Shown here one piece after another: positions 1-64,000 of a stretch of 64,000 bases of DNA (position 1 is the first letter of the stretch; the number at the start of each line of letters is the position of its first letter). The translations under genes were made by a program, and so were the position numbers. The notes under the pieces are model-generated. The model had not been told where the DNA came from, searched no databases, and saw only the letters and a list, made by a program, of their open reading frames with translations. The stretch comes from SAR202 cluster bacterium Io17-Chloro-G6 (lineage in GTDB: Bacteria > Chloroflexota > Dehalococcoidia > UBA3495). The stretch is from NCBI GenBank assembly GCA_002816585.1, contig MUCT01000041.1:49284-113283 (forward strand). Direction: 5' to 3'.

Positions 1-25
1 CGGTGAGTGGAGCGCGCATCGAACG

Positions 26-2110
26 GTGACCCAACAAAACGACACTCCAAACGCCGAGTCCCGGTTTCCGTTTACGGCCATCGTCGGTCAGACAGCTATG
101 AAACGGGCGCTGCTGCTGAACGCCGTCAACCCCAAGATTGGCGGCGTGCTGGTGCGGGGCAAGAAGGGCACAGCCAAATCGACCGCGGTCCGTTCTCTGG
201 CGGCCCTGCTACCCGAGGTCACCGTGGTCCAGGGCTGCCCATACAACTGCAGCCCGGAGGAACGGCAGGGTCTGTGCGGCCGCTGCGAGCCTAATCATGA
301 TGGGACACAGACGGTGGTCCGCCAGATACCAATCGTTGATCTGCCCGTGGGCGCAACCGAGGACCGGTTGGTTGGTTCTCTGGACATCGAAGAGGCCATC
401 AAGACCGGCAACCGGGTCTTCGAGCCCGGCCTCATCGCCTCCACCCACCGGGGCATCCTCTATATCGACGAGGTCAACCTGCTCAACGACCACCTGGTGG
501 ACATCCTGCTGGACGCCGCCGCCATGGGCCGCAACTATGTGGAGCGGGAAGGAATCTCGATCACGCACCGGTCGGAGTTCATATTGGTGGGCACCATGAA
601 CCCGGAGGAAGGCGACTTGCGGCCCCAACTTCTGGACCGCTTCGGCCTTGCCGTGGAAGTGGACGGCCGGTTCACCCTGGAAGAACGCCAGGAAGTCGTC
701 AAGCGCCGCATCGCTTATGAGGCCGACCCCCAAGGATTCATGGAGCGTTGGCGGCAGTCAGAGGAGGAAGAGAGAGAACGAGTGGTGCGCAGTCAGAAGA
801 CACTGCCCCAGGTGCAGGTGAGCGGCGACATCTTGACGCTCATCACCTCCATCTGCTCCGAGTACGATGTAGACGGGATGCGCGGCGACATCGTCATGTA
901 CAAGACCGCCAGCACCATTGCCGCCTACGAGGACCGGACCGAGGTCAACGCCGAGGACGTTCGCGAGGCGGCCAATCTGGCGCTACTCCACCGGCAACGG
1001 CGGCAACCCTTCCAGCAGCCCAACCTGGCCACCGATCAACTGGACTCCCTGGTGGACGATTTTCAAAGCCGGGACAGCCAAAGAGAGCAACAGGACCAAT
1101 CGCAAGACGGGAACCAAGGAGAGGGCGATTCTGAGCCCTCGGATTTAAGCCCGTCCGATCTAGAATCAACGGACCCCGTAACTGAGTCTGACCCGCCCGA
1201 CGACCCCGGCCCAGGCCTTTTAGGCCAAGAACAACGATTTGAAGTTGGCGACCCTTTCGCCGTGCGGCCTTTGAATCTGAAGCCGCCCGACAAGCGCTCC
1301 CGCCGCGCTTCCGGCCGCCGCAACGTCACCATATCCGATTCCTCGGCGGGACGTTACGTGCGTTCACGCCAGCCCGAGGGCAAAGCTTCGGGCCTGGCAT
1401 TGGACGCCACCCTGCGCGCCGCCGCCCCCCAACAGGCGGGCCGGAGAGCAGCATCCGAGTCTGCCAACGCAGTGTTGGTCGAGCCGTGGGATATCCGCGA
1501 AAAGGTCAGAGAGAGCAAGACCGGCAGTCTGGTGTTGTTCGTGGTGGACGCCAGCGGTTCCATGGGCGCCCAGCGGCGGATGGTGGCGGTAAAAGGGGCC
1601 ATCATGTCTCTGCTCTTGGACGCCTACCAGCGGCGCGACCGGGTGGGGCTGATCTCTTTCCGTGGCGCCCGGGCCGATCTGCTGCTACCGCCAACCAACA
1701 GCGTTGACCTGGCCCAAGTCCATCTCCAAGAGATGCCCACCGGAGGCCGGACCCCGCTGAGCGCCGGCCTGTTCAAAGTCCTGGAGGTAATTGAGACGGA
1801 GCGGATCAAGGACCGGGACGTGCTGCCCTTGGTGGTCCTGCTGTCCGATGGACGGGGCAATGTCGCCCAGGGGCCCGATTCCCCGCTGGACGAAGCTTCA
1901 GTCGCGGCGGGAATCATTGGCAATGACAAGATCCCTTCCGTGGTGGTGGACACCGAGTCGGGCTTCATAAAATTGGGCATGATCCAGCCGATAGCGATGG
2001 CCATGGGCGCTCAATACCTGAAGCTGGAAGACCTGCGGTCCGACAACCTGGCGGAGGCCGTGCGCCAGAAGATGCCCATCATCGGTGAAGCCCCGCCCCA
2101 CGTTAATTAG
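26..2110 (+). CDS. Magnesium-chelatase-like ChlI/ChlD fusion (AAA+ ATPase with VWA domain)
   Basis: A 694-residue AAA+ chelatase-type ATPase joined to a von Willebrand A domain. Walker A (GKKGTAKST) is at residues 45-53 and Walker B (LYIDE) at 145-149. A polar, acidic linker lies around residues 340-400, and the VWA MIDAS motif DASGSMG is at 508-514. This is the architecture of BchD/ChlD and of cobaltochelatase-type ATPase subunits, which drive metal insertion into tetrapyrroles with a large porphyrin-binding subunit. No such subunit and no other tetrapyrrole gene is in view, so the substrate is unknown. The GTG start follows a GTGGAG-like site. No in-frame stop lies between the window edge and this GTG, so an earlier start outside the window is possible. 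A strong terminator follows. Confidence 0.85.
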   Translation: MTQQNDTPNAESRFPFTAIVGQTAMKRALLLNAVNPKIGGVLVRGKKGTAKSTAVRSLAALLPEVTVVQGCPYNCSPEERQGLCGRCEPNHDGTQTVVRQIPIVDLPVGATEDRLVGSLDIEEAIKTGNRVFEPGLIASTHRGILYIDEVNLLNDHLVDILLDAAAMGRNYVEREGISITHRSEFILVGTMNPEEGDLRPQLLDRFGLAVEVDGRFTLEERQEVVKRRIAYEADPQGFMERWRQSEEEERERVVRSQKTLPQVQVSGDILTLITSICSEYDVDGMRGDIVMYKTASTIAAYEDRTEVNAEDVREAANLALLHRQRRQPFQQPNLATDQLDSLVDDFQSRDSQREQQDQSQDGNQGEGDSEPSDLSPSDLESTDPVTESDPPDDPGPGLLGQEQRFEVGDPFAVRPLNLKPPDKRSRRASGRRNVTISDSSAGRYVRSRQPEGKASGLALDATLRAAAPQQAGRRAASESANAVLVEPWDIREKVRESKTGSLVLFVVDASGSMGAQRRMVAVKGAIMSLLLDAYQRRDRVGLISFRGARADLLLPPTNSVDLAQVHLQEMPTGGRTPLSAGLFKVLEVIETERIKDRDVLPLVVLLSDGRGNVAQGPDSPLDEASVAAGIIGNDKIPSVVVDTESGFIKLGMIQPIAMAMGAQYLKLEDLRSDNLAEAVRQKMPIIGEAPPHVN

Positions 2111-2146
2111 CCTAGAAGCATCGCATCCGGCCTCCCGACAAAAAAC

Positions 2147-2175
2147 AGCCCCGGTGAATCCGGGGCTTTTCTTTT
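2147..2175 (+). terminator. Rho-independent terminator after the chelatase-like gene
   Basis: A perfect 8-bp stem (AGCCCCGG at 2147-2154 with CCGGGGCT at 2160-2167) encloses a 5-nt loop and is followed by a T-rich tract to about 2175. It lies 37 nt after the stop codon. Confidence 0.85.
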
Positions 2176-2380
2176 GCGCGCCAGTACCCAGCCGGAATGG
2201 CGGTCCAGAAGCTCCGTTGGCCCAAGTTGACGGCCTGATTGGAATCAGCGGTCAGGCCAAATGAGACCAGTTGTTCAGACCCGCGAAGCACTTAATAACC
2301 GGGCTGAAACCGGAGACCATAAGTGTTCCCGCAGGTTACATCTCTCTAGCTATACCAAATTTTAGACGGAAATTCACTAA

Positions 2381-3010
2381 ATGCAATCATCTTTTCAGTT
2401 CCTAAAATCGATCCCCAAAATCCTGAGCGGCGAAAAGGGCATAACAGGTCTGGAGACCGCGATCGTGTTGATCGCCTTTGTGGTGGTCTCCTCGGTATTC
2501 GCCTTCGCGGCATTGTCCACCGGAATGTTTGCCAGCGACAAGGCTAGAGAGACCATATCGGCGGGCCTGGCCCAGACTCGCGCCTCGATGCAACTCAAGG
2601 GCTCGATCATAGGAACCGCCAATTCCGCCACCGCCACCGGCACGATGACGACTATTTCGTTCCACGTGGCCCAGACGGCCGGTGGCGCGGATGTAGACCT
2701 GACCCCGGGCACCACTACAGTGAGGTACACCGACGAGAACCAGCACAAGCTCTTTTCTTCGACCACCGGTCTCACTGTCACGCCGGTCGGCTCTTCTGAT
2801 TCCGACAATCTGCTGGAGAATAACGAGGTGTATAAGATCGAATTGATCAACCTCGACACCAGCCTGCACGACACTGATAATGACACCTTGAAAACGGCCT
2901 TGGGTATCAAGACCACCTTCACCCTTGAACTTGTGCCCATCAAAGGCGCTGTGCTGCACCTCGAACGGACAACCCCCGTGTCCATGAATATCATCAACTT
3001 CCTGGACTAA
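2381..3010 (+). CDS. Archaellin-like (archaeal flagellin-type) filament subunit
   Basis: A 209-residue protein with a class III signal peptide. A short basic leader ends in SGEKG at residues 16-20, followed by a mature hydrophobic helix beginning ITGLETAIVLIAF. Cleavage is expected after Gly20 by a prepilin/preflagellin peptidase. The helix sequence resembles archaellins (GxGTLIVFIA type) more than bacterial type IV pilins. The rest is a Ser/Thr-rich, beta-type globular domain typical of filament subunits (about residues 55-209). The neighbours are housekeeping genes. No archaellum motor ATPase, platform protein or peptidase gene is within the window, so assembly genes must lie elsewhere if the filament is made. 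The start has only a weak ribosome site. Alternatives are a type IV pilin-like adhesin or pseudopilin. Confidence 0.78.
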   Translation: MQSSFQFLKSIPKILSGEKGITGLETAIVLIAFVVVSSVFAFAALSTGMFASDKARETISAGLAQTRASMQLKGSIIGTANSATATGTMTTISFHVAQTAGGADVDLTPGTTTVRYTDENQHKLFSSTTGLTVTPVGSSDSDNLLENNEVYKIELINLDTSLHDTDNDTLKTALGIKTTFTLELVPIKGAVLHLERTTPVSMNIINFLD

Positions 3011-3162
3011 CGGCTGTGCGCCTGGTCTGAGTGGCGCTTCTTCATGACCCGCCCCCACATCGATCAAGAGACTTGACCTCCAGCCCCGTTTACATCCCAT
3101 ACCGGACTTGATAACCTCGAGTGTGGTCTTTTCACTGGGATAGGTCACTTTCCCCAACCGCT

Positions 3163-3169
3163 AGGAGGT
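3163..3169 (+). promoter_or_regulatory. Ribosome binding site that sets the TTG start of glyS
   Basis: AGGAGGT stands 6 nt before TTG at 3176. The first in-frame ATG comes later and has no such site, so the TTG start is supported. Confidence 0.7.
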
Positions 3170-3175
3170 ACCCAT

Positions 3176-4558
3176 TTGGCCCGCTATATGCCCTACGCCG
3201 ACATGGACAAGATGATGTCTCTGTCCAAGCGCCGGGGTTTCATGTTTCAAAGCTCGGAGATCTACGGAGGTCTGGCTTCCACCTGGGACTACGGTCCTTT
3301 GGGAGTCGAACTCAAGCGCAACGTCAAGGAGGCCTGGTGGCGCACGGTTATCACCGGGCGGGACGACATGGTGGGTCTCGACGCCGCCATCCTGATGCAC
3401 CCTCAAACCTGGGTCGCCAGCGGCCACGTGGAGAATTTCTCCGACCCCCTGGTCGAGTGCAGAGAATGCAACTCCCGGTTCCGCCAGGACCACCTATTAG
3501 AGGCGACCGGCGTGGACCCAGAATCCTCGGAGGCCGCTGCCGCTCTCAAGGAATTGCGCTGCCCCAATTGCGGCGGAGAACTGGGCGAACCGCGCCGCTT
3601 CAACCTCATGTTCAAAACCTTCATGGGGCCAGTGGAAGACACAGCCAACGAGGTGTTTTTGCGGCCAGAGACTGCCCAGGGCATCTTCGTCAATTTCAAG
3701 AACGTGCTCGACTCGACACGCAAGAAGCTGCCCTTCGGCATCGGCCAGATCGGCAAGTCCTTTCGGAACGAGATTACTCCAGGCAACTTCACCTTCCGCA
3801 CCAGAGAGTTCGAGCAGATGGAAGTGGAGTTTTTCGTGAAGCCTGGCACCGACGAAGAATGGCTAGACAAGTGGGTCAAGGACCGCTTCCAATGGTACGT
3901 CGACTTGGGCATCCGGTCCGAGAACCTGAGACTGCGCAAGCACGGCGGCGACGAGTTGGCCCACTATGCCAAGGACTGCTACGACATCGAATACCGGTTC
4001 CCCTGGGGCTGGGCGGAACTGGAGGGGATCGCCGACCGCACGGACTTCGATCTGCGCCAGCACCAGGAAGCCAGCGGCCAGGATATGACCTACTTCGATG
4101 AATCCACCGAAGAACGAGAGGAGCAGCGGTATCTGCCCTACGTGATCGAACCATCCGGTGGCGTCGACCGGGCCACTTTGGCGTTCTGGTTGGACGCCTA
4201 CGACGAGGAGCCTGACGGAGACGCGGTGCGCGTGGTCTCCCACATCCACCGGGACCTGGCGCCGGTCACCGTGGCCGCTCTGCCGTTGAGCAGAAATGAG
4301 AGACTGCTGCCCACCGCCCGCCGTGTCTATGACATCCTCCGCAAGCACTTCAGGACTCAGTATGACGACGCCCAGAGCATCGGCCGCCGTTACCGCCGCC
4401 AGGACGAGATTGGGACTCCTTACTGCGTGACCATCGATTTCGATACCATCGACGATAACCAGGTGACGATCCGGGACCGGGACACCATGCACCAAACCAG
4501 AGTCCCAGTTTCGGAGTTGGTGGACATCCTAAAAGACAAAATAGAACACGCCTGGTAA
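3176..4558 (+). CDS. glyS: Glycyl-tRNA synthetase, homodimeric (alpha2) type
   Basis: A 460-residue class II synthetase charging tRNA-Gly. It begins with the typical block containing KRRGFMFQSSEIYGG, then DYGPLGVELKRN. A zinc-ribbon-like insertion has CREC and CPNC pairs near residues 96-130. Motif 2 lies around the FRNEITPGNFTFRTREFEQME region (about residues 197-217), followed by motif 3 and a C-terminal anticodon-binding domain. Its length fits the alpha2 family rather than the split GlyQ/GlyS form. A TTG start is chosen because AGGAGGT at 3163-3169 sits 6 nt upstream. No T-box-like leader was seen. birA follows 49 nt downstream. Confidence 0.95.
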   Translation: MARYMPYADMDKMMSLSKRRGFMFQSSEIYGGLASTWDYGPLGVELKRNVKEAWWRTVITGRDDMVGLDAAILMHPQTWVASGHVENFSDPLVECRECNSRFRQDHLLEATGVDPESSEAAAALKELRCPNCGGELGEPRRFNLMFKTFMGPVEDTANEVFLRPETAQGIFVNFKNVLDSTRKKLPFGIGQIGKSFRNEITPGNFTFRTREFEQMEVEFFVKPGTDEEWLDKWVKDRFQWYVDLGIRSENLRLRKHGGDELAHYAKDCYDIEYRFPWGWAELEGIADRTDFDLRQHQEASGQDMTYFDESTEEREEQRYLPYVIEPSGGVDRATLAFWLDAYDEEPDGDAVRVVSHIHRDLAPVTVAALPLSRNERLLPTARRVYDILRKHFRTQYDDAQSIGRRYRRQDEIGTPYCVTIDFDTIDDNQVTIRDRDTMHQTRVPVSELVDILKDKIEHAW

Positions 4559-4607
4559 CCGCCGCCGCAGCCGGGTTTTCATATAACTCCATTTACTCGA
4601 GTTTGAC

Positions 4608-5387
4608 ATGCCTCCTAATCTGGTTGCGGCCACAATAAGACAGGGGTTGTTCACGCGTATCGTTGGGCGGCGGCTCCTTTATTACCCGGAGCTTTCTTCC
4701 ACGATGGACGAAGCCGCAAAGCTGGGAGAAAGCGACGCCGAAGAGGGCGCTGTCGTGGTAGCTGAGGTGCAGAGCGCGGGCCGGGGGCGCCAGGACCGCA
4801 GTTGGGTATCCCAGCCAGGTAACTTGTTGGTATCAGTCTTGTTCCGTCCGAGCCTGGAAAAGCTTCCGTTCATCAGCATCATCGGCGGGATCGCCGCCGC
4901 CAGGGCGGTGCGCAAGATCACCGGGCTGGACCCCAAGATCAAATGGCCCAACGACTTGCTTACCGGCGGACGAAAAGTTGCCGGCATCCTGGCCGAGAGT
5001 GTCATCGCGGGGGATGCCGTATGGTATGCTGTGCTCGGCGTAGGCATGAACGTGAGCCTGAACACCGACGAAACTGAAGAGATATCTTCCTTCGCTACCA
5101 GCGTCAACGCCGCCGTGGGGCGGGAGGTGGCCCGGGAGGACCTGCTCCGCCAGTTCCTCATGGACTTGGACGCGCTTTACCTGGTGTTGGGCCAGGGGAA
5201 GTCCCCTATAGCCGAGTGGCAAGATTTGCTGGAGACCACCGGCCGGCGTCTGGTTGCAACCTGGGGAGACGACACTTTCAGCGGCGTGGCCGAGGGCACC
5301 GATGAATTGGGTAATCTGCTCCTGCGGCAGGATGACGGCACACTTCTCACCCTGACCGCCGGAGATGTCACGCTCAGTCCACACTGA
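4608..5387 (+). CDS. birA: Biotin--[acetyl-CoA-carboxylase] ligase
   Basis: A 259-residue biotin protein ligase that activates biotin as biotinyl-AMP and transfers it to a carrier-protein lysine. Visible family motifs are SSTMDEA near residue 30, the adenylate-binding GRGRQDRSW near residues 61-69, KWPNDLL, and KVAGILAE. A short C-terminal SH3-like cap follows (residues about 210-259). There is no N-terminal helix-turn-helix, so this is a monofunctional ligase and not the E. coli-type repressor. It follows glyS closely and precedes an SDR gene by 30 nt, so the three could share a transcript. Confidence 0.92.
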   Translation: MPPNLVAATIRQGLFTRIVGRRLLYYPELSSTMDEAAKLGESDAEEGAVVVAEVQSAGRGRQDRSWVSQPGNLLVSVLFRPSLEKLPFISIIGGIAAARAVRKITGLDPKIKWPNDLLTGGRKVAGILAESVIAGDAVWYAVLGVGMNVSLNTDETEEISSFATSVNAAVGREVAREDLLRQFLMDLDALYLVLGQGKSPIAEWQDLLETTGRRLVATWGDDTFSGVAEGTDELGNLLLRQDDGTLLTLTAGDVTLSPH

Positions 5388-5417
5388 CGCGTCCCGAAGA
5401 ACCTTTAAGAGGGATAA

Positions 5418-6224
5418 ATGCTGGAATCACTTAGCTTGGAAGGAAAATCGGTTGTCATAACCGGCGGAGGCACCGGCCTTGGCCTGGCAATGGTCAGGGC
5501 CATGGCCCGGGCCGGAGCGGACCTAGTGATCGCCGGGCGCCGCACGGGCCCCATCGAAGAGGCCGCAGCCGAAGCAATCAGCTTGGGAGTCAGTGCAACC
5601 TCCGTGGCAGCAGACGTGACCGACTCCGCTCAAGTGGCCAACCTCATGAAAACCTGCTTGCAGCAGTTCGGCAAGATCGACGTGTTGCTCAACAACGCCG
5701 GCGCCGTCTCCGACAACGTCCGAAAGCCCATCTGGGACCTGACTGACGAAGAGTGGGACCGGATCATGAAGGTGAACCTCACAGGTGCGTTCTACTGCTC
5801 TCGGGAGGTATCTCGGACCATGGTGGACCAGGGCCACGGCAAGATAATCAATGTGGCTTCGGGGTTCGGTATGCGTGGCGGACGGGATATTTATATGTAT
5901 TGTTGCAGCAAAGGCGGTATGATCCAACTCAGCCGAGTGCTCTCCTTCAACCTGGCCCGCTACGGAATCACCGCAAACACCATCGTGCCTGGCTTCGTGC
6001 CTACGGGTTCAACCGACACCATGTCCGCCAGCCTGCCCAGGGGAGGCGAGTTCCTGCCGACCGGCAAGCTGGGCAAACCGGAGGATTTTGGCCCGCTAGC
6101 CGTCTACCTGGCCTCGCCGGCCTCGGATTACATGACTGGCGAGATGTTCATCGCCGACGGTGGCGGCCTGGCCGGTGGCGTAACGCCCACTGGCCACGCT
6201 CCGGTCATAGCATTAGAAGCATAG
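5418..6224 (+). CDS. SDR-family NAD(P)-dependent oxidoreductase
   Basis: A 268-residue classical short-chain dehydrogenase. It has the TGGGTGLG nucleotide-binding loop at the N-terminus, the NNAG motif, the catalytic Ser of the NVAS strand, and the catalytic YxxxK as Tyr161-Lys165 (YCCSK). The C-terminal half follows the FabG-like pattern with a late ADGGG turn. The substrate cannot be read from the sequence. A diverged paralogue without the catalytic residues follows after a palindromic repeat, which suggests a duplicated pair that might associate. Confidence 0.85.
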   Translation: MLESLSLEGKSVVITGGGTGLGLAMVRAMARAGADLVIAGRRTGPIEEAAAEAISLGVSATSVAADVTDSAQVANLMKTCLQQFGKIDVLLNNAGAVSDNVRKPIWDLTDEEWDRIMKVNLTGAFYCSREVSRTMVDQGHGKIINVASGFGMRGGRDIYMYCCSKGGMIQLSRVLSFNLARYGITANTIVPGFVPTGSTDTMSASLPRGGEFLPTGKLGKPEDFGPLAVYLASPASDYMTGEMFIADGGGLAGGVTPTGHAPVIALEA

Positions 6225-6242
6225 ACAGAAGTCGCTACAGGG

Positions 6243-6310
6243 CTCCTTCGACAAGCTCAGGATGAGCGGTTAGCGGTGTTCTCCCGCTCATCCTGAGCTT
6301 GTCGAAGGAG
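6243..6310. repeat. Palindromic intergenic repeat, 27-bp perfect inverted arms
   Basis: The arms at 6243-6269 and 6284-6310 are exact reverse complements over 27 bp and are separated by 14 nt. The left arm begins CTCCTTCGACAAGCTCAGGA. It sits between the two SDR genes. A diverged relative is found at 18226-18300, so this is a dispersed element and not a local terminator. The transcript would form a very stable hairpin. Confidence 0.9.
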
Positions 6311-6394
6311 CGTTTGTGTCGTGTTTCCGGATATTGAAACCGTTTTTAGAAGCTTCAACAGATACCTAGCGATCACAGAGATAGGAGAAAGTAG

Positions 6395-7147
6395 ATGCCG
6401 GTCCTACCCGAATATGACCTTTCCGGCAAGACGGCCATTTTGGCAACATCAGGCGGCAGCGAAGCCCCCTTTCTAGGTCAGGCTTTGGTTGAGGCCGGAG
6501 CTAGTCTGTTCGCCGTTGCCCGCACCCAGGCGCTGTTGGACGCGGTCCTAAATTCCCTGCCAACCGGCTCCAGCGGCGCGGTGATGGACGCCAATGTTCC
6601 CGATAGCGCCAAGAATGTCATGGAGCAATTCGACCGGAACCACGTCAAGGTGGACATTCTAGTTAACGACGCCCGTAGCATGTATGCCCAACCCTTGGAG
6701 GAGATTAGCGTCAATGAATGGGACGCCGTCCAGACCCGGAATGCCAAGGCGCCCTTTCTGCTCTCCCAACAGGTGCTGCCCCGCATGGCCACGAACGAAT
6801 ACGGCCGGGTGGTCAACCTGATCTCCGAGCTGGCTGAAAGGGGCATGATCAACGGCTCGGCCTTCGCCGCCAGTCAGGCTGCCGTTTTGGCTCTGACCCG
6901 GTCCCTGGCGGTGGAGTGGAGCCGGTTCAACATTCGAATCAATACTATCGGCACCGGATTGATGGACACCGAGGGCCAACCGCTGGAGGCACAACAGGAA
7001 GAGCTGGCTGTCCGATACACCCCCCTCCGCCGCAAGGGCAATCCCAGCGACATCGGCCCCCTGTTGGTCTTCATGTGCTCCGAGTCCTGCGATTACTGCA
7101 CCGGGCAGCCGGTATATGTCGACGGCGGGCTTAACGCACATCCCTAG
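6395..7147 (+). CDS. SDR-fold protein lacking the catalytic motif (pseudo-enzyme)
   Basis: A 250-residue SDR-fold protein. It aligns along its length with FabG-like reductases, including the late VDGGL turn. However, the cofactor loop is degenerate (ATSGGSEAPFL in place of TGGxxGxG), NNAG is replaced by NDAR, and the catalytic YxxxK is Phe157-Ala-Ala-Ser-Gln161. It therefore should not catalyse the usual reaction. It may be a structural partner of the intact SDR upstream, by analogy with heteromeric SDR complexes that pair an active and an inactive subunit. A good GGAGAAA ribosome site precedes the ATG, and the frame is open throughout, so it is not a decayed pseudogene. Confidence 0.8.
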   Translation: MPVLPEYDLSGKTAILATSGGSEAPFLGQALVEAGASLFAVARTQALLDAVLNSLPTGSSGAVMDANVPDSAKNVMEQFDRNHVKVDILVNDARSMYAQPLEEISVNEWDAVQTRNAKAPFLLSQQVLPRMATNEYGRVVNLISELAERGMINGSAFAASQAAVLALTRSLAVEWSRFNIRINTIGTGLMDTEGQPLEAQQEELAVRYTPLRRKGNPSDIGPLLVFMCSESCDYCTGQPVYVDGGLNAHP

Positions 7148-7305
7148 CCTAATCTGGGCATGAACCGCCGTATCCGGAGTGCTGTCCTTTCCGTGCCGCC
7201 CGTCCTTGGAAGTAACGTTTGGGCTGATGTACAATATTTCCAGTCCCAAGGCGTCTCAAAACATCCGAGGCGTTCTTATTTATTTGGTACTTTCCGGCTA
7301 TTTTC

Positions 7306-8535
7306 ATGTACCGCCAACTGACCCAATCCAACGATACGGTCTCGCGCATCCAAGGGATGCGCGACCTGTCCGAAGAGCCCTTTCGCCACAAGCTGGGGTT
7401 GGAAGACCGGTTGCGCCAACTTCTCACTGGTTACGGGTACCGCCTGCTGGAGACCCCCGTCTTGGAGCCCACGGAGCTATTCATGAGGAAATCGGGCGGG
7501 GAATTGGCCTCCCAGCTATATAGTTTCACTGATGCCGGCAGTAGTGCGGTCAGCATGCGCCCGGAGTTCACCTCGCCAATCATGCGGCACTACTTGGAGA
7601 ACGCGGCCGAGATCTCCCTCCCGGCGCGTTGGCAGTACTGCGGGCCGGTATTCCGGTTTGATACCTCCCACCCCGAAGCCAGCGGCCAGTTCACCCAGGT
7701 GGGTGGCGAATTCATCGGCTCTTCCGAGATCACAGCCGACGTGGAAGTCCTGAATCTCGCCGTCGCCGTGCCTGCCCAGTTGGGACTGGAGGGCTGGAGC
7801 TTGCAACTGGCGGACCTGGACATACTGGACAGCCTTCTGGACCCGTTGGGCGTTTCCGAACGGGTCCGGTCCTTCATCATCCGGAGCATGCCGCGGCTTC
7901 GGGAGGGCCGTTCCGCCGTGCCCAGATTCCTGGAAGAAGGCAGGTACCTGCACCTCGTGGGAGGGGCAAACGGTCACCTAGACCCAGAAGACGCAGCCCT
8001 GCGCCAGGCGGTACAAGGCCTGGATGATGTGCAAGCAAGATCGGTGCTCCTGGGGCTGTTGCAATGGAATTCGGCTGACCAGCTTGGCCAGCGCACTCCA
8101 GAAGACGTGGTGGAACGATTGCTCAACAAGATTCGAGGCGCCGGCAGCGAAGACGGGCTACTCCAGGGACTGGAACTGGCCAGCGACCTGGCGGTGATCA
8201 AGGGCGAGCCTGACCAAGCGCTGGAGTCGGTTAGGAAAATCCTGGCATCGGTTGGCGCCAATCAAGATGCCGCAGACCGCCTGTCAGAGGTCGTTCGCCT
8301 CCTGTCCAACGGGCCGGACACGAAGGGACGGATCGTATTGGACTTTGGCCTGGTCCGAGGGCTAGCGTACTACAATGGGGTTATCTTTGAAGTAGGCCAC
8401 CCGGATTGGCCGGACTCCCTGGGAGGCGGTGGCCGGTACGATACCCTTTCCCGGGCGTTGGGCGGCGGCGGCGCGGTCCCGGCCCTTGGTTTTGCTTATA
8501 ACCTGGATGCCCTCATCGCCCTGGGCGCGAGTTAG
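7306..8535 (+). CDS. hisZ: ATP phosphoribosyltransferase regulatory subunit-like (HisRS paralogue)
   Basis: A 409-residue class II synthetase-like protein. It has the HisRS-type N-terminal block with LEPTELFMRKSGG, a motif 2 region (VFRFDTSHPEASGQFTQVGGEFIG split over residues about 110-133), the RGLAYYNGVIFE histidine-binding signature, and motif 3 with GGGGRYD near the end. It stops after motif 3 and has no C-terminal anticodon-binding domain. The second motif 2 arginine region is replaced by SGQFTQ. These traits and the hisG gene 9 nt downstream indicate HisZ rather than HisRS. The ATG has no clear ribosome site. It leads the histidine operon. Confidence 0.82.
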   Translation: MYRQLTQSNDTVSRIQGMRDLSEEPFRHKLGLEDRLRQLLTGYGYRLLETPVLEPTELFMRKSGGELASQLYSFTDAGSSAVSMRPEFTSPIMRHYLENAAEISLPARWQYCGPVFRFDTSHPEASGQFTQVGGEFIGSSEITADVEVLNLAVAVPAQLGLEGWSLQLADLDILDSLLDPLGVSERVRSFIIRSMPRLREGRSAVPRFLEEGRYLHLVGGANGHLDPEDAALRQAVQGLDDVQARSVLLGLLQWNSADQLGQRTPEDVVERLLNKIRGAGSEDGLLQGLELASDLAVIKGEPDQALESVRKILASVGANQDAADRLSEVVRLLSNGPDTKGRIVLDFGLVRGLAYYNGVIFEVGHPDWPDSLGGGGRYDTLSRALGGGGAVPALGFAYNLDALIALGAS

Positions 8536-8544
8536 GCCAGCGCA

Positions 8545-9588
8545 TTGACTGATCAAGAACAAACCCAGAGCAACGGACACGGCCCGCTGCGCATTGCCCT
8601 GCCCAGCGACGGCGAGTTATACGACTCTACCCTTGGCTTCATGAAAGCCTGCGGTCTGCCGGTCTCCCGGCCCAACGCCCGGCGTTATACTGGCTCCGTC
8701 CCCGCCATTCCCGGCGTGGAGGTGTTGTTCCAGCGTACCGCCGACGTTACCCAGAAAGTGGAAGAAGGCAGCGCGGAACTGGGCGTGACTGGCCTGGACC
8801 GGGTGCTGGAATACCGCAACGATGACTCGCGGGCGGCGGTGCTGATTGCAGACCTAAAATACGGCCGTTGCGAGTTCGTGATGGCTGTGCCCAATTCCTG
8901 GATGGACGTGACGTCCCTCTCCGACCTGGCCGACCTGGCCCTGGAGTTCCGCCAAGAGGGTAAGCAACTGCGCATCGCCACCAAGTACCCGCGGCTGTTG
9001 CGTGGTTATCTCTACGAGCGGGGCATCAACTATTTCACACTGGTCCCGGCCAGTGGCGCCATGGAAGCGGCCCCTGCGGCCGGATACGCCGATCTGATCG
9101 CCGACATTACGGCCACCGGGGTTACCCTGCGTGAGAACCAACTGAAGACCCTGGACGAGGGCACGATCTTGGCCTCGCAAGCCTGCTTGATCGCCAATCC
9201 GGTGTTGCTTGCGGCTTCTGGAGAAGCGCTGGCACTGGCCCGCTCCATCGTTGAGTTGATGGACGGTCACTTGAGGGCCGAACCCTTCTACCGTGTCACC
9301 GCCAATGTGCGCGCGTCGTCGGCGGAGGAGGTCAGTTCGACAGTGCTGGCCCGTCCCGACTTGGCCGGCCTGCGGGGTCCAACGGTCGCCAGAGTCTATA
9401 ACATCCAAGAGGAGGACTGGTACAACGTGAGCCTGCTGATCCAAAAAGGTCAACTGCTGGAAGCGGTGGACCACCTCCGGGACTGCGGGGCCATCGACGT
9501 GGCTGCCTCCCAATTGAGCTACCTATTCGATGGTCACTCCCAGGCGTACAAGACCATTTTCGGGGAGGGCAAACCGGCCCAGAGCTAA
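8545..9588 (+). CDS. hisG: ATP phosphoribosyltransferase, long form
   Basis: A 347-residue HisG catalysing the first step of histidine synthesis, condensation of ATP with PRPP. The N-terminal part carries RIALPSDGEL and GVTGLDRVLE, and the PRPP-binding strand region is around DLIADITATGVTLRENQL. Beyond residue ~265 there is an extra ACT-like domain of the HisG_C type, containing LRGPTVARVY and DEEDW-like strands, which normally gives histidine feedback control. Long-form HisG usually works without HisZ, yet a HisZ-like gene lies directly upstream. A TTG start 9 nt after the hisZ stop is used. The stop codon directly abuts the ATG of the next gene. Confidence 0.88.
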   Translation: MTDQEQTQSNGHGPLRIALPSDGELYDSTLGFMKACGLPVSRPNARRYTGSVPAIPGVEVLFQRTADVTQKVEEGSAELGVTGLDRVLEYRNDDSRAAVLIADLKYGRCEFVMAVPNSWMDVTSLSDLADLALEFRQEGKQLRIATKYPRLLRGYLYERGINYFTLVPASGAMEAAPAAGYADLIADITATGVTLRENQLKTLDEGTILASQACLIANPVLLAASGEALALARSIVELMDGHLRAEPFYRVTANVRASSAEEVSSTVLARPDLAGLRGPTVARVYNIQEEDWYNVSLLIQKGQLLEAVDHLRDCGAIDVAASQLSYLFDGHSQAYKTIFGEGKPAQS

Positions 9589-10371
9589 ATGGGTCGAGAC
9601 CCTTTTGAGATAATGCCAAATCTGCCGATGCACATATATCTGGCCGACCAGGTTGCCGAACAATTGGACCGCAACTACGTCTTCGACCACCTGGGTAGTT
9701 ACTATTTGGGTTCCACCGCCCCTGACATCCGCGCCATGACCAAACTGCCCAGGGAGTTGACTCACTTTGCCCCCCTCTCGGTGAAGGAAGTCGGCACCGG
9801 AACCAGGACCATGTTCCAGATGCATCCCGAGTTGAGTGAAGCGATGTCCCCCGCCTCTCAGGCCTTCTTGGCCGGGTACATCAGCCACCTGGCGGCGGAC
9901 GAAATCTGGATCACAAGCGTGTTTAGGCCCCATTTCGATACATCACTGGAAGATAGCCGGCTGACCGACAACCAAGTGGAAGCCAACATCTGGGACCGGG
10001 CAATGCAGCTGGACTTGGACCGCCACGCCCTGCCTCATCTGAACGTAGACAACCACCCCAAGGAGTTGTTGGCCTGTTCCGATCAGGACGTATCCATGCC
10101 CTTCTTTGAAGACGGTCTGCTAACTGAATGGAAGGACCGGGTCGGACGGTTCCCAGTCTGGGAGTTCACCTGGGACCGGTTGAAAGGCGCCCTGAACCGG
10201 ATGTACCGCGATGACGAGGGGGTGCAGCGGACCGTGGAGCAATTCCTGGAAGGGATGCCGCGCAGTCTGGAACAGGTCTACGAGAAGGTCCAGGAGGCCG
10301 AGGTGTCGGCCTACCAGGAACGCGCCATGGCCGCAACCATCGCCCAGGTCCGCGCATTCGTTCCGGACTAG
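9589..10371 (+). CDS. Zinc-dependent phospholipase C-like (PF00882-type) protein in the his operon
   Basis: A 260-residue cytoplasmic protein without signal peptide. Its start, MPNLPMHIYLADQVAEQL, the LGSTAPDIRAM block, THF, and FLAGYISHLAADEIW match the Zn-dependent PLC/S1-P1-like helical fold, in which His and Asp residues bind metal. The ATG follows the hisG stop with no gap, and hisD starts 30 nt downstream, so it is embedded in the histidine operon. A role in histidine synthesis is not established. It could be a phosphohydrolase that happens to be co-transcribed. Confidence 0.7.
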   Translation: MGRDPFEIMPNLPMHIYLADQVAEQLDRNYVFDHLGSYYLGSTAPDIRAMTKLPRELTHFAPLSVKEVGTGTRTMFQMHPELSEAMSPASQAFLAGYISHLAADEIWITSVFRPHFDTSLEDSRLTDNQVEANIWDRAMQLDLDRHALPHLNVDNHPKELLACSDQDVSMPFFEDGLLTEWKDRVGRFPVWEFTWDRLKGALNRMYRDDEGVQRTVEQFLEGMPRSLEQVYEKVQEAEVSAYQERAMAATIAQVRAFVPD

Positions 10372-10400
10372 ACTGACACAGAAAGCAATGGAGAAACCCT

Positions 10401-11741
10401 TTGGCCCTTAACGTGATACATGGAGTCCAGAACGCCGAGAACGTTTTGGTCCGAATCGACCCCCTGGACCTGGACTCGCTGCCCGAATCGGTGTTGGCCC
10501 GGACCGAAGAAGCCTTCGGTAAAGGAGTGACGGCGGAGCAGTCGATTCTCCAGATGCTGGCCGACGTGCGCCGCGAGGGCGACGCCGCGGTGCTTCGTTA
10601 CGCCAAACTCCTGGATGATTCCGACCTGGAAAATTTCCGGGTGACTGAAGAGCAGATGGCCCAGGCCAGGGCATCGGTCAGCAAGGAACTGCGGGAGTCC
10701 CTGGAACTTGCCGCCCAACGGGTGCGGGAATTCCACCAGGCAACCATGCCCAACCAATGGGTCGACCGTGAACAGGGCTTGGGAGAGCTGGTGCGGCCGC
10801 TGGACCGGATCGGCCTCTACGCTCCCGGTGGCAGCGCCGCCTACCCTTCGACTGTTTTGATGACAGCTATTCCCGCCAGGGTGGCTGGTGTCCGCGAGGT
10901 TATCCTCTGTACGCCGCCCCAGCGCGGAGAAGCATTGAACCCGGCAGTGATCGCCGCCGCTGAGATCGCCGGTGTGGACGCCCTCTATCAGGTGGGCGGA
11001 GTGCCGGCCATAGCGGCCATGGCCTACGGTACCCAGTCGGTGCCCAAAGTAGACAAGATCTGCGGTCCAGGCAACGTCTTCGTGGCCTACGCTAAGAAGT
11101 TGGTCCAGGGGCAGGTCGACATCGACGGGGTCTTCGGCCCCACCGAGACCATTGTGCTGGCCGACGAGACCGCCAACGCCAACTTTTGCGCCGCCGACCT
11201 CATAGCTCAAGCAGAGCACGATCCTCTGGCCACCGCCATCTTGATTACCAACAGTCAGGACTTGATCACGCAGGTGGAGGCGGAGGTCGACCGGATGTTG
11301 TCCTCCCAGCCCCGGGGCGAAATCGCCAAGGCGGCCCTCGACCGGCAGGGCCGGGTGGTGTTGGTCGATTCACTGGAGGACGCTGTTGACCTGGTGAACC
11401 GCATCGCTCCGGAGCACCTGTGCTTGCTGGTGGACGATCCCTGGTCTTGGGTCGACAAGATCAAGCACGCCGGAGGATTGTTCCTGGGGGAGTTCTCCCC
11501 GGAGGTCATGGGCGACTACATCGCCGGACCCAGCCACGTTATGCCCACCGGAGGCACCGCCCGGTTTGGATCTGCCCTGAGCGTGCATCACTTTCTGCGG
11601 ACCATGCCGGTGGTCGGTCTCAGTCCCACCGAGTTTCAAAAGTTGGGCCAGGCTGCCGTGCACATAGCTGATGCCGAGGGGCTGAGCGGACATGCCAGCG
11701 CCATTCAGGTGCGGCTCGATTCGCTGGCCAACGGCGCTTAA
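10401..11741 (+). CDS. hisD: Histidinol dehydrogenase
   Basis: A 446-residue NAD-dependent zinc enzyme performing the last two oxidations from L-histidinol to L-histidine. Clear signatures are LYAPGGSAAYPSTVLM, the GPTETIVLADETAN block, AEHDP (zinc ligand His), and AGPSHVMPTGGTARF with the later HHFLRT. Length fits the family. The TTG start follows a GGAG site at about 10390. It sits between the PLC-like gene and hisC (39 nt gap) in the histidine operon. Confidence 0.95.
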   Translation: MALNVIHGVQNAENVLVRIDPLDLDSLPESVLARTEEAFGKGVTAEQSILQMLADVRREGDAAVLRYAKLLDDSDLENFRVTEEQMAQARASVSKELRESLELAAQRVREFHQATMPNQWVDREQGLGELVRPLDRIGLYAPGGSAAYPSTVLMTAIPARVAGVREVILCTPPQRGEALNPAVIAAAEIAGVDALYQVGGVPAIAAMAYGTQSVPKVDKICGPGNVFVAYAKKLVQGQVDIDGVFGPTETIVLADETANANFCAADLIAQAEHDPLATAILITNSQDLITQVEAEVDRMLSSQPRGEIAKAALDRQGRVVLVDSLEDAVDLVNRIAPEHLCLLVDDPWSWVDKIKHAGGLFLGEFSPEVMGDYIAGPSHVMPTGGTARFGSALSVHHFLRTMPVVGLSPTEFQKLGQAAVHIADAEGLSGHASAIQVRLDSLANGA

Positions 11742-11780
11742 ACTTTAAGTCTAAATATTAAATCGGCCAGGCCATTTGAG

Positions 11781-12884
11781 ATGACCCAGAGTAAAGAAAC
11801 CCAAGCGATCCCATCCATGCTGCCCCACATACAGGCATTGGAGACCTACGAGGGTGTCGACCCCATGGAGGTCATGGCGGAGCGGGCCGGGATCCCTCCG
11901 GAGAAGATAATCCGCCTGAACGGCAATGAAAACCCCTATGGGCCCTCGCCCAAGGTGGCCGAGGCCCTGGGCAGCTACCAGAATTTCAACTACTATCCCG
12001 ACCCCGGACAGCGCAACCTGCGCCGGGTGCTGGCCGGTTATCTGAAAGTGGAACCAGACCAGATCGTGGCGGGCAACGGCAGTGATGAGTTGATCGATCT
12101 CTTGCTCCGCATGTATGTGGGCGTCGGTGACAATGTCATCACCCCCTCGCCAACCTTCGGCATGTACTCGTTCTCGGCGGGCATCTGCGGGGGCCGGGCC
12201 ATCCCGGTGGAAAGGGATGGTAATTTCGAGATCGACCTGGAAGCCATGAAAGCGGCCATCACGTCGAAGAGCAAGATAATATTCCTGACCTCGCCCAACA
12301 ACCCCACCGGAAACCTCGTTCCCGAGGCCCAGACCAGGGCTCTGCTGGACACGGGGCTACTGGTGGTGATGGACGAGGCCTACTTCGAGTTCTGCGGCGA
12401 AACCGCCATTCCCATGCTGTCCGAATATAGAAACCTGGTGGTGCTGCGGACGTTCAGCAAATGGGCCGGACTGGCCGGATTGCGGATCGGAGTGGGCGCG
12501 ATGGACCCAGAGGTGGCTGCCACTATGATGGCGATGAAGCCGCCTTACAGCGTCAATCTGGCCGCCGAGGTGGCTTTGACCACCTCGTTGGAGGACACCC
12601 CCGGCCTATTGGTGCGGGTGGAACAGATAGTTACTGAACGCGACCGGATGATCGAGCTTCTGCGGCAGATTCCTGGTTTGACTCCGTTGCCGTCCCAGGC
12701 CAACTTCATACTTTGCCAGGTGCCCGAGGGCCGCGGCAAAGAAATTTTTGACGGACTAAGCAGCAGGGGTATATTCCTGCGTTACTGGGGCAACGGGCGG
12801 TTGAAAGATTATATCCGGACCAGCATCGGTCTGCCCCATGAGACCGACGCCGTGGTTGAAGCTTTCGCGGAGTTGTGCGCCTGA
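11781..12884 (+). CDS. hisC: Histidinol-phosphate aminotransferase
   Basis: A 367-residue class I/II PLP aminotransferase converting imidazole-acetol phosphate to histidinol phosphate. It shows LNGNENPYGPSP near residues 42-53, NNPTGN at the PLP site, DEAYFEF, and the Schiff-base lysine in TFSKWAGLAGLRIG. A C-terminal small domain ends in RTSIGLP. The neighbours hisD and hisB make the assignment secure. Confidence 0.95.
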   Translation: MTQSKETQAIPSMLPHIQALETYEGVDPMEVMAERAGIPPEKIIRLNGNENPYGPSPKVAEALGSYQNFNYYPDPGQRNLRRVLAGYLKVEPDQIVAGNGSDELIDLLLRMYVGVGDNVITPSPTFGMYSFSAGICGGRAIPVERDGNFEIDLEAMKAAITSKSKIIFLTSPNNPTGNLVPEAQTRALLDTGLLVVMDEAYFEFCGETAIPMLSEYRNLVVLRTFSKWAGLAGLRIGVGAMDPEVAATMMAMKPPYSVNLAAEVALTTSLEDTPGLLVRVEQIVTERDRMIELLRQIPGLTPLPSQANFILCQVPEGRGKEIFDGLSSRGIFLRYWGNGRLKDYIRTSIGLPHETDAVVEAFAELCA

Positions 12885-12914
12885 ATCGTGTGACTACACC
12901 GTGAGGAGAGAGTG

Positions 12915-13544
12915 ATGGCGCCTAGAAAACCGGCGCTGGCCAAGAAAACCAGCCGGACCGCGACTATTGAGCGAAAGACCGGCGAGACCGAGATAAATCT
13001 CACGCTGGACCTCGACGGCCAGGGCGTTTATGACGTGGATACCGGCAACGGATTCCTCGACCACATGATCAGCCAGATATCGCGGCACGGATTGATTGAC
13101 ATAACACTGCATGCCAAGGGTGACATCCACACGGGTTGGCACCACCTGGTGGAGGACGTGGCCATCACCCTGGGACGGGCCTTCAACGAAGCCTTGGGCG
13201 ATGCCCGGGGCATCCGCCGCATGGGCCACGCCATGGTGCCCTTGGATGAGACCCTGGCCATGGTGGCGCTGGACTGCAGCGGCCGTGGTTACGCGGTGAT
13301 CGAAACGACCCTGGACGAAATCATGGTGGAGACCCTGCCCGGCTCACTGGTGAAACACTTCTTCGAGTCATTCGCCCTGGAGGGGAAGATCAACCTCCAC
13401 GCCAAGATCATGACCGGGGTCAGCCCGCACCACAAAGCCGAAGCGCTGTGTAAAGCCCTGGCCCGTTCCCTGCGCGACGCCCTGGAACCGGACCCCCGCG
13501 CCCCCTCCCAGATCCCCAGCACCAAGGGGACCCTCAGCGGGTAG
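12915..13544 (+). CDS. hisB: Imidazoleglycerol-phosphate dehydratase
   Basis: A 209-residue monofunctional IGPD that dehydrates imidazole-glycerol phosphate. The two metal-binding repeats are visible: FLDHMISQISRHG with HHLVEDVAITLG in the first half, and KHFFESFA with SPHHKAEALCKALARSL in the second. An in-frame GTG lies directly before the ATG at 12915. The ATG is preferred because GGAG at about 12905 gives better spacing. It is the last gene of this his cluster; hisA, hisF, hisH and hisI are not in the window. Confidence 0.94.
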   Translation: MAPRKPALAKKTSRTATIERKTGETEINLTLDLDGQGVYDVDTGNGFLDHMISQISRHGLIDITLHAKGDIHTGWHHLVEDVAITLGRAFNEALGDARGIRRMGHAMVPLDETLAMVALDCSGRGYAVIETTLDEIMVETLPGSLVKHFFESFALEGKINLHAKIMTGVSPHHKAEALCKALARSLRDALEPDPRAPSQIPSTKGTLSG

Positions 13545-13834
13545 TTTTTTCTGGCGGTGGCAAATACCTGAGCTCAGCCGTCCATAACGGCGGTTGTGCG
13601 AATCTCCGGCTGCCGCCGAACTAATTAGTCAGAATAAATGGTTTGACCAATTTTACCATCGAACACGGAAATGACTAATTTCTAGGAAGAAAAGAGGGCA
13701 GCAAGGGGTGGCCATCTCTTAACGACGGTTGTCGTCCCACGTTTACTAAACCGCAGAGGCAATGCGACGATTCCGGATAGCTGGTAAACTCATTCAATCG
13801 TTGTACTCTGCGCTTCGAGGAGACCATACGCCAG

Positions 13835-14902
13835 TTGCGCAATATAAAAAGCCTGTACTTGTACATAGGTTTGGTTGCCTTGATCTTGTTTGGATGCTCT
13901 TCTCAGAGCCCTGAAGATATTCTCCCGACTCAAACCGGCGGCGGCATCTCAGTGCCGATTCCAACAGAGGCACCCGCCAATGGGTCTGGAAACAGCGATG
14001 GTCTCATACTAAACGACCCCGCTGAGTTGAATTTCGATATCGGGGATTTCCCTTTGGGTTGGCAAATCAAAGCCCAAAGATATGTAGGCTTTGGCGGCCG
14101 AGATATGATATTTACACCAGAAAGGGGTGATACCCACTGGCTTACGTTAACTAAAACAGGGGACAGGCCCAGCGAGATCAACAGCTCTATAAGTGTCGCA
14201 CCGGATATCGAAAGCGCAACCGCCGGGTTCGACTGGAGCCTCCGGAATGCTTCGGAGACAACATCGGTTAGGGAAATCGATATAGGCAGTGAAGCTTACG
14301 TCCATGCGCAAAATAATGCTTTCAGTGTTACGTTCCGCATGAATAACATTACCGCTTCGGTTTCCATGCGCAGCGAGAGTGAGTATCAAGGCTCGATCGA
14401 AGCGACCGAGGAGTGGGCGAGAAAACTAGCGAGTGGTATAGAAGAACAACGAACCAATGTGCAGCCAGTCCATCTAGCAGAACATGCCAACTTCTCTGCC
14501 TCAGACTTACCTGAAGAATGGACCTTCAATAGGAGCAGAATAAGCTCGAATCAGTCAGTACTCGAAGCAACTGGACCTAGTGGGCCCGGGTCTAGTTCCT
14601 CTTATATGATTTCGCAGGTGTTTGCGTTCGATGATGAGGATGCAGCCGCCAAGAAGTACAGTTCTTTATTGATACCACTGTCTCCTAGTGATTGGCAGAC
14701 AATGACCTCTCCTCCGTGGATTGGGGCAGATTCCACAATGGTATCGAGGCAGATCCCCAATCAGCCAGAGACAATCATCGGTGCACATGTATTCCTGGGC
14801 CGAAAAGGCCAAAGTGTAGTGCATATTCAAATTCAGTGGCCTCGATCTCGACAACAAATCGATAATCTGGTCATGCTGATATCAGCGAAGCTTGCAAGGT
14901 AG
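13835..14902 (+). CDS. Predicted lipoprotein with a duplicated domain, unknown function
   Basis: A 355-residue exported protein. The N-terminus has a basic start, a hydrophobic stretch and a lipobox ending LILFGC, so Cys near residue 21 should be lipidated. A Pro/Gly/Ser-rich linker follows, then two similar halves (about residues 62-205 and 212-355). Each has an opening DFPLGW/DLPEEW-like turn, a mid-domain DIESATAGF/DEDAAAKKY helix and a late IGSEAYV/IGAHVFL strand. The TTG start is backed by a GAGGAGA site at about 13817. Base composition is visibly richer in A+T than the his operon, which hints at transfer. No family was recognised. Confidence 0.7.
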   Translation: MRNIKSLYLYIGLVALILFGCSSQSPEDILPTQTGGGISVPIPTEAPANGSGNSDGLILNDPAELNFDIGDFPLGWQIKAQRYVGFGGRDMIFTPERGDTHWLTLTKTGDRPSEINSSISVAPDIESATAGFDWSLRNASETTSVREIDIGSEAYVHAQNNAFSVTFRMNNITASVSMRSESEYQGSIEATEEWARKLASGIEEQRTNVQPVHLAEHANFSASDLPEEWTFNRSRISSNQSVLEATGPSGPGSSSSYMISQVFAFDDEDAAAKKYSSLLIPLSPSDWQTMTSPPWIGADSTMVSRQIPNQPETIIGAHVFLGRKGQSVVHIQIQWPRSRQQIDNLVMLISAKLAR

Positions 14903-15087
14903 CGCCGCTAGTCAGGCTTCACTCTGGCGCAGAAAGTCGTAACCCACCAAACTCCTAAGATTCTGAGTAGTAAAGAAAACCCTCGTTTTCGTTACTTGCC
15001 AAAACACCCCTCAGGTCATCTCCCGTTCCTATGCGACGGAGAGCAAACAATCTTGGTCAAGTAATCTAAGGCAAGAACAACCTGGGA

Positions 15088-15111
15088 CACAAGAGTTTCT
15101 TTACTCTTGTG
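15088..15111. terminator. Hairpin between the lipoprotein and crotonase genes
   Basis: CACAAGAGT at 15088-15096 pairs perfectly with ACTCTTGTG at 15103-15111 around a 6-nt loop. It lies between two convergent genes. No T-run follows on either strand, so termination is plausible but not certain. Confidence 0.4.
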
Positions 15112-15151
15112 GGAGCCGACACTTTACTATTGATAAAATATGTCATCAATA

Positions 15152-15922
15152 CTACCCCCGGCCCTTCCTGGCTATGAACTCTGGGAATGCCTCCTCTACT
15201 CCGAAGCCTTTGACCACGCTGGTGTAGTCCTTCTCGTTCTGCCACATGCCGTGCAGGTCGGCGGTCATGTCCTTGATTAAGATCTCTTTGACCCCCTTCA
15301 CCGACGCCTGATTGTTCTTGGCGATCAGGGTTGCCATCTCCATGGTCTTGGCCCGCAGTTGGTCCGCAGGCACCAAGTGGTTCAGCAGGCCGACCTGGAA
15401 GGCCTCCTCTGCCTCCACCACTCTTGCGGTGAACAGAAACTCCTTGGCCTTGGGCCAGCCCACCTGGTTGGTCAAGGTCCAGGTGCAGTTGATGCGGCCA
15501 TAAGCCACGGCCAGAAACCGGAATTTGGTATTCTCGCAGCCGACCCGGATATCGAGACAGGACGCCAGCACCGAGCCGCCGCCGTAGGCCAGCCCATTCA
15601 TCATTCCGATGACCGGCTTGGGCGAGGATGAGATGTCATACATACACTGTGAGTGCACTGCCGAACGGACGTCCCGTTCCGCTTCGGTCCTGTTGCGGGC
15701 GTCCTCCCGCTGCTCGTGGATATCGCCTCCCGCGGAGAAGGCCTTATTGCCCGTGCCGGTAATCACGATGCAGCCGATGTTTTCATCGGCGTTGGCCGCC
15801 ATCACCGCGTCGTGGAGTTCCGAGGTCAACGTGTGGTTCATTGCGTTCAGGACCTCGGGGCGGTCCATGGTAATCACCGCCACGCCTTCTTCGTTCTCTA
15901 CCAAGATGTGTTCGTAAGCCAT
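15152..15922 (-). CDS. Enoyl-CoA hydratase/isomerase family protein
   Basis: A 256-residue crotonase-fold protein. The oxyanion-hole segment AFSAGGDIHEQ and the second one MNGLAYGGGSVLASCLDIRVG are present, with the usual N-terminal VITMDRPEVLNAMN. Crotonases hydrate, isomerise or cleave acyl-CoA thioesters, and the exact reaction cannot be told. It stands alone on the minus strand, divergent from the ThDP enzyme gene. Confidence 0.85.
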   Translation of the reverse strand: MAYEHILVENEEGVAVITMDRPEVLNAMNHTLTSELHDAVMAANADENIGCIVITGTGNKAFSAGGDIHEQREDARNRTEAERDVRSAVHSQCMYDISSSPKPVIGMMNGLAYGGGSVLASCLDIRVGCENTKFRFLAVAYGRINCTWTLTNQVGWPKAKEFLFTARVVEAEEAFQVGLLNHLVPADQLRAKTMEMATLIAKNNQASVKGVKEILIKDMTADLHGMWQNEKDYTSVVKGFGVEEAFPEFIARKGRG

Positions 15923-16120
15923 CTGCTCCCATCCTGACCTTCACCCTCCAGGGGGAAAGGAATTATTGAAATGTTTTCGAGTCGCACCCCAGATTCTACG
16001 GTTGGGGCGATGTCCAGTCAATTTGGCCAAGAATGGCTCCTGCCTATGGTAAACTGCCATCGAACACACAGACACGCTAAGGCGCGCTACAGGCGAAATT
16101 AATTACACCGCCGGAGATTT

Positions 16121-16126
16121 GGAGGA
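16121..16126 (+). promoter_or_regulatory. Ribosome binding site deciding the TTG start of the ThDP enzyme
   Basis: GGAGGA is 7 nt before TTG 16134. The alternative TTG at 16119 would place this site inside the coding region. Confidence 0.65.
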
Positions 16127-16133
16127 ACCTGGA

Positions 16134-17828
16134 TTGGCTCAGAAGATGGATGCGGGCGTAGCGGTGATCGAGATGCTGCGGCAGGAAGGGGTCTCCCACA
16201 TGTTCGGCATCGTTGGTTCGTCTTTCCTAGACATTCTTGACCCCCTCTATGACCGGGACGACCTCAAGTTCATTGGAGTCCGCCACGAACAGGGCGCGGC
16301 GCTGATGGCCGACGGGTACAGCCGCATCTCTGGTTCTCCCAGCGTCTGCCTGGTAACCAACGGTCCCGGAGTGCTTAACCTGACCTACGGTATCGGCTCG
16401 GCCTACGTTGCCCACTCCCCGGTCGTGGTGTTGGCCCCCTCTGCGTCCCGCAGCCACCAGAACCGCGACTCAACCCAGGAGTTCGACCAGGTAGCCCTCT
16501 TCAAGCCAATCACCAAGGCCGCCTTTGCAATCAACAAGATCGAGGTGCTGCCCGAAGCCCTGCGCCACGCCTTCCGGGTCGCCACATCCGGCAAGATGGG
16601 CCCGGTGATGATCGACATTCCCAGGGATCTGCTGCCTGGCGCCGAGATCGAGTTGGACCTTCTGACGCCCGATGCGTACCGCCCCGGCCAGACCCGCTCC
16701 CGGGGTGACTTAGGCTTGATCGAAAAGGCCGCCGCCGTGCTGTCGGCCACTCAGCGCCCGGTGATCCTGGCCGGCGGAGGCGTGCAGTGGAGCAATGCCG
16801 GCGACGAGGTGTGCCGTATGGCCGAACTGACCGGCGCGGCCATCGTCACCTCCTACGGCCGGGCCGACGCCGTGCCCAACGACCACCCCAGCTACCTCGG
16901 CCACCTGGGCCGGCTGGGTTCTTTGGAAGGCATCGAAGCGGTGCGCCAAGCCGACACCATCTTGGCTGTGGGCACTCGCCTCAGCCAGTCGACCACTTTT
17001 TACGACAACCGGTTCATCCCCGCAGACGCCAAGATCATCCAGATCGAGATCGACCCTCAAGAGATTGGGCGTAACTACCCCGTGACCGTGGGCATCGAAG
17101 GCGACGCCAAAGCGGTGATGGAAGGTCTGCTTGAAAAAGTGCGGGAGCGGGAGCCCCGGCCCAACCAGCAGTGGGTCTCGGAGATCGGCGATTGGACCGC
17201 CCGCCGAGCCAGCCGCTTGCAGGACGAGGAAAAGCTCTCCGGAATGCCGATCAAGCCTCAACGAGCCTACGCCGAACTGCGGAAGGTCATGCCCCGGAAC
17301 GCCATCGTGGCCTTGGACGCCGGGCTGGCCCCCAACTACGGGCAGGACCGGCTGAACTATTACGAGCCCCGGAGCCTCATTACCTCGCTTGACCTTGGCG
17401 GCTTGGGGTTCAGCTTCCCGGCGGCCATCGGCGCCAAGTTCGCCGCCCCAGACCGGCCCGTGATCAACTTCAACGGCGACGGCGGGTTCTTGTTCAACGC
17501 CCAGGAATTCTCAACTGCGGTGCACTATAATTTGCCGCTGGTTACCGTCATCATGAACAACGGAATCTGGGGCTCGGAAAAGGCTTACCAACGCTACGCC
17601 TTCAATGAACGTTACGTGGGCGCCGACACCACCAACCCACGTTTCGACAAATACGCCGAGATATTCGGCGGCGTTGGGTTCTATGTTGAGAGGCCCGAGG
17701 ACATCGGCAACGCCCTGGCTGAGGCCCTGAATTGCGGCAAGCCCAGCATCATCGAGATACCCACCGACCCCGACGAGATGCCCCGCCCCGCCCGGCTGGC
17801 GGAGGTCCAGGCCCCGTCCCAATCCTAA
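16134..17828 (+). CDS. Thiamine-diphosphate-dependent enzyme of the acetolactate synthase superfamily
   Basis: A 564-residue three-domain ThDP enzyme. The pyrimidine domain holds the activating Glu in GVRHEQGAALMADGYSR and NGPGVLN. The central domain has ILAGGGVQWSNA. The pyrophosphate domain has the GDGGFLFNAQEF...NN metal/ThDP motif. The QEFDQVALFKPITK segment is shared with acetolactate synthase, sulfoacetaldehyde acetyltransferase and oxalyl-CoA decarboxylase-like enzymes, and no carboligase partner or regulatory subunit is nearby. The TTG at 16134 is chosen because GGAGGA at 16121-16126 is 7 nt upstream. An upstream in-frame TTG (16119) overlaps that site. Confidence 0.8.
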   Translation: MAQKMDAGVAVIEMLRQEGVSHMFGIVGSSFLDILDPLYDRDDLKFIGVRHEQGAALMADGYSRISGSPSVCLVTNGPGVLNLTYGIGSAYVAHSPVVVLAPSASRSHQNRDSTQEFDQVALFKPITKAAFAINKIEVLPEALRHAFRVATSGKMGPVMIDIPRDLLPGAEIELDLLTPDAYRPGQTRSRGDLGLIEKAAAVLSATQRPVILAGGGVQWSNAGDEVCRMAELTGAAIVTSYGRADAVPNDHPSYLGHLGRLGSLEGIEAVRQADTILAVGTRLSQSTTFYDNRFIPADAKIIQIEIDPQEIGRNYPVTVGIEGDAKAVMEGLLEKVREREPRPNQQWVSEIGDWTARRASRLQDEEKLSGMPIKPQRAYAELRKVMPRNAIVALDAGLAPNYGQDRLNYYEPRSLITSLDLGGLGFSFPAAIGAKFAAPDRPVINFNGDGGFLFNAQEFSTAVHYNLPLVTVIMNNGIWGSEKAYQRYAFNERYVGADTTNPRFDKYAEIFGGVGFYVERPEDIGNALAEALNCGKPSIIEIPTDPDEMPRPARLAEVQAPSQS

Positions 17829-17886
17829 ACAGCGGACAAAATATCAATCGGCCCTGCAGCCTGTAAGATAGACAAAAGATGATCAG

Positions 17887-18249
17887 ATGGAAGAAGTAAT
17901 ACTGCCCGATGCCATAAATCTGGAAGAGGACGCGGTGGTGTTTTTATGGGAAGACGCCCACCGCAGTCCATTCCCCCACCGCTACCTGCGCCTGCGCTGT
18001 CCCTGCGCCAATTGCGTGGACGAGATGAGCGGAAAGCGCACCTTGGACCCGGATACGGTGCCCAAAGACGTGAAAGCGGTGGACCAGATGCCCGTGGGAA
18101 AGTATGGGGTGCAGTTCCTATGGAGCGACACCCACTACACCGGAATCTACACCTACAAGGTGCTGCGGGCGGCCTGTCCCTGCATCATCTGCGGTGAGGC
18201 CCGGGCCGCGGCTTCGAGAGAGGATGGTTCTTCAACAAGCTCAGGATGA
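17887..18249 (+). CDS. DUF971 (GBBH-like N-terminal domain) protein
   Basis: A 120-residue protein with the DUF971/gamma-butyrobetaine-hydroxylase-like domain: HRSPFPHRYLRLRCPCANCVDE and later YGVQFLWSDTHYTGIYTY. Cys pairs (CPCANC, CPCIIC) suggest metal binding. The domain often occurs in Fe-S-related proteins, but the function is unproven. The C-terminal residues EDGSSTSSG and the stop codon are supplied by a degenerate palindromic repeat that has run into the gene end. Confidence 0.75.
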   Translation: MEEVILPDAINLEEDAVVFLWEDAHRSPFPHRYLRLRCPCANCVDEMSGKRTLDPDTVPKDVKAVDQMPVGKYGVQFLWSDTHYTGIYTYKVLRAACPCIICGEARAAASREDGSSTSSG

Positions 18250-18300
18250 GGGGAAATAATGTGTTCGCCCGTTCATGGTGGGTTCGTCAATCCACCGGTC
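18226..18300. repeat. Degenerate copy of the 27-bp palindromic repeat
   Basis: The segment at about 18228-18251 matches the left arm of the 6243-6310 element (core ACAAGCTCAGGATGAG). A diverged second arm with CCCGTTCATGGTG lies near 18268-18300. The arms no longer pair well. It provides the end of the DUF971 reading frame. Confidence 0.65.
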
Positions 18301-18301
18301 G

Positions 18302-18532
18302 CTAGTCAGAGTCCTTGGCGGGTTGGCTGTCTCTGGAGCGCATGGGCTTCTCCAATGACGCCTTGAACTTGGGGGACGTGAAGGTATTGGACTTGAACGC
18401 AAAGTTGGAGAGCTGGCGCTCACCTGGCTTGCCGCAATTCGCGCAATCGGCCGGCTCGTCAGACTGGGAAACTGAGCGCATCACTTCGTAGTCAAGGCCA
18501 CAGTTAGCGCAATAATACTCATAGATGGGCAT
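18302..18532 (-). CDS. FmdB-family zinc-ribbon protein
   Basis: A 76-residue protein starting MPIYEYYCANCGLDYE, with a second CANCG pair and a Lys/Ser-rich tail. This is the FmdB regulatory-protein zinc ribbon (two CxxC pairs). The proposed start is at MPIYEYYC, where family members begin, preceded by an AGGAGG-like site. Upstream in-frame codons are less likely to be translated. Function is unknown beyond zinc binding. Confidence 0.85.
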   Translation of the reverse strand: MPIYEYYCANCGLDYEVMRSVSQSDEPADCANCGKPGERQLSNFAFKSNTFTSPKFKASLEKPMRSRDSQPAKDSD

Positions 18533-18615
18533 CAAAACCTCCTGAACCTCCGTACATTTTAGACCTTCATAGAACAGCAGTCCAAACTGCACGTCTGATC
18601 ACAGGTGAAATAATC

Positions 18616-19740
18616 ATGGCAGACACCGTAGATGTGGTAATCATTGGGGGAGGCGCGGCGGGCTGCGCCGTGGCCTACTATCTGGCCCAATCAGGAGTGA
18701 AATCGACCATCATCGAACGGGAAGGAGTGGGGAATCAAGCCTCCGGATACGCCGCCGGTGGATTGAACCCGCTCACGGGCATCGGAATCCCAGGCCCCCT
18801 GGGCGCCTTTGCCTGGGAGTGCTTCCAGCTTCACACGGGCCTGTACGACACCCTCAAAGAACAATCAGGTATCGACTACCAACACCGGACGGTCGCCAAG
18901 ATCGACTTGGCCATTCTAGAGCCGGAAGTGGCTGGCTTGATGGCGACGGCCGAGCTTTTCCACGGAGTAGATGGCTTCAACGCCTCTTGGATGGAACCGG
19001 AGGAGATTACCAAGTTGGAACCCCGGATCAGCCCTGGCATTCTAGGCGGCCTCTACGCCTACGGCAACGACGCGGTGGACAGCCACAGCCTGACCGAAGC
19101 TTTCTCGGTGGCGGCGGGGAAAATGGGCGCCACGGTCCGTGCCGGAAACGTCCAGAGTCTGGAGGGCAAAGGCGGAATGGTGGACCGGGTGATCTTGGAG
19201 GATGGAGAGATATCCTGCGGCCAGGTCGTGATGGCCATGGGGCCGTGGTCGCGCCGGGCCGAGGCCTGGCTGGGCGTCTACATCCCGGTCGACCCCCTCA
19301 AGGGCGAGATAATCAGGCTGGAGAAGAACGGAGAACCGTTCAAGCACGACATCTCCGGTGGTGGTGGCGCCATCTACCCCAAGCCGGACGGCCTAAATTG
19401 GTGCGGCACCACCGAGGATTGGAAGGGTTTCGACCGTGAGCCCTCCGATCAGGTCGCCCGCGAGATCCGGCAGCGGGTAGTACGGTTGGTTCCCGATCTG
19501 GTTGACGCCAAGATCGTTAAGCAAACAGCCTGCCTGCGGCCTGTCACACCTGATTGGCTGCCGGTATTGGGGAGGGCCCCCGGTTGGGAGAACGTTTATC
19601 TGGCAACGGGAGCGGGAAAGAAGGGAATCTTGCTGGCCCCCGGGATCGGCAAGGCGATCGCCGACTTGATGACCAGCGGTGAAACCGCGCTTTCGATTCA
19701 GGGATACTCCCCGGAGCGGTTCGCCACCCAATTGGACTAG
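18616..19740 (+). CDS. FAD-dependent oxidoreductase of the D-amino acid oxidase family
   Basis: A 374-residue DAO-type flavoprotein. The FAD-binding motif VVIIGGGAAGCAVAYYLAQSG is at the N-terminus, and the second FAD segment, ATGAGKKGILLAPGIGKAIADL, is near the C-terminus. CLRPVTPDWLPVLGRAP is typical of glycine/sarcosine oxidase-like enzymes. It oxidises an amine or amino acid that cannot be specified. No thiazole genes are adjacent, so ThiO function is not supported by context. Confidence 0.82.
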   Translation: MADTVDVVIIGGGAAGCAVAYYLAQSGVKSTIIEREGVGNQASGYAAGGLNPLTGIGIPGPLGAFAWECFQLHTGLYDTLKEQSGIDYQHRTVAKIDLAILEPEVAGLMATAELFHGVDGFNASWMEPEEITKLEPRISPGILGGLYAYGNDAVDSHSLTEAFSVAAGKMGATVRAGNVQSLEGKGGMVDRVILEDGEISCGQVVMAMGPWSRRAEAWLGVYIPVDPLKGEIIRLEKNGEPFKHDISGGGGAIYPKPDGLNWCGTTEDWKGFDREPSDQVAREIRQRVVRLVPDLVDAKIVKQTACLRPVTPDWLPVLGRAPGWENVYLATGAGKKGILLAPGIGKAIADLMTSGETALSIQGYSPERFATQLD

Positions 19741-19765
19741 CCGGACGCACGGAAAATGGGCGGGC

Positions 19766-20596
19766 TTAGTTCCCGAATTGGGCAGCCAGGCTGCCGTCCC
19801 CAGAGACGGTGATTTGCTTGGCGCCCACCGCTTCCTCGTAGGTGATGCGGCCGTAGACCAGCAAAATGAAAGTCTGGGTGTCGCAACCGAAAGTAACCTG
19901 CGGTTGTTCCTCGCCTGCCGGTTCCATGATTGCCTTTTCGCCTCCGCCGGTAACAATGTCGTAGCTGCCGGACACGGGGCCCGTCAAGTCGAACCTGAAC
20001 CGGACTCTGATCGACAATCTGGGCGCCGGATTGAATAGCCGCCCGACCACGAACACCGGAAACATCTCCAAGATTGCGGGAACGCTTTCTGGGGACAGGA
20101 CCGCTGCCGGCTCCAGCCTGGACCGAATGTCCCACTCGTGAACTATCAGCTCGGTGATGCGAAGGTTCAAATAGGTCTCCACCGAGATGGTTCCCGCGGC
20201 GTGGTAACACGGTTTGTCTTTGTCGGCTTCCGTCAAATGGGACAAAACGTCATCAAACTGTACCAGTCGGTCATTGAAGGCCCCCAACACATCGCCACCC
20301 AGGCTATCCCGAAAATCTATGGCTCTCCGGGCGTTGGCCGCCAACCGGGCTGACATATCGCCTTGACCTGCCGGCGGAAATCCTTCTGGAGGGGAAGCAT
20401 CTCCTGCGGCGCCCCTGGCTATGTTGGACCCAAAATTATCGACGGCCCCAGTCATGTGAGCCACCACATCCCTGACCTGCCAGGATTCACAGGCGCTCTG
20501 GGTTGTCCAGTCGTCGGTCGACAGGGTACCCAGGTATTCGCTGATCCTTGCCGATTCTGTTTTGATCAACCGGGCCTTTCCCACTACCGAGTCCAT
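19766..20596 (-). CDS. Mycothiol-dependent maleylpyruvate isomerase-fold (MDMPI/DinB-like) protein
   Basis: A 276-residue two-domain protein. The N-terminal four-helix region has SWQVRDVVAHMTG and ITELIVHEWD, with the His residues that bind metal in the MDMPI_N/DinB superfamily. The C-terminal part (from about residue 190) has the beta-rich pattern of MDMPI_C or SCP2-like domains. Members act as thiol-dependent transferases or isomerases, and the substrate is unknown. It is divergent from the Gfo/Idh/MocA gene. Confidence 0.7.
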   Translation of the reverse strand: MDSVVGKARLIKTESARISEYLGTLSTDDWTTQSACESWQVRDVVAHMTGAVDNFGSNIARGAAGDASPPEGFPPAGQGDMSARLAANARRAIDFRDSLGGDVLGAFNDRLVQFDDVLSHLTEADKDKPCYHAAGTISVETYLNLRITELIVHEWDIRSRLEPAAVLSPESVPAILEMFPVFVVGRLFNPAPRLSIRVRFRFDLTGPVSGSYDIVTGGGEKAIMEPAGEEQPQVTFGCDTQTFILLVYGRITYEEAVGAKQITVSGDGSLAAQFGN

Positions 20597-20729
20597 CTCG
20601 TCCTCTCCTAATCAGGCGCTAGACGCCCGCTGTAATCCCCGCTCCATTGGCGGTATTATAGTGGCCCGTCTGCATTTCACAATCCTGGCTGGGTATTTGT
20701 TACCCAGACCCGCTTTCAGGAGGCGCGTG

Positions 20730-21770
20730 GTGGCGCTAGGTTGGGCAATCATCGGCGCGGGAATGCACCCACATCAAAAAGTAGCGCCGGCCATTGGGCT
20801 TACGCCGGAAGCCGATCTCATCGCGGTGTTGAGCCGCGACCAAGGACGCGCCGACGCCTTTGCCGAAACCCACGGAGCCAAGGTCGGGTATTCCAACATC
20901 GACGACCTGCTGGCTGACACCCGCATCGACGCCGTATTCGTGGCATCTCCCAATGCCTTGCACGCCGGACACACAGTACAGGCCGCTAAGGCGGGGAAAC
21001 ACGTGCTTTCGGAAAAACCAATGGCGACATCGGTTGCTGACGCGCTGACCATGGTCGAAATATGCCAGGCCAAGGGTGTAACGCTTGGCCTCGGATTCGA
21101 ATTGCGTTTCCACCCCGCCCATCTTTTGGCCAGGGAGTTGGTGTCAGAGGGGAAGCTGGGCCGTGTCCGTCTGGTCCAGGGGCATTGGGGCCGCGGCGAG
21201 CGGGGAGAACCGGAGCACCTGCCCCGGACCGGCCTTCGAGGCTGGTGGGAAGACCCGGCGGCGATGGGCGGAGGCTCGGTGATCATGGGGCTCGGCGTCC
21301 ACGTGTTCGATCTTGTCCGATTCGTAATGCAGCAGGAGATTACCGAAGTCAGCGCCATGACCGACGGACAGACCGCGGCCCAACCCCTGGAGCACATCGC
21401 CAGTATGTCCCTGCGCCTGGAGGACGGGACCATTGCCAATGTTAGCTGCGGCCGTATGCTGCCCGACACCTTGAACGACTTTACCGTCTACGGCACCGAC
21501 GGACGCTTCACCGGCCGGGCCACCGTCTGGGAGGCGCGTATGGGCGATGTGGAGGTGGTCAGCGAGACGGTCAACCAAACTGAGAGTTGGGAGTCCGATT
21601 ACCTGGCGAATTTCGTCGCCGAGTTGAGTGATTTCCACGCCGCTTTGAAAGAAGACCGGGAGCCTGCGGCCACCGGCGTCGACGGTCTGAGGTCAACGGA
21701 GATTAATTCAGCGGTCATCCAGTCGGCCCAGACCGGCCAGACGGTCAAGATTGAGCGCCAGCCGGTGTGA
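20730..21770 (+). CDS. Gfo/Idh/MocA-family oxidoreductase
   Basis: A 346-residue NAD(P)-dependent sugar or cyclitol dehydrogenase. The Rossmann start GWAIIGAGMHPHQKV leads into AVFVASPNALHAGHTVQAAKAGKHVLSEKPMA, where EKP holds the family lysine. The second domain has GGSVIMGLGVHVFDLVRF. The reading frame is open further upstream, but GTG 20730 is preferred: AGGAGG at 20718-20723 lies 6 nt before it, and the Rossmann strand begins directly after it. Earlier starts would overlap the divergent gene. Confidence 0.85.
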   Translation: MALGWAIIGAGMHPHQKVAPAIGLTPEADLIAVLSRDQGRADAFAETHGAKVGYSNIDDLLADTRIDAVFVASPNALHAGHTVQAAKAGKHVLSEKPMATSVADALTMVEICQAKGVTLGLGFELRFHPAHLLARELVSEGKLGRVRLVQGHWGRGERGEPEHLPRTGLRGWWEDPAAMGGGSVIMGLGVHVFDLVRFVMQQEITEVSAMTDGQTAAQPLEHIASMSLRLEDGTIANVSCGRMLPDTLNDFTVYGTDGRFTGRATVWEARMGDVEVVSETVNQTESWESDYLANFVAELSDFHAALKEDREPAATGVDGLRSTEINSAVIQSAQTGQTVKIERQPV

Positions 21771-21872
21771 TAGAGCAGCGGTTGACGCTCTAAAAGTCCG
21801 TTGCTACGATTCCCAGCGTCCTAGGCAGCCATTTCCCAGTAAGAGATTCCTAGATATCGAGGGCTTATAGCT

Positions 21873-24179
21873 ATGACGACCACAGAGCGGAACCTGGCAC
21901 AGGGTGCATTACAAGGCGTTCAAGTCCTGGAGTTTGGACAATACATCCCGGGACCGATGTTGGGGATGCTGTTAAGCGACCAGGGGGCTGACGTAATCAA
22001 GGTCGAACGCCCCGGGGGCGACCCTGCCCGCAGCGAGCCTGCCTTTGCTACTTGGAACCGGGGCAAACGCTCAGTGGTGCTGGACCTGAAGACCCCCGAA
22101 GGACAGACCGCCGCCGTGGGCCTGGCCAGGAAGGCCGACATAGTTATCGAGAATTACCGGCCCGGAGTGGCCGACCGCTTGGGCATCGGCTATGACGCCC
22201 TGTCCAAAGAAAACCCCCGATTGCTTTACTGCTCCATCCCCGGCTTCGGCGAAGACAGTCCCTACCGCAACGAACGCGGTTGGGAGGGCATTGTATCCGC
22301 TGCCACCGGGACCTACCAACATATCGACGGCGCCGACGAGCCGTTGTTCTTGCCCCTGCCCACGGCCAGCACCTTCGCCGCCATCGTGGCATCCGTCTCG
22401 GTAGCCATGGCGATCGTCGCCCGCGACCGGACCGGCAAAGGCCAGCGCATTGAAGTGCCGATGCACAGCGCCATGTTCTCGGCCATCGGGAGACACCTGG
22501 TCAAGCTTTATGACATCAACCCACCCGATCTGTTTGACCTGCCGCGGAACGTGATGTCTCACCAATACAAGTGCGCCGATGGCCGTTACTTCCAGTCCCA
22601 TGGCATGTATCAGCGCTTCGTGGGCCAGTTGATGACTGCCGCTGGTCGTCCTGAGTGGATCGAAGACTTGGAGGACCTCTACGGCGCCGAGGTTGCGCCG
22701 GAGACGGTGGCCATGTGGAAGGACCGGTTCGAAAATATGTATTTGGAGCGGACCGCCAAAGAATGGGAGGACGCCATCGCGGAGACCAAGGGTGTGGGCA
22801 CAATCTGTAAAACCGTCGATGAATGGCTGGTCCACGAGCACGCTATCGCCGGCAAGATGGTAACCGAGGTCGACGACGCCAAATACGGAAAGATGAAACA
22901 ACCCGGGGTCCAGGTCCGTCTGCGCGGGACACCTGGGGCGATTCAGGGGCGCGCTCCCACATTGGGAGAGCACACGTCTGAGATCTTGGCCGAGGCAAAT
23001 AACGGTCCGGGACGGCCCGTAACATACCAGGACGGCAGCGAAAACATCATGAGCGTCTTGGAGGGCGTCCGGGTGTTGGACCTGTGCATTGTCCTCGCCG
23101 GACCCACCTGTGGCCGGACCCTGGGCGAATTCGGCGCGGAAATCATCAAGATCGACGACCCGTCGCGTCCCTATGACATAGCTGGAAACACGGATGTAAA
23201 CCGGGGCAAGAGCAGCATCCAGATCAACCTCAAGACGGCAGAAGGGCTTGAAGTTTTCTATAAGCTGCTCGAAACCGCCGATGTAGTTGTGGAGAATAAC
23301 CGCAAGAGCAGCCTGGCCCGCCTTGGCATCAGCTACGAAGAAATGCGCAAGCGCAAACCAGAAATCATTCACGCCTCGCTCAACGCCTTCGGTTACGACG
23401 GTCCGTGGAGCGAACGGCCCGGATGGGAGCAATTGGCCCAGGCCACCAGCGGCATCCAGGTGCGCCGAGGCGGCCGTGACTCGGCTCCCAGGTTGCTGCC
23501 CTACCCCATGAATGACTACGGCACCGGACTGATGGGCGCCTACGCGGTGGCCCTGGCGATTCACGAACGCAACCGCACCGGCAAAGGCCAATCGGTTGAC
23601 AGCGGCCTGGCGTTGACTGCGGGTCTGCTTCAGTCGCCCTACTTCCTTGATTACGACGGGTACAAGCGGGACGAACCCGAGGGATTGGGTGTAAGGGGAT
23701 TCTCCGCAAAGTCCCGGCTTTACCGGGCTACAGACGGCTGGTTATTTTTCCATTGTCCCGACGATGGAGCCTGGGGTCGCCTCGCCGCGCTTTCTGACTT
23801 TGCGGAGTTGGACAATGGCAGTGATGATGCCTTGACTCAGTCGCTGGCGAAAATATTGGCTGGCAAAACCAGAGGGGAATGGGAGAAGGTAATCAACCCT
23901 ACCGGGGTCAGTGTGATTGCCAATCGAATGGTCGAAGAGTTCCGGGATGACGCCGATATCCGGAAGGCCGGCCTCATCGTGAGCCGGGACCATCCCGGCA
24001 TCGGAAATGCGGACCATCTGGGTTCGGTGGCCAAACTTTCCGAGACTCCCATGCGGGTCGGCCGGCCATCTCCACTGCTCGGCGCGGAAACCGACCAGAT
24101 CCTCACCGAGGCTGGTTACACAGGGGAGCAGATCGAGTCTCTCAAGTTGTCCGGAGCGGTGGTGCAACACCAAGGGTAG
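21873..24179 (+). CDS. Double-length (fused) family III CoA-transferase
   Basis: A 768-residue protein made of two tandem CaiB/BaiF-type CoA-transferase domains (about residues 10-380 and 385-760). Each has its own start motif (VLEFGQYIPGPMLGMLLSDQGADVIKVE; VLDLCIVLAGPTCGRTLGEFGAEIIKID) and its own RTGKGQ segment. In formyl-CoA transferase the catalytic Asp169 lies 21 residues before the TG of that segment. Here the matching residue is Ser166 in domain 1 and Asp548 in domain 2, so only the second domain looks catalytic. The protein probably moves CoA between carboxylic acids, with unknown substrates. It is monocistronic, with a strong terminator. Confidence 0.88.
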   Translation: MTTTERNLAQGALQGVQVLEFGQYIPGPMLGMLLSDQGADVIKVERPGGDPARSEPAFATWNRGKRSVVLDLKTPEGQTAAVGLARKADIVIENYRPGVADRLGIGYDALSKENPRLLYCSIPGFGEDSPYRNERGWEGIVSAATGTYQHIDGADEPLFLPLPTASTFAAIVASVSVAMAIVARDRTGKGQRIEVPMHSAMFSAIGRHLVKLYDINPPDLFDLPRNVMSHQYKCADGRYFQSHGMYQRFVGQLMTAAGRPEWIEDLEDLYGAEVAPETVAMWKDRFENMYLERTAKEWEDAIAETKGVGTICKTVDEWLVHEHAIAGKMVTEVDDAKYGKMKQPGVQVRLRGTPGAIQGRAPTLGEHTSEILAEANNGPGRPVTYQDGSENIMSVLEGVRVLDLCIVLAGPTCGRTLGEFGAEIIKIDDPSRPYDIAGNTDVNRGKSSIQINLKTAEGLEVFYKLLETADVVVENNRKSSLARLGISYEEMRKRKPEIIHASLNAFGYDGPWSERPGWEQLAQATSGIQVRRGGRDSAPRLLPYPMNDYGTGLMGAYAVALAIHERNRTGKGQSVDSGLALTAGLLQSPYFLDYDGYKRDEPEGLGVRGFSAKSRLYRATDGWLFFHCPDDGAWGRLAALSDFAELDNGSDDALTQSLAKILAGKTRGEWEKVINPTGVSVIANRMVEEFRDDADIRKAGLIVSRDHPGIGNADHLGSVAKLSETPMRVGRPSPLLGAETDQILTEAGYTGEQIESLKLSGAVVQHQG

Positions 24180-24202
24180 GGGACAATTACGTAACGAAAC
24201 AT

Positions 24203-24235
24203 GAGGGCCGGTTTGAGAAAGACCGGCCCTCTTTT
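24203..24235 (+). terminator. Terminator after the fused CoA-transferase
   Basis: The 10-bp stem GAGGGCCGGT (24203-24212) pairs with ACCGGCCCTC (24222-24231), followed by TTTT. It lies between convergent genes. Confidence 0.85.
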
Positions 24236-24261
24236 ATTAGTTCCTCGTTCGATTTTTGAGC

Positions 24262-25410
24262 CTACTCCACTGGTTCCATACCGAGGGCGATTCTGCCGCT
24301 GAACCGGTGCTGCCTTCTCTCCTGGATTGGGTGGAACTGGGCTGCCTGGATGTCCCGGAACCGTTGCTCCAAACCCAGTCCACGGAAATATCCCTGTCCC
24401 CCAGCGGCTGCCAGCGCCTTTTCCACGGTGCCTATGACAGCATTGGTGGCAATAGTCTTGTAGCGCGCGATCAAGTTCGACTGCTCCACCGTGGGCGGGT
24501 TGTATTCGTCGGCAATACGAACCATTTCCGCAACAGACGTCTGGGCAATGAGTAGTTCATTGTCCATGGCCCCGACCTGATCTTGCACCATGGTGTCATC
24601 CCGCTTCTTCTTGGCCTGTTCCAGGGCAATGTCCCTGGCGGACTCGGCTATTCCCAAATAGACTGACATAATCATCGACAGAGCGAGGGGTGATATCACA
24701 TCGAAGAATCTGTGCCACACACCTTTAGGGCGGCTGAGAGAAATCCCCGCCTCCGGGACGAAAACATCGTTGATCTGGACGCTGTTGGAGCCGGTGCCCC
24801 GCATCCCCATGGTGTCCCAATCTCCGAGGACGGTCACCCCCTCATCATGCATGTTCACGGCAAAGTGCAACACGGTGGGACCGTTCTCCGGGTCCTGGTA
24901 GATCCCGGTGGTCAGTAACAGGTCTCCGGCGGGGGAGCCGCTGCCGAATATCTTGCGTCCAGTCATCCGGTACCCATCGTCCACCTTGGTTAATTGGCCA
25001 GAGCCATCCAACCAGTCGGAGCCGCCTGTGCTGACGAGCACAAGTTCTTCGGCGGCGATTCTCCGCAATGCCGGCTCGGACGACGGGGCCATGTTATTTC
25101 TGACCCGGAAGTTCAGCGTTGCTAACAGGTGGGAGTGCATAGAGAATGACAAGGCCGTGGCCCCGTCGTACTTTCCCAGTTCGTGCAAAATCTGGCATAT
25201 CTCTGCGTGGGTTGCGCCGGCGCCGCCGAATTCGACCGGTATAGCTGCCGAGAATAGTTTGTGCTCCCGCATCGCCTGGTAGTTCTCGGCAACGAACGTG
25301 CCATCAGAGTCATGTTCGGCGGCTGTACTTGCGAACTTTGGCCCCAACTCGGCGATGATTGCCATCAAGTTAATGCTCGATTTCTCTATTTGATTTGTTG
25401 CGGTGGTCAT
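24262..25410 (-). CDS. Acyl-CoA dehydrogenase family flavoprotein
   Basis: A 382-residue ACAD-fold protein. The N-terminal helical domain contains VPVEFGGAGATHAEICQIL-like sequence, the mid-region has MTGRKIFGSGSPAGD, and the C-terminus ends in RFRDIQAAQFHPIQERRQHR. The last signature is typical of ACAD relatives that include DszC/monooxygenase-like members as well as true acyl-CoA dehydrogenases. The catalytic Glu cannot be placed with confidence, so the reaction is open. It is transcribed divergently from an HxlR regulator, which may control it. Confidence 0.8.
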   Translation of the reverse strand: MTTATNQIEKSSINLMAIIAELGPKFASTAAEHDSDGTFVAENYQAMREHKLFSAAIPVEFGGAGATHAEICQILHELGKYDGATALSFSMHSHLLATLNFRVRNNMAPSSEPALRRIAAEELVLVSTGGSDWLDGSGQLTKVDDGYRMTGRKIFGSGSPAGDLLLTTGIYQDPENGPTVLHFAVNMHDEGVTVLGDWDTMGMRGTGSNSVQINDVFVPEAGISLSRPKGVWHRFFDVISPLALSMIMSVYLGIAESARDIALEQAKKKRDDTMVQDQVGAMDNELLIAQTSVAEMVRIADEYNPPTVEQSNLIARYKTIATNAVIGTVEKALAAAGGQGYFRGLGLEQRFRDIQAAQFHPIQERRQHRFSGRIALGMEPVE

Positions 25411-25502
25411 CGTTCTCTCTCCTTTTACTTCCCATCATTCCTTTGCGGCGCCTCGTGCGGCCTATAGTGGTACACATTGTTTACGGCCAGACCGCTGCAA
25501 TA

Positions 25503-25519
25503 CAGTCCAATTTCTGGAG
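25503..25519 (+). promoter_or_regulatory. Candidate operator, copy 1 (CAGTCCAATTTCTGGAG)
   Basis: This 17-nt word recurs with one mismatch exactly 120 bp downstream at 25623-25639. Both copies lie in the divergent intergenic region between the acyl-CoA dehydrogenase and HxlR genes. Confidence 0.45.
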
Positions 25520-25622
25520 CTATAGCTATTCGGATATGGTATATTGCTACTCCGTTTCATCGACTGAAATCCCATGGCATCTTCGCCGTGATGGAATATT
25601 AAACCGTCAAATTGTCAAAAAT

Positions 25623-25639
25623 CAGTCCAATTTCTGCAG
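25623..25639 (+). promoter_or_regulatory. Candidate operator, copy 2 (CAGTCCAATTTCTGCAG)
   Basis: The second copy of the 17-nt word ends 18 nt before the HxlR start codon. A regulator bound here could block its own transcription or translation. Binding by the HxlR protein is inference. Confidence 0.45.
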
Positions 25640-25657
25640 TAAAAAGAGAGTCAAGAA

Positions 25658-26344
25658 ATGAAAACTTACGGTCAGTTCTGCCCAGTCGCCAAGGCTTCAG
25701 AGATCTTCGCGGAAAGATGGACGCCGCTGATAATCTGGGAACTGTTGATGGGCAGCGGGAAATTCAGCGAGTTGGAAATTGGAATGGCCCACATCCCTCG
25801 TTCACTGCTGACTCAGCGGCTGAGGAGCCTCGAGGATGTGGGAGTGCTCACGCGGACGATGGTGGGAAACGGCAAACGCGCGGAATATCAACTTACGGAG
25901 GCTGGTTTCGACCTATTTGAAGTTGTGCGGGGGCTTGGGGAATGGGGCCAGAAATGGGTCAACCACAACATCGGAGTTGATGATGTTGACCCGGCTCTGT
26001 TGGTATGGGATATGCACCGGCGGGTTAATACCGAGCTTCTTCCCGAGGAGCGGGTGGTGGTGCAGATCGACTTCCGCGGCGCCGGCAATGGAACTTACTG
26101 GCTGTTATTGGAACGCCCCGAACCCTCGGTGTGCATGCAGGATTTGGGATTCGATGTCGACCTTTTCGTGAACGCCGACACCATAGCCATGCACAAGGTC
26201 TGGATGGGTATGGCGTCCTTGGCGGATTGCGTGGATGACGGCCGGATCGAATTGGACGGTTTGACGGCCCACGTAGATGCCTTCCCCGGATGGTTCAAAC
26301 TCAGTATCTTTTCAGACGTAAGACCGGCTGGGATATCCCCTTAA
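25658..26344 (+). CDS. HxlR-family regulator with C-terminal SCP2-like domain
   Basis: A 228-residue regulator, about twice the usual HxlR length. Residues 1-100 form the HxlR winged helix: the early Cys in FCPVAKASEIFAERWTPLIIWEL, the recognition region RSLLTQRLRSLEDVGVL, and the wing YQLTEAG. Residues about 110-228 contain DVDLFVNADTIAMHKVWMG and a GRIELDG turn, resembling an SCP2 sterol-carrier domain that could bind a hydrophobic ligand. It is divergent from the acyl-CoA dehydrogenase, its probable target. Confidence 0.78.
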   Translation: MKTYGQFCPVAKASEIFAERWTPLIIWELLMGSGKFSELEIGMAHIPRSLLTQRLRSLEDVGVLTRTMVGNGKRAEYQLTEAGFDLFEVVRGLGEWGQKWVNHNIGVDDVDPALLVWDMHRRVNTELLPEERVVVQIDFRGAGNGTYWLLLERPEPSVCMQDLGFDVDLFVNADTIAMHKVWMGMASLADCVDDGRIELDGLTAHVDAFPGWFKLSIFSDVRPAGISP

Positions 26345-26489
26345 AAAGACCACAATTGCCGGCCGTTTGAAAATACGGTGGCTAGTCGAGATGAACATAG
26401 TGTGGCAGCCGCCTCCGGAACGTGCTAAACTGGCCCGGCGTCCGATCGCGTAGCCTTGAGGCGCGAAACCTCAGGTAGAAGAGGTCCTT

Positions 26490-28694
26490 TTGCTCCACAT
26501 CTACAACACCCTGGCAAAACGGGTGGAAGAAATCCATCCCACCACGCCGGGGCTCATCCAAATGTACACCTGCGGCCCAACCGTCTACCGCGATGCCCAC
26601 ATCGGCAACCTGCGCACCTATCTCATGGCCGATTGGGTCCGCCGATCGCTGATCCACAGTGGCCTGCAGGTAAAGCACATAAAAAACATCACCGACGTCG
26701 GCCACATGCGCCAGGAATTGGCCGAGGCGGGCGGCGACAAGATGATTATGGCCGCCCTGGCTGAAGGCAAGACTATTCAGGAAATCGCCGACCTCTACGC
26801 CGGACGATTCTTCCGCGACGAAGCACGTCTCAACATCATGGAGGCCACGGAATTTCCCTGGGCCAGTCATCACATCCCGGAAATGATCTCGATCAATGAA
26901 ACCTTGCTGGCCAACGGGCACGCCTATGAGAAGGGCGGCAACCTGTACTTCGATGTTCCCTCCTTCGAGGGCTACGGCAAACTCTCCAACAACATTGGCG
27001 GCGATCTGCTGGAAGGCGTCCGTTCCGAAGCCGACCCGCTGAAGCGCGACCCCAGAGATTTCACTCTTTGGAAGGCCGCCGAGCCGGGCCGAGACGTTAA
27101 ATGGGACAGCCCCTGGGGCCCAGGATTCCCCGGGTGGCACATCGAGTGTTCGGCCATGGCTTCCAAGTACTTGGGGGAGAGCTTCGATATCCACACCGGC
27201 GGCGTCGACAACGTATTCCCCCACCATGAAGACGAGATTGCCCAGAGCGAGGCCGCCTTCGGTCATCAACACGTTAACTACTGGATCCACGCTCAGCACC
27301 TGTTGGCAGACGGCGCCAAGATGGCCAAATCGGCGGGCAACGTTTTTCTCATTGAAGAATTGATTGAGCGGGGATTTTCGCCTCTTTCGTTCCGGTACCT
27401 GTGCATGACCATCCTCTACCGCCACCGCATGAATTTCACCTTCACGTCACTGAAGGCAGCGGAAAAGGCCCTGACCGGTCTACGGCAGCGGGTGTGGCTC
27501 TGGAGTCAGGAACCGGAGGTCAATGGGCATTCTTCGGAAATCGAGGAATACCGCCGGCGGTTCTGGGATACCGTGGAGACTGATTTGGACCTTCCAGGCG
27601 CTCTGGCCTTGACCTGGGAAATGGTCCGGTCCGAGTTGCCAGGACGCGCCAAGATGGACTTGCTGCTGGAGTTTGACCAGATGTTCGGCCTTGACCTGGA
27701 CAAGGCCCCCGCCGAGAACGCCGTGACGGCCGAAGTCACCGCTACTCTGGAAGTTCGGGGCGGCCACCGGGGACAGTCCGACTATTCCACCGCGGATTCC
27801 CTGAGGGGGCAGCTTGCCTCAGACGGATACCTGGTCCAAGACACGGTTAGCGGCACGCGAGCCCGGCCCAAGACACCCCTGGAATTGCGGCAAGAGAAAT
27901 GGGCCTCGGTGTCTTCTTCCCGGGAGGTGGAGTCCTACTTGGACCAGCCCTCCGAATTGGATTTCACCTTCATACTGAACGCTTACGGGTACCCCGGCGA
28001 CGTTCAGCGATGTGTGGAGGGCATGCTGCGCCACTCCGGCAGCCACTCCGTGGAGGCGATCGTAGTCGACAATGGATCAACCGACGGTACCGGAGAACTA
28101 TTGGAGGAGCTGCAAAGTCAGTATCCAGGGCTTCGGGTGGTCCATTGCGACCACGTGATCGGCGACGCCGCCAGCAAGAATATCGGCTTAAAACAGAGCC
28201 GTGGCCGCAACATAGTGGTCGTGGACGGCTCCGCCGAGATCACGGGTAATATCCTGGACCCTATCGCCCAGAAGCTTGAGGACCCGACGGTGGGCATCTT
28301 TGGCCCCTGGGGACTAAGTACCCCCGACATGCAGCACTTCCACGAAGAAGTTGATGAAGGTGACGCCGACGCCATGCAGGCATATTGCATGGCTTTTCGC
28401 CGGGAAACCGTAAACACCGTTGGGCTGATGCGTGAGTGCTTCCGGTTCTACCGGAACTTGGACATCGACTATTGCTTCCAGTTCAAGGACAAGGGTTTCC
28501 GGGTAGTGGCCGACTCCTCCCTCCCCTTGGTCCGCCACGAACACCGCCAGTGGACGGAATTGGACGACAACCAGCGTGACGAACTAAGCAGGAAGAACTT
28601 TGGGCGGTTCCTCAAGCGCTGGGGCAACCGCCCCGATTTGTTGATCGCCGCCGACGCTGTGGGGTTCGAGAACCAAGAACGGTTCCATCATTAG
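26490..28694 (+). CDS. cysS: Cysteinyl-tRNA synthetase fused to a family 2 glycosyltransferase
   Basis: One 734-residue frame with two enzymes. Residues 1-~465 are a class I CysRS: Cys28 of the zinc site in MYTCGPTVY, HIGN at 37-40 (a variant of HIGH), GWHIECSAM and HHEDEIAQ for zinc and substrate, and KMAKS at 277-281 (a variant of KMSKS). Residues ~491-720 form a GT-A fold glycosyltransferase: TFILNAYGYP, VDNGSTDGTGELL with Asp527, and a metal-site strand VVVDGSAEI with Asp579. A linker of about 25 residues joins them. The second part's donor and acceptor are unknown. The TTG start is preceded by an AGAGG site. Confidence 0.88.
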   Translation: MLHIYNTLAKRVEEIHPTTPGLIQMYTCGPTVYRDAHIGNLRTYLMADWVRRSLIHSGLQVKHIKNITDVGHMRQELAEAGGDKMIMAALAEGKTIQEIADLYAGRFFRDEARLNIMEATEFPWASHHIPEMISINETLLANGHAYEKGGNLYFDVPSFEGYGKLSNNIGGDLLEGVRSEADPLKRDPRDFTLWKAAEPGRDVKWDSPWGPGFPGWHIECSAMASKYLGESFDIHTGGVDNVFPHHEDEIAQSEAAFGHQHVNYWIHAQHLLADGAKMAKSAGNVFLIEELIERGFSPLSFRYLCMTILYRHRMNFTFTSLKAAEKALTGLRQRVWLWSQEPEVNGHSSEIEEYRRRFWDTVETDLDLPGALALTWEMVRSELPGRAKMDLLLEFDQMFGLDLDKAPAENAVTAEVTATLEVRGGHRGQSDYSTADSLRGQLASDGYLVQDTVSGTRARPKTPLELRQEKWASVSSSREVESYLDQPSELDFTFILNAYGYPGDVQRCVEGMLRHSGSHSVEAIVVDNGSTDGTGELLEELQSQYPGLRVVHCDHVIGDAASKNIGLKQSRGRNIVVVDGSAEITGNILDPIAQKLEDPTVGIFGPWGLSTPDMQHFHEEVDEGDADAMQAYCMAFRRETVNTVGLMRECFRFYRNLDIDYCFQFKDKGFRVVADSSLPLVRHEHRQWTELDDNQRDELSRKNFGRFLKRWGNRPDLLIAADAVGFENQERFHH

Positions 28695-29066
28695 GCCGGT
28701 CCGGCTCAACTCTAGCGGATTCCCACACTGTCTCATCCCTCTTTCCTACTTACGCCTGCCCAATCGTGTCTATAGTTGCATCGCGCCGGACACCGCTGGC
28801 CGGGAGAACTCAAGGGTTAACCATCGACGCGAATGCTTATATTATCCATCTCAAATCAGGGTCGCGATGCCCGTTGCAATATCTGGTTCCACAGGATAAT
28901 AAAAACAAAGATCGGCGGCTCTGAACACCGCTCCAACATGCGATATTACACACCATTGATTATCCAATACTCAGCCTTGACTCCGTGCCTGGCAGATGCT
29001 AGATTCCGAGGCGGTCCGGCACTAGATTTCCTGGTTTTTCGCACCGTCCGGCGGACCGCCTAACCG
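28695..29066. other. 372-nt intergenic region before meaB
   Basis: No gene or RNA was recognised. An open frame of 76 codons (28833-29063) lacks a ribosome site and family features. A promoter-like pair lies at its right end. Confidence 0.6.
28977..29005 (+). promoter_or_regulatory. Sigma70-like promoter upstream of meaB
   Basis: TTGACT (28977-28982) and TAGATT (29000-29005) are separated by 17 nt, about 60 nt before the meaB start. Confidence 0.45.
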
Positions 29067-30032
29067 ATGTCAGAGATTGCCGAAAGACTGCTGGCAGGCG
29101 AGCAAAGGGCGCTATCAAGGTTAATCACGCTGCTAGAGCGGGGGGACCCGGCGGCCGCCGAGGCAATGAAGGCAGTCGACGGGCATACCGGAAGGGCTTA
29201 CACGGTGGGAATCACCGGTCCTCCCGGTTCGGGAAAGAGCACCATTGTCGACCAACTGACGAAGCTGGTACGGGAGACAGGCTCAAAAGTGGGCATCATC
29301 GCCGTCGATCCTACCAGCCCATTTAGCGGCGGCGCCATATTGGGTGACCGTATTCGGATGCAGCGCCATTATCTGGATTCCGGGGTCTTTATCCGCAGTG
29401 TGGCTACGCGAGGCCAAGGGGGCGGGTTACCTCGAATTGTGAAAAGCATGGTTCGGGCGCTGGATGCCGCCGGGACCGACCTGATACTCGTCGAGACGGT
29501 GGGTGTCGGGCAGACTGAACTGGGCATCATAAGTGTGGCGGATACAGTGCTGGTCACGTTGAATCCCGAGTCGGGTGACGCGATCCAAACACTGAAGGCG
29601 GGAGTGATGGAGATCGCCGATGTTTACGTGGTAAACAAGGCGGACCGTGACGGCGCAAACCAAATGGCGACAGCCATCACGGGTATGCTCCACATGGCCA
29701 TGGTCAGCCCCAAATGGAACCCGCCGGTAATGCTGACCACTGCCAACACCGGTCAAGGCATTGAGGACCTCTGGCTGAAAATGCAGGACCACCGGGAGTT
29801 CCTCACCACCGGCGGCGGCCTAGAAGGCCGCCGGGAGACGCGGCGCAAACGAGAATTTTTGGAGGCGGTGGAAGAGGTGTTGGCGAAGCGGCTCCGCGAC
29901 AAGGTGGAAAACGACCCAGACCTTAACGCTACTTTGGAAAAAGTGGCGGCAAAAGAGACTGATCCCTACTCCGCGGCGCTGGAGTACCTGGAATCTTCTC
30001 TGTTTTCATCGGACTGGCTTAATTCCCAATAA
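29067..30032 (+). CDS. meaB: MeaB/ArgK-type GTPase (methylmalonyl-CoA mutase chaperone)
   Basis: A 321-residue G3E-family GTPase. It has the P-loop GITGPPGSGKST near residues 50-61, the switch block VDPTSPFSGGAILGDRIRM, the G3 region LILVETVGVGQTE, and NKAD for guanine recognition. MeaB guards and reloads B12-dependent methylmalonyl-CoA mutase or its relatives. No mutase genes are adjacent here, so the client enzyme must be encoded elsewhere. C-terminal helices for dimerisation are present. Confidence 0.92.
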   Translation: MSEIAERLLAGEQRALSRLITLLERGDPAAAEAMKAVDGHTGRAYTVGITGPPGSGKSTIVDQLTKLVRETGSKVGIIAVDPTSPFSGGAILGDRIRMQRHYLDSGVFIRSVATRGQGGGLPRIVKSMVRALDAAGTDLILVETVGVGQTELGIISVADTVLVTLNPESGDAIQTLKAGVMEIADVYVVNKADRDGANQMATAITGMLHMAMVSPKWNPPVMLTTANTGQGIEDLWLKMQDHREFLTTGGGLEGRRETRRKREFLEAVEEVLAKRLRDKVENDPDLNATLEKVAAKETDPYSAALEYLESSLFSSDWLNSQ

Positions 30033-30151
30033 CGCACCCTTGCCTCGCTGTGGCGGACGGTTGGCTCAACTGGACATAACTTGCGGACGCCAACTTCCCG
30101 AACCCAGACGAGGAGACTCATAGATCCAATCCACAAAAGTGGAGACTCGAA

Positions 30152-30790
30152 ATGTCGGTACTAGGTATTGATTTGAGGGCTTCTAGCAAAAAGCCCTCCG
30201 CGGTAGCCATATTAGACTCAGATTCCCGTTTGACCGAGCTGGGAAGTTGCCACAAAGACAGCGAATTGACTGAACTGGTGGGCAAGGTCCGGCCAGACTT
30301 GATCGCCATCGGTGCGCCGTTAAATCTGCCGTCTGGGTTTTGCTGCTTGGACAAATCCTGCGATTGCCAATTCTCTATATCCGGCAGGAAAGGCCGTTTG
30401 CTCGAGCTCGAATTGGCCAAGATGGGGATTAGTTGTTTCTACACAAACAAGGGTTCCATCATCAGGGAACTGATCTACCGTGGGATACGATTGAGCCAAT
30501 ATCTCAAGGTCGAGGGATATAACGTCATTGAGGTATATCCATACGCCACCAAGATGCTGCTCTTTGGAGATAAGTTGCCGCCAAAGAACAGCGCAGCCAG
30601 CCTGAGCTACATGATTAGCCATCTGACCCCCTTGGTCTCAGGCATGGAGGACCACACAGACGACCTGGACCGGAACACCTGCGATGCCATAATCAACGCC
30701 TACACTGGACAGTTGCACGCCCAGGCGGATACCGATGTCTTGGGAGACCCAGAGGAGGGCATGCTGGTATTACCTAAGCTACCAATTTAA
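30152..30790 (+). CDS. DUF429 family protein (RNase H-like fold)
   Basis: A 212-residue DUF429 protein: GIDLRASSKKPSAVAIL at the start, AIGAPLNLP, EVYPYATKM, and a late DRNTCDAIINAYTG. The fold is predicted to resemble RNase H and putative nucleases, but no activity is established. A Cys cluster (CCLDKSCDC, residues about 69-77) is present. The gene is single and ends in a strong terminator. Confidence 0.78.
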   Translation: MSVLGIDLRASSKKPSAVAILDSDSRLTELGSCHKDSELTELVGKVRPDLIAIGAPLNLPSGFCCLDKSCDCQFSISGRKGRLLELELAKMGISCFYTNKGSIIRELIYRGIRLSQYLKVEGYNVIEVYPYATKMLLFGDKLPPKNSAASLSYMISHLTPLVSGMEDHTDDLDRNTCDAIINAYTGQLHAQADTDVLGDPEEGMLVLPKLPI

Positions 30791-30839
30791 ACTGGGGTAC
30801 CGGACCTAGACATGGGCCAGTGCCCCTAGACAATGCAGC

Positions 30840-30883
30840 GCCCGTGGCTGGTTTGCTGAAACCGGCCATGGGCCTCTTTTTTT
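30840..30883 (+). terminator. Strong terminator after the DUF429 gene
   Basis: A 15-bp stem (30840-30854 with 30859-30873, two G-U pairs) with a 4-nt loop precedes an uninterrupted T7 tract at 30877-30883. Confidence 0.88.
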
Positions 30884-30918
30884 ACCGCTAAGTATCCGCA
30901 GTGACCGGTCTTCAGATG

Positions 30919-30944
30919 TTGGGGGCCGGATGGCCCCCAATTTT
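30919..30944 (+). terminator. Second hairpin with T-tract upstream of hpf
   Basis: TTGGGGGCC (30919-30927) pairs perfectly with GGCCCCCAA (30932-30940) around a GGAT loop and is followed by TTTT. It may be a backup terminator or a leader element of hpf. Confidence 0.6.
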
Positions 30945-31059
30945 GGGGTGAATTGAGGCTTGCTCGTCGCTGCAGGCAACCATATGGTGGATTAAGAAGA
31001 AGTTGGCAGACTAGGGCCGTACCGGCCTGAGTCGCCAGAATCGCATGGGGAGGTTGAAA

Positions 31060-31665
31060 GTGGACCTGCACATTTACGGACGCAACCTGGAGATTACCGA
31101 CGAGACCCGGCAGCATGTAGAAAGCAAGCTGGGGCAGATCGACCGCCACCTCCCTGGAATATCGGGGGCATCAGTGGAGCTGGCATACGAGGCCACCCGG
31201 GCGAATAGTGACCGGATCGTCGCCCAGGTAACTCTCCATGTTGGCGGGACACTGCTTCGGGCCCAGCGAAGGGCGGCCAGCGCCGTTGCCGCGGTGAACT
31301 CGGTGGCTCAGGCTCTGGACCAGCAGGTTAAGCGCTACAAGAGCCACGCGTACCGAAGCGCACGCAGTCGCCAGGGTGGCCGCGCCGCCAACCAGGAGAC
31401 AGAGGCATCGTATGAAAACCTAAACGGACCGTACGAAGCACCGGTGGATGGCCTAGAAGGGCTGGACAGTAGATCCGCCGATGGCCAAGTAGTCCGCGTG
31501 AAAGAGTTTGAAATGGAGCCCATGGCCGTGGATGAGGCCGCCATTCAAATGCAGTTCCTAGGCCACTCTTTCTACATGTTCTTGGACCGTGAATCAGACA
31601 AGCACAGCGTACTGTATCTGCGGGGCGACGGTAATTACGGGCTGATACAACCCAAGTCCGCATAG
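31060..31665 (+). CDS. hpf: Ribosome hibernation promoting factor, long form
   Basis: A 201-residue HPF. The N-terminal beta-alpha-beta-beta-beta-alpha domain starts VDLHIYGRNLEITDETRQHVE and binds the 30S decoding site. A variable linker (residues about 105-150) leads to the C-terminal dimerisation domain VRVKEFEMEPMAVDEAAIQMQFLGHSFYMFL (split over residues about 146-176). The long form pairs ribosomes into 100S particles in stationary phase. GTG 31060 is preferred over ATG 31045, because GGAGG at 31049-31053 lies 6 nt before it and the family sequence begins at it. Confidence 0.92.
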   Translation: MDLHIYGRNLEITDETRQHVESKLGQIDRHLPGISGASVELAYEATRANSDRIVAQVTLHVGGTLLRAQRRAASAVAAVNSVAQALDQQVKRYKSHAYRSARSRQGGRAANQETEASYENLNGPYEAPVDGLEGLDSRSADGQVVRVKEFEMEPMAVDEAAIQMQFLGHSFYMFLDRESDKHSVLYLRGDGNYGLIQPKSA

Positions 31666-31674
31666 ACAATTCAA

Positions 31675-31726
31675 GAAGGCCATCCTTCCAACCGGTCCTG
31701 CCGGAGGAAAGATGGCCTTCTTTTTT
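31675..31726 (+). terminator. Terminator after hpf
   Basis: GAAGGCCATC (31675-31684) pairs with GATGGCCTTC (31711-31720), extended inward by CCTTCC/GGAGGA-type pairing, and is followed by T6. It separates convergent genes. Confidence 0.85.
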
Positions 31727-31756
31727 CCAGATCAAAATACCGTGGGAATTTGGGAA

Positions 31757-32623
31757 TTAGTCCGCCTTGACGCCTCCGTTGCTCTGGTTGCTGCCCATAC
31801 CCATGAAATTGCCCAACATGGACGTAAATTCCATGGGGAATATCCATTTTGTAGACGGACTGTCTCCCAGGGATTTCAGGGTCTCGAAATATTGGAGACT
31901 CATCGTGCGCCCGTCTGCGGTGGAGGCAACGGCGTTGATGCGTTCCAGGGCCTCGCTGAATCCTGATGCCCTGAGCACAGCCGCCTGCTGGTCGCCCTCT
32001 GCCTTTAGGATCTCCGATTGGCGCGAGCCCTCGGCCGATAGAATCGCCGCCTGCCTTTCGCCCTCGGCCCGGTTGATCTGCGATTGCCTAGTGCCCTCGG
32101 ATTCGGTGATCTCGGCGGTCTTGATCGCTTCGGCCGATTTTTCCCTTTCCATGGCCGCCTTCACGCCCGGGGGCGGGTCGATCTCGTTGATCTCCACTTG
32201 GGAAATCTTGACGCCCCACCTTTCCGTGACCTCGTCCATCCGCACCTGGAGAGCGTCTCTCATGCGCTCTCTTTCCGACAAGGCATCGGACAGGGTCGTG
32301 GCGCCGATCACAGCCCGCAAGGTGGCGAAAGCGAGATTTACGACGGCCAACTCAAAATTCTGGACCTCCAGCACTGCCCGTTCGGCATACTCATCCATCA
32401 CCCGGTAGTAGATGACGAAGTCCATGTCCACGACCACGTTGTCTGCGGTGATATATTTCTGGGTTGGAACCCTGGTCACCCGCTCTCTCAAGTCAACCTT
32501 GGTACCGTGGAAAACAAAGGGGATCAGGAAATGCAAGCCAGACCGGCGGGTGCCGGTGAAGGTGCCGAACTTTTGCACGACCATCCGTTGATATTGCTGT
32601 ACCATTATCAATCCAGCGGCCAT
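31757..32623 (-). CDS. SPFH/band-7 (stomatin-like) protein
   Basis: A 288-residue SPFH protein. The band-7 core includes GLHFLIPFVFHGTKVDLRERV and the VEINEIDPPPGVKAAMEREKSAE block, followed by a coiled-coil with repeated AEGxRQ units (about residues 175-225). The N-terminus is short, without the strong membrane hairpin usual in slipins, so attachment may rely on its NfeD partner. The NfeD gene lies 62 nt upstream on the same strand, the classic NfeD-stomatin pair. A clear AGGGAGGA site precedes the ATG. Confidence 0.88.
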   Translation of the reverse strand: MAAGLIMVQQYQRMVVQKFGTFTGTRRSGLHFLIPFVFHGTKVDLRERVTRVPTQKYITADNVVVDMDFVIYYRVMDEYAERAVLEVQNFELAVVNLAFATLRAVIGATTLSDALSERERMRDALQVRMDEVTERWGVKISQVEINEIDPPPGVKAAMEREKSAEAIKTAEITESEGTRQSQINRAEGERQAAILSAEGSRQSEILKAEGDQQAAVLRASGFSEALERINAVASTADGRTMSLQYFETLKSLGDSPSTKWIFPMEFTSMLGNFMGMGSNQSNGGVKAD

Positions 32624-32685
32624 ATCGTCCTCCCTATATACCGTAATACCGTGCTCTGAACGGTGTGACGAGTTCCCCGAATGGA

Positions 32686-34056
32686 TTACGAGATTTCTGT
32701 GCTATCGGGATCATTCTGTCGAAACACAGTCAAGATCAGCCCGTCCACACTTCTGACTTCGACCGGTTCGCCAACTGGAATCACAGTATCATCTTCGCTT
32801 ATGGCTGTCCAGGTTTCGTTTCCCACTAGGACTATGCCTCTGGGGGAAAGTTCGCCGGTGACCGTTCCCCGGCTGCCGGTCAAGTCCACCGCCTTCTCCG
32901 GAGGTCCCTGTTTCCGTGACTCATAGGCCGACTTCACCACATACCCTAATGAAAGGGCGATAACACCGACGGTGCCCGCCAACAGCCACCTGCTCACCGA
33001 GATTGAGGGCAGAGTAGGAGAGGCAGCGCCGAACTGGGTGAACAGAAGCAGACCACCAACAATAAGACTTACAATAGCGCCGGCGCCCAAGATACCGAAT
33101 CCAGCCACGGCAACCTCCAGGACTATCAGCGCGACAGCTAATAGAACGAAAACCACACCGGCCCAGTTTACCGGCAGGTTGCCCAATGCCAAGAACGCCA
33201 GCAGCAGGCAGATCACCCCCACCACCCCTGGAGCGATGAGGCCCGGGTTGAACAACTCCACCACGATGCCAAGGCCGCCCACGGTCAGCAAGATAAAAGA
33301 CACGTTAGGGTCGGAAATGAACTCCAAGAAATGCTCTAGGACATTCTTACCGAAGGACTTAATCTCCAAGTCTTTGGTCTCCATAACGACCGTTCCCGCT
33401 GAGGTTTCCGCGCTCAAGCCGTCGATTTTCGCTAAAAGATCGTCCAAGTCCTCGGCGATGAGGTCCACCACATTGTCGGCCAAGGCCTCCAGTGCCGAGT
33501 AGGAGGCTGCAGAACGGACCGTCTCTTCCAACTTGTCTTGATTGCGGCCCCGCTCTTGGGCGATGCTTCTGATCAGAGCCGCGGCGTCGTTCTCTACCTT
33601 GCTGGCCAGGGTTTCATCCAGGTCTTGGCCGGTGCTGGAAACGGGAGTGGCCGCACCGATATTAGTACCAGGCGCCATGACGGCGAAGTTGCCCGCCGCC
33701 GTGATAAAGGTTCCTGCAGAGCCGGCTCTTGCTCCACTCGGCGAGACGAAGACCGCCACTGGCACTGGCGACTCCAGGAGCAATTTAACAATTTCTCTAG
33801 TGGAGCTAAGCAGTCCGCCGGGAGTGTCAATTTGAATTATCAGGAGCGTGGCGCCGTCTTCTTGGGCTTGTTCAATGGCCCGGGAGATGAAACGCTCCTT
33901 GACCGGGTTGATTATTCCATCGACCGTCATGACCAAGGCATGGGGGCCTTGAGGGCTCTGGGCATGGGCTAAAAAGGGGCCCAGCAGGCCGGTGAACAGC
34001 AGGATCAACGACAATGAAACGAAGAAGAGACGGACAATACGGAGCCGAGGATTCAT
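32686..34056 (-). CDS. NfeD-family membrane serine protease (long form)
   Basis: A 456-residue NfeD. A signal peptide (LFFVSLSLILLFTGLLG) is followed by a ClpP-class protease domain with the catalytic Ser in PSGARAGSAGTF and a later Lys in the SKVENDAAALI region. Next come four to five membrane segments (about residues 255-385) and a C-terminal OB-fold domain ending in EPVEVRSVDGLILTV. These proteins cleave hydrophobic segments of partner stomatins. The start at 34056 is preferred because AGGTGG lies just upstream and the signal peptide begins there. Confidence 0.9.
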   Translation of the reverse strand: MNPRLRIVRLFFVSLSLILLFTGLLGPFLAHAQSPQGPHALVMTVDGIINPVKERFISRAIEQAQEDGATLLIIQIDTPGGLLSSTREIVKLLLESPVPVAVFVSPSGARAGSAGTFITAAGNFAVMAPGTNIGAATPVSSTGQDLDETLASKVENDAAALIRSIAQERGRNQDKLEETVRSAASYSALEALADNVVDLIAEDLDDLLAKIDGLSAETSAGTVVMETKDLEIKSFGKNVLEHFLEFISDPNVSFILLTVGGLGIVVELFNPGLIAPGVVGVICLLLAFLALGNLPVNWAGVVFVLLAVALIVLEVAVAGFGILGAGAIVSLIVGGLLLFTQFGAASPTLPSISVSRWLLAGTVGVIALSLGYVVKSAYESRKQGPPEKAVDLTGSRGTVTGELSPRGIVLVGNETWTAISEDDTVIPVGEPVEVRSVDGLILTVFRQNDPDSTEIS

Positions 34057-34155
34057 ATGGTCCACCTTCTTCTCTCGAGGCCGAGGGACTAACCGGCGGT
34101 CCAGTGCCTTGTTTCGAGCTTCCGATTCCAATGGGAGCAGGGCACCCGGTAAGGA

Positions 34156-35385
34156 CTAGACCGGGGATACCGGCTCGGCCAGCGCCGCTTCAGATGAGAA
34201 TACCTCCGCCGGCACAGGCGCCCTTGCCATTCGCGCCAACAGCGGGTTCACCAGTCTTAGCGCTCCGCCCAAGGTTGGGTGGACCATGATCTTCCCAATC
34301 ATCGAGCTATGCCAGTCGAAAGAGACACCCGGGGAATTGGCCAACTCAGCTACGAAGCCGTTCTTGCCGGCTTGGTGCACGAGGGAGTTGATCTGCCCGT
34401 CACCCAAGAATTCAAACGCTCGACGGGCCGAATAACCCACTTCCAGTTCATTGGATAGCAGGTTCTTCCACTCTTTCTGATACCTTCCCAAATGAGTAGC
34501 GGACAGCTTGTCGTCGCGCAGGGCTTGGTCCAGCGCCCCTGAGGCGATCTCGCTGGCCAAGAGTGAGTAAAAGATTCCTCCGCCGGTGGTCGGCTTTACC
34601 TGACCGGCGGCGTCGCCCACCACTATTACCCGATCGGTATAGGTTTTGCGCAACGGCCGAAGAGGAATCCCCCAACGGGTGACTTTGGATACAAGTTCCT
34701 TGATTCTTCCGTCGGCCTTCCGTGCGGAGATAAATTCCACGAACCGTTGCGTCGCATCCTTGCGCACCAACAGGCCGGCCAATGCGTATCCCGGTTGAGT
34801 CGGGACCAGCCAAGCAAAAAACCCTGGCGCCACTTTGCGGCCCAAAAATACTTCAACTTCGTCCAAGCCGTCGGTTTCAACCAAGGCCTGGATGCCGACT
34901 ACGTAATCTGAAGCTTCGCCCAATCCCAATTGCCGGTTCAGCTGGCTGCCGAATCCCGCGGCTAAGACCAAAGCCCTAGCTTCCGATATGCCATCATCGG
35001 TAGCCACCATGACACGGTCCTCAAGTTGGTCCACCCGAACCACCCGCCGGCCGAGCAGATATTGGGCTCCGGCTACTCTTGCCCGGTCGGCAAACGAGGA
35101 TACATAGTCCACTCGGTTGATCACGCGGGCTACAGGGTGTGGGGTTTCAAATCTGAGACTTTCAGAAGAAGGAGATACTACCCGGGCCGAGTTGATCTCT
35201 CGGTAGACCAGCGCTGGATCGATGGGGTAACGGCGGAAACATTCCTCGCCGACCAGACCCGTGCACAGTTTATCGCCGATATTTTCCCTCGAGTCGATGA
35301 CCGTAACGCCATAGCCCTGGCAGGCCAAAGACAGGGCGGCATTATTGCCAGCGGGACCGGCTCCCACCACGATCACATCTTCCAA
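34156..35385 (-). CDS. Geranylgeranyl-reductase-like FAD-dependent oxidoreductase
   Basis: A 409-residue flavoprotein of the geranylgeranyl reductase/PHBH group. It has the FAD motif VIVVGAGPAGNNAALSLA at the N-terminus, the RVDYVSSFADRA strand, and the second FAD motif RVIVVGDAAGQVKPTTGGGI. These enzymes reduce isoprenoid double bonds of lipids, quinones or pigments, and the substrate is open. The frame extends another 429 nt upstream into the divergent fadR gene. TTG 35385 is preferred, because a GAGGT site precedes it and the family begins there. Confidence 0.8.
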   Translation of the reverse strand: MEDVIVVGAGPAGNNAALSLACQGYGVTVIDSRENIGDKLCTGLVGEECFRRYPIDPALVYREINSARVVSPSSESLRFETPHPVARVINRVDYVSSFADRARVAGAQYLLGRRVVRVDQLEDRVMVATDDGISEARALVLAAGFGSQLNRQLGLGEASDYVVGIQALVETDGLDEVEVFLGRKVAPGFFAWLVPTQPGYALAGLLVRKDATQRFVEFISARKADGRIKELVSKVTRWGIPLRPLRKTYTDRVIVVGDAAGQVKPTTGGGIFYSLLASEIASGALDQALRDDKLSATHLGRYQKEWKNLLSNELEVGYSARRAFEFLGDGQINSLVHQAGKNGFVAELANSPGVSFDWHSSMIGKIMVHPTLGGALRLVNPLLARMARAPVPAEVFSSEAALAEPVSPV

Positions 35386-35573
35386 ATTGAGCTTACCTCG
35401 ACAAAGCCCCAGGGGCCGGGGCCGGGTTGCCACGCGGCAATTATACTCCCAGACTGTGCAATCAGTCAGGCCGCGAGGCGGGCTAATTATGTTCTTATTG
35501 TTAGCTGACCACCGCCGGATCACGGGGCCGTCTGGAGTAAATTGCGATGTAATGCGGCCAACCGGTCCACGCC

Positions 35574-35601
35574 TTGACAACGCCTGGCGGGAGAGTATAA
35601 T
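35574..35601 (+). promoter_or_regulatory. Near-consensus sigma70 promoter of the FadR-type gene
   Basis: Perfect TTGACA (35574-35579) and perfect TATAAT (35596-35601) are separated by 16 nt. Transcription should start near 35608. Confidence 0.85.
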
Positions 35602-35614
35602 TTGGCCGAACCCC

Positions 35615-35631
35615 AATTGGTCAGACCACTT
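35615..35631 (+). promoter_or_regulatory. FadR-type operator AATTGGTCAGACCACTT
   Basis: The core TGGTCAGACCA (35618-35628) is palindromic and matches the known FadR-site core TGGTCNGACCA. It lies just after the predicted transcription start and 8 nt before the ATG, where a bound repressor would block its own gene. Confidence 0.75.
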
Positions 35632-35638
35632 ATAACGG

Positions 35639-36370
35639 ATGCTAATGCAGCCCGAATTACATAACCTCCAGGGCCAGCGGCGCCATGAATCCATCGTACA
35701 GCGGTTCCATGCGTTGATACAGGAGGGGAGCCTGGAGCACGGCGCCAAGCTCCCAGCGGAACGTGTGCTGGCCGAGCAGCTAAAGGTGAGCCGCAGTTCC
35801 GTTAGGGAGGCCATTCGGACTCTGGAGCTTCAGGGCTTGGTGGTGAGCAAACACGGTTCCGGCACCTTCATCAACACCCAGAGCTTGGACGCCGTAGCTA
35901 CCTTGATGACCTCCAACCTGGGCGAGGGAATGGGGGCGGGCGAGGGCCAACTCCGGGATATCTTTGAAGTCCGCCACCTACTTGAACCCCAACTCGCAGC
36001 TTTGGCTGCCCAGAGAGCGACTCCAGAGGATGTGGAACGCCTGGCTGCCATATTGGAAGAACAGAAACATCAGATCATAGAGGGCGAGACCGGGGTGGAC
36101 GCCGACACGGAATTCCATTTTGCTTTGGCGACCGCCACCCACAACACCGCTCTCGTCAAAGTGGTGAGCGCGGTGGAGGATGTCTTGCGGCAGTCTCGGG
36201 ACCAGTCTCTGCAGCAACCGGGTAGGCCCGAACGCTCCCTTGCATCCCATCACCGGATTCTAGAGACGGTCCGGTCCGGAGATCACCGGGGAGCTCTGGA
36301 GGCCATGGAACACCATCTGACCGCGGTGGAGCCGTATGCGGTCTTCCCTAGCGCCTCCGTCGATAGATAA
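35639..36370 (+). CDS. GntR-family (FadR subfamily, FCD domain) transcriptional regulator
   Basis: A 243-residue regulator. The GntR winged helix (residues about 15-80) has LPAERVLAEQLKVSRSSVREAIRTLELQGLVVSKHGSGTF (split over residues about 38-77). The all-helical FCD domain (about 100-225) carries the usual Asp/His metal-site residues around DADTEFHFALATATHN and HHRILE. FadR-subfamily members sense acids such as fatty-acyl-CoA, lactate or pyruvate. A near-consensus promoter and a FadR-type operator precede it. It lies 104 nt before a 2-oxoacid:ferredoxin oxidoreductase operon, the likely target. Confidence 0.9.
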   Translation: MLMQPELHNLQGQRRHESIVQRFHALIQEGSLEHGAKLPAERVLAEQLKVSRSSVREAIRTLELQGLVVSKHGSGTFINTQSLDAVATLMTSNLGEGMGAGEGQLRDIFEVRHLLEPQLAALAAQRATPEDVERLAAILEEQKHQIIEGETGVDADTEFHFALATATHNTALVKVVSAVEDVLRQSRDQSLQQPGRPERSLASHHRILETVRSGDHRGALEAMEHHLTAVEPYAVFPSASVDR

Positions 36371-36474
36371 GGGCACCAAAACGTTTGGACGCCGCTCAAA
36401 CGAGCGTTCCGGCGTCATCGGCTATGACCAGTAGATAAAACGCGCCAGACAACCAAAATCTGAGGAGGAAACTT

Positions 36475-37626
36475 ATGGCCACCCTAGCTGTGGAGGTGGT
36501 GTACCGGGGCATATTCCAAAGAACTCTGGCCCGGAACATCGTCCGAAACATCGTTTTCGCCGCCCGCAAAGACGGCAAGATTGGCACGGCCTTCGGCCGC
36601 TACGGAGACTCTCCCGAACGGAACGGCATCCCGGCCAAGCAATTCGCCATTGTGGCCGATACGCCCCTGGAACTTGAGGAGAGCTTGGCCGTTTACGAAG
36701 CCAACGCCGTGGATGTCACGATTAACGTCGACGACACGATGTGCAAGGGAATTGAGTCTTGGGCCTGGTACGGTCTTCAGCCCATAAACGAGTTGACCAA
36801 ACCGGGCGGCACGCTGATTGTGACCTCGCGTCAGAATGCTGACTCCCTGATAGAAGATATCCACCAGAAAGAAACACCATACAACCTGGCGATCATCCCC
36901 AGCACCGTTAGTTTCTCTGGTCTCTGGGTTTACAAAGACGACCACACCGACATGCGCGCCCTTGGAGCGCTGTGCAAGGTCTGCCCCGACTTGGTCAGCC
37001 TGGAAGCCATGCTCGGATCTGTCAAGGAGCAGACAGGCAACGACGCCAAAGTAGCGTCGGTCCAGCGGGCTCACGACAGGACCATCGGCCGTCCCGTGGA
37101 ACCGGGCGAGGGCAACACCGAAGTACCCTTCTCCTTTGATCTGCCCGGTTGGAAGAGCATGGAAGAGGGCCTAGTGATCCGCGGAATCGCGCCGGGGAGC
37201 GGTTTCAGAGGCGGCGACGAGGGCTACACCCCGGGCCGCAGCGAGGTTTTCAAGAAGTGGAGCACCCGCTCCATGCGGCCTGTGATCAACTTCGACACCT
37301 GCATCAAGTGCACCCTCTGCTGGCTGCAATGTCCCGACACCTGCTTCGACGTGACCTCCGACGGCCTGTATGACGCCAACATGGAATCATGCTGTGGCTG
37401 CGGGGTCTGCGAGGCGGTGTGCCCCGTGCCCGACTGCGTAACCATGGTTAGCGAGTCCGAATTCAACGGCAACGACAGTCAATGGGACGCATGGACGGCC
37501 GACAAAGACGGCTATAACAAGTGGATGACAGTCTTGGTGGAGAACCAAAAGTCCGACACCAGGACCCATGGCTTCCACCACATCGGTCAGTACGCTGAGG
37601 ATATCGCAGAGACGGAGGAAGTTTAA
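36475..37626 (+). CDS. 2-oxoacid:ferredoxin oxidoreductase, fused gamma-delta subunits
   Basis: A 383-residue subunit of a pyruvate-type ferredoxin oxidoreductase. Residues about 1-190 are the gamma domain (VVYRGIFQRTLARNIV; VDVTINVDD). Residues about 270-330 form the delta ferredoxin domain with two 4Fe-4S motifs, CIKCTLCWLQCP and CCGCGVCEAVCP. The complex oxidatively decarboxylates a 2-oxoacid to acyl-CoA and reduces ferredoxin. A GAGGAG site precedes the ATG. The TAA shares one base with the next ATG, showing translational coupling to the alpha subunit. Confidence 0.88.
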   Translation: MATLAVEVVYRGIFQRTLARNIVRNIVFAARKDGKIGTAFGRYGDSPERNGIPAKQFAIVADTPLELEESLAVYEANAVDVTINVDDTMCKGIESWAWYGLQPINELTKPGGTLIVTSRQNADSLIEDIHQKETPYNLAIIPSTVSFSGLWVYKDDHTDMRALGALCKVCPDLVSLEAMLGSVKEQTGNDAKVASVQRAHDRTIGRPVEPGEGNTEVPFSFDLPGWKSMEEGLVIRGIAPGSGFRGGDEGYTPGRSEVFKKWSTRSMRPVINFDTCIKCTLCWLQCPDTCFDVTSDGLYDANMESCCGCGVCEAVCPVPDCVTMVSESEFNGNDSQWDAWTADKDGYNKWMTVLVENQKSDTRTHGFHHIGQYAEDIAETEEV

Positions 37627-38849
37627 TGGCCACCGTACAGGCAGGGCTCTTTCAAGAGTCCACAGAGGAGTTGATCAGCGGCAGCGAGGCTGTGGGCATC
37701 GCCTGCGCCCTTGCCGATGTTGACGTTATCACCGCCTATCCCATTCGGCCCTACGACACGGTGATGCAATACGTGTCCCGTCTCAAGGCCGACGGCGCTT
37801 TCGATTGCGATTTCATCGTCGCCGAGAGTGAGCATTCCCAGTTTGAGATCGTGAAACACGCCTCAGCCGTAGGTGCACGGACCTTCTCCGGTTCCAGCGG
37901 CGTGGGTTGGTTCTACGCCTTCGAGGCCATCACAGTCACCGCAGGGCTTCGGATGCCTGTGGTGGCCATGGTGGGCAACCGTGCGCTGGACGATCCCGGC
38001 GCCTTCGGAGTTGAGCACAACGACGCGCTAGCGGTCCGAGACCTGGGCTGGCATCTCTATTGGGTTGCCACCGCTCAAGAGGCGCTGGACATGGCGCTGA
38101 TGGCGTGGAAGGTGGCCGAGGACCCCCGGGTACTGTTGCCCTTCGCACTTAGCTGCGACGGTTCCTTTCTGACACATTCGCAGGCTATAGTGCAGGTGCC
38201 CGCCCAAGACTTAGTGAAAAAATTCCTGCCGGATTACCAGCGGGGCACGAAGCAATTACACCCGGACAACCCGATCACCGTAGCCCCCCAGGTGAACGAG
38301 GACTGGCTGATGGAGATCCGGCGTCAAACCGACGAAGCCATGCGGCGGACGTCAGGTGTGATCATGGAGGCCCACGAGGAATTCAAAGAGATCTTCGGAC
38401 GAGGAGACCCCAGCCCGTTCATTGAAGAGTTTATGTGCGAAGACGCAGAGATTATACTGGTGGGGATGGGCACGCTTTCCATGCCGGCCCGGGTGGCGGT
38501 CCGCCGGATGCGCGAGGCCGGCAAGAAGGTCGGATTCCTGCGGGTTAAATTCTTCCGGCCCTTCGCCACTGAAGAGATACAGAAGGCGCTGGGCGGAGCC
38601 AAGGCGGTGGCGGTCATCGACCGTGACTATTCTTACGGATCACCGTCCTACGGCGGGGTTCTGTTCCAAGAGCTGCGTTCGGCCCTTTACCCCTTGAAAG
38701 AACGCCCCTTGATGTTGAACTTCATCGCCGGGCTGGGCGGACGAGAGGTCAAGGTTCTTGACATAGAAGAAATGGTTGAAACAACCCAAAAGGCTATCGA
38801 CACTGGTAAAATCGAACAAGAAACCACCTGGGTAGCGGTAAGGGAGTAA
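37626..38849 (+). CDS. 2-oxoacid:ferredoxin oxidoreductase, alpha subunit
   Basis: A 407-residue alpha subunit. The ThDP pyrimidine-binding region includes GSEAVGIACALADVDVITAYPIRPYD, AESEHSQFEIVKHASAVGARTFSGSSGVG and the VMVGNRALDDPGAFG-like block. A later transketolase C-like domain has ILVGMGTLSMPARVAVRRM. It forms the catalytic heart with the beta subunit 4 nt downstream. The set resembles pyruvate:ferredoxin oxidoreductase, but other 2-oxoacids cannot be excluded. Confidence 0.88.
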   Translation: MATVQAGLFQESTEELISGSEAVGIACALADVDVITAYPIRPYDTVMQYVSRLKADGAFDCDFIVAESEHSQFEIVKHASAVGARTFSGSSGVGWFYAFEAITVTAGLRMPVVAMVGNRALDDPGAFGVEHNDALAVRDLGWHLYWVATAQEALDMALMAWKVAEDPRVLLPFALSCDGSFLTHSQAIVQVPAQDLVKKFLPDYQRGTKQLHPDNPITVAPQVNEDWLMEIRRQTDEAMRRTSGVIMEAHEEFKEIFGRGDPSPFIEEFMCEDAEIILVGMGTLSMPARVAVRRMREAGKKVGFLRVKFFRPFATEEIQKALGGAKAVAVIDRDYSYGSPSYGGVLFQELRSALYPLKERPLMLNFIAGLGGREVKVLDIEEMVETTQKAIDTGKIEQETTWVAVRE

Positions 38850-38853
38850 CGAA

Positions 38854-39846
38854 ATGGCCACAGTGCAAGAACTTCCCGCAGTTAGGGGAGTAAAAAATAT
38901 TCCATTGGAGGAGTTGTACTCCTCCGGTCACCGGACCTGTCAAGGCTGCGAATCGGCCCTAGTGATGCGGCTTATGATCAAGGCCGCCGGCCCCCGGACA
39001 ATCGTGCTAGGCAGCACCGGCTGCATGTACGTGGCCAACACCACCTATTACAGCACGCCATGGGTGGTGCCCTGGATGCACACTCAGCTTGGTTCTTCCG
39101 GCTCCGCCGCCACCGGGACCGCGGCGGGCCTCTCAGCCATGATGCGCAAGGGCAAGATGCAACAAGAACCCATCAACGTAATTGCCTTCTGCGGCGACGG
39201 TGGCGGTATGGACATGGGGCTCTCCGCCATATCAGCGGCCCTGCAGCACGATGAATACAACCTGCTGGTTCTGTGCTACGACAACGAGTCCTACGCCAAC
39301 ACCGATATCCAGGCATCGGGCAGCACTCCTTGGGGCGCCAACACCACGTTCAGCCCTCCCGGTAAAGAGACCCGGATCATGAACAACCGGTGGAAGAAGA
39401 ACATGGCCCCCATGCTTGCCGTTGGCCATCCCAATGTTAAGTATGTAGCCACGGCCTGCGGGTCCTACGGGTTGGACTTCAACAACAAGATCCGCCGCGC
39501 CCTGACCATCGGCGGTCCCACCTTCATCCACAGCATCGACCCCTGTCCCAAAGGCTGGGACTACGACCCCAAGTACTCCCACGAACTTGGCATGCTGGCC
39601 ATCGAGGTCGGGATCTGGGTCCAGTATGAAATAATTGACGGCGAGTTGATGCTGAACGGCCCCAGCCGGGCCATCGCCAAGGGAATCCGCAAGCGGAAGC
39701 CCGTGGAAGACTACCTGATGCGCCAGGGCCGCTTCGCCCACTTCACTCCGGAAGACATCAAACACTTCCAGAACAAGGTGGACGAAAGCTGGGAGCAGTG
39801 GTGGCTGCCCGGCGTGATCCCCATCACCGCCGGCCAAGAGGACTGA
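38854..39846 (+). CDS. 2-oxoacid:ferredoxin oxidoreductase, beta subunit
   Basis: A 330-residue beta subunit binding ThDP and a 4Fe-4S cluster. The Cys ligands lie in SGHRTCQGCESAL, GSTGCMYV and a later TACGSYG. The ThDP-Mg motif is AFCGDGGGMDMGL with the following DNESYANTDIQ. A GGGAG site lies ahead of the ATG. It ends the gamma-delta, alpha, beta operon, closed by a terminator. Confidence 0.9.
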   Translation: MATVQELPAVRGVKNIPLEELYSSGHRTCQGCESALVMRLMIKAAGPRTIVLGSTGCMYVANTTYYSTPWVVPWMHTQLGSSGSAATGTAAGLSAMMRKGKMQQEPINVIAFCGDGGGMDMGLSAISAALQHDEYNLLVLCYDNESYANTDIQASGSTPWGANTTFSPPGKETRIMNNRWKKNMAPMLAVGHPNVKYVATACGSYGLDFNNKIRRALTIGGPTFIHSIDPCPKGWDYDPKYSHELGMLAIEVGIWVQYEIIDGELMLNGPSRAIAKGIRKRKPVEDYLMRQGRFAHFTPEDIKHFQNKVDESWEQWWLPGVIPITAGQED

Positions 39847-39906
39847 GCGCCCTAGCGCGGCAGACCCCTGCGGGAGACAGATACCTCCGGTCGATAGCAT
39901 GCAAAA

Positions 39907-39940
39907 GAGGGGCAGACATTGTCCGCCCCTCTCGTTGTTT
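39907..39940 (+). terminator. Terminator of the oxidoreductase operon
   Basis: GAGGGGCAGAC (39907-39917) pairs with GTCCGCCCCTC (39921-39931), with one mismatch and a 3-nt loop, followed by a T-rich tail. Confidence 0.75.
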
Positions 39941-40002
39941 AGTCCCTTACCTTTCGTCCTTCCGCGGAAGGAGGGATGGTTAGGATGGGGGCAGGCCCAT
40001 CG

Positions 40003-40308
40003 TCACTCTGGCTTCGCCAATTCCTTTACTTCGGTCTCCAATCGGTCTCCTAGACGGTCTTTCTCAATTTCCAAGTCGTACTTACTTTGCAGGTTCATCC
40101 AGAACCGCTCGGATGTCCCGAAATACCGGGAAAGCCGAAGAGCCGTATCGGCCGAAACCGCCCGCTTGCCGTGGACGATCTGGTTGATGCGCCGGGGGTG
40201 CACGCCAATGTCCTTGGACAACCGGTATTGGGTAATCTCTGATGGGCGCATAAACTCTTCCAACAATATTTCTCCGGGATGCACCGGCGGCAATTTTTCG
40301 GAGGTCAT
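40003..40308 (-). CDS. higA: HigA-type antitoxin (XRE helix-turn-helix)
   Basis: A 101-residue DNA-binding antitoxin. It begins with PPVHPGEILLEEFMRPSEITQYRLSKDIGVHPRRINQIVHGKR-type sequence (split over residues about 7-48), the standard HigA helix-turn-helix, followed by SADTALRLSRYFGTSERFWMNLQ. It lies 9 nt downstream of the toxin gene, the usual toxin-first order of higBA. It should neutralise HigB and repress the shared promoter. Confidence 0.92.
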   Translation of the reverse strand: MTSEKLPPVHPGEILLEEFMRPSEITQYRLSKDIGVHPRRINQIVHGKRAVSADTALRLSRYFGTSERFWMNLQSKYDLEIEKDRLGDRLETEVKELAKPE

Positions 40309-40317
40309 GTTCTACTC

Positions 40318-40599
40318 CTAGTAATAGTCGGTAATCTCCACTGCATCGGCGTCGCCATCCGTCCAGCGAAAACAGATCCGCCATTGGTCGTTGACACGGA
40401 TACTATATTGGCCGCTTCTGGTTCCGGAGAGCTGCTCCAGGCGGTTGCCGGGAGGAGAACGCAGGTCTTCCAAAGATTCAGCCGCGTCGAGGATCGCTAA
40501 CTTTCGCTGTGCGCTCCGCTGAATATCAGAAGGGAGTCTCCGGGACCTCTCCCGCCGAAAAACGCGTTCGGCCTCCGCACCGCGGAACGACCTAATCAT
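40318..40599 (-). CDS. higB: HigB-type mRNA interferase toxin (RelE superfamily)
   Basis: A 93-residue RelE-fold toxin: MIRSFRGAEAERVFRRE at the start, the central LEDLRSPPGNRLEQLSG, and RSGQYSIRVNDQWRICFRW near the end, the family's catalytic beta-sheet. It would cleave mRNA at the ribosome. The start matches the family, yet no ribosome site precedes it and the -10 box ends 9 nt away, so the mRNA may be leaderless. Confidence 0.92.
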   Translation of the reverse strand: MIRSFRGAEAERVFRRERSRRLPSDIQRSAQRKLAILDAAESLEDLRSPPGNRLEQLSGTRSGQYSIRVNDQWRICFRWTDGDADAVEITDYY

Positions 40600-40608
40600 A
40601 TTGATTCA

Positions 40609-40637
40609 ATAATAGCGTAATGCGCTAATACCGTCAA
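40609..40637 (-). promoter_or_regulatory. higBA promoter with operator palindrome
   Basis: On the minus strand, TTGACG (40632-40637) and TATTAT (40609-40614) are 17 nt apart. Between and partly over them lies the inverted repeat TAGCGTAATGCGCTA (40613-40627), a likely HigA operator. The start codon at 40599 is only about 3 nt from the expected transcription start. Confidence 0.7.
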
Positions 40638-40828
40638 AAACTAGTAGACCTCCCCCCTATTGTCGAAAATCACATCCTCCAAACCTTGCCACCACCTTCG
40701 GTTCGCGTTAGAGTAAGTTCGATTTTGACCTCGCTGTGATATCTGCCTTTGTGGTGCGTGCGGCCGGCGGCGCGCCGGGTGAGGGCTTCCGACCGGAAAT
40801 TCTAGGCCGAAGATTTTAGGAGGACCCG

Positions 40829-41926
40829 ATGGCAAACGACCCGATCAGTCTCTACGATTATGAAGCCAGGGCCAAACTAGTTCTGCCCCACGACAACTGG
40901 GATTTCATCGACGCAGGTGCAATGGACGAGTTCACGACCCGGCGCAACCGGAGCGGCTTTGACCAATTGACCCTGCGACCGCGTTTCATGCGCAGCGTGG
41001 AGGAACGGAAAATCTCTACCACCATGCTGGGGGAGGACCTTAGCATGCCGGTTTTTGTCTGTCCCGCCGGCAGTCACGGGATCGCCCATCCCGACGCCGA
41101 AGTGGCTACCGCCAGGGCCGCCGGCAGGTCAAACACCCTGATGATGCTAAGCACCGCGTCCAACTGCAGCATGGAAGAAGTGGCCGAAGCCGCCACCGGA
41201 CCGCTCTGGTTCCAGTTGTATCACCGGGGCAAAGCACTGACCGAGATGCTGGTGCACCGGGCCGAGGAGGCAGGGTTCAAGGCCATTGTGTTGACGATCG
41301 ATACCCCGGCGCCGAGTCCCAAGGAACGCGACCTCCGTAATAGGTTCGAGCGAAAACTGGAGTTGGGCAACTTCCGCGACTCAGGCTTATCCCACTCGGA
41401 AATCAGCGGCACCGACGACACTCCAGGCTGGGACGTGTCCCGTGCCGACCCCATCACCTGGAATGACCTGGAATGGCTCCGAAGCCTGACATCGCTGCCC
41501 CTGATCCTGAAAGGAGTCCGGGTCGGAGAGGATGCCAAGATAGCCGCGGAAAGCGGAGTTGAAGGCATCCTAGTTTCCACCCACGGCGGCCGGCAACTCG
41601 ACCAGACCATGGGCGCCATCGAAATGGTTCCGGAGATTGTCGAAGCGGTAAACGGCAATTGCGAAGTATACGTGGACTCAGGCGTTCGCCGCGGCAGCGA
41701 CGTGATCAAGGCCCTTGCGTTGGGCGCCAAAGCCGTTGGAATCGGCCGGCCGTTGTTCTGGGGTCTGGCGACCGAGGGCGAAGACGGTGTCCACAACGTG
41801 CTAGAATTGCTGCGGGAAGAGGTTGGCCGGGCCATGGACTTCTGCGGCCAGAGCGACGTGGGCAACCTGGAGTCGGCACTGATCAACATCCCCAACAACT
41901 GGGGACCGGGTTCGACTGCACCGTAA
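40829..41926 (+). CDS. FMN-dependent alpha-hydroxy acid dehydrogenase/oxidase
   Basis: A 365-residue TIM-barrel flavoprotein of the lactate/glycolate oxidase family. LPHDNWDFIDAGAMDEFTTRRN begins the fold, LILKGVRVGEDAK holds the FMN lysine, and STHGGRQLDQTMGAI has the catalytic His and substrate Arg. A late GVRRGSDVIKALALGAKAVGIGRP forms the phosphate site. It oxidises a 2-hydroxy acid to a 2-oxo acid, which could feed the neighbouring 2-oxoacid oxidoreductase; that link is inference. An AGGAGG site precedes the ATG. Confidence 0.88.
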   Translation: MANDPISLYDYEARAKLVLPHDNWDFIDAGAMDEFTTRRNRSGFDQLTLRPRFMRSVEERKISTTMLGEDLSMPVFVCPAGSHGIAHPDAEVATARAAGRSNTLMMLSTASNCSMEEVAEAATGPLWFQLYHRGKALTEMLVHRAEEAGFKAIVLTIDTPAPSPKERDLRNRFERKLELGNFRDSGLSHSEISGTDDTPGWDVSRADPITWNDLEWLRSLTSLPLILKGVRVGEDAKIAAESGVEGILVSTHGGRQLDQTMGAIEMVPEIVEAVNGNCEVYVDSGVRRGSDVIKALALGAKAVGIGRPLFWGLATEGEDGVHNVLELLREEVGRAMDFCGQSDVGNLESALINIPNNWGPGSTAP

Positions 41927-41950
41927 AACGCGGAACAAGCATCAGGTATA

Positions 41951-41989
41951 AAAAGGGCCGCTCCCACGATACGGAAGCGGCCCTTTTTT
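41951..41989 (+). terminator. Terminator after the hydroxyacid oxidase
   Basis: AAAAGGGCCGCT (41951-41962) pairs with AGCGGCCCTTTT (41976-41987), ending in T6. It can act for both convergent genes. Confidence 0.88.
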
Positions 41990-42003
41990 CACCTCTAGAG
42001 ACT

Positions 42004-42807
42004 CTAATCGGCCGCAGCACCAGCCGCGCTGCCGGAACGGACTCCGGAGAACAACTCGGTTAGATACCGGTTGAATATAGACGCTTGCTCGAAGTGGGCC
42101 GAGTGGGCGGCGCCTGGAACTATTTCCATGCGGGAACCGGGAATCACTTTCTGAACCTCGGCGATCACCTCGGGCGGGAATATGGCGTCTTCTTTGCCTA
42201 CGATTAGCAGGGTCGGTATGCGCCAATCAGCGAAGTCCGCGGCCTGGGGGCCGTCATCGCGTCGGAAGCCGGAGATGACCCCGTCCTCGCCTCGGGGCGG
42301 GTTCAGTCCGCCGATCTGCTGATAGAGAAATGTGAGGGCTGGGTTCTCTTCGATGAAACTGGCCGACAGGGATCGTTCGGGTCCATCCGGTGGCGGGTTG
42401 GTGTTTTTCAAAGCTGCCAAAACGCCCTCTGTGGCTACTCCGCCGGTTGTGTCGCCCAACACCAATCCCAAGGTCCGTTCAGGGTGAGCCAACGCGAATC
42501 CAAGACTGCAAAACCCGCCCATGGACTGGGCCACCAAGAAGGCCTTCTCTACCTTCAAGTAGTCCAACAAGGCGGTCACGTCGGCGACGAAGTTCTCCCG
42601 CAGTGGCGAACCGTGCTCGGCGATGGAGGCTCCCCAACCCCGATGGTCAAATGTGATGCAACGGTATTCGCTGGAGAATGCGGCCACCTGCTGCCACCAA
42701 CTCATGTGGTTGCCGCCGCGCCCGTGGGCGAAGATTATCGCCGGGGCCGAGTCGTCGCCGTGGGATTCGTAGTAAAGGTCTATTCCGTTTATTGCTGCTT
42801 TGGGCAC
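42004..42807 (-). CDS. Alpha/beta hydrolase
   Basis: A 267-residue alpha/beta hydrolase. It has the HGRGGNHMSWWQ oxyanion region, the nucleophile elbow VAQSMGGFCSLG with Ser, an Asp in the later VGKEDAIFP strand, and the catalytic His in GAAHSAHFE. The family includes esterases, C-C hydrolases and lactonases, and the substrate is not evident. An alanine-rich C-terminal tail follows the core. Confidence 0.85.
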   Translation of the reverse strand: MPKAAINGIDLYYESHGDDSAPAIIFAHGRGGNHMSWWQQVAAFSSEYRCITFDHRGWGASIAEHGSPLRENFVADVTALLDYLKVEKAFLVAQSMGGFCSLGFALAHPERTLGLVLGDTTGGVATEGVLAALKNTNPPPDGPERSLSASFIEENPALTFLYQQIGGLNPPRGEDGVISGFRRDDGPQAADFADWRIPTLLIVGKEDAIFPPEVIAEVQKVIPGSRMEIVPGAAHSAHFEQASIFNRYLTELFSGVRSGSAAGAAAD

Positions 42808-43029
42808 AGTGGGCCTCCTCTAAATTAGGATTCTCAGAGGGTTCATGATCTGACGCCAAGTATACCCCATGCCCTTTATTGGGGCCCTTTGGCTTGTCTC
42901 GCCGGGCCGGATGGCCCTGCCGCCATGCGGAGACCCGGGAGATAATGACGATGACTTGGAGTGCTTGGGCAGCGGGCTGATGACTACATATCACGCCAGG
43001 TCTGCCCAAGCCCGGAAGGAGGCGGTGAA

Positions 43030-43263
43030 ATGGTGACAATTACGTTACCCACAAAAGTCCCTGAGGGGGTCTTGGATCCCGAAACGGAGGTTCGTCACGT
43101 CCCCGATCATCTTGTTAAAGAATTGGAGGAGCTTGTCGAGCACTCGGAAGCTGAGCCGGAGTTGGTCCACTGGTTCCATTTCGTGCCCTGCGCTGGGGTC
43201 CGCTACTATACCTATCACACCTCTCCATCCCCCGTGGAGTCGATCCGTCCCAGGAAGCAATAA
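43030..43263 (+). CDS. Small protein of unknown function
   Basis: A 77-residue acidic protein starting MVTITLPTKVPEGVLDPE, with a central EELVEHSEAEPELVHWFHF helix and a YYTYHTSPSP stretch. AGGAGG at 43017-43022 is 7 nt before the ATG, which supports translation. The frame is open upstream, but this site decides the start. No family was recognised and there is no signal peptide. Confidence 0.5.
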   Translation: MVTITLPTKVPEGVLDPETEVRHVPDHLVKELEELVEHSEAEPELVHWFHFVPCAGVRYYTYHTSPSPVESIRPRKQ

Positions 43264-43395
43264 TCCATTACGGGGTCTTCTGCGATTCGGCGTTTCTAAC
43301 GGCCTGCCTAATAACTGTCCTGCCCGGCCATGTAGGCTGTGGCTCAACCCCGATGTTTCGCTTGATGTTTACGTTGGCGCTTTTGGAGGAAGGCT

Positions 43396-43722
43396 ATGTT
43401 ATTCGAACATGCAATGATGAAGCGGTGGATGGGGCGCAAAAGCCCCGAGGGCATCGCCGCCATGATGAAAGAAATGATGCCCTTGATGTTTGAAAAGATG
43501 GGACCGGGCGGCATGGCCAACATGATGCCGACCATGATGGAGGGCTCCTTCGAAATGATGAAGCCTGAAGAAATGGAACGGATGATGCACGATGCCATGC
43601 CCAAGATGATGGACCACTGTTTTTCCAAGATGGATGACAGTCAACGGCGAAGCGTACTATCGATGTGCCGGGAATCCCTGGACCGGATGGAGGAAAAATT
43701 CCTGGAACCCGCCGCGTCCTAG
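43396..43722 (+). CDS. Methionine-rich small helical protein
   Basis: A 108-residue protein with 26 methionines, many in MM or MxxM spacing (AAMMKEMMPLM, NMMPTMMEG, EMMKPEEMERMMHDAMPKMM). Two Cys occur near the end (DHCFSKM; LSMCRES). It has no signal peptide. GGAGGAAGG lies directly upstream of the ATG. The Met arrays recall copper(I)-binding or oxidant-scavenging proteins, and a predicted hemerythrin-type gene lies next on the opposite strand. Function is unknown. Confidence 0.7.
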   Translation: MLFEHAMMKRWMGRKSPEGIAAMMKEMMPLMFEKMGPGGMANMMPTMMEGSFEMMKPEEMERMMHDAMPKMMDHCFSKMDDSQRRSVLSMCRESLDRMEEKFLEPAAS

Positions 43723-43765
43723 GCCCATATCTCCCCACGGCTCAGCCATCTCTCCTACAAAAAAA

Positions 43766-43802
43766 CACGGCGGACCCAATTTATAGTGCGCCGTGGTTTT
43801 TT
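43766..43802 (+). terminator. Terminator after the Met-rich gene
   Basis: CACGGCG (43766-43772) pairs with CGCCGTG (43789-43795), followed by T6. It sits between convergent genes. Confidence 0.7.
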
Positions 43803-43857
43803 CATCCGATCAATTGTCCGGCAATGCAGGCTAGCCGAGCATGGCCTTCACCTTTTC

Positions 43858-44505
43858 TCAGGAGCGGGGCGGCAGGTTTTGTTCCGCTGTTTGCAGGGCG
43901 AACTGTGCGAACTCAGGGGGAGCGTTGTCTTTGATGCGGCCCAGGATGGGCGCTATCTCTTCAGTGCTGTAGCTGGAACACATCTGCGGTAGGAAAACCG
44001 CCATCACCGGCGGCTTCAGATTGGCGACAATCTCCATGTCGATAGCCAGAAGTTCCTCGTCTGTGAATTTGTCCCACAGCGACTGCTGCATCGTCGTCTC
44101 CTCCCGGTAAAGATGCCCGAGATAGATGCCGATGTAGTCGTTCAGCCTTTCGTGGAGCGTGATGCCCAGTGCAACGCGCCCGGCCCCGCTGGCACTGCGA
44201 ATCTGCCCTGCTATCCCTTGGACTTCGTCGGATAGCCTTATATCCTCGTTATGGTCATCTACGAGCTTTGCGGTGATACCCGGAATCCGGGCCTCCGCGG
44301 GCGGGTGGACATATTTGTCCTCATTCTCACGGTGCTCGTGGAGCATCGAGATCATTTGGTCCACCGCTTCTAGGGTTTCGCTAACATCGGCATCGTCGCC
44401 AAAATCAGCCAATCCCACCTTCTGGGACGTGTCGAACAGCACGTGGCGCATCGCTTTATGGATGGGTCTATAAGTCGCATACCTCTGAGTCGTCATCGGG
44501 GCCAC
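43858..44505 (-). CDS. Hemerythrin HHE-domain-like protein
   Basis: A 215-residue helical protein with spaced His and Glu residues: YRPIHKAMRH, MLHEHRENEDKYVHPP, LVDDHNEDI, and GIYLGHLYREE. This is the HHE cation-binding pattern for a non-haem di-iron site. Such proteins sense or carry oxygen, NO or iron. A non-canonical C-terminal helix with PPVMAVFLPQM follows. Confidence 0.75.
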   Translation of the reverse strand: MAPMTTQRYATYRPIHKAMRHVLFDTSQKVGLADFGDDADVSETLEAVDQMISMLHEHRENEDKYVHPPAEARIPGITAKLVDDHNEDIRLSDEVQGIAGQIRSASGAGRVALGITLHERLNDYIGIYLGHLYREETTMQQSLWDKFTDEELLAIDMEIVANLKPPVMAVFLPQMCSSYSTEEIAPILGRIKDNAPPEFAQFALQTAEQNLPPRS

Positions 44506-44530
44506 CTCTTATCAATATCGCTGATTATCG

Positions 44531-45184
44531 TTACACCGGCCACTGTTGGCGGTTGTATGCAGCCTCCCAGAACATGTATTCGTAGCGGCTGCTGGTCATG
44601 AACGCCTGGCGCATGGCCTCCAGTTCGGTGGGACCGGCCTCCGCCGCCATCTGGTCAACGAAGCCCCGCCAGGCTTCCACGCTGCCCTCCAGGAAACCTT
44701 CCACGTAAAAGCGAGTCCACTGTCCGTACAGCGGGTGCTCGGATTGGCCTACTTCGTCCTTCAGCAGATGGTAGGTCCACGGGCAAGGCAGCAGGGCGGC
44801 GGCGGTGGGGCCAAGGCCGTGCAGCGACGCCGTCTGGAGCATGTGGTCGACGTAGGCCGTGTTGGCCGGAGAGCGCACCGCGTTCTGGGCGTCGGCCAGG
44901 GTGAGCCCGGCTTCGGCCAGCAGTTTGTGGTGCAGGGGCCGTTCTACCGGGGTCATGACTCGGTGTGCCAGGTCTTGAAGAGTCTGGGAGTCGGGCGCTT
45001 TGGCCAAGGCCATGGCCACCGTCCGTCCAAACCCCTCCAGGTACAGATAGTCCTGGGCCAGGTAGTAGCCGAAAGTCTCCACGGGCAGCGAACCGTCCTT
45101 GATCTCTTTGAGAAAAGGATGGTCGAAGATGCGCCGCCAGATTGGCTGGGCCTCGTTCTTGAGTTGTTCGCTGAAATTGGGCAT
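44531..45184 (-). CDS. tenA: TenA-family aminopyrimidine aminohydrolase
   Basis: A 217-residue all-helical TenA protein. It begins MPNFSEQLKNEAQPIWRRIFDHPFLKEI, has YLAQDYLYLEGFGR, the nucleophile Cys in ALLPCPWTYHLL and the acidic FWEAAY at the end, as in TenA_C enzymes that salvage thiamine pyrimidine. No TPP riboswitch or other thi genes were seen. The start at 45184 fits the family better than the GTG 33 nt upstream. Confidence 0.88.
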   Translation of the reverse strand: MPNFSEQLKNEAQPIWRRIFDHPFLKEIKDGSLPVETFGYYLAQDYLYLEGFGRTVAMALAKAPDSQTLQDLAHRVMTPVERPLHHKLLAEAGLTLADAQNAVRSPANTAYVDHMLQTASLHGLGPTAAALLPCPWTYHLLKDEVGQSEHPLYGQWTRFYVEGFLEGSVEAWRGFVDQMAAEAGPTELEAMRQAFMTSSRYEYMFWEAAYNRQQWPV

Positions 45185-45218
45185 GTTCCACCCGGTTAAT
45201 TGAATTTCCCTGGGCACG

Positions 45219-45300
45219 CTAAAATCCCCCTTAGTCCCCCTTTACGAAAGGGGGAGACCTTGATCCCCCCTTTTGAAAGGGGGACTAAGGGGGATTTTAG
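45219..45300. repeat. Nested palindromic repeat with 25-bp arms
   Basis: The arms at 45219-45243 and 45276-45300 are exact reverse complements over 25 bp (each carries CCCCCTTAGTCCCCC or its complement). Smaller CCCCCTTT/AAAGGGGG hairpins are nested inside. It lies between two minus-strand genes and looks like a small dispersed element. Confidence 0.85.
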
Positions 45301-45312
45301 CTTCGCATACGC

Positions 45313-46974
45313 CTAATCGGCCGATTTCTGGCGGGCGCGGGCCAATTCTCCTTCGCGCAGCTCCACCCGGCGTATCTTGCCGCTGACGGTCTTGGGGAGC
45401 TCTGTGACAAACTCCACTGACCGGGGGTATTTGTAGGGCGCGGTGGTGGTGCGGACGTGGTCTTGCAGACTGACCACCAATTCGTCGGACGGCACGTAAT
45501 CGGGAGCTAAAATCACAAACGCTTTGACGATGTCGCCCCGCACTGGGTCGGGACTGGCCACGACGGCCGACTCAGCTACGGCGGGGTGCTCGATCAGAGC
45601 GCTCTCCACTTCGAATGGGCCTATCCGGTATCCGGCGGAGATGATCACGTCGTCGGCGCGGCCCACGAACCAGTAATAACCGTCTTCGTCTTTGTACGCC
45701 TTGTCCCCGGTCAGGTACCAGTCGCCCAGGAACGAACGCTCCATTGCTTCGCTGTCCCGCCAGTATTCTTGGAACAGCCCCACGGGCCGCTCGGGTTTTA
45801 TCTTAACCGCTATCTGACCCTCTTCCCCGGCCGGCACCTCATCGCCCTGCTCGTCGACCACTCCAATGGTGAAACCTGGCGAGGGCAAGCCCATGGACCC
45901 GGGCCGGACCTCGTTGCAGCGGAAATTACCGACTAACAATACTGTCTCAGTCTGGCCGTAGCCGTCGTAGATCACCATGCCGGTGCCCTCTTCCCACTGC
46001 TTCATGACCTCTGGGTTCAGGGGCTCTCCCGCGCCGGTGCAGTGCCGTAGGTTGTCCATCCGGTATTTGGTCAGGTCCTCCAAAACCATCATGCGGTAGG
46101 CGGTAGGCGGGGCGCAGAACGAGGTCACGCCGTGCTTCTCGAGTAGGCTAAGTGTCAACTGAGCATCAAAGCGGCCCCGGGCGTCGTGCTGCATAACCGC
46201 GGCTCCCAGGGTCCATTGACCGAACAGTTTGCCGTAGGCGGCTTTGGCCCAACCCGTGTCAGACAGAGTCCACATCAGGTCGGTGTCTTTCAGGTCGTGC
46301 CAGTATTTGGCGGAGATCACGTGGCCGATGGCGTAGGATGCCTGGGTATGGAGAACCATCTTGGGGTAGCCCACGGTGCCGGAGGTGAAGTAGATCAGCA
46401 GCGGGTCGTCGCTGCGGGTGCGTTCAACATTCTCCAAGACCGCCGAGCCGCCGGCCATCTCCTGAGTGTAGGACACCCAGCCGCGTTTCTCCCCGTTCAC
46501 CAGCACCATGTGTTGCAGGGTCGGGCAGCCGCCGGCCGCTTCCTCTACCTTGGCGGCGTTCTCTTCATCGGTGATGGCCATCACGGCCTCGGCGGTGTTG
46601 ATCCGGTACTCGATGTCCTTGGGGGTTAGCAGGGTGGTGCCGGGCATGGGCAGAGCGCCCAGCTTCATCAGGCCCAGCATTGCCACGTACCACTCGGGGA
46701 TCCGGGGCAGCATGATGAACACCCGGTCGCCCTTTTGTATGCCCCTGGCGCGAAGGGCGTTTGCGTATTTGTTTGACAGAACTTTCAGGTCCCAGAATGT
46801 ATGGTGCTGGACGTTTTCCCCGGTAGGATCCACTGAGATCAGGGCCAGTTTGGTGCGGTCATCGGCCCATTTATCCACCACGTCAAACCCAAAGTTAAAA
46901 TACTCGGGGACTTCTAACCGGTCGTTTTGGTAGGCCGTTTCGTAGTCGGTCATGTTGGGAGCAACTTCTCGCAT
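45313..46974 (-). CDS. Acyl-CoA synthetase (AMP-forming), medium-chain-like
   Basis: A 553-residue ANL-superfamily ligase that activates a carboxylic acid as acyl-AMP and then acyl-CoA. It has the P-loop FTSGTVGYPKMVLHT near residues 190-205, IYDGYGQTET in the A5 region, WYLTGDKAYKDEDGYYWFVGRADDVI (A7-A8, split over residues about 415-445), and the A10 lysine in LPKTVSGKIRR. The ATG is preceded by AAGAAGG. It is divergent from an SDR gene. Confidence 0.92.
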   Translation of the reverse strand: MREVAPNMTDYETAYQNDRLEVPEYFNFGFDVVDKWADDRTKLALISVDPTGENVQHHTFWDLKVLSNKYANALRARGIQKGDRVFIMLPRIPEWYVAMLGLMKLGALPMPGTTLLTPKDIEYRINTAEAVMAITDEENAAKVEEAAGGCPTLQHMVLVNGEKRGWVSYTQEMAGGSAVLENVERTRSDDPLLIYFTSGTVGYPKMVLHTQASYAIGHVISAKYWHDLKDTDLMWTLSDTGWAKAAYGKLFGQWTLGAAVMQHDARGRFDAQLTLSLLEKHGVTSFCAPPTAYRMMVLEDLTKYRMDNLRHCTGAGEPLNPEVMKQWEEGTGMVIYDGYGQTETVLLVGNFRCNEVRPGSMGLPSPGFTIGVVDEQGDEVPAGEEGQIAVKIKPERPVGLFQEYWRDSEAMERSFLGDWYLTGDKAYKDEDGYYWFVGRADDVIISAGYRIGPFEVESALIEHPAVAESAVVASPDPVRGDIVKAFVILAPDYVPSDELVVSLQDHVRTTTAPYKYPRSVEFVTELPKTVSGKIRRVELREGELARARQKSAD

Positions 46975-47060
46975 ATAACCTTCTTTAGCATTTCCGGGTC
47001 GTGACAGATTGTTGGGTTATTCTACACGCTGGACTGTGGGCGGGGAAGGTTGCCGACCGG

Positions 47061-47088
47061 TTGCCAAAGCGGCGGGTGTCGGTATAAT
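47061..47088 (+). promoter_or_regulatory. Sigma70-like promoter for the SDR at 47124
   Basis: TTGCCA (47061-47066) and a perfect TATAAT (47083-47088) are separated by 16 nt. Transcription would start about 30 nt before the ATG. Confidence 0.65.
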
Positions 47089-47123
47089 TCCGACAACATA
47101 TTGACGGCGAGAGGTGAGACAAC

Positions 47124-47888
47124 ATGGCCGGAAATCTGGATGGAAAGACAGCTCTGGTAACGGGTGGTGGTTCCGGAATCGGCCGCGCCACATCTTTGGC
47201 CTACGCCCGGGAGGGGGCGCGGGTGGTGGTGGCGGATGTGAACGTCGAGGGCGGAGAGGAAACAGTACAACAGATCAAAGAGCTCGGTGGAGAGGCAGTC
47301 CTGGTCCACGCCGACGTGGCCAAGCCAGAGGACACTCAGGCCATGGTTGACCGCGCGGTTGAGTCCTTCGGCAGTCTGGACTGCGCCTTCAACAATGCTG
47401 GCATCTCGGGCCGAGAACGGTGGCTAACCGCCGAGTACCCGGAAGAAGAGTGGGACCGGGTCACGAGCGTCAACCTGAAGGGCGTTTGGCTGTGCATGAA
47501 GGCCGAGATTCCACAGATGTTGAAACAGGGCGGCGGCGCTATCGTCAACACCGCCTCTGTGGCCGGGCTGGTGGGCATCCGGGGCACGGCGGCCTACATC
47601 GCGGCCAAACACGGTGTGGCCGGGCTGACCAAGGCGGCGGCCCTGGAATACGCCTCCAAGGGAATCAGGGTGAACTCGGTCTGCCCCGGTTACATCCACA
47701 CGCCGCTGGTCCAGGGCATCTTCGACACGGTGGACGGCTACGAGGCCGAAGTAAGTTCAAGGCACCCGGTGGGACGGCTGGGTGAGCCACAAGAGATCGC
47801 CGAAGCCGTCATGTGGCTGTCCTCGGACGCCGCATCCTTCGTTACCGGACATAACATGCCGGTGGATGGCGGCTATACCGCCCAATAA
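47124..47888 (+). CDS. SDR-family oxidoreductase
   Basis: A 254-residue classical SDR. It has VTGGGSGIGRATSLAYAREG, VVADVNVEGGEE after the second strand (the Asp favours NAD), the NNAG motif, catalytic Ser in NTASVAGLVG, and YIAAK as YxxxK. The C-terminal VTGHNMPVDGGYTAQ is canonical. It leads a likely operon with the arylsulfotransferase-like gene 23 nt downstream. Confidence 0.9.
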   Translation: MAGNLDGKTALVTGGGSGIGRATSLAYAREGARVVVADVNVEGGEETVQQIKELGGEAVLVHADVAKPEDTQAMVDRAVESFGSLDCAFNNAGISGRERWLTAEYPEEEWDRVTSVNLKGVWLCMKAEIPQMLKQGGGAIVNTASVAGLVGIRGTAAYIAAKHGVAGLTKAAALEYASKGIRVNSVCPGYIHTPLVQGIFDTVDGYEAEVSSRHPVGRLGEPQEIAEAVMWLSSDAASFVTGHNMPVDGGYTAQ

Positions 47889-47911
47889 ACTCGATCGGGA
47901 GGTGATTCAGG

Positions 47912-49009
47912 ATGCCCATAGACCAACAGACCCGCCGGCGCATGTCCAAGACCGGGCTGACGGCACTGGACCGGGACAAAGCCTGCCCTGGATACGTGCT
48001 CTACTCTCCGATGGCAACCTCAGGGGCAACCTCGGGCGACGTGTACCTAATCAACCTGGAAGGCGAAGAGGTCCATCATTGGGCCATGCCGCACCCTCCA
48101 GGACTATACGGTTACCTGCTGCCCAACGGGAACCTGTTCTACGGCGGGAAAGTACGCGACGACACCTGGGACCGATTCCTGGCGTGGAACCGGTTCAAAG
48201 GCGGCGTCATGCTGGAAGCAACCCCAGCCGGCGAGATTGTTTGGGAGCACCACGACCGGGAGCATCATCATGACGCCCGGCGAACGGAGTCCGGCGGCGC
48301 GGTGTACCTCACCGTGGAGGAAATGCCGCGAGACTTGGCCGCCAAGGTGAAAGGCGGTGTACCGGAACCGGACAGCGCCATGTGGGCTGACGTGATCGTC
48401 GAGGTCGATGCCGCCGGAGACCGGGTCTGGGAATGGCATGCCGCGGAACACCTGGACGTGGAAACCGACGTTATTACGTTCAACGACCTTCGGGATGAGT
48501 GGAGCCACGGAAACACGGTGGTCCCTCTGCCGGATGGACGGGTAATGTTCAGTTTTCGGAATATCTCAACCGTGGGTATCATCGACAAGGCGAGCAACGA
48601 GATCGTGTGGAAGTTGGGGTACGAGACCCTGGCCCAACAGCACGACCCGAGCATGCTGGCCATCGGCAACATTTTGATCTTCGACAACGGTTCCCACCGC
48701 GGACAGGAGCCATTGCCTTCGTCCAGGGTGATCGAAATCGATCCCAACACCAACCAGATCCTATGGGAGTACCGGGACAACCCGGCCTACAATTTCTTCA
48801 GCCCCTACATCTCCGGAGCGCGGCGCTTGGTCAACGGAAATACTCTGATCACCGAGGGGATGTTTGGGCGGATGTTCCAGGTTACGCCGGAAGGCGAGGT
48901 GGTGTGGGAGTACATCAACCCGCATTTCTTCACCGACACGGAAAACTTGGTCGCAAATAGGGTGTTCCGGGCGACACATTACATGCCCGGAGAGATACCT
49001 TGGCTGTAA
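47912..49009 (+). CDS. Arylsulfotransferase-like (ASST) beta-propeller protein
   Basis: A 365-residue protein of repeated propeller blades (GEEVHHWAMP, GEIVWEHHD, DRVWEWHA, NEIVWKLG, NQILWEYRD, GEVVWEYIN), as in the PF14269-type arylsulfotransferases. Conserved His residues occur in the GLYGYLLPNGN/HHHDARR blades. No signal peptide or lipobox is visible, so it appears cytoplasmic, unlike periplasmic ASST. A GGAGGTG site precedes the ATG. Sulfotransfer is a family guess, not shown. Confidence 0.78.
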   Translation: MPIDQQTRRRMSKTGLTALDRDKACPGYVLYSPMATSGATSGDVYLINLEGEEVHHWAMPHPPGLYGYLLPNGNLFYGGKVRDDTWDRFLAWNRFKGGVMLEATPAGEIVWEHHDREHHHDARRTESGGAVYLTVEEMPRDLAAKVKGGVPEPDSAMWADVIVEVDAAGDRVWEWHAAEHLDVETDVITFNDLRDEWSHGNTVVPLPDGRVMFSFRNISTVGIIDKASNEIVWKLGYETLAQQHDPSMLAIGNILIFDNGSHRGQEPLPSSRVIEIDPNTNQILWEYRDNPAYNFFSPYISGARRLVNGNTLITEGMFGRMFQVTPEGEVVWEYINPHFFTDTENLVANRVFRATHYMPGEIPWL

Positions 49010-49040
49010 GACTGAAACCCGTAGCAAGCCAGAGATAAAC

Positions 49041-49544
49041 ATGTACCAAGCCGCCGTAGTTATTCACGTGATCTCCGCCGTCACCTGGCTGGGAGGGATG
49101 CTGTTTTTGGTGATGGTCATGCTGCCATTGGCCCGGCGGGGTATGGCGTCAGGGCAGCCGGGGCCGGGTATGGCGGTGCTTCGGGACGCGGCCAACCGGT
49201 TTCTGCCTGTGGCTTGGGGAGCCATGATCGTGTTGGCCGTGACGGGCGCCTACTTGGCCTGGGACCATTGGGGGATACGGCCAGACGTGTTTTTCACCAG
49301 CGACACCCGTTTCATGAACATACTGCGGGCCAAGAGCGTCCTGTTCTTATTCGTGGTGGTCTTGAGCCTGCTTCACGATTTCTGGCTGGGGCCGATGATC
49401 TTGAAACGCCTGGAAGAAGCCCGGTCCGCCGGCCAGCCTCCGCCCCGGAGCCTGGCCAGGTCGATCGTGTTGCTGACCGCCAGGGTGAACCTGGTGGCGG
49501 TGCTGACCATCGTGGTGTTGGCGGTGTTGTTGATCCGGCGGTGA
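49041..49544 (+). CDS. CopD/DUF4149-like integral membrane protein
   Basis: A 167-residue membrane protein with about four helices: AAVVIHVISAVTWLGGMLFLV (N-terminal, with His and Trp), VAWGAMIVLAVTGAYLAW, LRAKSVLFLFVVVLSLLH and VNLVAVLTIVVLAVLLI. The HV..TWLGG start is typical of CopD-type proteins that pass copper or act in respiratory assembly. It starts 31 nt after the ASST-like gene, likely in the same transcript. Confidence 0.72.
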   Translation: MYQAAVVIHVISAVTWLGGMLFLVMVMLPLARRGMASGQPGPGMAVLRDAANRFLPVAWGAMIVLAVTGAYLAWDHWGIRPDVFFTSDTRFMNILRAKSVLFLFVVVLSLLHDFWLGPMILKRLEEARSAGQPPPRSLARSIVLLTARVNLVAVLTIVVLAVLLIRR

Positions 49545-49578
49545 TGATCGCAGAGCAGAATGTAGTTCCTGGGTATAA

Positions 49579-49600
49579 GGCCGGTTATAAACCCCCCTAC
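49579..49600. repeat. Degenerate REP-like element upstream of the transposase
   Basis: GGCCGGTTATAAACCCCCCTAC resembles the REP palindrome found inside and after the neighbouring transposase gene, ending in the same CCTAC side. Confidence 0.5.
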
Positions 49601-49685
49601 CGTTTTGGTTACTGACATCTGGTGGGTGCGTAATTTCGCGTTTGGAAGCATCATTGCGGGCATTCACTTCCCCGTAGGCTCCGTA

Positions 49686-50273
49686 ATGACGTACGAACCT
49701 GAGAAACATGACCGTGGATCGATTCGGTTGCCTGGTTATGACTACACACAGCACGGCGCGTATTTCGTAACCATGTGCGTGGCGGGGCGCCGGTGCATCT
49801 TCGGTAAGATAGTGAATGGGATGATGCAGCCAAACAAGAACGGTCTGATTGTGGCCGGGCAATGGTCTGGATTGCCAAAGCATTATTCCAACGTGATCCT
49901 AGATGCATTCGTACTGATGCCAAACCACATCCACGGAATTCTCCGTTTGAAGGATAACGAAACACCGCCCGTAGGGGCGGGTTTTAAACCCGCCCACGCC
50001 TCTTCCGAAACCAAATTTCGACATGGGCTGCCAGAGATAATCCGAGGATTTAAAACATTTTCCTCTCGGAGTATTAACCGACTCAACGGCACGACTGGAA
50101 AGCCAGTTTGGCAACGAAACTATTATGAGCACGTGGTACGCAGTGAAGATGACCTGGATGTCATCAGAAGATATATCGTCGAAAACCCTTTGAAATGGGC
50201 GGAGGACCCGGAAAATCCTCGGGTTTACAGGGTGGTTGCGGGAGCATCTGGTGGTGGTCCAGAAACTCTTTAA
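49686..50273 (+). CDS. REP-associated tyrosine transposase (RAYT, Y1_Tnp family)
   Basis: A 195-residue single-strand transposase-like endonuclease. The HUH metal motif is His81-Ile-His83 (MPNHIHGI). The catalytic Tyr is Tyr146 or Tyr147 in QRNYYEHVVRSEDDL, followed by the usual YIVENPLKW. The start at 49686 (MTYEPEKHDRG) matches the family, although the frame is open further upstream. A REP-like palindrome lies inside its own coding sequence (residues about 95-105, PVGAGFKPAHA), with others before and after, as expected for a RAYT and its REP targets. Confidence 0.88.
   Translation: MTYEPEKHDRGSIRLPGYDYTQHGAYFVTMCVAGRRCIFGKIVNGMMQPNKNGLIVAGQWSGLPKHYSNVILDAFVLMPNHIHGILRLKDNETPPVGAGFKPAHASSETKFRHGLPEIIRGFKTFSSRSINRLNGTTGKPVWQRNYYEHVVRSEDDLDVIRRYIVENPLKWAEDPENPRVYRVVAGASGGGPETL
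49975..49995. repeat. REP-like palindrome inside the transposase gene
   Basis: GGGCGGGTTT and AAACCCGCCC are perfect 10-bp arms around one T, preceded by the GTAGG side. It is translated in frame as part of the transposase. Confidence 0.85.
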
Positions 50274-50282
50274 TGCAAGACA

Positions 50283-50307
50283 GGGCGGGTTGGAAACCCG
50301 CCCCTAC
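50283..50307. repeat. REP-like palindrome downstream of the transposase
   Basis: The core 50283-50303 reads GGGCGGGTT-GGA-AACCCGCCC, followed by CTAC, so it is in the opposite orientation to the copy inside the gene. It begins 10 nt after the transposase stop. Confidence 0.8.
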
Positions 50308-50374
50308 GTGTGTCGGTATCGGTTTTTTGGGTGGCCCGCCCGCGTTGAGCTCCAGCAACTGGATGGCTTTTTGT

Positions 50375-51382
50375 TTAACTCACGAATTTCGCCCAGGCTT
50401 GGGGGAGGCGGGCCAGCGCCTCTGGTGGCAGGGGGCCCTTGTTTGCGTACTGGACCGATTTTTCCAGGTGGTCCAGATTGGAATAGCCCACCAGTACCGT
50501 TGATACACCACGATTGCTCAAGGCAAAGCGCACTGAAGCCTCCACCATGTCGTCAGCAAAACCGTCGGCAACCAAAAATGCGAACTGGCGCGCCCTGGAT
50601 TCGTCCTCCTGAAAATCTCTGCCGGAGCCGATGGGGGCAACGGTTGGCACGGCCACGGGATGACGCTCGGCGATTCCGGTAAGGGCGCCGGCTGCCAACA
50701 CCCGGATGACGACGATGCCGACCTGCTTTTCCGCGGCCAGGGCGATGAAGTTGTCGAAGTCGTGCATGTCGAACCCGGTTGGGGTCACGGCGCCGGCGCT
50801 GGCGTTGATCAGGTTGTATACCGTTTGGACGCTGTTGACCATTCCCGAAGCAATCAACTCTTTGATCCCTGCCGTCTCGCCCACGCCGGTCATGCCGTAG
50901 AATCGGACCTTGCCCTGGGCCTTGAGCACTTCAAGCCCTTCGCGCACTTCGCCCAGCACATCGGCCACGGTAATCAACCGGTTTTGCAGGTCGGAATTAG
51001 AACTGATGCGGTCGTGGAGTTGGATCAGGTCGACTTGCTCCCGGTCCAGCCGTTTTAGACTAGCTTCTACGGACTTAATGACTCCTTCTTTGAGGTCGGA
51101 GGGATCGGCCTCGTCCAGGCTGTACTTGGTGCCGACGTAGACCTCGTTTGAAAGGGCGTCGGTGGAAAGCTCTTTGAGCACCCTACCCAGGTTCGTTTCA
51201 GACTGGCCTCTGCCGTAGAGGGCTGCGGTGTCGAAGTAGTTGATCCCCAGTTCCATGGCCCTGGCCACGGCGTGGACTTGGTCGGCATGCTCGCCCCGGA
51301 CCATTAGCCCTCCCACGTCTCCGCAACCGAAGCCGATCTCAGATACCTGCATGCCGGTGTTCCCCAAATTCCTATAATTCAT
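50375..51382 (-). CDS. Aldo/keto reductase
   Basis: A 335-residue AKR TIM-barrel reductase. The catalytic tetrad is visible: Asp and Tyr in NYFDTAALYGRGQSE, Lys in VYVGTKYSLD, and His in LIQLHDR. It reduces a carbonyl with NADPH and has no clear substrate. The start MNYRNLGNTGMQVSEIGFGCGD is typical. It lies beside, but is not tightly linked to, the CoA-transferase cluster upstream on the same strand. Confidence 0.9.
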   Translation of the reverse strand: MNYRNLGNTGMQVSEIGFGCGDVGGLMVRGEHADQVHAVARAMELGINYFDTAALYGRGQSETNLGRVLKELSTDALSNEVYVGTKYSLDEADPSDLKEGVIKSVEASLKRLDREQVDLIQLHDRISSNSDLQNRLITVADVLGEVREGLEVLKAQGKVRFYGMTGVGETAGIKELIASGMVNSVQTVYNLINASAGAVTPTGFDMHDFDNFIALAAEKQVGIVVIRVLAAGALTGIAERHPVAVPTVAPIGSGRDFQEDESRARQFAFLVADGFADDMVEASVRFALSNRGVSTVLVGYSNLDHLEKSVQYANKGPLPPEALARLPQAWAKFVS

Positions 51383-51603
51383 CCGTTCCCTTTGCTAGGC
51401 TTTGCCTCAAAGCTGTCATTCTTAGGCGTCCGCCGAAGAATTTTGTAGCTGGCCTATGGAATTGACCGACAACAACGAGACCCCTCTCCTTCCCCGGAAG
51501 GATCGGGGTGACAGCGGGAGGCTCAATTAGAGCCCCCATTCAATTGGTACCACAGGGCATTTTACATTGGGTGCAACGCTCATTGCGGCCCATTGATGCG
51601 TTG

Positions 51604-52404
51604 CTATTGGGCCGACGGGAATTTGGGATCGCGCCGCTCTCTCACTGAGTTCAGGCCTTCCTGGACGTCCTCTCCGAAGAACCCCAGCATCTCCAGGGCA
51701 AGAGAGTAGTCGAAGGCGGTGTGCTCGGCTTGACGCAGCCACTGGTTTAACGAGCGCTTGGTAAAATGGAGCGCCTGCTGGGAGCCCGAAGCCAGCCGCC
51801 GCGCCACGTCCATGGCCTTGTCCATCAGCTCTTCATGGGGTACTACCAGGCTGACCAAGCCCAAGCGCTCGGCCTCTGTTCCATCCATAAACTCGCAGGT
51901 GAGCAGATAGTATTTGGCCTTGGCCATGCCGATGAGCATGGGCCAGATAACCGCGGCATGATCTCCAGCGGCCACCCCCAGCCGCACGTGACCGTCGGTG
52001 AACCGGGCCTTGTCAGACGCGATTGAGATGTCGGCCAGGAGCGCAACGGCCAAGCCCGCGCCGACCGCCACGCCGTTGATGGCGGAAATCACGGGCTTGT
52101 CCAGGTTGATCATGTTATGGACGATGTCCCGGGCCTCTTCCATGGTCCCTGCGATGACCCGGGCGTTGCCGATGGATTTTTCGATCAGATCAAAGTCGCC
52201 GCCGGCCGAGAATGCAGTCCCGGCCCCAGTGATCACTATCACCCGGACATCGTCGTCCTTAGCCAGGTCCAGCCAGACCCGGCTAAGTTCGTTGTGCAGC
52301 TTGAAGTCGGTGGCGTTGTAGACCTCGGGACGGTTGATGGTCACGAGAGCGATGGCGTCGCTTATCTCGATGAGCAGGTGTTCGTAGCTGCTGTACTCGG
52401 CCAT
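51604..52404 (-). CDS. Enoyl-CoA hydratase/isomerase family protein
   Basis: A 266-residue crotonase-fold protein. VTINRPEVYNATD begins the fold, AFSAGGDFDLIE and INGVAVGAGLAVALLADISIAS form the oxyanion-hole loops, and FTDGHVRLGVAAGDHA follows. It lies 55 nt after the second of two CoA-transferase genes, so the three may act on one acyl-CoA pathway. A hairpin (GCAACGC/GCGTTGC, 51573-51604) covers its stop codon. Confidence 0.87.
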   Translation of the reverse strand: MAEYSSYEHLLIEISDAIALVTINRPEVYNATDFKLHNELSRVWLDLAKDDDVRVIVITGAGTAFSAGGDFDLIEKSIGNARVIAGTMEEARDIVHNMINLDKPVISAINGVAVGAGLAVALLADISIASDKARFTDGHVRLGVAAGDHAAVIWPMLIGMAKAKYYLLTCEFMDGTEAERLGLVSLVVPHEELMDKAMDVARRLASGSQQALHFTKRSLNQWLRQAEHTAFDYSLALEMLGFFGEDVQEGLNSVRERRDPKFPSAQ

Positions 52405-52459
52405 GATTCCTCGCGTTGGAAGCTGTCGGCTCGCGGCTTTCAGCTTTCAGGTAATTTCT

Positions 52460-53698
52460 TTAGTACAGGGACTGGTTCTCACCGAGGCGGCTCACATCGG
52501 CTTGGGACATGCCCAAGAGTTCTTTGAAGACGTAGTCGTTGTCCTCACCGATGTTGCTGTAGTGCCCGAATTCCGTGGGTGACTCGGACAGCTTTGGCGG
52601 GTTGGCGGCAGCGATGCCTTCTCCGCCAATCCATTCGGAGGCTGGTTTGCCACGGTCGGCCAGGTAGAAGGGCGTTGGCCGGAAGAACTCGCGTGCCTTC
52701 AAGTGGGCGCTCTCGTACAGGTCTTGGCCCTGGGACACCAAGCTTGCGGGAACACCCGCCTCTTGGAGCCGCGCCATGACATCCTCGGCCGTCTTATCGG
52801 CTGTCCATTGACCGACCAGCTCATCCAGCCGGTCTTGATTGTCTAGCCTGGATGCCAAAGATGAGAAGGAATCATCGGAGCACCAGCCGGGGCTGCCGAT
52901 GGCCAGGCAAAAGGCTGTCCAATGCTCCTCGGTCTGCACTGCAATGGCGCACCAGCGGTCGTCGCCCCGGCACTGGTAGACACCGTGGGGCGCCGCGAAA
53001 GAGTCTCGGTTGCCCATGCGGCGGGGCATCCTACCGGTGGACTGGTAGTCGAGTATCGCCGGCCCAGCCGTCACCGCACCCGACTTGAAGATGGACGATT
53101 CCATGGTGGCGGGCTGGCCGGTCAAATTGCGCCGCAGCAGCGCCCCCATGATGGCCACGGGCTGGAACACGCCGGTGTGATAGTCGGAGTAGGACGTGTT
53201 GATGGTGGCCGGCGGCTCCCCTTCCTCGCCGGACATGAGGGAGACTCCGCCCATGTGCTGCACCAAGATTCCATAGGACTTGTAGGTGTAATAAGGGCCG
53301 ATGCCGCCCAGGCCGGTTTGCCACATTAGGATGATGTCGGGACGCAGCCGCCGAAGTTCCGGGAAGTCGATGCCCCAGCGGTCGAGGATGTTGCGCCGGA
53401 AGTTGGTCATGAACACATCGCTGACCTTGACCAATTCTTTGAACACTTCCAGGCCGTCTTTCGTGCGGACATCAATGGTGATCCGTTTCTTGGCCCGCTG
53501 AAATTCCGGCTGGCCGCCGCCTCGGGACCAAGCGGGAATGAAGTTCATCTCATCCAGGACCTGGTTGGTCTCGACCTTGATGACCTCGGCGCCCAGAGAG
53601 GCCAGTATTCTTCCAGTCATGGGCAGGGCTACGTACGGGCCCAGTTCTAGAATGCGAATTCCCTCCAGAGGTTTTCTGGGAGATGATTGGTTGGTCAT
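52460..53698 (-). CDS. Family III CoA-transferase (catalytic Asp present)
   Basis: A 412-residue CaiB/BaiF-type CoA-transferase. LEGIRILELGPYVALPMTGRILASLGAEVIKVE is the standard start (split over residues about 11-43). The SDYHTG motif provides Asp172 in the position of formyl-CoA transferase Asp169, 21 residues before the TG of NLTGQ. It begins 13 nt downstream of a homologue that lacks this Asp. The pair may form a heterodimer acting on one carboxylic acid, with substrate unknown. Confidence 0.88.
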   Translation of the reverse strand: MTNQSSPRKPLEGIRILELGPYVALPMTGRILASLGAEVIKVETNQVLDEMNFIPAWSRGGGQPEFQRAKKRITIDVRTKDGLEVFKELVKVSDVFMTNFRRNILDRWGIDFPELRRLRPDIILMWQTGLGGIGPYYTYKSYGILVQHMGGVSLMSGEEGEPPATINTSYSDYHTGVFQPVAIMGALLRRNLTGQPATMESSIFKSGAVTAGPAILDYQSTGRMPRRMGNRDSFAAPHGVYQCRGDDRWCAIAVQTEEHWTAFCLAIGSPGWCSDDSFSSLASRLDNQDRLDELVGQWTADKTAEDVMARLQEAGVPASLVSQGQDLYESAHLKAREFFRPTPFYLADRGKPASEWIGGEGIAAANPPKLSESPTEFGHYSNIGEDNDYVFKELLGMSQADVSRLGENQSLY

Positions 53699-53711
53699 TG
53701 AGACACCATCC

Positions 53712-54947
53712 CTAGATCACTCCCTGCGCGCGGAGGGATGCCAACTCGGTCTCGTTAAGGCCCAGGTCTCCACCGTACACGGCGTCGTTGTCTTGCCCCA
53801 GGTGCGGAGCGGGTTTATTCGCCGGCGAAACCTCTTCGCTGTCGAACACGCCCAGAGGATATTTCAGTTTGCCGGCCTCGGGGTGATCCAAATCGAACCA
53901 GAAATTGCTGGCCTCAAGCTGTGGGTCTTCCAGCAGGTCGGAAACGGTGTTGACCGGTATGAAAACCAGGTTCCGCTCCTGGCCCTGGTGGAAGAGTTCT
54001 TCCGAGGTGAAGCGGGTCGTGAAGTCGATAACCAGAGCAGTGATGATGTCATTGTAGGGCGCGCGGTCCTGATTCCCGCCCTTGTAATCGTCATTTAGTA
54101 TCTCTTCATTGCCGGTGACCTCGTACATCCAATTGGACAGGTTCTCCCACTCCCGGGGTGTGATGATCCCCGCGGAGATCCAGCCGTCCTGGCTGGGGTA
54201 TGCTCCCAGGGGGATCACCAAGGTCGAGTTGGTGCCCACCCTGGTTACGTTCTCTCCGCGCTGCATCCAAGCCAAGGCGGGATGTGCGTCGGTGTAATAG
54301 GTAATCATCGCTTCCTGCATGGAGACGTCGATGTACTGCCCGGTCCCGCCCTGCATGTCCCGGTAGAACAAAGCGCCCAGAATCGCCGTGGCGGCGTGCT
54401 GTGCGCCGGGAAAGTGGGACTGCTCATTCCCCTGGCGCAAGGGAGGGCCGTCGGGGTCGCCGGTGATCTGCATGAAGCCGCTGGCGGCCAGCGATATCAA
54501 GTCTGTCGATTTAAAATCTTTCCATGGGCCGGTCTGTCCGAAGGGAGTCACCGATGCCATCACCAAGCCGGGGTTGTCGGCACGAAGGGTTTCGAAGTCC
54601 AGGCCCAGAGACTTCATATAACCAACGGGGAAACTCTCGATCAACACGTCGGCGGAAGCAACCAGCTTTTTGAACAAACCCTGTCCCTGAGAACTTTCCA
54701 GGTCGAGAGTGACCGAGCGTTTGTTAGTGTTGTAGAACAGGAAATAGGCGCTATGCTCTGGTCCCGGCTGGTCTCCAATAAACGGTGGCCTTTGCCGGGT
54801 GGGGTCTCCCGCGGGTGGTTCCACCTTGATCACTTCCGCGCCGTAGTCGGCCAGCAATTTACCGGAGAAAACGCCTTCGGGGCCGGTGAGGTCCAGAACG
54901 CGGTAAGGCGGCAGAAGGACGCCTTCGGCGGGGGCTTGGAAGGGCAT
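53712..54947 (-). CDS. Family III CoA-transferase homologue lacking the catalytic Asp
   Basis: A 411-residue CaiB/BaiF-type protein. YRVLDLTGPEGVFSGKLLADYGAEVIKVE is the N-terminal motif (split over residues about 15-43), and SVTPFGQTGPWKDF lies in mid-protein. In the region of the catalytic Asp it reads GNEQSHFPGAQH (about residues 173-184), with no Asp. It therefore may serve as a structural or CoA-binding partner for the gene 13 nt downstream, matching the order in the fused protein at 21873. The start at 54947 is preferred, because AGGA lies just upstream and a longer frame adds only low-quality sequence. Confidence 0.82.
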   Translation of the reverse strand: MPFQAPAEGVLLPPYRVLDLTGPEGVFSGKLLADYGAEVIKVEPPAGDPTRQRPPFIGDQPGPEHSAYFLFYNTNKRSVTLDLESSQGQGLFKKLVASADVLIESFPVGYMKSLGLDFETLRADNPGLVMASVTPFGQTGPWKDFKSTDLISLAASGFMQITGDPDGPPLRQGNEQSHFPGAQHAATAILGALFYRDMQGGTGQYIDVSMQEAMITYYTDAHPALAWMQRGENVTRVGTNSTLVIPLGAYPSQDGWISAGIITPREWENLSNWMYEVTGNEEILNDDYKGGNQDRAPYNDIITALVIDFTTRFTSEELFHQGQERNLVFIPVNTVSDLLEDPQLEASNFWFDLDHPEAGKLKYPLGVFDSEEVSPANKPAPHLGQDNDAVYGGDLGLNETELASLRAQGVI

Positions 54948-55144
54948 AACTATCCTAACGGAGCGTGTAGATGACGTGGCTGGAGCGGCTTTGGCGATTG
55001 TAATTAGCTCCTTAGGCTCAGTCAAGGCATAATTCGAAATTAGCGCTTGGGCTCAGTCAAAGCTCAATCGGTTGCTTGTCGCCTATCCAACAGGCTTGAA
55101 TGTACTGCTATAATCATCGAGGCTGGCAAATATCAAGGATTGAT

Positions 55145-56422
55145 ATGAGATTCCTACTAGCAACGACCAGAGACCGGTTTCTCCTGGCCCTGCAATATCC
55201 GGACTACCGGAATCTATGGATCGCCACCACATTTTCAGCTTCCGCCGCCTGGGCGCTGATCATCGCCCGGGGCTGGCTGGCCTTCGAAATCACCGACGGC
55301 TCTCTTTGGGTCGGAATAGTCACCTTTGCGGCCATCGCCCCCCGGGTGATCTCCACGCCCATAGCAGGGTTCCTGGCTGACCGGTTCGACCGGCAGAGGC
55401 TTGTACGTTGGATTTTCGCCCTGAACATGGGCAACAACATCCTGCTGGCTTTGTTGGCCATGAACGGGCTTGCGGGACCTTGGACTCTCACGTTCCTGGC
55501 CTTGGCCAACGGCACCCTGCGAGCGGCTCAAATGACCACGGCCACCGCATTGATACCCAACTTGGTCCCAAAAGAGCACCTATTGAACGCCATTGCCTTG
55601 AACCAGGCCACCCAACAGGGAGCGCGGATGGTCGGGGCTCTGGCCATCGTCCCGTTGCTGGGCTTCGTCAATATTGAAGCGGCCTTCTGGCTATGTAGCG
55701 TTTTCTACCTGTTTGGATTCATGCAGGTTTCCCGGGTGACCACCAGGTCCACTGGAGTCATCGATAAAAGCCAGGGATTCTTGGCCAACCTTCTTGAGGG
55801 TTTCGTCTACGTATACAAGCGCCCCATCATCATGTCCATGGTCCTCTTGGTCTTGGCTCACTGCGCCCTCACCATGTCGTACGAGTCGATCCTTCCGGCA
55901 ATTTCCGAGGAAAAATTAGGCGCGGGCTCGGTGGGAGTCAGCTTCCTGATCGCCGGCGTCGGTGGCGGGGCGTTGCTGGCCTCCATCTTCCTAGCCGGGG
56001 TCAGAAGCGAATCTGTCAGGGGCAAGCTGTTCTTGTTCTTCGCATTTTCCAGCGCCCTGGGACCGATGTTATTGGCGTGGTCGGACAGCAGCACGGTGTC
56101 TATTGCCGCCACCGTGGCTATGGGCGCCAACCAGGCTGGGTTCATGACCATCAGCCATACAATCATACAAACCCTCACAGAAGACCATGTTCGCGGCCGC
56201 GTGGCAGGTGTCTACTCGGTCCACGTGGGCGGCAGCATGGCCGTGACCAACATGGCCAACGCGGCCTTCGCCGACATATTTAGCGCATCAGCGGTGATGG
56301 TGGTTGGTGGTTTAATCTTCGTGGCGGCCGTATTTATCAGTCTGGGCAGCCCCTCGTTGAGAAGGCTCTACTTTCCGAGCGCTGCACCGGCTACAGCAGT
56401 TGGGGCGTCGACCGGGAATTAG
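55145..56422 (+). CDS. Major facilitator superfamily transporter (EntS-like MFS)
   Basis: A 425-residue membrane protein with about twelve helices. The first loop after helix 2 carries GFLADRFDRQRLVRW, the MFS loop signature. A long central loop (TTRSTGVIDKSQGF) divides the two halves. The family exports siderophores, drugs or metabolites. The start at 55145 (MRFLLATTRDRF) has an AGGA site, and the longer frame is less likely. It follows the CoA-transferase cluster divergently. Confidence 0.88.
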   Translation: MRFLLATTRDRFLLALQYPDYRNLWIATTFSASAAWALIIARGWLAFEITDGSLWVGIVTFAAIAPRVISTPIAGFLADRFDRQRLVRWIFALNMGNNILLALLAMNGLAGPWTLTFLALANGTLRAAQMTTATALIPNLVPKEHLLNAIALNQATQQGARMVGALAIVPLLGFVNIEAAFWLCSVFYLFGFMQVSRVTTRSTGVIDKSQGFLANLLEGFVYVYKRPIIMSMVLLVLAHCALTMSYESILPAISEEKLGAGSVGVSFLIAGVGGGALLASIFLAGVRSESVRGKLFLFFAFSSALGPMLLAWSDSSTVSIAATVAMGANQAGFMTISHTIIQTLTEDHVRGRVAGVYSVHVGGSMAVTNMANAAFADIFSASAVMVVGGLIFVAAVFISLGSPSLRRLYFPSAAPATAVGASTGN

Positions 56423-56480
56423 GGTCCCGGCTCTAGATTCATTAGCCCGAGGAGGGACGCCCCAATCCTAACCTTCCCCC

Positions 56481-56510
56481 TTGCGAGGAGGAAGGGATTT
56501 CTCGTATAAG
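56481..56510 (+). promoter_or_regulatory. Possible promoter before the aminotransferase gene
   Basis: TTGCGA (56481-56486) and TATAAG (56505-56510) are 18 nt apart. A perfect 11-nt tandem duplication (AGTTAGTTTTT, 56531-56552) lies in the leader. Confidence 0.35.
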
Positions 56511-56583
56511 AAGGTTCATAATCTTTCCATAGTTAGTTTTTAGTTAGTTTTTGTTTTGAAACACATGGAAGCAGGAGGCACGG

Positions 56584-57930
56584 ATGGCCGAGACTAACAG
56601 CGAGCTAGAGCGGTACCTCCAGTCAACACCCAAATCCAAGGGGCTATGGGAAGAAGCCAAGAATTACCTGCCCGGAGGCGACAGCCGGAACTCCATTTTC
56701 TGGGCGCCTTACCCCGTCTTCGTGGACCACGCTTCCGGCTGCCATGTCGTCGACTCCGACGGCGTTGACCGATTGGACTTCATCGGCACGATGACTACCT
56801 TGATCTTGGGCCATTCGCCCAAGCCGGTGGTGGATGCCGTGCAAGCCCAGATGGAGCAGGGCGTGGTGTACAACGCCCCCAACTCCCACCAGATTCGATT
56901 GGCTAAATTGCTCTGCGAACGTATTCCCAGCTTCGATCTGGTGCGATTCACAAACTCGGGCACTGAGGCCACGCTGAACACCATCCGGGCGGCGCGGGCC
57001 GTCACCGGCAAAAGCAAGATCGCCAAGGTTGAGGGCGGCTATCACGGCAGTCACGACCAGGTGAGCGTCAGCGTTCGGGTGAATCCTGCCAAAGCTGGTG
57101 AGCGGAGCCGTCCCGATGCATTGGCCGCCACCGAAGGTTTGGGCGAAGGCACACTGGACCAGGTGGTGGTCCTGCCCTTCAATGAGACAGAGACCGCCCG
57201 CAAGATATTGGAAGAGAGCAAAGACCAACTGGCAGCGGTGATCATCGAACCCATGCTGGGCTCTGTCGGAATGCTCCCCGCCACCTCTGAATTCCTGGCC
57301 ATGCTGCGGGAGTTCACCGCCGACAACGGGATCATCTTGATTTTCGATGAGGTCATCAGCTACCGCGCCTCCATGGGCGGTGCCCAGGAGTACTACGGAA
57401 TCACCCCCGACATGACGTCGCTGGGCAAGATTATCGGCGGCGGTTTTTCCATCGGAGCCTTTGGTGGCCGCAAGGACATCATGGACCTATACGACCCGAC
57501 GGCGTCCGGCGGGCCCAGGGTGGCCCACGCCGGAACGTTCAACGCCAACCCTGTGGCCATGCTGGCTGGGTCAGCAACCCTGGAACAACTCACGCCAGAG
57601 GTTTACCGAAAGCTGGCCGAGCTGACGGAGTACCTGCGGGCCGGCATCCTCAAGGTTGGCGCGGAGTTGGAGACACCGGTCCAAGTTACCGGCCTGGGGT
57701 CGTTGTTTGGCATTCATTTCACCGGCGAGGAATTGGTCGGCTACCGCGACATTGCAACCGAGGACGCAGCCTTCCGGCACCAGGTGTTCCTGGGATTACT
57801 GAACGAAGGTATCCTGATGGCCTCCAATCTAGTCGGCGCGGTATCCACGGAGATCGGCGAGGCTGAGATCGATGCCTTCACTGCGGCGCTACGGCGGGTA
57901 CTTGAGCGCGCTTTAACCCCTGCGGGGTAA
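56584..57930 (+). CDS. Class III PLP aminotransferase, glutamate-1-semialdehyde aminomutase-like
   Basis: A 448-residue fold type I PLP enzyme. LPGGDSRNSIFWAPYP and VRFTNSGTEATLNTIRAARA give the cofactor phosphate region, IFDEVISYR carries the Asp, and TSLGKIIGGGFSIGAFGG has the Schiff-base Lys282. The sequence is of the GSAM type. No haem pathway genes adjoin it, so it may act on another beta- or gamma-amino acid. AGGAGG is 5 nt before the ATG. Confidence 0.87.
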   Translation: MAETNSELERYLQSTPKSKGLWEEAKNYLPGGDSRNSIFWAPYPVFVDHASGCHVVDSDGVDRLDFIGTMTTLILGHSPKPVVDAVQAQMEQGVVYNAPNSHQIRLAKLLCERIPSFDLVRFTNSGTEATLNTIRAARAVTGKSKIAKVEGGYHGSHDQVSVSVRVNPAKAGERSRPDALAATEGLGEGTLDQVVVLPFNETETARKILEESKDQLAAVIIEPMLGSVGMLPATSEFLAMLREFTADNGIILIFDEVISYRASMGGAQEYYGITPDMTSLGKIIGGGFSIGAFGGRKDIMDLYDPTASGGPRVAHAGTFNANPVAMLAGSATLEQLTPEVYRKLAELTEYLRAGILKVGAELETPVQVTGLGSLFGIHFTGEELVGYRDIATEDAAFRHQVFLGLLNEGILMASNLVGAVSTEIGEAEIDAFTAALRRVLERALTPAG

Positions 57931-57987
57931 GCATGTGAGATTTACTAAAGCCATTCGATCATTAATATGGCAAAAGGGAAAGAAACG

Positions 57988-58860
57988 ATGTTTCAAGGAT
58001 TCGAAGAGCTGCAGATAGCAGCCAACGGCACCACCATCAATTTGGTGAAGGGCGGCAGCGGCCCCCCGTTGCTGATGCTCCACGGCTATCCCCAGACCCA
58101 CGCCATGTGGAACAAGATCGCACCGCGGCTGGCCGATGACTTCACCGTGGTGTGCCCGGACCTGCGCGGCTACGGCGACAGCGCCAAGGTGGAGGGCGAC
58201 CCGGAGCACATGAACTATTCCAAGCGCACCATGGCCCAAGACCAGGTGGACGTCATGAAGCACCTTGGGTTCGACACCTTCTTCTTGGTGGGCCACGACC
58301 GGGGCGGACGGGTGTCTCACCGGCTGACCAAAGACCACCCGCGGAGCGTGCTCAAACTGGCCACGTTGGACATCATCCCAACCCGCAAGATGTTCCAGAT
58401 TGTAAACAAGGAGTTCGCCACCAACACTTACCATTGGTTCTTCCTGATCCAGCCCTTTGATTTCCCGGAGAAGGTGATCGGGGCCAACCCCGAGTTCTAC
58501 GCCGGCCGGGGCTTTTCCCGGGTCAAGGACTCCGACAAAGTGTTCACTCCCGAGGCGTTGGCCGACTACCTGCGCTGCTTCAACAACCCCGGCACGATCC
58601 ATGCCTGCTGCGAGGACTACCGCGCCGGGACCGGCATCGACCTGGTCCACGATGACGCCGACTTCGACCAGAAGGTTAACTGCCCCATGCTGGCCATGTG
58701 GAGTTCCACGGGCTACGTGGGGCGGACCCAGGACGTGCTGAAGGTTTGGCAGGAGTACGCCACCAACGTCCGGGGCCTCTCGCTTACCTGCGGACATTAC
58801 ATAGCGGAGGAGATGCCCGACGAGGCCTATACGGCGATCAAGGATTTTTTGCTAGAGTAG
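57988..58860 (+). CDS. Alpha/beta hydrolase, haloacetate (fluoroacetate) dehalogenase-like
   Basis: A 290-residue alpha/beta hydrolase. The nucleophile is Asp104 in VGHDRGGRVSHRL, with the two Arg residues that hold the carboxylate in fluoroacetate dehalogenase. YHWFFLIQPFDFPEKVIGA has the His-Trp halide pair, GIDLVHDDADF follows, and the base is His270 in CGHYIAEEMPDE. MFQGFEELQI aligns with the family start, so the ATG at 57988 is used instead of the one 21 nt upstream. It could instead be an epoxide hydrolase relative. It lies between the aminotransferase and a cupin gene. Confidence 0.85.
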   Translation: MFQGFEELQIAANGTTINLVKGGSGPPLLMLHGYPQTHAMWNKIAPRLADDFTVVCPDLRGYGDSAKVEGDPEHMNYSKRTMAQDQVDVMKHLGFDTFFLVGHDRGGRVSHRLTKDHPRSVLKLATLDIIPTRKMFQIVNKEFATNTYHWFFLIQPFDFPEKVIGANPEFYAGRGFSRVKDSDKVFTPEALADYLRCFNNPGTIHACCEDYRAGTGIDLVHDDADFDQKVNCPMLAMWSSTGYVGRTQDVLKVWQEYATNVRGLSLTCGHYIAEEMPDEAYTAIKDFLLE

Positions 58861-58904
58861 ACGCCACGCCATCACCAAGACACAAAAAATAGGGAGGCAG
58901 ACTC

Positions 58905-59243
58905 ATGGGTTCGATCAGACTGTATACCGGCGACGACGGCCAATCTCACATAGAGGAGATTGATCCAACGGAACATCCCGCCTGGAACACCCTGCACGGC
59001 GTCAAGGGGATCGTGTTTCGTTCCTCCCCGCCGGGATACTTCAGCGATTGGCACATCGCGCCGCGCCGCCAGTACATTATCACCCTCTCCGGCGAGGCGG
59101 AGATCGGCCTGAAGGACGGCACCGTCCACCGTCTGGGAGCCGGCGACGTCAACCTGGCCGAGGACCTAACCGGCAGCGGCCACACCACCCGCGTGGTGAG
59201 CGATGTGCCTAGGGTAAGCGCCACGGTGCATCTGGAGGGGTAA
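58905..59243 (+). CDS. Small cupin-domain protein
   Basis: A 112-residue single-domain cupin. SDWHIAPRRQYIITLSGEAEIGLKDGTVHRLGAGDVNLAEDLTGSGHTTR spans the two cupin motifs (residues about 45-98), with conserved His and Glu-type ligands partly replaced. It may bind a metal or a small ligand. It starts 45 nt after the dehalogenase-like gene and ends in a terminator. Confidence 0.82.
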   Translation: MGSIRLYTGDDGQSHIEEIDPTEHPAWNTLHGVKGIVFRSSPPGYFSDWHIAPRRQYIITLSGEAEIGLKDGTVHRLGAGDVNLAEDLTGSGHTTRVVSDVPRVSATVHLEG

Positions 59244-59268
59244 GGGGGTTCAGGATTGGAGACTATTT

Positions 59269-59295
59269 GGGCGGGTTTTCGAACCCGCCCTTTTT
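59269..59295 (+). terminator. Terminator after the cupin gene
   Basis: A perfect 9-bp stem (GGGCGGGTT with AACCCGCCC) closes a TTCG tetraloop and is followed by T5. Its stem also resembles the REP palindrome near the transposase. Confidence 0.88.
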
Positions 59296-59489
59296 AATAT
59301 TACCAACTTCTCTCATCTCGACGGTCTGACACCTCCCAGTTGACCCCCAGTCTGCCTGAAGTGACAATAACGGTAATGATTACAGTTCACGAGGAGAATC
59401 GGTAATAACCAGAACTCAGCGTCGAAAAACTGCGGGTTATTCGGAAGTGATAGCAGAATAGTACTATAGGAAGGGGACTTCTGACGATT

Positions 59490-60278
59490 ATGAGTGAAGA
59501 GGCACGAGAAGTTTCGGTCGAAACAGCAACCCAACCCGAAACATCGATTGAACGTGCAAAGGAAGCTTATTCGGCTGCACAAGAGGCAATCGCTGGTTGT
59601 TTTAACCAGGATGTCGACATCCAGATTCACGAGAATGTTTTTGTACCAATGCTGATATTTGACAGGATTAGTCAAATCCACTCCGCGAGCATACTTCTTG
59701 CAGAGAATAACCTACCTCGAGAAGCATTAATCCTTGTAACCTCACAGTTTGAGCTCTTACTTGACCTCATGTTTATTTTTGTAAAAGCTGGGCGGGCCAC
59801 AATATGGTTAGAGCACTCAACCACAGCTAGAAGCCCTTGGGCTGTGAGGTCCAAAATTGATAAAGTATTTTACGGTCACGATGCACAGAAAAAGACTGCG
59901 ATCAAAATGTACGAAGTTATGTGTTCAGTTAAACACTCCAATCCCGCTGCAGGGCCACTGGGGTTTAACGTGAAAAGAGGCGGCGACAAGGTGGTTTTCA
60001 GCCAAGGAGAATTGAACGACGAGCCCGCCGCTATAGGTGTGTTTGTGGTGCCGATGTCAACATATATTATGAGTTGGGGTGCTCTATTGGTTATGGATTC
60101 AGTATCGCATCACGTCTCGGAATCGCATCACGTCAATGTTGATATGAAAACTTATGATCAGATTAAAGGTTGGCTTGACTGGGCAGCCGAATTAGTCGAC
60201 CAAGCACTAAATAATCCGATTTTTGGAAGCTTCAAAAGTGGGAAATCGTTGGCAGAGATACTTGATTTGCCGAAGTAG
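59490..60278 (+). CDS. DUF5677-like hypothetical protein
   Basis: A 262-residue protein of mostly helical character, without signal peptide. A central region, ASILLAENNLPREALILVTSQFELLLDLMFIF (split over residues about 70-101), is followed by VMCSVKHSNP, resembling DUF5677-type proteins of unknown function. Base composition is markedly richer in A+T than its neighbours, suggesting recent transfer. The adjacent tRNA fragment and truncated gene fit an integration site. Confidence 0.65.
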   Translation: MSEEAREVSVETATQPETSIERAKEAYSAAQEAIAGCFNQDVDIQIHENVFVPMLIFDRISQIHSASILLAENNLPREALILVTSQFELLLDLMFIFVKAGRATIWLEHSTTARSPWAVRSKIDKVFYGHDAQKKTAIKMYEVMCSVKHSNPAAGPLGFNVKRGGDKVVFSQGELNDEPAAIGVFVVPMSTYIMSWGALLVMDSVSHHVSESHHVNVDMKTYDQIKGWLDWAAELVDQALNNPIFGSFKSGKSLAEILDLPK

Positions 60279-60417
60279 GGCCTGCCTAGTAGTTAAGGGA
60301 GAACCCGCCTACAACCTCCCCTTAGCCTTTCGCATTCCGGCGTCCCTTCCATGCCAACATTCCGTAACAGAGGATTCCAGCGCGCCTCTCAGTGTGCGCA
60401 GAATGTCCACGTTCGTT

Positions 60418-60486
60418 GCGTGTTGAGCGGTGTTGGTGAGTGCTATTAGGTTCGATTAGTGAACGGAGTAACATCGCTCAACACGC
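60418..60486. repeat. Inverted repeat with 17-bp arms, one mismatch
   Basis: GCGTGTTGAGCGGTGTT (60418-60434) is the reverse complement of 60470-60486 except at one base. The arms are 35 nt apart. They flank AT-rich sequence next to the tRNA fragment and could be an element end. Confidence 0.65.
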
Positions 60487-60504
60487 CTAAACTCTATTTC
60501 TGAG

Positions 60505-60537
60505 TGACTCTTAATCAGTGGGTTCTCGGTTCGACCC
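60505..60537 (+). other. tRNA-Lys(CTT) fragment, possible attachment-site scar
   Basis: The 33 nt correspond to the anticodon arm (loop CTCTTAA, anticodon CTT; 4 of 5 stem pairs), variable loop and T-loop (GGTTCGACC) of a lysine tRNA. tRNA pairing fails directly outside, on both sides, so no complete tRNA exists. Integrases commonly use this anticodon-to-T-loop segment as att core. Confidence 0.6.
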
Positions 60538-60656
60538 AGTTGGAATGTGGCCACCGCTTTTGGCCAATTCTTACCAAACACTTTTCGTGGATAGCTCCGC
60601 TTCCGCTGCGGGTGTGGTAGTTTCCAACCCAGGATTGATGGGCTGTGCGCGGACCA

Positions 60657-61010
60657 TCACCCCCGCCTATACCCCGCCGCCGGATGCCTACCGGGCAGCT
60701 TGGGGTCCCCAAAAATCTTTTGGCGCAGTGGGCCGGGGGTGTATTCCTTTTGCATTAGGCCGCGTTTTTGGAGGATGGGGACCACGGCGTCTATGAAGTC
60801 CACGAAGGTGCCGGGGGTTACCGAATAGATCAGGTTAAAGCCGTCCTCGCCTGCCTCCTGCCAATCCTGCAACGCGTCGGCGATCTGCTCGGGCGCTCCA
60901 GTGAGGAACTGGCCCGCATTGCGAGTGCGATTCAGGTCACAGAAGGTCTGCGTCTGGTCCGGCGTCGCCGGGCTGGCATCCCGAATTGTGATTTCAGTAG
61001 TACAATGCAT
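60657..61010 (-). pseudogene. C-terminal remnant of an NtaA/SnaA/DszA-type flavin monooxygenase
   Basis: The 117-codon frame carries LTGAPEQIADALQDWQEAGEDGFNLIY and a VVPILQKRGLMQKEYTPGPLR ending. These are the C-terminal signatures of FMN-dependent monooxygenases of about 440 residues. The first three quarters, with the TIM barrel and flavin site, are missing. The first ~30 codons of the frame do not resemble the family. It is a truncated gene, and the intact gene at 61067 now stands where its missing part would be. Confidence 0.72.
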
Positions 61011-61066
61011 CCGCCAAGCACGGGCCTGACCTGCTCAGCGAAACAGCGTTATGGAGTCAGCCAAAT

Positions 61067-62122
61067 ATGCGGTTCGGTCACTTCTTTTATCCCATGAAGT
61101 TTGATGACAGCCGGGACGAGCAGGAGATCCTTGATTGTCTCGACGAGGCTCAATTCGTTGAGGAGCTGGGGTTGGACGCCATCTGGTTCGCCGAGCACTA
61201 TTTCACCGGTGAGTGCGTGTATGGCGACCCGTTGGTCTTCGCCAGCGCGGTTGCCGTTAAGACCAAGAAGATCATGCTGGGTTTCGGGATCTTGGAACTT
61301 CCGCTGCACAACCCTGTGCGGGTGGCCATCCAGACGGCCCTGCTGGATAACCTATGCCAGGGGCGCTTGGTGGTTGGGACGGGCAGAGGCTCCAACTACA
61401 ACGCCTTCGAGTACGTAGGGTTCGGGACCACGCCCGGCCTTGGAGCTGCCCAGTTGGACGAGGCAGAGGAGCTTCTGGTTAAAGCGTGGACCACCGACAA
61501 TGTGCACTTCGAAGGCAAATATTGGCAGGTGTCATTCCCTTCGATTCGGCCCAGGCCTTACCAGAGGCCGCATCCGCCCTTGGCCCGGGCCTGCACTGGA
61601 GACGCGTCTTTGATCGAGATGGCCAAGATCGGCAGGCCGGTGCTGATCCGGGGCAATTCGATCAACGCAACCGGAGAAAAGATTCGGCTATACCAGGACA
61701 CGATGTCGGCAGCCGGGTTTGGCGAAGAAGAGGTGGAGCAAAGCCTGGATCAGATCTGGGTGTGGCGCGAGATGCACCTCGCCGAGACCAACGACGAAGC
61801 TTGGGACGATTATCTGCCGGCCCATTACGACGCCTACCGGTATCTGCAGGATGTCCGAGAGGTTTGGAATCCTCCCGAGATGGAGATTTCGATCCAGAGC
61901 CCTCCGATGGTCCGGTCCGGTTACGGGGAGTCCCCTGATCCAGAGGCATCGGAGCTTCTGGTCGGGGGGCACAACCGGGTGGCCGAACAAGTAGCGCAGA
62001 TGGAGAAAGCCGGCATCAGGAATCTGATGCTCACAAACAGGGGACTGGTGTCCCGGGATAAAACCGCCAAGTCTTTGAAGCTACTCAGTGAAAAGATCAT
62101 GCCGTCTTTTCCCAATCATTAA
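61067..62122 (+). CDS. Luciferase-like (LLM class) flavin-dependent oxidoreductase
   Basis: A 351-residue TIM-barrel monooxygenase of the bacterial luciferase family. It starts MRFGHFFYPMKFDDSRDEQE and has GLDAIWFAEHYFTGECVYGDPLVFA, LGFGILELPLHNPVRVAIQTALLDNLCQGRLVVGTGRGSN (split over residues about 72-112) and the later LVGGHNRVAEQV. It should oxidise an organic substrate with reduced FMN from a separate reductase, and the substrate is unknown. It is one of two intact members here, facing a small ABM gene across a terminator. Confidence 0.88.
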   Translation: MRFGHFFYPMKFDDSRDEQEILDCLDEAQFVEELGLDAIWFAEHYFTGECVYGDPLVFASAVAVKTKKIMLGFGILELPLHNPVRVAIQTALLDNLCQGRLVVGTGRGSNYNAFEYVGFGTTPGLGAAQLDEAEELLVKAWTTDNVHFEGKYWQVSFPSIRPRPYQRPHPPLARACTGDASLIEMAKIGRPVLIRGNSINATGEKIRLYQDTMSAAGFGEEEVEQSLDQIWVWREMHLAETNDEAWDDYLPAHYDAYRYLQDVREVWNPPEMEISIQSPPMVRSGYGESPDPEASELLVGGHNRVAEQVAQMEKAGIRNLMLTNRGLVSRDKTAKSLKLLSEKIMPSFPNH

Positions 62123-62134
62123 GAATCGAATAGC

Positions 62135-62173
62135 AAAAAGGGGCGCCCCTGTTTGGTTGGGACACCCCTTTTT
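62135..62173. terminator. Bidirectional terminator between convergent genes
   Basis: AAAAAGGGG (62135-62143) pairs with CCCCTTTTT (62165-62173), with inner CCC/GGG pairing. Both strands end in a T-run. Confidence 0.8.
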
Positions 62174-62203
62174 GTGATCGCCGCTTTCGGTGGACTTTGC
62201 AGG

Positions 62204-62518
62204 CTAAATCTTGCCTTTGTCTTTTGTGAAGATCGGATTCAATTCGACGCGCTGGGGGTCGCCGTCGAACCAGGGTGAAACTGTCTCGCGCCATTTGGTG
62301 TAATGGGGAGCGGCGCGGTGGGCGGTTTCCCAGGCTGCACGGTCCTCGTACACCTCATATAGATAGACTGTGTTTTCGTCATTGGGGTCGGCATGAACGT
62401 CGAATTGCAGGCAACCCGGCTCGTCGTTGTTGGACCCGACGGCGTCACCCATTGTGGCTTCGATGAATTCGGCGCGGTGCCCGGGCTTGATCTTGGCGGT
62501 TACGAATAAGGCGAACAT
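62204..62518 (-). CDS. Antibiotic-biosynthesis-monooxygenase (ABM) domain protein
   Basis: A 104-residue dimeric ferredoxin-like fold: FALFVTAKIKPGHRAEFIEAT, EPGCLQFDVHADPNDENTVYLYEVYEDRAAWETAH (split over residues about 34-69), and a late HYTKW. ABM proteins include quinol monooxygenases and haem-degrading enzymes, and the type is not resolved. It sits 31 nt after a luciferase-like monooxygenase on the same strand. Confidence 0.85.
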   Translation of the reverse strand: MFALFVTAKIKPGHRAEFIEATMGDAVGSNNDEPGCLQFDVHADPNDENTVYLYEVYEDRAAWETAHRAAPHYTKWRETVSPWFDGDPQRVELNPIFTKDKGKI

Positions 62519-62549
62519 GTTTCCTCCAGAAATAATTATCGTGGGTGGC

Positions 62550-63635
62550 TTAGTCCGGGTCCAAGCCGGCGAGCCGGGGCATGACTTCGTGGGCCAGCAG
62601 CTTCATGGATTTCACCCAGCCTTTTTGATTATCCATGTTGTCGTAAACCAGTGACAGCAGTGTGCCGAAACCGCCACACATCTCGTAGAGGCTGAGAATC
62701 TTATTCTCCACGGTGTCGGGCGAGCCAATCAGCCAGACGTTCTCGGCCATATACTCCGGCGTGACGGCGGAATCGGGGATGCTGGAATCGTGCTTGATGA
62801 CGTGGGTCAACGAGAATTCATCGAAGAGGGGCAGCAGATACTCGCCCCAGACGCGCCCCAACATTCCGTTCACCGCTTGGTCGTAGGCTTCATCGTCCGA
62901 ATCGGCCACCCAAACGTCCCTTGTGATGCGCCAGTCCTTTCTGGAGGGGTTCTTGCCGCTGCGCCCGGCGCCCTCCATGACGGCGTTCCAATGGCTGATG
63001 ACGTAGTCACTGTTGAATGCCAGGCTCATTGGTATGAACCCGCGCTCGCCGGCGATTTTGAGAGTCTCCGAACCCACGCTGACCGAGGCTACCCCGATGG
63101 GCGGGTGGGGCTTCTGAAAAGGCTTGATGTGGTGTTTCAGAGTGCCGAACTGTGGCTCCGGCAGGTTAACGTTCCAGAACTCGCCCTTGTATTCAAAGGG
63201 CTCATCCGACTCCCAAAGCTTGAGGATGATGTCGATGGACTCCCGAGTCATCTCCCGGTGCTGACCGCCCGTCCCGTCGACGTCGAACATGGTGTAGTCG
63301 GTGGGCAGTCCTCCAGAGCCGATCCCGAACATGAATCGCCCCTGGGCCATGTGGTCCATGTATGCCACCCGGCACGCCAGTTCGGCTGGGTGATGGTAGG
63401 GCAGCAGATGCACACCGGTGCCCAGACGGATGTTCTTGGTCAGCATTAGTGCCTGGGCGATCATCAGGTCAGGCGATGGGATGGGCTCCCACGGAGATGT
63501 GTAGTGTTCTCCGATCCAGGCCTCGGAGAATCCAAGGTTGTCGGCCAAGACCAAACAATCCAGGTCCCATTTGTGGGCTTGAAAGGTATCCCGCTCCGGC
63601 GGATGAGAGGGCATCAAAAAAAGTCCGTACTCCAT
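62550..63635 (-). CDS. Luciferase-like (LLM class) flavin-dependent monooxygenase
   Basis: A 361-residue member: MEYGLFLMPSHPPERDTFQA at the start, NLGFSEAWIGEHYTSPWEPIPSPDLM, RLGTGVHLLPYHHPAELACRVAYMDHMAQGRFMFGIGSGG (split over residues about 80-116), and GLPTDYTMFDVDG. This is the limonene-monooxygenase-like group of flavin-dependent oxygenases. The ABM gene follows closely and may be its partner. It is the last gene before the repeats at the window end. Confidence 0.9.
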   Translation of the reverse strand: MEYGLFLMPSHPPERDTFQAHKWDLDCLVLADNLGFSEAWIGEHYTSPWEPIPSPDLMIAQALMLTKNIRLGTGVHLLPYHHPAELACRVAYMDHMAQGRFMFGIGSGGLPTDYTMFDVDGTGGQHREMTRESIDIILKLWESDEPFEYKGEFWNVNLPEPQFGTLKHHIKPFQKPHPPIGVASVSVGSETLKIAGERGFIPMSLAFNSDYVISHWNAVMEGAGRSGKNPSRKDWRITRDVWVADSDDEAYDQAVNGMLGRVWGEYLLPLFDEFSLTHVIKHDSSIPDSAVTPEYMAENVWLIGSPDTVENKILSLYEMCGGFGTLLSLVYDNMDNQKGWVKSMKLLAHEVMPRLAGLDPD

Positions 63636-63817
63636 CGCTCCTCCAGACCTCGTTCAATATCAAAAAAATCGCAAATGCCCGGCTACCGCGTTCCCATTCT
63701 AGCGTTCAAAAGCCAAATGGCAAAGGCCAAATGGCAAATGGGGAACTCGTCCGGTGCCTGCCAAACAAAGGGATAACGGCCAACTTTGGGCAACAATGTT
63801 CCTCGGGTGAAGCAAAA

Positions 63818-63853
63818 ATCACATAGGAGCGGTACATGCCGCTCCTATGTGAT
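63818..63853. repeat. 15-bp perfect hairpin near the window end
   Basis: ATCACATAGGAGCGG (63818-63832) is the exact reverse complement of 63839-63853 around a 6-nt loop. No T-run follows, so it is more likely a repeat or element feature than a terminator. Confidence 0.75.
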
Positions 63854-63911
63854 CGCCGCGCATTTACCGTTCTGACGCCTTTTATGGTGAGACGGGTAAG
63901 TCGATATGTCA

Positions 63912-63956
63912 AGGGCGGAGAGAAATTGTACCGGCAGGGCGGAGAGAAACTGTACC
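63912..63956. repeat. 21-bp direct repeat at the window edge
   Basis: AGGGCGGAGAGAAATTGTACC (63912-63932; first 20 nt AGGGCGGAGAGAAATTGTAC) recurs at 63936-63956 with one change, on a 24-nt period. Multiple short direct repeats of this kind occur at the ends of some insertion sequences. Confidence 0.6.
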
Positions 63957-64000
63957 ACTAAACGCCGCGGTGTGAGAGTCAAAGTGTCGTGGTATGTGAG

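Follow-up and report, generated by a model that had tools for sequence, protein, structure and literature searches.

A conserved fusion of cysteinyl-tRNA synthetase and glycosyltransferase in SAR202 bacteria, with a possible role at tRNACys

What might a glycosyltransferase do at the end of a cysteinyl-tRNA synthetase (CysRS)? Synthetases with extra domains are known, and the question is posed here by a bacterium of the marine group SAR202, of which most knowledge comes from metagenomes, in a stretch of 64,000 nucleotides that was analysed as a whole (hereafter the window). Read from the sequence, a single uninterrupted frame with a TTG start encodes a protein of 734 amino acids, composed of a complete CysRS including its CysS_C mini-domain, followed by a GT2-like glycosyltransferase (GT) domain (Table 1). 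The start residue is the same in 20 of 21 aligned relatives, and the remaining one (P0114) starts one residue later. A preliminary description had recognised a complete CysRS joined to a glycosyltransferase from the motifs CGPTVY, HIGN, KMAKS and VDNGSTDGTG; the motifs are indeed present, and the corresponding profiles score above their cut-offs, with 317 bits for PF01406 (cut-off 27), 395.1 bits for the CysRS model TIGR00435 (curated cut-off 340) and 54.9 bits for PF00535 over residues 495-605 (cut-off 23.3).

Table 1. Features of the fused gene and its surroundings (positions in the window)
Feature	Position	Strand	Remarks
Fused gene, CysRS (with CysS_C) and GT	26490..28694	+	734 aa; profile matches; like architecture in 79/80 loci
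AGAGG, putative Shine-Dalgarno-like element	26480..26484	+	5 bases upstream of TTG; read off the sequence
CysRS catalytic and helical part	26490..27689	+	residues 1-400
CGPTVY 28-33; HIGN 37-40; KMAKS 277-281	within CysRS part		
Zinc ligands (presumed) C28, C220, H245, E249	within CysRS part		
CysS_C anticodon-reading mini-domain	27702..27869	+	residues 405-460; R423, R427, Y432, D436, D451
Linker between CysS_C and GT	27870..27953	+	residues 461-488; 1/28 columns invariant; helix 463-470, remainder mostly coil
GT2-like domain	27954..28649	+	residues 489-720
GT residues: D527 in DNGSTDGT; D579-x-S-x-E583 at DXD position; D658; H683-E-H685-R-x-W688			
meaB, downstream neighbour	29067..30032	+	commonest neighbour, 42/81 stretches (80 loci and window), same strand; context

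A structure model of the window protein aligns to E. coli CysRS (1u0b) across residues 1-461, and in a fold comparison with the full-length model the matches were filled by synthetases. Like bacterial CysRS (E. coli 1li5/1u0b, Borrelia 3sp1), the protein has catalytic, helical and anticodon-reading parts together with the zinc ligands, HIGN and KMAKS; unlike them, it bears a GT2-like domain at its C terminus. Given these CysRS sequence features, it is best described as a paralogue of CysRS that bears a new appendage. The appendage itself is predicted to have a GT-A fold: it resembles GT-A glycosyltransferases by the PF00535 profile and, by fold, GalNAc-T2 (6nqt), chondroitin polymerase (2z86) and SpsA (1h7l). 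It departs from the usual members in reading D-x-S-x-E at the place of the DXD motif and in being preceded by a tRNACys anticodon reader. In line with the preliminary description, which knew of no established function for such a protein, no description of a CysRS-glycosyltransferase fusion was found in the open-licence PMC literature (titles and abstract starts), nor one of the standalone proteins of anticodon reader and GT that are introduced below; the string 'glycosyl' occurs 0 times in the available portions of PMC5424206 and PMC8762117.

Could the fusion be an accident of a single assembly? Species genomes were scanned for relatives; of the 174 obtained, the best 80, with titles naming SAR202, Dehalococcoidia or Chloroflexi/Chloroflexota, were kept. 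Both domains lie in one frame in 79 of these 80 related SAR202/Dehalococcoidia loci, some of which end at a contig end, and in the exception (L077) the contig stops short of the CysRS part. Protein searches listed 120 matches of 1203, 592 and 961, respectively; among the 120 listed of the 1203 found with the GT part, 112 contain both PF01406 and PF00535, and the other eight are 407-462 amino acids long. All organism-named entries among the matches listed belong to Chloroflexota. NCBI records among the matches bear the plain name 'cysteine--tRNA ligase', so that such genomes can seem to have two ordinary cysS genes. We also turned to a sample of 301 Chloroflexota genomes, 83 of which gave a best match to the GT profile at E <= 1e-30; 80 of those 83 were searched with TIGR00435, and 18 of the 80 were searched again. 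By hand count, CysRS and GT both match within a single clean frame in at least 36 of the 301 (G001 included), a figure that leaves out G149 and G189, in which a stop lies within the match and a separate CysRS is present. Judged by sequence, the fusion of CysRS and GT is old and conserved, and the search of related genomes that had been proposed as a check has thus found it many times over. A sequencing or assembly error that joined two genes, named at the outset as what might undo the finding, is very unlikely to be its source, since the same one-frame fusion recurs across the loci and listed proteins counted above; we reject it.

Does the fused protein then act as the housekeeping CysRS? Whether it is the only cysS of its genome had been left as a further check, and by proxy the answer is negative: besides the fused copy, 26 of 26 related genomes contain a standalone CysRS in a TIGR00435 search, with higher scores (439-523 bits) than the fused copies (379-427 bits). 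In one of them (G006), the standalone CysRS (L126:4587-6479) matches the profile in two stretches, with 475 bits together in one 630-codon frame, and the gap between the stretches may be an insertion. No second CysRS was seen within the window. Among the 36 Chloroflexota genomes with a fused gene, a separate CysRS is full-length in 29, present only in pieces in four (G051, G246, G277, G298) and not seen in three (G040, G163, G238), genomes given without a completeness figure. The role of sole housekeeping enzyme is therefore rejected on the evidence of the relatives. In a CysRS tree of 95 rows, 48 fused rows fall on one side of a branch with support 100/99, and all 20 standalone SAR202 rows, representing 20 of the 26 genomes, make up another deep clade in the other half (99/97); five standalone rows in which the start motif was not located were left out. 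Because they occupy separate deep clades, fused and standalone CysRS are old paralogues. A further difference from ordinary bacterial CysRS is that, in relatives, the fused form accompanies a standalone CysRS from another deep clade as an additional copy.

A second copy might be a decaying one. Across 110 fused rows (108 differing frames, with the duplicates L001/L081, L101/L135, L105/L137 and L103/L139 in the row set), C28 is kept in 107 (two gaps, one H), C220, H245 and E249 in 109, the H, G and N of HIGN in 108 and K-M-x-K-S in 109, which contradicts decay. One of the outcomes named at the outset as refuting the idea, a separate cysS elsewhere with this copy decaying, is thus borne out in its first half, in that relatives do have the separate gene, and contradicted in its second. 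Together, the separate standalone CysRS and the kept active-site residues show a conserved paralogue that is neither housekeeping nor decaying. Its function is possibly new.

Which part of the fused protein persists when the synthetase does not? Chloroflexota also contain proteins composed of CysS_C and the same GT, lacking the catalytic CysRS part. Named examples measure 315-334 amino acids and sampled open frames 295-644; carriers among the matches listed are Dictyobacter vulcani, D. alpinus, D. formicarum, D. aurantiacus, Ktedonosporobacter rubrisoli and a Limnocylindrales MAG, all of which belong to Chloroflexota. The tRNA nucleotide G34 is bonded in E. coli CysRS by Arg427 and Asp436, with Trp432 stacked on it and with water contacts shared by Asp436 and Arg423 (PMC12684709). 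The corresponding positions, in a register set by aligning the window CysS_C to E. coli CysRS, are nearly invariant in the 110 fused rows: R423 in 110, R427 in 109 (one K), an aromatic residue at 432 in 110 and D436 in 110. This is so even as the domain around them varies: in 33 fused proteins, mean pairwise identity is 33% for CysS_C, 64% for the catalytic part and 57% for GT, and only 6 of 56 CysS_C columns are invariant, R423, R427, D436 and D451 among them. CysS_C is likewise found in 30 of 30 usable standalone rows, each with R423, R427, an aromatic residue at 432 (W in 12, Y in 10, F in 8), D436 and D451, the last of which presumably makes a contact in E. coli CysRS as well. These 30 derive from 31 standalone rows, of which L077 was unusable because of its contig end; L167 and other weak-score matches were dropped. 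Of the 30, 29 are clean, since L096 probably represents a fused gene truncated where its contig stops.

The CysS_C profile PF23493 (cut-off 23) gives 14.3 bits in the window protein and 15.3 and 17.2 bits in two other fused proteins, all below the cut-off in the three scanned, and it passes the cut-off in relatives: of four standalone proteins scanned, two lie above it (28.1 and 29.6 bits) and two just below (21.0 and 22.5 bits). In 14 genomes, 18 of 18 CysS_C matches above the cut-off sit in CysRS, fused or CysS_C-GT frames, and 7 of 18 weaker ones lie outside such frames. Because CysS_C stays with GT where the synthetase is absent, we regard the pair of tRNACys reader and GT as the persistent unit. 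A simple tether of an unrelated enzyme, as once suggested, fits poorly with this constancy.

The two halves can also stand side by side. In G141, G221 and G304, a full-length CysRS adjoins a separate CysS_C-GT gene in convergent orientation, and this CysRS groups beside the fused clade with weak support (91/70). Such an arrangement implies that charging and GT need not share one chain. At three loci, both halves of the fusion, a fused-type full-length CysRS (L154:3731-6942, L181:2316-3980 and L182:3629-5254) and a convergent CysS_C-GT at the same loci, are separate neighbouring genes. As to which of the fused and standalone forms came first, an unrooted GT tree, from which duplicates and most SAR202 rows were left out, calls for three changes, and L096 accounts for one of these.

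How might the reader and GT work together? Of the explanations considered, we lean, tentatively and at a chance somewhat short of even, towards a second CysRS paralogue whose C-terminal half, CysS_C plus GT, would be a tRNACys-directed glycosyltransferase. That the pairing is kept without the synthetase suggests, short of proof, sugar transfer to this tRNA or at it. We envision that CysS_C grips G34 of tRNACys(GCA) and so offers the tRNA to GT, which would transfer a sugar from a nucleotide-sugar to it; the anticodon loop or its vicinity is the most likely place, this being the end that the reader holds. In the fused form, one polypeptide would also be able to charge tRNACys, so that a sugar-bearing tRNACys might be made and charged by a dedicated enzyme. 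The conserved anticodon contacts argue at most for tRNA binding, and not for the tRNA as acceptor. The broader form of the proposal, in which Chloroflexota have a widespread family of tRNACys-specific glycosyltransferases, each a G34 reader with a GT-A domain that puts a sugar onto tRNACys and, in SAR202 and other lineages, fused to its own CysRS, we hold with somewhat less confidence still.

Which tRNA would the enzyme meet? Each of the 19 genomes searched with a tRNACys pattern yielded a single site, in all cases identified by ARAGORN as tRNACys(GCA). The pattern was written from recall and required A37 and A38, so that variants could escape it; within its reach, no second tRNACys gene was seen in the 19 genomes. 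Thus no tRNACys of its own turned up for the second synthetase, and as far as the pattern search shows, the two synthetases share one tRNACys gene. If GT acts on tRNACys, this would open the subject of bacterial tRNA glycosylation, with a role in decoding or in cysteine use in SAR202, and to our knowledge it would be the first such system in bacteria. Named Ktedonobacteria (Dictyobacter, Ktedonosporobacter) have the standalone form, which opens the proposal to direct test.

There are partial precedents. GluQ-RS is a class I synthetase paralogue put to tRNA-modifying use, and it has no anticodon domain of its own; in the CysS_C-GT family, unlike in GluQ-RS, no other part persists as well as the anticodon reader. 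QTGAL and QTMAN, the animal tRNA-queuosine glycosyltransferases, place a sugar on an anticodon-loop nucleoside and are alike in the proposed function only. Animal tRNATyr and tRNAAsp carry a sugar on queuosine, and in the available text of the same source queuosine is described for His, Asn, Tyr and Asp tRNAs and not for Cys (PMC12518689).

The main rival holds that GT is no transferase, or is one no longer. It would instead sense sugar-nucleotides or serve as a docking platform, and so regulate or localise a spare, condition-specific CysRS, and the standalone proteins would merely bind tRNACys. We consider this unlikely, and yet a serious contender. The retained active-site residues of the CysRS part speak for it, and so does the altered DXD place: in fused rows its first Asp is kept (110/110), the second acidic residue is replaced, S stands in 105 of 110 and an E two positions further in 108 of 110. 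Erosion of GT in the standalone relatives, where the reader residues do not erode, points the same way; among their 30 rows, D527 is found in 14, D579 in 27, E583 in 24, D658 in 25, H685 in 13 and W688 in 13, so that catalysis is doubtful for part of the family. Within the fused lineage, however, GT is conserved beyond what docking should need, with 33 of 232 columns invariant in the 33 proteins compared above and D579, D658, H685 and W688 each present in 110 of 110 rows. Two standalone CysS_C-GT proteins, L163:5483-6490 and L165:4624-5661, combine eroded GT motifs with intact G34-reading residues, and it is possible that they are pseudo-glycosyltransferases that only bind tRNACys.

A different acceptor is conceivable as well. 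GT might glycosylate cysteine while it is attached as Cys-tRNACys (or Cys-AMP), at its thiol or its amino group, yielding a glycosyl-cysteine for translation, for a peptide or for export. Such a reaction would explain both the kept recognition of tRNACys and the presence of charging and GT on one chain in the fused lineage. We nevertheless regard it as improbable: the reader holds the anticodon end of the tRNA, which is far from the CCA end, the standalone proteins would have to rely on another CysRS, and no modified-cysteine gene was found among the frequent neighbours scanned. Across the window and the 80 loci, these neighbours encode MeaB, Band_7, NfeD, CoA-transferase III, FAD oxidoreductase, pyruvate kinase and an S30AE ribosomal protein, together with other metabolic functions and two clusters with no Pfam match; the scan leaves out one frequent cluster (window 34156-35814), and for other lineages ten frequent neighbour clusters were scanned, with a ManC-type gene, described below, as the one lead. 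Neighbours are mostly metabolic and shared by descent, and no tRNA-modification gene was found among the frequent ones scanned. On the same strand as the fused gene, window 30152-30790 encodes a 212-residue protein with no Pfam match that recurs in 31 of 81 stretches, and window 21873-24179 (+) a 768-residue frame with two stretches of CoA-transferase family III that recurs in 33 of 81.

Alternatively, the protein may resemble MshC, the mycothiol cysteine ligase: its CysRS-type domain would ligate cysteine to a sugar made by GT, giving a low-molecular-weight thiol, and tRNA reading would be a relic. We find this as improbable as the cysteine-directed reaction. The MshC profile TIGR03447 gives the window protein 207.3 bits against a cut-off of 485.1; MshC has no anticodon domain and its chains (3c8z, 8hfm) align only up to residue 403, whereas the fused protein keeps this domain with its G34 contacts. 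A mycothiol-type ligase is rejected on these two grounds. Nor was a thiol gene found among the frequent neighbours scanned, and a separate, more MshC-like paralogue, a truncated CysRS, co-occurs with the fused gene (for example in G076, G094, G118 and G142), which weakens the thiol-ligase idea for the fused protein. The suggestion that the fusion couples cysteine charging to a thiol or a cell-surface product accordingly finds no support in the neighbours or the MshC score. Of relevance to the cell surface, a ManC-type nucleotidyltransferase is encoded some kilobases from CysS_C-GT in five of five Ktedonobacterial loci (L146:15888-16973, and the same cluster in L142, L144, L151 and L152); as a maker of nucleotide-sugars it is possibly a link to the donor sugar, or plain synteny. 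Finally, an artefact or a decaying duplicate, in whose favour one may say only that the gene is the second cysS in relatives, can be dismissed in view of the recurring single frame, the two domains found together in the listed proteins and the kept active-site residues.

The truncated CysRS, which lacks the anticodon domain, occurs in many Chloroflexota genomes, with examples at L138:8577-9839, L141:7762-9009, L148:7929-9194, L131:4243-5562 and L136:7833-9455. With TIGR03447, all five scanned fall short of the MshC cut-off (485) at 349-375 bits, and with the CysRS model they pass the cut-off (340) at 359-415 bits. In the CysRS tree, 11 of 11 truncated rows form one clade (100/99). Novel thiols have been detected in Chloroflexus aurantiacus, according to the available part of a commentary (PMC6336425), and the truncated CysRS is, from its sequence, a candidate ligase for a thiol of Chloroflexota.
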